From NCBI GenBank assembly GCA_016209155.1, contig JACQWU010000321.1, positions 1-8,524 on the forward strand: a stretch of 8,524 nt of DNA, written 5' to 3'. Below, in pieces: positions 1 through 8,524 of the stretch (within the stretch, counting starts at the first letter, position 1; each line of letters opens with the position of its first letter). The position numbers were made by a program, and so were the translations under genes. This DNA comes from Candidatus Desantisiibacteriota bacterium (GTDB lineage Bacteria; JACRDZ01). Below the pieces are notes generated by a model. It was not told the DNA's origin and made no database searches. It saw only the letters and a list, made by a program, of their open reading frames with translations.

Positions 1-77
1 TTTGCTAACTCCTTATAATAATCAGCATTTTTTTTGTAAAATATATATTCTTTTTCTGTCATTTGCAGGTATTCCAT
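1..77 (-). CDS. 5' end of an unidentified gene downstream of recG (partial)
   Basis: An open frame begins with ATG at 77-75, directly after the recG stop codon (TAA at 80-78), and runs off the left edge after 25 codons. The visible protein begins MEYLQMTEKEYIFYKK and continues with NADYYKELA; it is rich in Lys, Glu and Tyr and reads as soluble and helical. A second in-frame ATG at 62-60 could be the true start. Neither start has a clear Shine-Dalgarno sequence, so translation may be coupled to recG termination. The zero-gap junction argues for co-transcription with recG and the lipoprotein gene. No family can be named from 25 residues. In many bacteria rsmD or coaD follows recG, but this N-terminus does not look like either. 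It could also be a short chance frame. Confidence 0.5.
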   Translation of the reverse strand, partial: MEYLQMTEKEYIFYKKNADYYKELA

Positions 78-2177
78 TTAGACAGAAAAGTCTTTTAATC
101 TTGTATTAATAATTTTTTTAAGAGGAAGATTTGAAGCAGAGCTTAAATCAATGTCATTATTAATAATTTCAAAAGCATCGCGTCTGGCTTTTGAAAGTAT
201 GTCTCCGTCACGTACCAGGTTTGCGAATTTAAATTCCGGGATTCCGTGTTGTCTTGTCCCTACGAATTCGCCCGGACCGCGGATCAAGAGATCTTCTTCC
301 GCTATTTTAAATCCGTCTGCTGTGCTTGTAAATATTTTTAACCGTAGTATACTTTCTTCGCTTAAATTTTTACCCGTTAATAATATACAGTATGATTTAT
401 AGCTTCCGCGTCCTATTCTGCCTCGTAATTGATGCAGTTGCGCAAGGCCAAAACGTTCTGCATGTTCTATTAACATGATGGAGGCATTTGGAACGTCTAT
501 CCCGACTTCAATAACTGTTGTTGAAACTAAAATTGATATTTTATTTTCTTTGAAATCCCTCATGATCTGTTCTTTTTGCAAAGTTTTCATTTTGCTGTGC
601 AAAAGAGCAGCCTTAAATTCAGGAAAAATATCCCGGGATAGATGTTCTGCCATAATTGTAGCAGCTTTCAAATCCATTTTTTCAGATTCATCAATTAAAG
701 GATAAACTATATATACCTGACGTCCCAAAGTTATCTCTTTACGCATGAAATCATATATAATATTTCTTTTGCTTTCGTTACTCCAGCGCGTAAGAGGAGG
801 AGTGCGTCCCGGCGGCAATTCGTTAATTATCGAAACATCCATATCACCGTAAAGAGTAATAGCAAGTGTTCTTGGAATTGGAGTTGCAGTCATGACCAGA
901 GTGTCGGGATTTAATCCTTTTTGAGCCAGTTTATTTCTTTGTACAACTCCAAAACGATGCTGTTCATCTATTATAATAAGACCAAGTTTGTTGAATATAA
1001 CTTTTTCCTGTATCAAAGCCTGTGTCCCGACTATTATTTTTATTTCTCCTCTTTGGATTTGCTGATATAGTAAATCTTTTTCTTTTTTTTTGATTTTACC
1101 TGCAAGTAAAGCCACTTTTATGGGAGTATTGAGGAGTAAATTACATAAAGTCCTGTAATGCTGTTCCGCAAGAATTTCTGTAGGAGCCATTATTGCAGAC
1201 TGGTAATCGTTTGTACAGGCTATGAGCATTGAAAACACGGCAATTATCGTTTTCCCTGAACCTACATCTCCCTGAAGTAATCTAAGCATGGGTCGCGGAG
1301 ACTTCATATCAGCCAAAATTTCATCCAGAACTTTTTTTTGAGAATCGGTAAGGGAAAACGGCAGCGATTGAGAAAAACCTGTTATCAAAGGAGATTGGAC
1401 AGAGAAACTTATTCCCGGAGAAACTTTTATTCCTGCGCGTCTTTTTCCTAAAGCAAGTTCAAGGAGAAAGAATTCCTCATATATCATCCGTTCTCGTGAT
1501 TTTTTCATCTGATCAAATGAAGATGGAAAATGTATTTCATATAATGCTTTGGAAAGAGACAGGAAGGAATATTTTTGAATGATATCAGCAGGCAAAACAT
1601 CAGAGATAATATTTGTAAACTGACTTAATAATAAAAATATGGTTTTACGAAAAAATTTTTGTGTAAGAGACCCTGTAAGAGGATAAATTGGAACAATTCT
1701 GCCCATATTAACATTGTCATGTGGAACATCTCCACTTTCTTCATCCTCATCAAGAATTTCGTATTCAGGTGAATTTATTTCAGGGCGGTGGAATTTATTA
1801 AGTTCTATTTTTCCGACCATGACTATTCCGGAATTTTTTTTTAATACATCCTTAAGATAAGGCTGATTAAACCATACAGCTTCAACAAAACCTGTATTAT
1901 CGCCAATAATAGCTTTAAATATGTGCCTTATATTGCTTCTATGAGGTATGTATTCACCTGTGCTTATAACTTTGCCATGAATAACAACTTTTTGACCTAT
2001 TGCGAGATTTTTTATAGGGATTATGTGCTTACGGTCATCATAGTCGCGCGGAGGGAAAAAAATCATGTCCTGTACTGTTATAATATTCAGATTTTTTAAA
2101 CAGGAGGCTCTTTTAGGACCTACTCCTTTGATGTACTGGACAGGAGTATCAAGGTCTTTGCTATTAATATCATTCAT
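78..2177 (-). CDS. recG: ATP-dependent DNA helicase RecG
   Basis: This is a 699-residue RecG, the usual family length. RecG is a monomeric superfamily 2 translocase that regresses stalled replication forks and remodels branched DNA and R-loops. The N-terminal part has a helix-hairpin-helix-like segment (YIKGVGPKRA, about 15-24) and the OB-fold wedge domain (about 60-145). The helicase core shows Walker A GDVGSGKT (303-310), APTEILAEQH (331-340), the DEQH box (404-407), the TATPIPRT motif (430-437), STTVIEVGIDVPNAS (552-566) and QLRGRIGRG (583-591). LIRGPGEFVGTRQHG (631-645) is the RecG-specific TRG-type motif that couples ATP hydrolysis to translocation. All key residues are present and the frame is intact. 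The ATG at 2177-2175 is preceded by AAAGGT, which overlaps the stop of the upstream lipoprotein gene, so the two are probably one transcript. Identification is essentially certain. Confidence 0.98.
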   Translation of the reverse strand: MNDINSKDLDTPVQYIKGVGPKRASCLKNLNIITVQDMIFFPPRDYDDRKHIIPIKNLAIGQKVVIHGKVISTGEYIPHRSNIRHIFKAIIGDNTGFVEAVWFNQPYLKDVLKKNSGIVMVGKIELNKFHRPEINSPEYEILDEDEESGDVPHDNVNMGRIVPIYPLTGSLTQKFFRKTIFLLLSQFTNIISDVLPADIIQKYSFLSLSKALYEIHFPSSFDQMKKSRERMIYEEFFLLELALGKRRAGIKVSPGISFSVQSPLITGFSQSLPFSLTDSQKKVLDEILADMKSPRPMLRLLQGDVGSGKTIIAVFSMLIACTNDYQSAIMAPTEILAEQHYRTLCNLLLNTPIKVALLAGKIKKKEKDLLYQQIQRGEIKIIVGTQALIQEKVIFNKLGLIIIDEQHRFGVVQRNKLAQKGLNPDTLVMTATPIPRTLAITLYGDMDVSIINELPPGRTPPLTRWSNESKRNIIYDFMRKEITLGRQVYIVYPLIDESEKMDLKAATIMAEHLSRDIFPEFKAALLHSKMKTLQKEQIMRDFKENKISILVSTTVIEVGIDVPNASIMLIEHAERFGLAQLHQLRGRIGRGSYKSYCILLTGKNLSEESILRLKIFTSTADGFKIAEEDLLIRGPGEFVGTRQHGIPEFKFANLVRDGDILSKARRDAFEIINNDIDLSSASNLPLKKIINTRLKDFSV

Positions 2178-2193
2178 AATAAATCGTTACCTT

Positions 2194-3498
2194 TTAGTCT
2201 TTTTCATTTAACCATTCGGATATTTGTTCTGCTACACCATTATTACTGCTTTCAAGATGCAGATTAGAATGTTCATAGAGTAAATTAAGCCCGTTTTTAT
2301 CCGAAAATTTTTTATAATATTTCCATCCGCTTATTGCGGCTATTTCACGTCCCTGTGTAAAGTCTTTTTCAAAACCAAGTTCATGCTCCAGATGAAGATA
2401 AGCAGCGCTCATAACACTCACACACATATCAGTTCTTACCAGCAAATTTTCATTAATCACACCCGCAATAAGATAATATTTTGTATGGATATCATTTTTG
2501 TTGTAATCTTTGTTTATTTGAAAAAATTTTGAACCTGTAATTAAATCCTGAACCCCCGGAAAAGTTTCCGCAAGCTTCCGAGCAGCTTTTGGAAAAAGAA
2601 CAGGAATAAATTCCGTTAAATTGCCGCCGTTATTAGGGGTTCCTATCATTATTAATTTATTTACATTTCTATCCATTTTAAGCTGTTCAATTGCGAATCT
2701 GGCTACAAGTCCGCCCATGCTGTGTGCAATAATATCAAATTGTACATCAGAATTGTTTTTATTAATTAAACTTATAAGCCATTCAGCATTATTTTTTATT
2801 TCATTACCGCTTGCATATTGATAAAAAATTATATTATCGTAATATTTTAAATTGTAAATACTTTTAAAGAGATTATTCATGTTTTTTGGCCCTGAAGAAA
2901 CTCCGTGTATAATCATACAGTTTTTTTCAGCAGGATTATTAAAAAAATTTTTAAGAGTTCCCTGCCTGGTCTCTATTAATTTGTTCTGTTGAAACAGATT
3001 GGCAATTAATCCTTCTTTTGCAGGAAAACTTAAACAGATGAAAATTCTATTTAACGTTGTATCCATATTTTCTTTTTCTAACGGTGATATTTTAGCATGC
3101 AGAAGGCTGTCTGAACTGTCAAATTGGCTTGTTATTTCTCCCCATGAACCTTGTGCGAAATTAAAATAACACAGGGTTAATTGATTTTTATCACCGGAAA
3201 ATATTAAAGAAAATAATTTTTCTGATAAGGGCATTTCTATCTGGATATCTCCGCCGGGTTTAAAGGTATTGTTTGTTTCTATAGAAAAAGACGGAAATAA
3301 TGGAGAAATATTTGGAATAAATATCGGTTTGATTTCAATATTACCTTTGGGTAATATCCCGGGAGATGTTAGAACCTTAATATTATATATTATATTGTTT
3401 GATTCAAAATTTTTGATTATTTCTTTAGTTTTAACAGGTAAAATAGTGCATCCAGTCCACAACAGTAAACTACTGAGAATAAAAATTTTTTTTTTCAT
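2194..3498 (-). CDS. Predicted lipoprotein with alpha/beta-hydrolase (lipase/esterase-like) domain
   Basis: A 434-residue protein. It starts with a lysine-rich n-region and hydrophobic stretch ending in LLWTGC, a lipoprotein signal with the acylated cysteine at C17. The tryptophan at -3 is unusual for a lipobox. It should be exported and membrane-anchored. Residues 18-190 are a beta-rich region I do not recognise. From about 194 it reads as an alpha/beta hydrolase: MIIHGVSSG (195-203) is oxyanion-loop-like, AHSMGG (258-263) is the nucleophile elbow with Ser260, and GTPNNGG (286-292) follows as in lipases and PGAP1-like esterases. D357 in RTDMCVSV and H410 in YEHSNLHL are good candidates for the rest of the triad. 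The substrate is unknown; lipid or ester hydrolysis is an inference. The ATG at 3498-3496 has GGAG nine nt upstream (3508-3511), supporting this start. It is first in an operon with recG, with no obvious functional link. Confidence 0.85.
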   Translation of the reverse strand: MKKKIFILSSLLLWTGCTILPVKTKEIIKNFESNNIIYNIKVLTSPGILPKGNIEIKPIFIPNISPLFPSFSIETNNTFKPGGDIQIEMPLSEKLFSLIFSGDKNQLTLCYFNFAQGSWGEITSQFDSSDSLLHAKISPLEKENMDTTLNRIFICLSFPAKEGLIANLFQQNKLIETRQGTLKNFFNNPAEKNCMIIHGVSSGPKNMNNLFKSIYNLKYYDNIIFYQYASGNEIKNNAEWLISLINKNNSDVQFDIIAHSMGGLVARFAIEQLKMDRNVNKLIMIGTPNNGGNLTEFIPVLFPKAARKLAETFPGVQDLITGSKFFQINKDYNKNDIHTKYYLIAGVINENLLVRTDMCVSVMSAAYLHLEHELGFEKDFTQGREIAAISGWKYYKKFSDKNGLNLLYEHSNLHLESSNNGVAEQISEWLNEKD

Positions 3499-3520
3499 TA
3501 TTGTAGTCTCCGAATTAAAT

Positions 3521-3540
3521 TAATTAACCATGGCTAATTA
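3521..3540. promoter_or_regulatory. 20-bp near-palindrome, operator-like
   Basis: TAATTAACCA at 3521-3530 is followed directly by TGGCTAATTA at 3531-3540. Nine of ten base pairs are symmetric around the centre between 3530 and 3531; only A3527/C3534 fails. It overlaps the candidate -10 element and the predicted transcription start of the lipoprotein-recG operon, the position expected for a repressor operator. Just upstream, TAGAAAA is repeated at 3541-3547 and 3551-3557, exactly 10 bp apart. The binding protein is unknown. Confidence 0.4.
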
Positions 3541-3542
3541 TA
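3537..3542 (-). promoter_or_regulatory. Candidate -10 element of the lipoprotein-recG operon
   Basis: Reading the minus strand, TATAAT lies at 3542-3537, which would place the start of transcription near 3530 and give a leader of about 32 nt before the lipoprotein ATG. No good -35 hexamer is visible 16-18 nt upstream, so the promoter may need an activator or may be misplaced in this very AT-rich DNA. Confidence 0.4.
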
Positions 3543-3564
3543 GAAAACCATAGAAAAATATTTA

Positions 3565-3753
3565 GATATTAATGATTTGAATTGATGAGCATTTATATAG
3601 AACTTTAAAGCTTCTAAATGAATCCAATAAACAATTATTTTTTATTGTAATCCCTATTTTTTTAAATTTCAAGTTTTTTTTGCCGGCATCATCATAATTA
3701 TTATAAAATTCTTTATGACCGGGATCCACGGGTTCTCTGCAATCAGCATGAAT
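3565..3753 (-). pseudogene. Possible remnant of a small protein gene (63 open codons, no good start)
   Basis: The minus strand is open from a TGA at 3756-3754 to a TAA at 3564-3562. The upstream half reads like real protein (ADCREPVDPGHKEFYNNYDD, then AGKKN) and the downstream half is lysine- and isoleucine-rich. There is no ATG: the only plausible start is GTG at 3729-3727, without a Shine-Dalgarno site. The same frame farther upstream also reads protein-like but is broken by TAA and TGA. This could be a decayed gene, or chance in a long AT-rich gap. I cannot name a family. Confidence 0.2.
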
Positions 3754-3756
3754 TCA

Positions 3757-3902
3757 AATCAGATAATGTTTTTATGCAAATTTTTCTAAATGATTATGGG
3801 ATTTTAATATGGCACTAAATTTAATTAATAGAATTGATGGAGATGAGAAATTGTACAGATAAAATAGGAAAATATATTGAAAATAAATAGTATAATATAC
3901 AT
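3757..3902. other. AT-rich intergenic stretch, no supported gene
   Basis: This is the remainder of the 454-bp gap between the lipoprotein gene and the cold-shock gene. It holds only tiny frames, such as a 17-codon ATG frame on the plus strand starting near 3810, none with a ribosome-binding site. TATAAT occurs at 3891-3896 on the plus strand but has no matching -35 and would fire straight into the terminator. I see nothing else that can be supported. Confidence 0.6.
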
Positions 3903-3937
3903 AAAAAAAGCCTGAATAAATGTATTCAGGCTTTTTT
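3903..3937 (-). terminator. Rho-independent terminator after the cold-shock gene, bidirectional in form
   Basis: A nine-base-pair perfect stem, GCCTGAATA (3910-3918) with TATTCAGGC (3923-3931), closes a four-nt loop. It is flanked by seven A residues (3903-3909) and six T residues (3932-3937). On the minus strand this gives a stem followed by a U-tract, 15 nt beyond the stop codon of the cold-shock gene. The symmetric A and T tracts mean it could also stop plus-strand transcription. Confidence 0.95.
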
Positions 3938-3952
3938 AGGTCACTTTATTAA

Positions 3953-4153
3953 TTATTTAACTCTTACATTAACTGCTTGAGAACCCTTTGGGGTTTTTTC
4001 AATTTCAAATTCAACAGCTTGCCCTTCGCTCAAAGTTTTAAAACCGTCACCAGCTATTGCTTTGAAATGTACAAATATATCCTCTCCTGATTCAGGAGTG
4101 ATAAATCCATAACCTTTTTTGTCATTAAACCATTTTACAATTCCATTTTCCAT
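3953..4153 (-). CDS. csp: Cold-shock protein, CspA family
   Basis: A 66-residue single cold-shock domain, the standard length. These proteins bind single-stranded RNA and DNA in the cytoplasm and act as RNA chaperones that melt secondary structure. The protein begins [21 protein letters not shown]1 is KGYGFI (13-18) and RNP2 is DIFVHF (25-30), with the nucleic-acid-binding aromatics W8, F9, Y15, F17, F27, H29 and F30 in place. The C-terminal half has [20 protein letters not shown], a typical ending. The ATG at 4153-4151 lies nine nt from a very strong Shine-Dalgarno sequence (AAAGGAGG, 4170-4163). It has its own promoter and terminator, so it is monocistronic. Which of the organism's Csp paralogues this is cannot be told. 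Confidence 0.97.
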
Positions 4154-4273
4154 TACTTACTACCTCCTTTCATAGTCAGTATAATCACGATATAGTAAAT
4201 AATGGCAGAACCAAAAACTTTTGATATAAATAATTCAAATCATGTTTTGAAATTTCTACTACTAATTACTACA
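4154..4273 (-). promoter_or_regulatory. Long 5' leader of the cold-shock mRNA
   Basis: The predicted transcript has about 120 nt before the ATG. Long leaders on cold-shock mRNAs are known in enterobacteria, where in cspA the leader refolds with temperature to change translation and stability. Here one visible pairing is TTACTA (about 4200-4195) with TAGTAA (about 4162-4157), which would flank the Shine-Dalgarno site. A thermosensing role is inference from leader length and gene identity. Confidence 0.4.
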
Positions 4274-4279
4274 AATAAT

Positions 4280-4308
4280 ATAATAATACTAACATTAATA
4301 ATTGTCAA
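4280..4308 (-). promoter_or_regulatory. Sigma70-type promoter of the cold-shock gene
   Basis: On the minus strand a perfect -35 TTGACA (4308-4303) is separated by exactly 17 nt from TATTAT (4285-4280), five of six matches to the -10 consensus. The start of transcription should fall near 4273. It is one of the two strongest promoters by sequence in the window and points only at the cold-shock gene. Confidence 0.8.
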
Positions 4309-4372
4309 GTATTTTTTAGATTTTAAATTTTCTATAGAGATCGAAGCCTCCCCTAAGGTTTTGCAGGGTTTT

Positions 4373-5299
4373 TCATAATAACCTTTCAAGAATTTTTTTA
4401 GTACCTTCAGATTTATTCATTGTGAAAAATTGGATCCCTGGAGCTCCGTTTTCGATCAAAGTCCTGCACATTGACATAATATGATCCTCGCACACTTTTT
4501 TGATATATTCCTCATCATCCTTATGAGTATCGAGTATTTCTTTGAATTTTTTTTCTATGCTGATTCCCATTTGTTTTAAAATAAATGTAACTTGAGAATA
4601 TTTTTCCAATGGCATGACTCCGGGAATTATAGGAATATTTATGCCAAGCTTGCGCGCATTTTCTACAAATTTTAGATAGACATTTGTGTCAAGAAACATC
4701 TGTGTTACAATATAATCCGCGCCTTTATCAACTTTAATTTTCAAATTTTCCAAATCCTCTTTTAAGGTTTTTTCTCCATTTATAGAAATACATTCATTAT
4801 GTCCCTCAGGATACCCGGCAACAGCAATTCCAAAATTAATTGCTTCCAAAATTTCACCGGGTAATGAAGAAAGATAAATTCCATTATTCATTTTTACTAT
4901 CTGCTCGACTAATTCTGATGCATATTTGTGGCCTTCAGGATGAGGGATAAAATTTTTTTGACCTTTTGGAGGATCACCTCTTAATGCCAGAACGTTTTCA
5001 ATCCCGGAGTACTTCATTTCCATTAATAGATTTTCAACATCCTGCTTTGACTTTGCCACACATGTGAAATGCACTACACTTTCAATACCATATTTTTTTT
5101 TGATATTAGCAGCAATTGCAATTGTACCGCCGCGTGCACTCCCTAACGCACCGCCTGTAACACTGACAAATCCCGGATTAAAAGATATCAGTTTATCAAT
5201 TGTTTCATAAATATTATTCAATGATTCTCCATTTTTAGGAGGAAATACTTCCAATGAAAAAATGGGTTTACCTTTGTTATATAAATTTGCAATTTTCAA
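4373..5299 (-). CDS. metF: 5,10-methylenetetrahydrofolate reductase
   Basis: MetF is an FAD-dependent TIM-barrel enzyme that reduces 5,10-methylene-THF to 5-methyl-THF, for methionine synthesis or in the Wood-Ljungdahl methyl branch. With the TTG start at 5299-5297 it has 308 residues, matching short bacterial MetF. Visible motifs are FSLEVFPPK (14-22, Glu17 being the likely general acid), FVSVTGGA, VLALRGDPP (103-111, with the conserved Asp109), VAGYPEGH (160-167), YIVTQMF with Gln200, and APGIQFFTMN (286-295). The frame stays open upstream to a TTG at 5356, but that would add 19 untypical residues, has no ribosome-binding site and would start inside a hairpin. AAAAAAGGA lies nine nt before the TTG at 5299, so that start is preferred. 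No clear terminator follows it; transcripts may continue into the cold-shock promoter region. The neighbouring genes do not reveal which pathway it serves. Confidence 0.95.
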   Translation of the reverse strand: MKIANLYNKGKPIFSLEVFPPKNGESLNNIYETIDKLISFNPGFVSVTGGALGSARGGTIAIAANIKKKYGIESVVHFTCVAKSKQDVENLLMEMKYSGIENVLALRGDPPKGQKNFIPHPEGHKYASELVEQIVKMNNGIYLSSLPGEILEAINFGIAVAGYPEGHNECISINGEKTLKEDLENLKIKVDKGADYIVTQMFLDTNVYLKFVENARKLGINIPIIPGVMPLEKYSQVTFILKQMGISIEKKFKEILDTHKDDEEYIKKVCEDHIMSMCRTLIENGAPGIQFFTMNKSEGTKKILERLL

Positions 5300-5318
5300 T
5301 TTTGAGGGTCCTTTTTTG
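5297..5318 (-). promoter_or_regulatory. Ribosome-binding site and TTG start of metF
   Basis: On the minus strand AAAAAAGGA ends at 5309 and is followed by nine nt and then TTG AAA ATT GCA. No ATG lies between the in-frame upstream region and the conserved FSLEVFPP motif, so a TTG start is required. Spacing singles out this one. Confidence 0.75.
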
Positions 5319-5333
5319 ATGAAAAGATAATAC

Positions 5334-5363
5334 CTGAATCTTGCTATGCAATGCAAGATTCAG
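5334..5363. repeat. Perfect 11-bp inverted repeat in the metF leader
   Basis: CTGAATCTTGC (5334-5344) and GCAAGATTCAG (5353-5363) pair perfectly around an eight-nt loop. In the metF transcript the stem would begin about two nt from the predicted 5' end and finish 15 nt before the AAAAAAGGA ribosome-binding site. No T-tract follows on either strand, so it is not an intrinsic terminator. Either a 5'-terminal mRNA-protecting stem-loop or a DNA operator fits its position. Confidence 0.85.
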
Positions 5364-5371
5364 AAAATATA

Positions 5372-5400
5372 AAAATACTATATTTATAATTATTTGTCAA
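5372..5400 (-). promoter_or_regulatory. Promoter of metF
   Basis: On the minus strand a perfect TTGACA (5400-5395) is followed after 17 nt by TATTTT (5377-5372), a four-of-six -10 match. Initiation should occur near 5365, immediately before the inverted repeat. This places the metF -35 within about 10 bp of the -10 of the divergent Nudix gene. Confidence 0.6.
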
Positions 5401-5407
5401 TTTAGTG

Positions 5408-5413
5408 TATAAT
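5408..5413 (+). promoter_or_regulatory. -10 element of the Nudix gene, implying a leaderless mRNA
   Basis: A perfect TATAAT at 5408-5413 would start transcription at about 5420-5421, that is, on the ATG itself. There is no Shine-Dalgarno sequence before that ATG. No convincing -35 is seen 17 nt upstream (5385-5390). Confidence 0.45.
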
Positions 5414-5420
5414 ATAAATT

Positions 5421-5960
5421 ATGAATAAATATGAAGATGAAGAAATTTTAGATATTATAAATAATAAAGGGGAAATAATAGGTTCTATGCCGCGTTTTAA
5501 AATACATGGAAATCCTGCTTTGATCCATAGAGTGGTACATGTGCTTGTATTCAACAAAAGCGGTGATTTATTTCTGCAAAAACGCTCAATGAATAAAGAT
5601 GTTGCCCCCGGGAAGTGGGATACTTCAGTTGGCGGACATGTAAATCATGGAGAGACAATACATAGTGCGATCGAGCGTGAGACCATGGAAGAACTTGGCA
5701 TAACTTTGCCGCAAACTAAATTTTTATATGAATATATTCACTCAAATTCTTTTGAAACAGAACTTGTCCATACATTTTTCTCCATATATGATGATGAGAT
5801 AATTTTCAATAGAAGTGAGATTGAAGAGGTACGTACATGGAGTATAAATGAAATAAAAGATGCTCTTGGAAAAGGAATTTTGAGTGATAATTTTGAACAT
5901 GAATTTAAAATGCTTTCCTCTGTGTTCGGATGTGCGACTAATCCAATAATGAACCTGTAG
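5421..5960 (+). CDS. Nudix hydrolase, isopentenyl-diphosphate isomerase-like subgroup
   Basis: A 179-residue Nudix protein. The complete Nudix box runs from G72 to I94: G72, five residues, E78, seven residues, R86-E87, then E90-E91, L92, G93 and I94. The metal-binding REXXEE glutamates are intact. The start EEILDIINNKGEIIGSMPR and the segment FLQKRSMNKDVAPGKWDTS resemble the YfcD/Idi-like group, whose members hydrolyse small nucleoside or isoprenoid diphosphates. The exact substrate is unknown, and the Idi-type active-site Cys and Glu cannot be assigned. The ATG at 5421 suits the family N-terminus but lacks a ribosome-binding site. The stop TAG (5958-5960) lies inside the repeat element at 5930-6050, and residues from about 171 (CATNPIMNL) are probably element-derived, so the native end may have been replaced. 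The gene is divergent from metF and convergent with the U32 gene, whose frame overlaps it antisense by 223 bp. Confidence 0.9.
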   Translation: MNKYEDEEILDIINNKGEIIGSMPRFKIHGNPALIHRVVHVLVFNKSGDLFLQKRSMNKDVAPGKWDTSVGGHVNHGETIHSAIERETMEELGITLPQTKFLYEYIHSNSFETELVHTFFSIYDDEIIFNRSEIEEVRTWSINEIKDALGKGILSDNFEHEFKMLSSVFGCATNPIMNL

Positions 5961-7771
5961 GGGTGCCCCTTGCGGGTACCATAAATAAATAATATTGCGT
6001 GCGGGCAGGTGCAAGACCTGCCCCTACACTTATAGATTTGCCGCACACATAAACCCAATTCCTGCCTGATACAATATTTTGATATCATAACCATTCTGCC
6101 GTTCATATCAAGCCCTGATTCCGCGGCAGGTTCTATAACACTTGCATTATGCCTTGCATAAAAATTTTCAGCTTTTTTATTAAGTACATTGCCAAGATAG
6201 TTAATTGTTTTAAGCGGATAAGGAATAGTGTTTTTTATGATTTCAGCGGTTTTTAGCGGAAAATTTTTATTTCGAAGCTCCATCAGGTTATTTATAACTC
6301 CGCGCCTTAAATTATTTAAAATTGAAACAGGAATAAAATACATTTTATCTAAATTGATATTAACTTTTTTGCAGGTAAAAATAGTTTCTCCCAGTTTTAA
6401 AAGTTGTTTTTCAATTGTTTCCAGGGTAAAAGATTTATTTTCCGCAATTTTTTTTTCGCAAAGAATAGAATAATCAGCTTTATTTTCATCCTCATCAAGG
6501 GCTTCCAGATTAAATCCGTCTGATCGCATATTGAAATTTAGAGATATGGAAATACGGCGGTGGCATGGTATTTTTTCAAGCTGTTTTATGAATAACCGGT
6601 CAAGATTTCTATATATAATAGTACCTTTTTCAATATAATTCATTTTATCGGGATAAATTAAATTATTTTGCACTTTATTTATTGTAGTACCTTTTAAATT
6701 TTTTGCTGAATCAAAAAAACAAATCCCATCACCATTTTCAAGTGCTCTACCGGAAGATATTATAAAAAAATTTTTATCAATACCTTTAACTGTTCCTATT
6801 TGTTCCCCGGTTGATTTAGGAGTATTAATTGAAGCAAGATCACCTTTTTTGCCGCATAAACCATAATCCGTGTAACTGCGGTTAAAAGTTTTATAAGGCT
6901 CCGGAGTGAAATTAAAGAAAGTTTTTCCGGATGAGCTTTTTAGCATTTTTTTATTTTCTAAAATTTTGTCCAGCTTCATACGATAGAAACCGATAATATT
7001 TACAACATATGCCAGGTCTTTCAGTCTTCCTTCGATTTTAAAAGATGTTATCCCCGCATCGATCAATTCATCCAGATATTCTGAACGATTAAGGTCATGC
7101 AGGGATAAGAGATACTTATTTTTAACAAGTATTTTTCCGCTTGTATCGCGAAGATGATATTTGCGCCGGCAGGGTTGTGCGCATCTGCCTCTGTTCCCGC
7201 TTCGTTTACCTATAGCATAGCTTAAATAACACCGGCCGCTTTCGCTTACACAAAGAGCCCCATGGACAAAACATTCAAGGTCAATTTTTGTTTTTGCTCT
7301 TATTTCTTTTATTTCTCTTAAAGTCAGCTCTCTCGGAAGTATCACACGCTGAAATCCGGTCTTTTCAAGAAACAGCACTTTTTCAATTGTATCCATATTC
7401 ATTTGTGTGCTGGCAAAAAGAGGTATAGGGGGAAGGTCAAGTTCAAGTAATCCAACATCTTGAATTATTAAAGCATCAACTCCGGCTTCATAGAGATTTT
7501 TAATAAGCAATAATGCCTGATTAAGCTCATCATCAAAAAGAATAGTATTTAAAGTCACATATACACGTGCATAAAATTTATGAGCATATGACACAAGCTT
7601 TGCAATATCATTGATACTATTCCCCGCGTTTTCCCGCGCTCCAAACTGCTCAGCGCTGATATAAACAGCATCAGCGCCGGAATTTATGGCAGCGATACCT
7701 GTTTCAGTGTTTTTTGCAGGAGCAAGGAGTTCAATTTTTTTTAAAATATTATTATTTGATAATATATCCAT
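5738..7771 (-). CDS. U32-family protein (RlhA/TrhP-like) with a replaced C-terminus
   Basis: The 677-codon frame starts at ATG 7771-7769. Residues 11-270 are a U32 catalytic domain: KKIELLAPAKN (11-21), GADAVYIS (33-40), and the U32 signature ECFVHGALCVSESGRCYLS (166-184), followed by GRCAQPC (195-201). Cysteines such as C174, C181, C197 and C201 are candidate iron-sulfur ligands. SLHDLNRSEYLDELIDAGIT (223-242) and SFKIEGRLK follow. Residues about 380-510 resemble the DUF3656 region of RlhA-type proteins. Characterised U32 proteins mostly act with iron-sulfur clusters in RNA or ubiquinone hydroxylation (RlhA, TrhP, UbiU/V); protease activity is doubtful. KYCIRQELGLC (565-575) is the start of the usual C-terminal segment, but from about residue 575 the frame is encoded by the repeat element, and from about 615 by the antisense of the Nudix gene. 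The normal tail, which in my recollection carries a second Cys motif, is missing. Activity may be lost or altered. The start lies eight nt after the upstream gene, with only a weak GGCGG site. Confidence 0.85.
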   Translation of the reverse strand: MDILSNNNILKKIELLAPAKNTETGIAAINSGADAVYISAEQFGARENAGNSINDIAKLVSYAHKFYARVYVTLNTILFDDELNQALLLIKNLYEAGVDALIIQDVGLLELDLPPIPLFASTQMNMDTIEKVLFLEKTGFQRVILPRELTLREIKEIRAKTKIDLECFVHGALCVSESGRCYLSYAIGKRSGNRGRCAQPCRRKYHLRDTSGKILVKNKYLLSLHDLNRSEYLDELIDAGITSFKIEGRLKDLAYVVNIIGFYRMKLDKILENKKMLKSSSGKTFFNFTPEPYKTFNRSYTDYGLCGKKGDLASINTPKSTGEQIGTVKGIDKNFFIISSGRALENGDGICFFDSAKNLKGTTINKVQNNLIYPDKMNYIEKGTIIYRNLDRLFIKQLEKIPCHRRISISLNFNMRSDGFNLEALDEDENKADYSILCEKKIAENKSFTLETIEKQLLKLGETIFTCKKVNINLDKMYFIPVSILNNLRRGVINNLMELRNKNFPLKTAEIIKNTIPYPLKTINYLGNVLNKKAENFYARHNASVIEPAAESGLDMNGRMVMISKYCIRQELGLCVRQIYKCRGRSCTCPHAILFIYGTRKGHPYRFIIGLVAHPNTEESILNSCSKLSLKIPFPRASFISFILHVRTSSISLLLKIISSSYMEKNVWTSSVSKEFE
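5962..5980. repeat. Hairpin of the left half-element
   Basis: GGTGCCC (5962-5968) pairs with GGGTACC (5974-5980) through seven pairs, one of them G-U, around loop CTTGC. It lies immediately after the Nudix stop codon. It has no T-tract, so it would be a poor intrinsic terminator but could block exonucleases. Confidence 0.7.
6003..6023. repeat. Hairpin of the right half-element
   Basis: GGGCAGGT (6003-6010) and ACCTGCCC (6016-6023) form a perfect eight-bp stem around loop GCAAG. The stem is nearly all G and C in otherwise AT-rich DNA. It lies inside the reading frame of the U32 protein on the minus strand. Confidence 0.85.
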
Positions 7772-7778
7772 TAAATAT

Positions 7779-8087
7779 TTAACCGCCGATAATTGTACAG
7801 TCCTCTTCCAATGCCTCGTATATCTCCCTGCGGGTTATCGGATATGTTATTGAATTCCAGCCATCCCCAAAATGATGGGACAATAGATTTAGAGCGCATG
7901 GATCATTTGTTTCAATAATAAAAAAAATTTTTAAAGGGAACGATCCTAATACTTCATAACGTTTAATCTCTTTGCATTTTTCATGAAAAACTCTGTCCTT
8001 ACCCTTTTTTATCCATTCTTTTCTCTCTTTTTTTATTTCATCCTGACTCGTATTTGCTTTAGCATCAAAAATTGAAATATAAAGCAT
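7779..8087 (-). CDS. Small conserved-looking protein of unknown function, DUF3303-like
   Basis: A 102-residue cytoplasmic protein beginning MLYISIFDAKANTSQDEI. The ATG at 8087-8085 has GGAGG six nt upstream, overlapping the end of acs, which decides the start; the open frame begins earlier at a TTG (8111) that would add eight residues made from the ribosome-binding site itself. The pattern is a beta strand (MLYISIFDA), a charged helix (about 14-37), strands around KRYEVLGSFPLKIFFIIET, then NDPCALNLLSHHFGDGWN and a final strand with TYPITRREIYEAL. This alternation resembles a ferredoxin-like alpha/beta fold of the DUF3303 or stress-responsive-barrel kind; that is a pattern judgement, not a match. 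It has no signal peptide or membrane segment. It sits one nt after acs and seven nt before the U32 gene, so it is co-transcribed and translationally coupled with acs. Confidence 0.75.
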   Translation of the reverse strand: MLYISIFDAKANTSQDEIKKERKEWIKKGKDRVFHEKCKEIKRYEVLGSFPLKIFFIIETNDPCALNLLSHHFGDGWNSITYPITRREIYEALEEDCTIIGG

Positions 8088-8088
8088 T

Positions 8089-8524
8089 TTATACCTCCTT
8101 TTTTCCTTCAATTAATTTTTCAATCACAGCGGGGTCGGCAAGTGTGGATGTATCTCCTATCTCGCCCAGTTTTCCCTCAACAATCTTTCTTAATATCCTC
8201 CGCATGATTTTCCCGCTTCTGGTTTTTGGTAATCCGTCGGTAAATTGAATTATATCCGGGGTAGCTATGGGACCTATATCTTTTCTAACCTGCATTATCA
8301 GCTCTTTTTCAAGTGCCGGAGTTTTTTCTACGCCGTTTTTTAGAGTAACAAAAGCATATATCCCCTGTCCCTTAATATCATGAGGAAATCCTACAACTGC
8401 CGCTTCCGCAACATTTTTATCCGCAACAAGAGCACTTTCTATTTCTGCCGTTCCAAGTCTGTGTCCTGAAACATTTATAACATCATCGATACGTCCGAAT
8501 ATTTTGAAATCTCCATCCCTGTCA
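8089..8524 (-). CDS. acs: Acetyl-CoA synthetase, AMP-forming (C-terminal part only)
   Basis: The 3' end of acs, about 145 codons, entering from the right edge and ending at TAA 8091-8089. Acs converts acetate, ATP and CoA to acetyl-CoA, AMP and PPi. The visible part is the end of the N-domain, the hinge and the mobile C-domain: [66 protein letters not shown] and [17 protein letters not shown]. The A10-type motif [11 protein letters not shown] contains the catalytic lysine that in Salmonella Acs is inactivated by acetylation (Lys609), so post-translational control is possible. The C-terminus ([16 protein letters not shown]) is typical of true Acs rather than other acyl-CoA ligases. It heads the visible operon with the 102-residue protein and the U32 gene. 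Its frame is open to the edge, well beyond the internal ATG at 8295. Confidence 0.95.

Follow-up and report, generated by a model that had tools for sequence, protein, structure and literature searches.

REP dimers and RlhA-type U32 proteins

GTAG-tagged REP dimers (BIME/REPIN) were described by Di Nocera et al. in 2013 (PMC3733652). The same work describes REPs located between convergent 3' ends and TAG stop codons that are provided by the GTAG tag, and approximately 10% of intragenic REPs are found at coding ends (PMC3733652). Proteins that contain REP-encoded segments are known, and some of them (RPE-1 of R. conorii) are expressed (PMC3733652).

RlhA (YdcP) is a short-form U32-DUF3656 protein that hydroxylates C2501 of 23S rRNA. 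In E. coli RlhA, residues E161, C169, and C176 are needed for ho5C2501 (PMC6599085). In most U32 families, the cysteines of the CX6CX15CX3C motif have been proposed to ligate a [4Fe-4S] cluster (PMC6747719). Distinct from this known cysteine motif, short-form RlhA proteins possess a four-cysteine C-terminal tail (C557, C565, C588, and C591 in the protein encoded at L061:2998-4797) that is conserved from E. coli to the phylum studied here.

Here, we analyze a stretch of 8,524 nucleotides (the window) in which a REP dimer lies between a Nudix hydrolase gene and an RlhA-type U32 gene. The element is like the dimers of Di Nocera et al. in its GTAG tag, palindromic core, inversely oriented units, and many copies, and also in its position between convergent 3' ends, its use of the TAG of GTAG as a stop, and its REP-encoded gene ends. 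Unlike those dimers, the flanking U32 gene has also lost a conserved tail of 33-35 residues, and outer TGTGCGRC ends are possible in two copies. The U32 protein shares with RlhA both domains, the Fe-S type CX6CX15CX3C motif, and the C567/C575 pair, but is without the CxxC half of the four-cysteine tail and carries an element-derived extension instead. The case fits published REP biology neatly and is in itself unremarkable; an RlhA-like enzyme may be affected. It adds little to general knowledge, since REPs at the ends of genes are amply documented. What it illustrates well is how REP repeats edit gene ends: a stop is gained on one side, and on the other a conserved tail is lost, with read-through. 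It also highlights the four-cysteine tail conserved at the C-terminus of short-form RlhA proteins.

The repeat element

The window is the entire contig C273 of a MAG (3.08 Mb, 352 contigs, 79% complete). The U32 gene runs on the minus strand from 7771 and the Nudix gene on the plus strand from 5421, and the two are convergent. Their native parts are separated by a GC-rich inverted repeat at approximately 5931-6047 (Table 1), with a G+C content of 49% versus 33% across the window. In two relatives, G001 and G003, the neighbors of both genes differ from those found here, and no empty site from the same species was found.

GTAGGGG opens both arms of the element, and each arm contains a palindrome. 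In REP 1 (GTAGGGGCAGGTCTTGCACCTGCCC, read from 6027 to 6003), the GTAG tag precedes a palindrome within the 20-40 nt expected of a REP. The tags at 5957 (plus strand) and 6027 (minus strand) are in inverse orientation and are separated by 71 nt from tip to tip. GTAG cores matching GTAGGGGYNNNYYTTGCR occur 42 times in the MAG, where the reversed control pattern has 0 matches, and five other genomes hold 0-2 copies each. A BLAST search with the element returned 34 matches, the best near-full-length one being on contig C104 (79%). The folding of the element beats that of shuffled sequences (z of -4.2 as RNA and -3.2 as DNA). A scan for intrinsic-terminator patterns was negative at this position. 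A literature search on the motif GTAGGGGC found nothing relevant. The element at 5931-6047 is a GTAG-tagged REP dimer and is BIME/REPIN-like. Elsewhere in the MAG, 13 GTAG cores are found on the single 22-kb contig C186 (e.g., L020, L022, and L023), which forms a REP-dense stretch.

The outer boundary of the element is drawn from the copy on C104. The 20 nt before GTAG are common to the C104 copy and the window copy (TGTGCGACAAATTTATTGGT vs TGTGCGGCAAATCTATAAGT), and the 16-nt head TGTGCGRCAAATYTAT is found exactly only at the window element and beside the C104 REP copy. Because this head recurs without mismatch only there, residues V576-K581 of the U32 frame are assigned to the element, whose start directly adjoins the C575 codon. 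Matches to TGTGCGRCAAATYTAT with 2 mismatches were not clearly above control; therefore, only the two exact copies were counted. Since TGTGCGAC is also present towards the Nudix gene, 8-bp inverted ends may bound the element as a whole, with the outer head/TIR seen in only two copies. No clear target duplication was found in the flanks of the element. The original prediction had seen a GC-rich repeat at this position, and that much stands; it did not recognize the repeat as a GTAG REP dimer, and it missed that the element starts directly at C575.

Table 1. Features of the Nudix/U32 junction in the window.
Feature	Position	Strand	Remarks
GTAG-tagged REP dimer	5931..6047	.	Possible outer 8-bp inverted ends TGTGCGAC / TGTGCGGC
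REP 1 GTAGGGGCAGGTCTTGCACCTGCCC	6003..6027	-	U32 side; abundant form in this genome
REP 2 GTAGGGGTGCCCCTTGCGGGTACC	5957..5980	+	Nudix side; inverted partner; C104 carries the same form
Native Nudix hydrolase part, 170 codons to ...SSVFG	5421..5930	+	Profile and orthologue comparison
Element-derived Nudix end CATNPIMNL and TAG stop from the GTAG tag	5931..5960	+	Comparison with element and orthologues
Native U32 body, 575 codons	6047..7771	-	RlhA-type U32-DUF3656; CX6CX15CX3C motif intact
Non-native U32 extension, residues 576-677 and stop	5738..6046	-	Some 39 codons of element followed by some 63 antisense to native Nudix

The U32 protein and its lost tail

The U32 protein scores 245 bits for Peptidase_U32 and 74 bits for DUF3656, and is the only DUF3656 protein found in the MAG. 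In an alignment with E. coli RlhA, it keeps the CX6CX15CX3C motif, the conserved Glu, and the equivalents of E161, C169, and C176. The 575 codons of the body have no frameshift or stop, and 2 residues depart from otherwise invariant family columns, compared to 0-14 in other members. The body thus appears to be without signs of decay. No solved structure matched the U32 protein by sequence, and viral contigs yielded no homologues in two further scans. An AlphaFold model of a relative's protein, made from an alignment of 4 sequences, has pLDDT <50 over residues 494-600.

The C-terminus was compared with those of 11 short-form U32-DUF3656 relatives, namely the orthologues in G001 and G003 and nine others. 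The G001 and G003 orthologues belong to the same phylum, have 64% identity, and terminate in ...KYCVKKDLDLCGKDPSDLYLIGEDGRKYLLKFICEKCQMEIFFPQV and ...KYCIKKEFDLCGKNKDDLFLIGEDGKKYLLKFDCEKCRMEIFYP. The tail pattern C-x7-C ... C-x2-C is present in 11/11 of these relatives and in E. coli RlhA. The window protein keeps the first cysteine pair of this tail (C567, C575) and the second pair is absent. Its homology to relatives ends exactly at C575, the codon that abuts the element, and orthologues extend 33-35 residues beyond this break, so the last 33-35 residues, including the conserved CxxC, have been lost. The family tail was found neither in the window nor on the other assembled contigs of this 79% complete genome. 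Orthologues that end at residues 575-580 or that share the tail of the window protein were sought, and neither kind was found. With the Fe-S/catalytic motif kept but the CxxC half of this tail gone, the protein is likely to be hypomorphic or in an early stage of decay. The gene is therefore best read as RlhA-like, probably truncated not long ago and possibly hypomorphic, with a predicted loss of function.

Beyond C575, the U32 frame continues on the minus strand through the repeat and into sequence antisense to Nudix. The full frame from 7771 has 677 codons, stops at 5738-5740, and overlaps the Nudix ORF by 223 bp. Residues C582, C587, and C589 are REP-encoded in this frame, and their spacing is unlike that of the lost CxxC. 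The longest stop-free antisense runs in genes of the window are 72-106 codons, with at least one such frame per gene, and the equivalent antisense frame in the Nudix genes of relatives has three stops; the extension therefore needs no special cause. The open antisense frame looks like no more than chance and is unconserved, and the extension is most likely unselected.

Most of what had been claimed for the U32 gene from the window alone holds in these comparisons. The ORF confirms the open frame, the stop at 5738, and the 223-bp overlap; the alignment with RlhA/DUF3656 members bears out a normal protein up to C575; the absence of the expected tail extends from the window to the other contigs; and replacement of the C-terminus by the repeat, which adds three cysteines, is supported. 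Two proposals fared less well. Fusion to antisense Nudix sequence as a meaningful protein tail is unsupported, and a decayed U32 gene is not shown by the data, given the intact 575-residue body.

The Nudix gene end

Orthologues of the Nudix protein have 170-171 residues and terminate in FEHEIGMYLKKIKKI and FEDEFGRYLSFRSGKS, each directly before the stop. The window protein ends with FEHEFKMLSSVFG followed by CATNPIMNL and the stop: 170 residues are native, and the last 9 codons and the TAG lie in the element. Because the native 170 residues are followed by CATNPIMNL and the TAG of GTAG, the Nudix end is element-derived. By comparison with the orthologues, little or no native Nudix sequence appears to have been lost. 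An altered U32 end had been correctly read from this locus, while the change at the Nudix end was missed.

Similar events elsewhere in the genome

On contig C18 (L029:690-1541), the last 11 residues (VGAGLATARIL) of a TIM-barrel (AP_endonuc_2) protein are encoded by a single REP. At the same locus in two relatives, the downstream GFO/IDH/MocA gene is conserved and the REP is absent. Since this REP-derived end lies at a locus of conserved synteny, ends of this kind are, as a class, real in this genome and no product of faulty assembly. TAG stops are supplied by the GTAG tag at C20, C172, and C186, and several other REP copies adjoin stop codons. No orthologues of the C20 and C172 genes with GTAG stops were found in G001-G003. 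Genes whose TAG stop is the TAG of a GTAG tag can be seen at L014, L006, and L023.

Origin of the junction

We consider it likely that a REP dimer between the convergent 3' ends of the Nudix and RlhA-type U32 genes removed the U32 tail and supplied the Nudix end. We infer the following order of events at the junction. A dimer of GTAG-tagged REPs, a type of repeat whose spread is attributed to REP-associated tyrosine transposases (RAYT/TnpA-REP), would have come to lie where the two genes converge. Either this insertion itself or a subsequent recombination or deletion event at the hairpins would have removed the last 33-35 U32 codons and the DNA between the genes; Nudix would have lost a few codons at most. 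The Nudix frame now meets a new TAG stop within the GTAG tag. The U32 frame reads the tag as TGT AGG, out of frame, and translation would continue passively until the stop at 5738, which lies there by chance.

The same arrangement would result if the contig were misassembled, with a REP-bearing U32 gene and a REP-bearing Nudix gene joined at the repeat and the true U32 tail on an unassembled or unbinned contig. The junction does hold a repeat, the window makes up an entire contig in a MAG that is fragmented and incomplete, and synteny with relatives is absent on either side. However, the window copy and the other REP copies compared have at most 30 identical nt in common, and an identity of 30 nt is too short to collapse at the usual final k-mer lengths of assemblers. 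Together with a tail that is found on no other contig of the assembled genome, this short shared stretch argues against a false join. The same relatives, G001 and G003, also give the best matches for both U32 and Nudix, and the second REP-derived gene end, on C18, is at a conserved-synteny locus. A misassembly is therefore regarded as unlikely.

The state of the U32 gene bears on two further readings. It is very unlikely that the gene was dead beforehand and that the element merely inserted into a pseudogene: the conserved CxxC is lost, and with DUF3656 present in only 35/290 genomes searched, the gene is often missing from genomes of this kind and can therefore be lost, but the 575 codons are free of frameshifts and stops, the CX6CX15CX3C motif is intact, and only 2 residues depart from family-invariant columns, against 0-14 in other members. 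The intact body, an open frame with three cysteines shortly after C567 and C575, and the precedent of REP-encoded protein segments, some in expressed proteins (PMC3733652), would also suit a REP-encoded tail (CRGRSCTC; C582, C587, and C589) that is translated and rebuilds the lost C-terminal metal site in a new spacing. If true, an enzyme that modifies rRNA would have recruited a selfish repeat as a functional tail. We give this almost no credence, as the C-x4-C-x-C spacing is not that of the conserved C-x2-C-x-M, the final ~63 codons run antisense to a coding gene in a frame that is closed in relatives, and comparable antisense runs are common.

For the favored origin, in which the REP dimer altered both gene ends, we infer mobilization of the dimer by a RAYT. 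The MAG encodes six Y1_Tnp/RAYT-like genes, two of which exceed the NCBIfam RAYT cut-off. No GTAGGGG copies were found beside the RAYT genes examined in this 79% complete MAG. On contig C89 (L145:1133-2233), an N6/Eco57I-type methylase gene contains an in-frame RAYT (Y1_Tnp; NF047646, 88 bits, above the cut-off). This RAYT is flanked by repeats that encode GQAFLPV and RYQTGMSDLP, so that the methylase gene harbors a REP-transposase cassette within its coding sequence.
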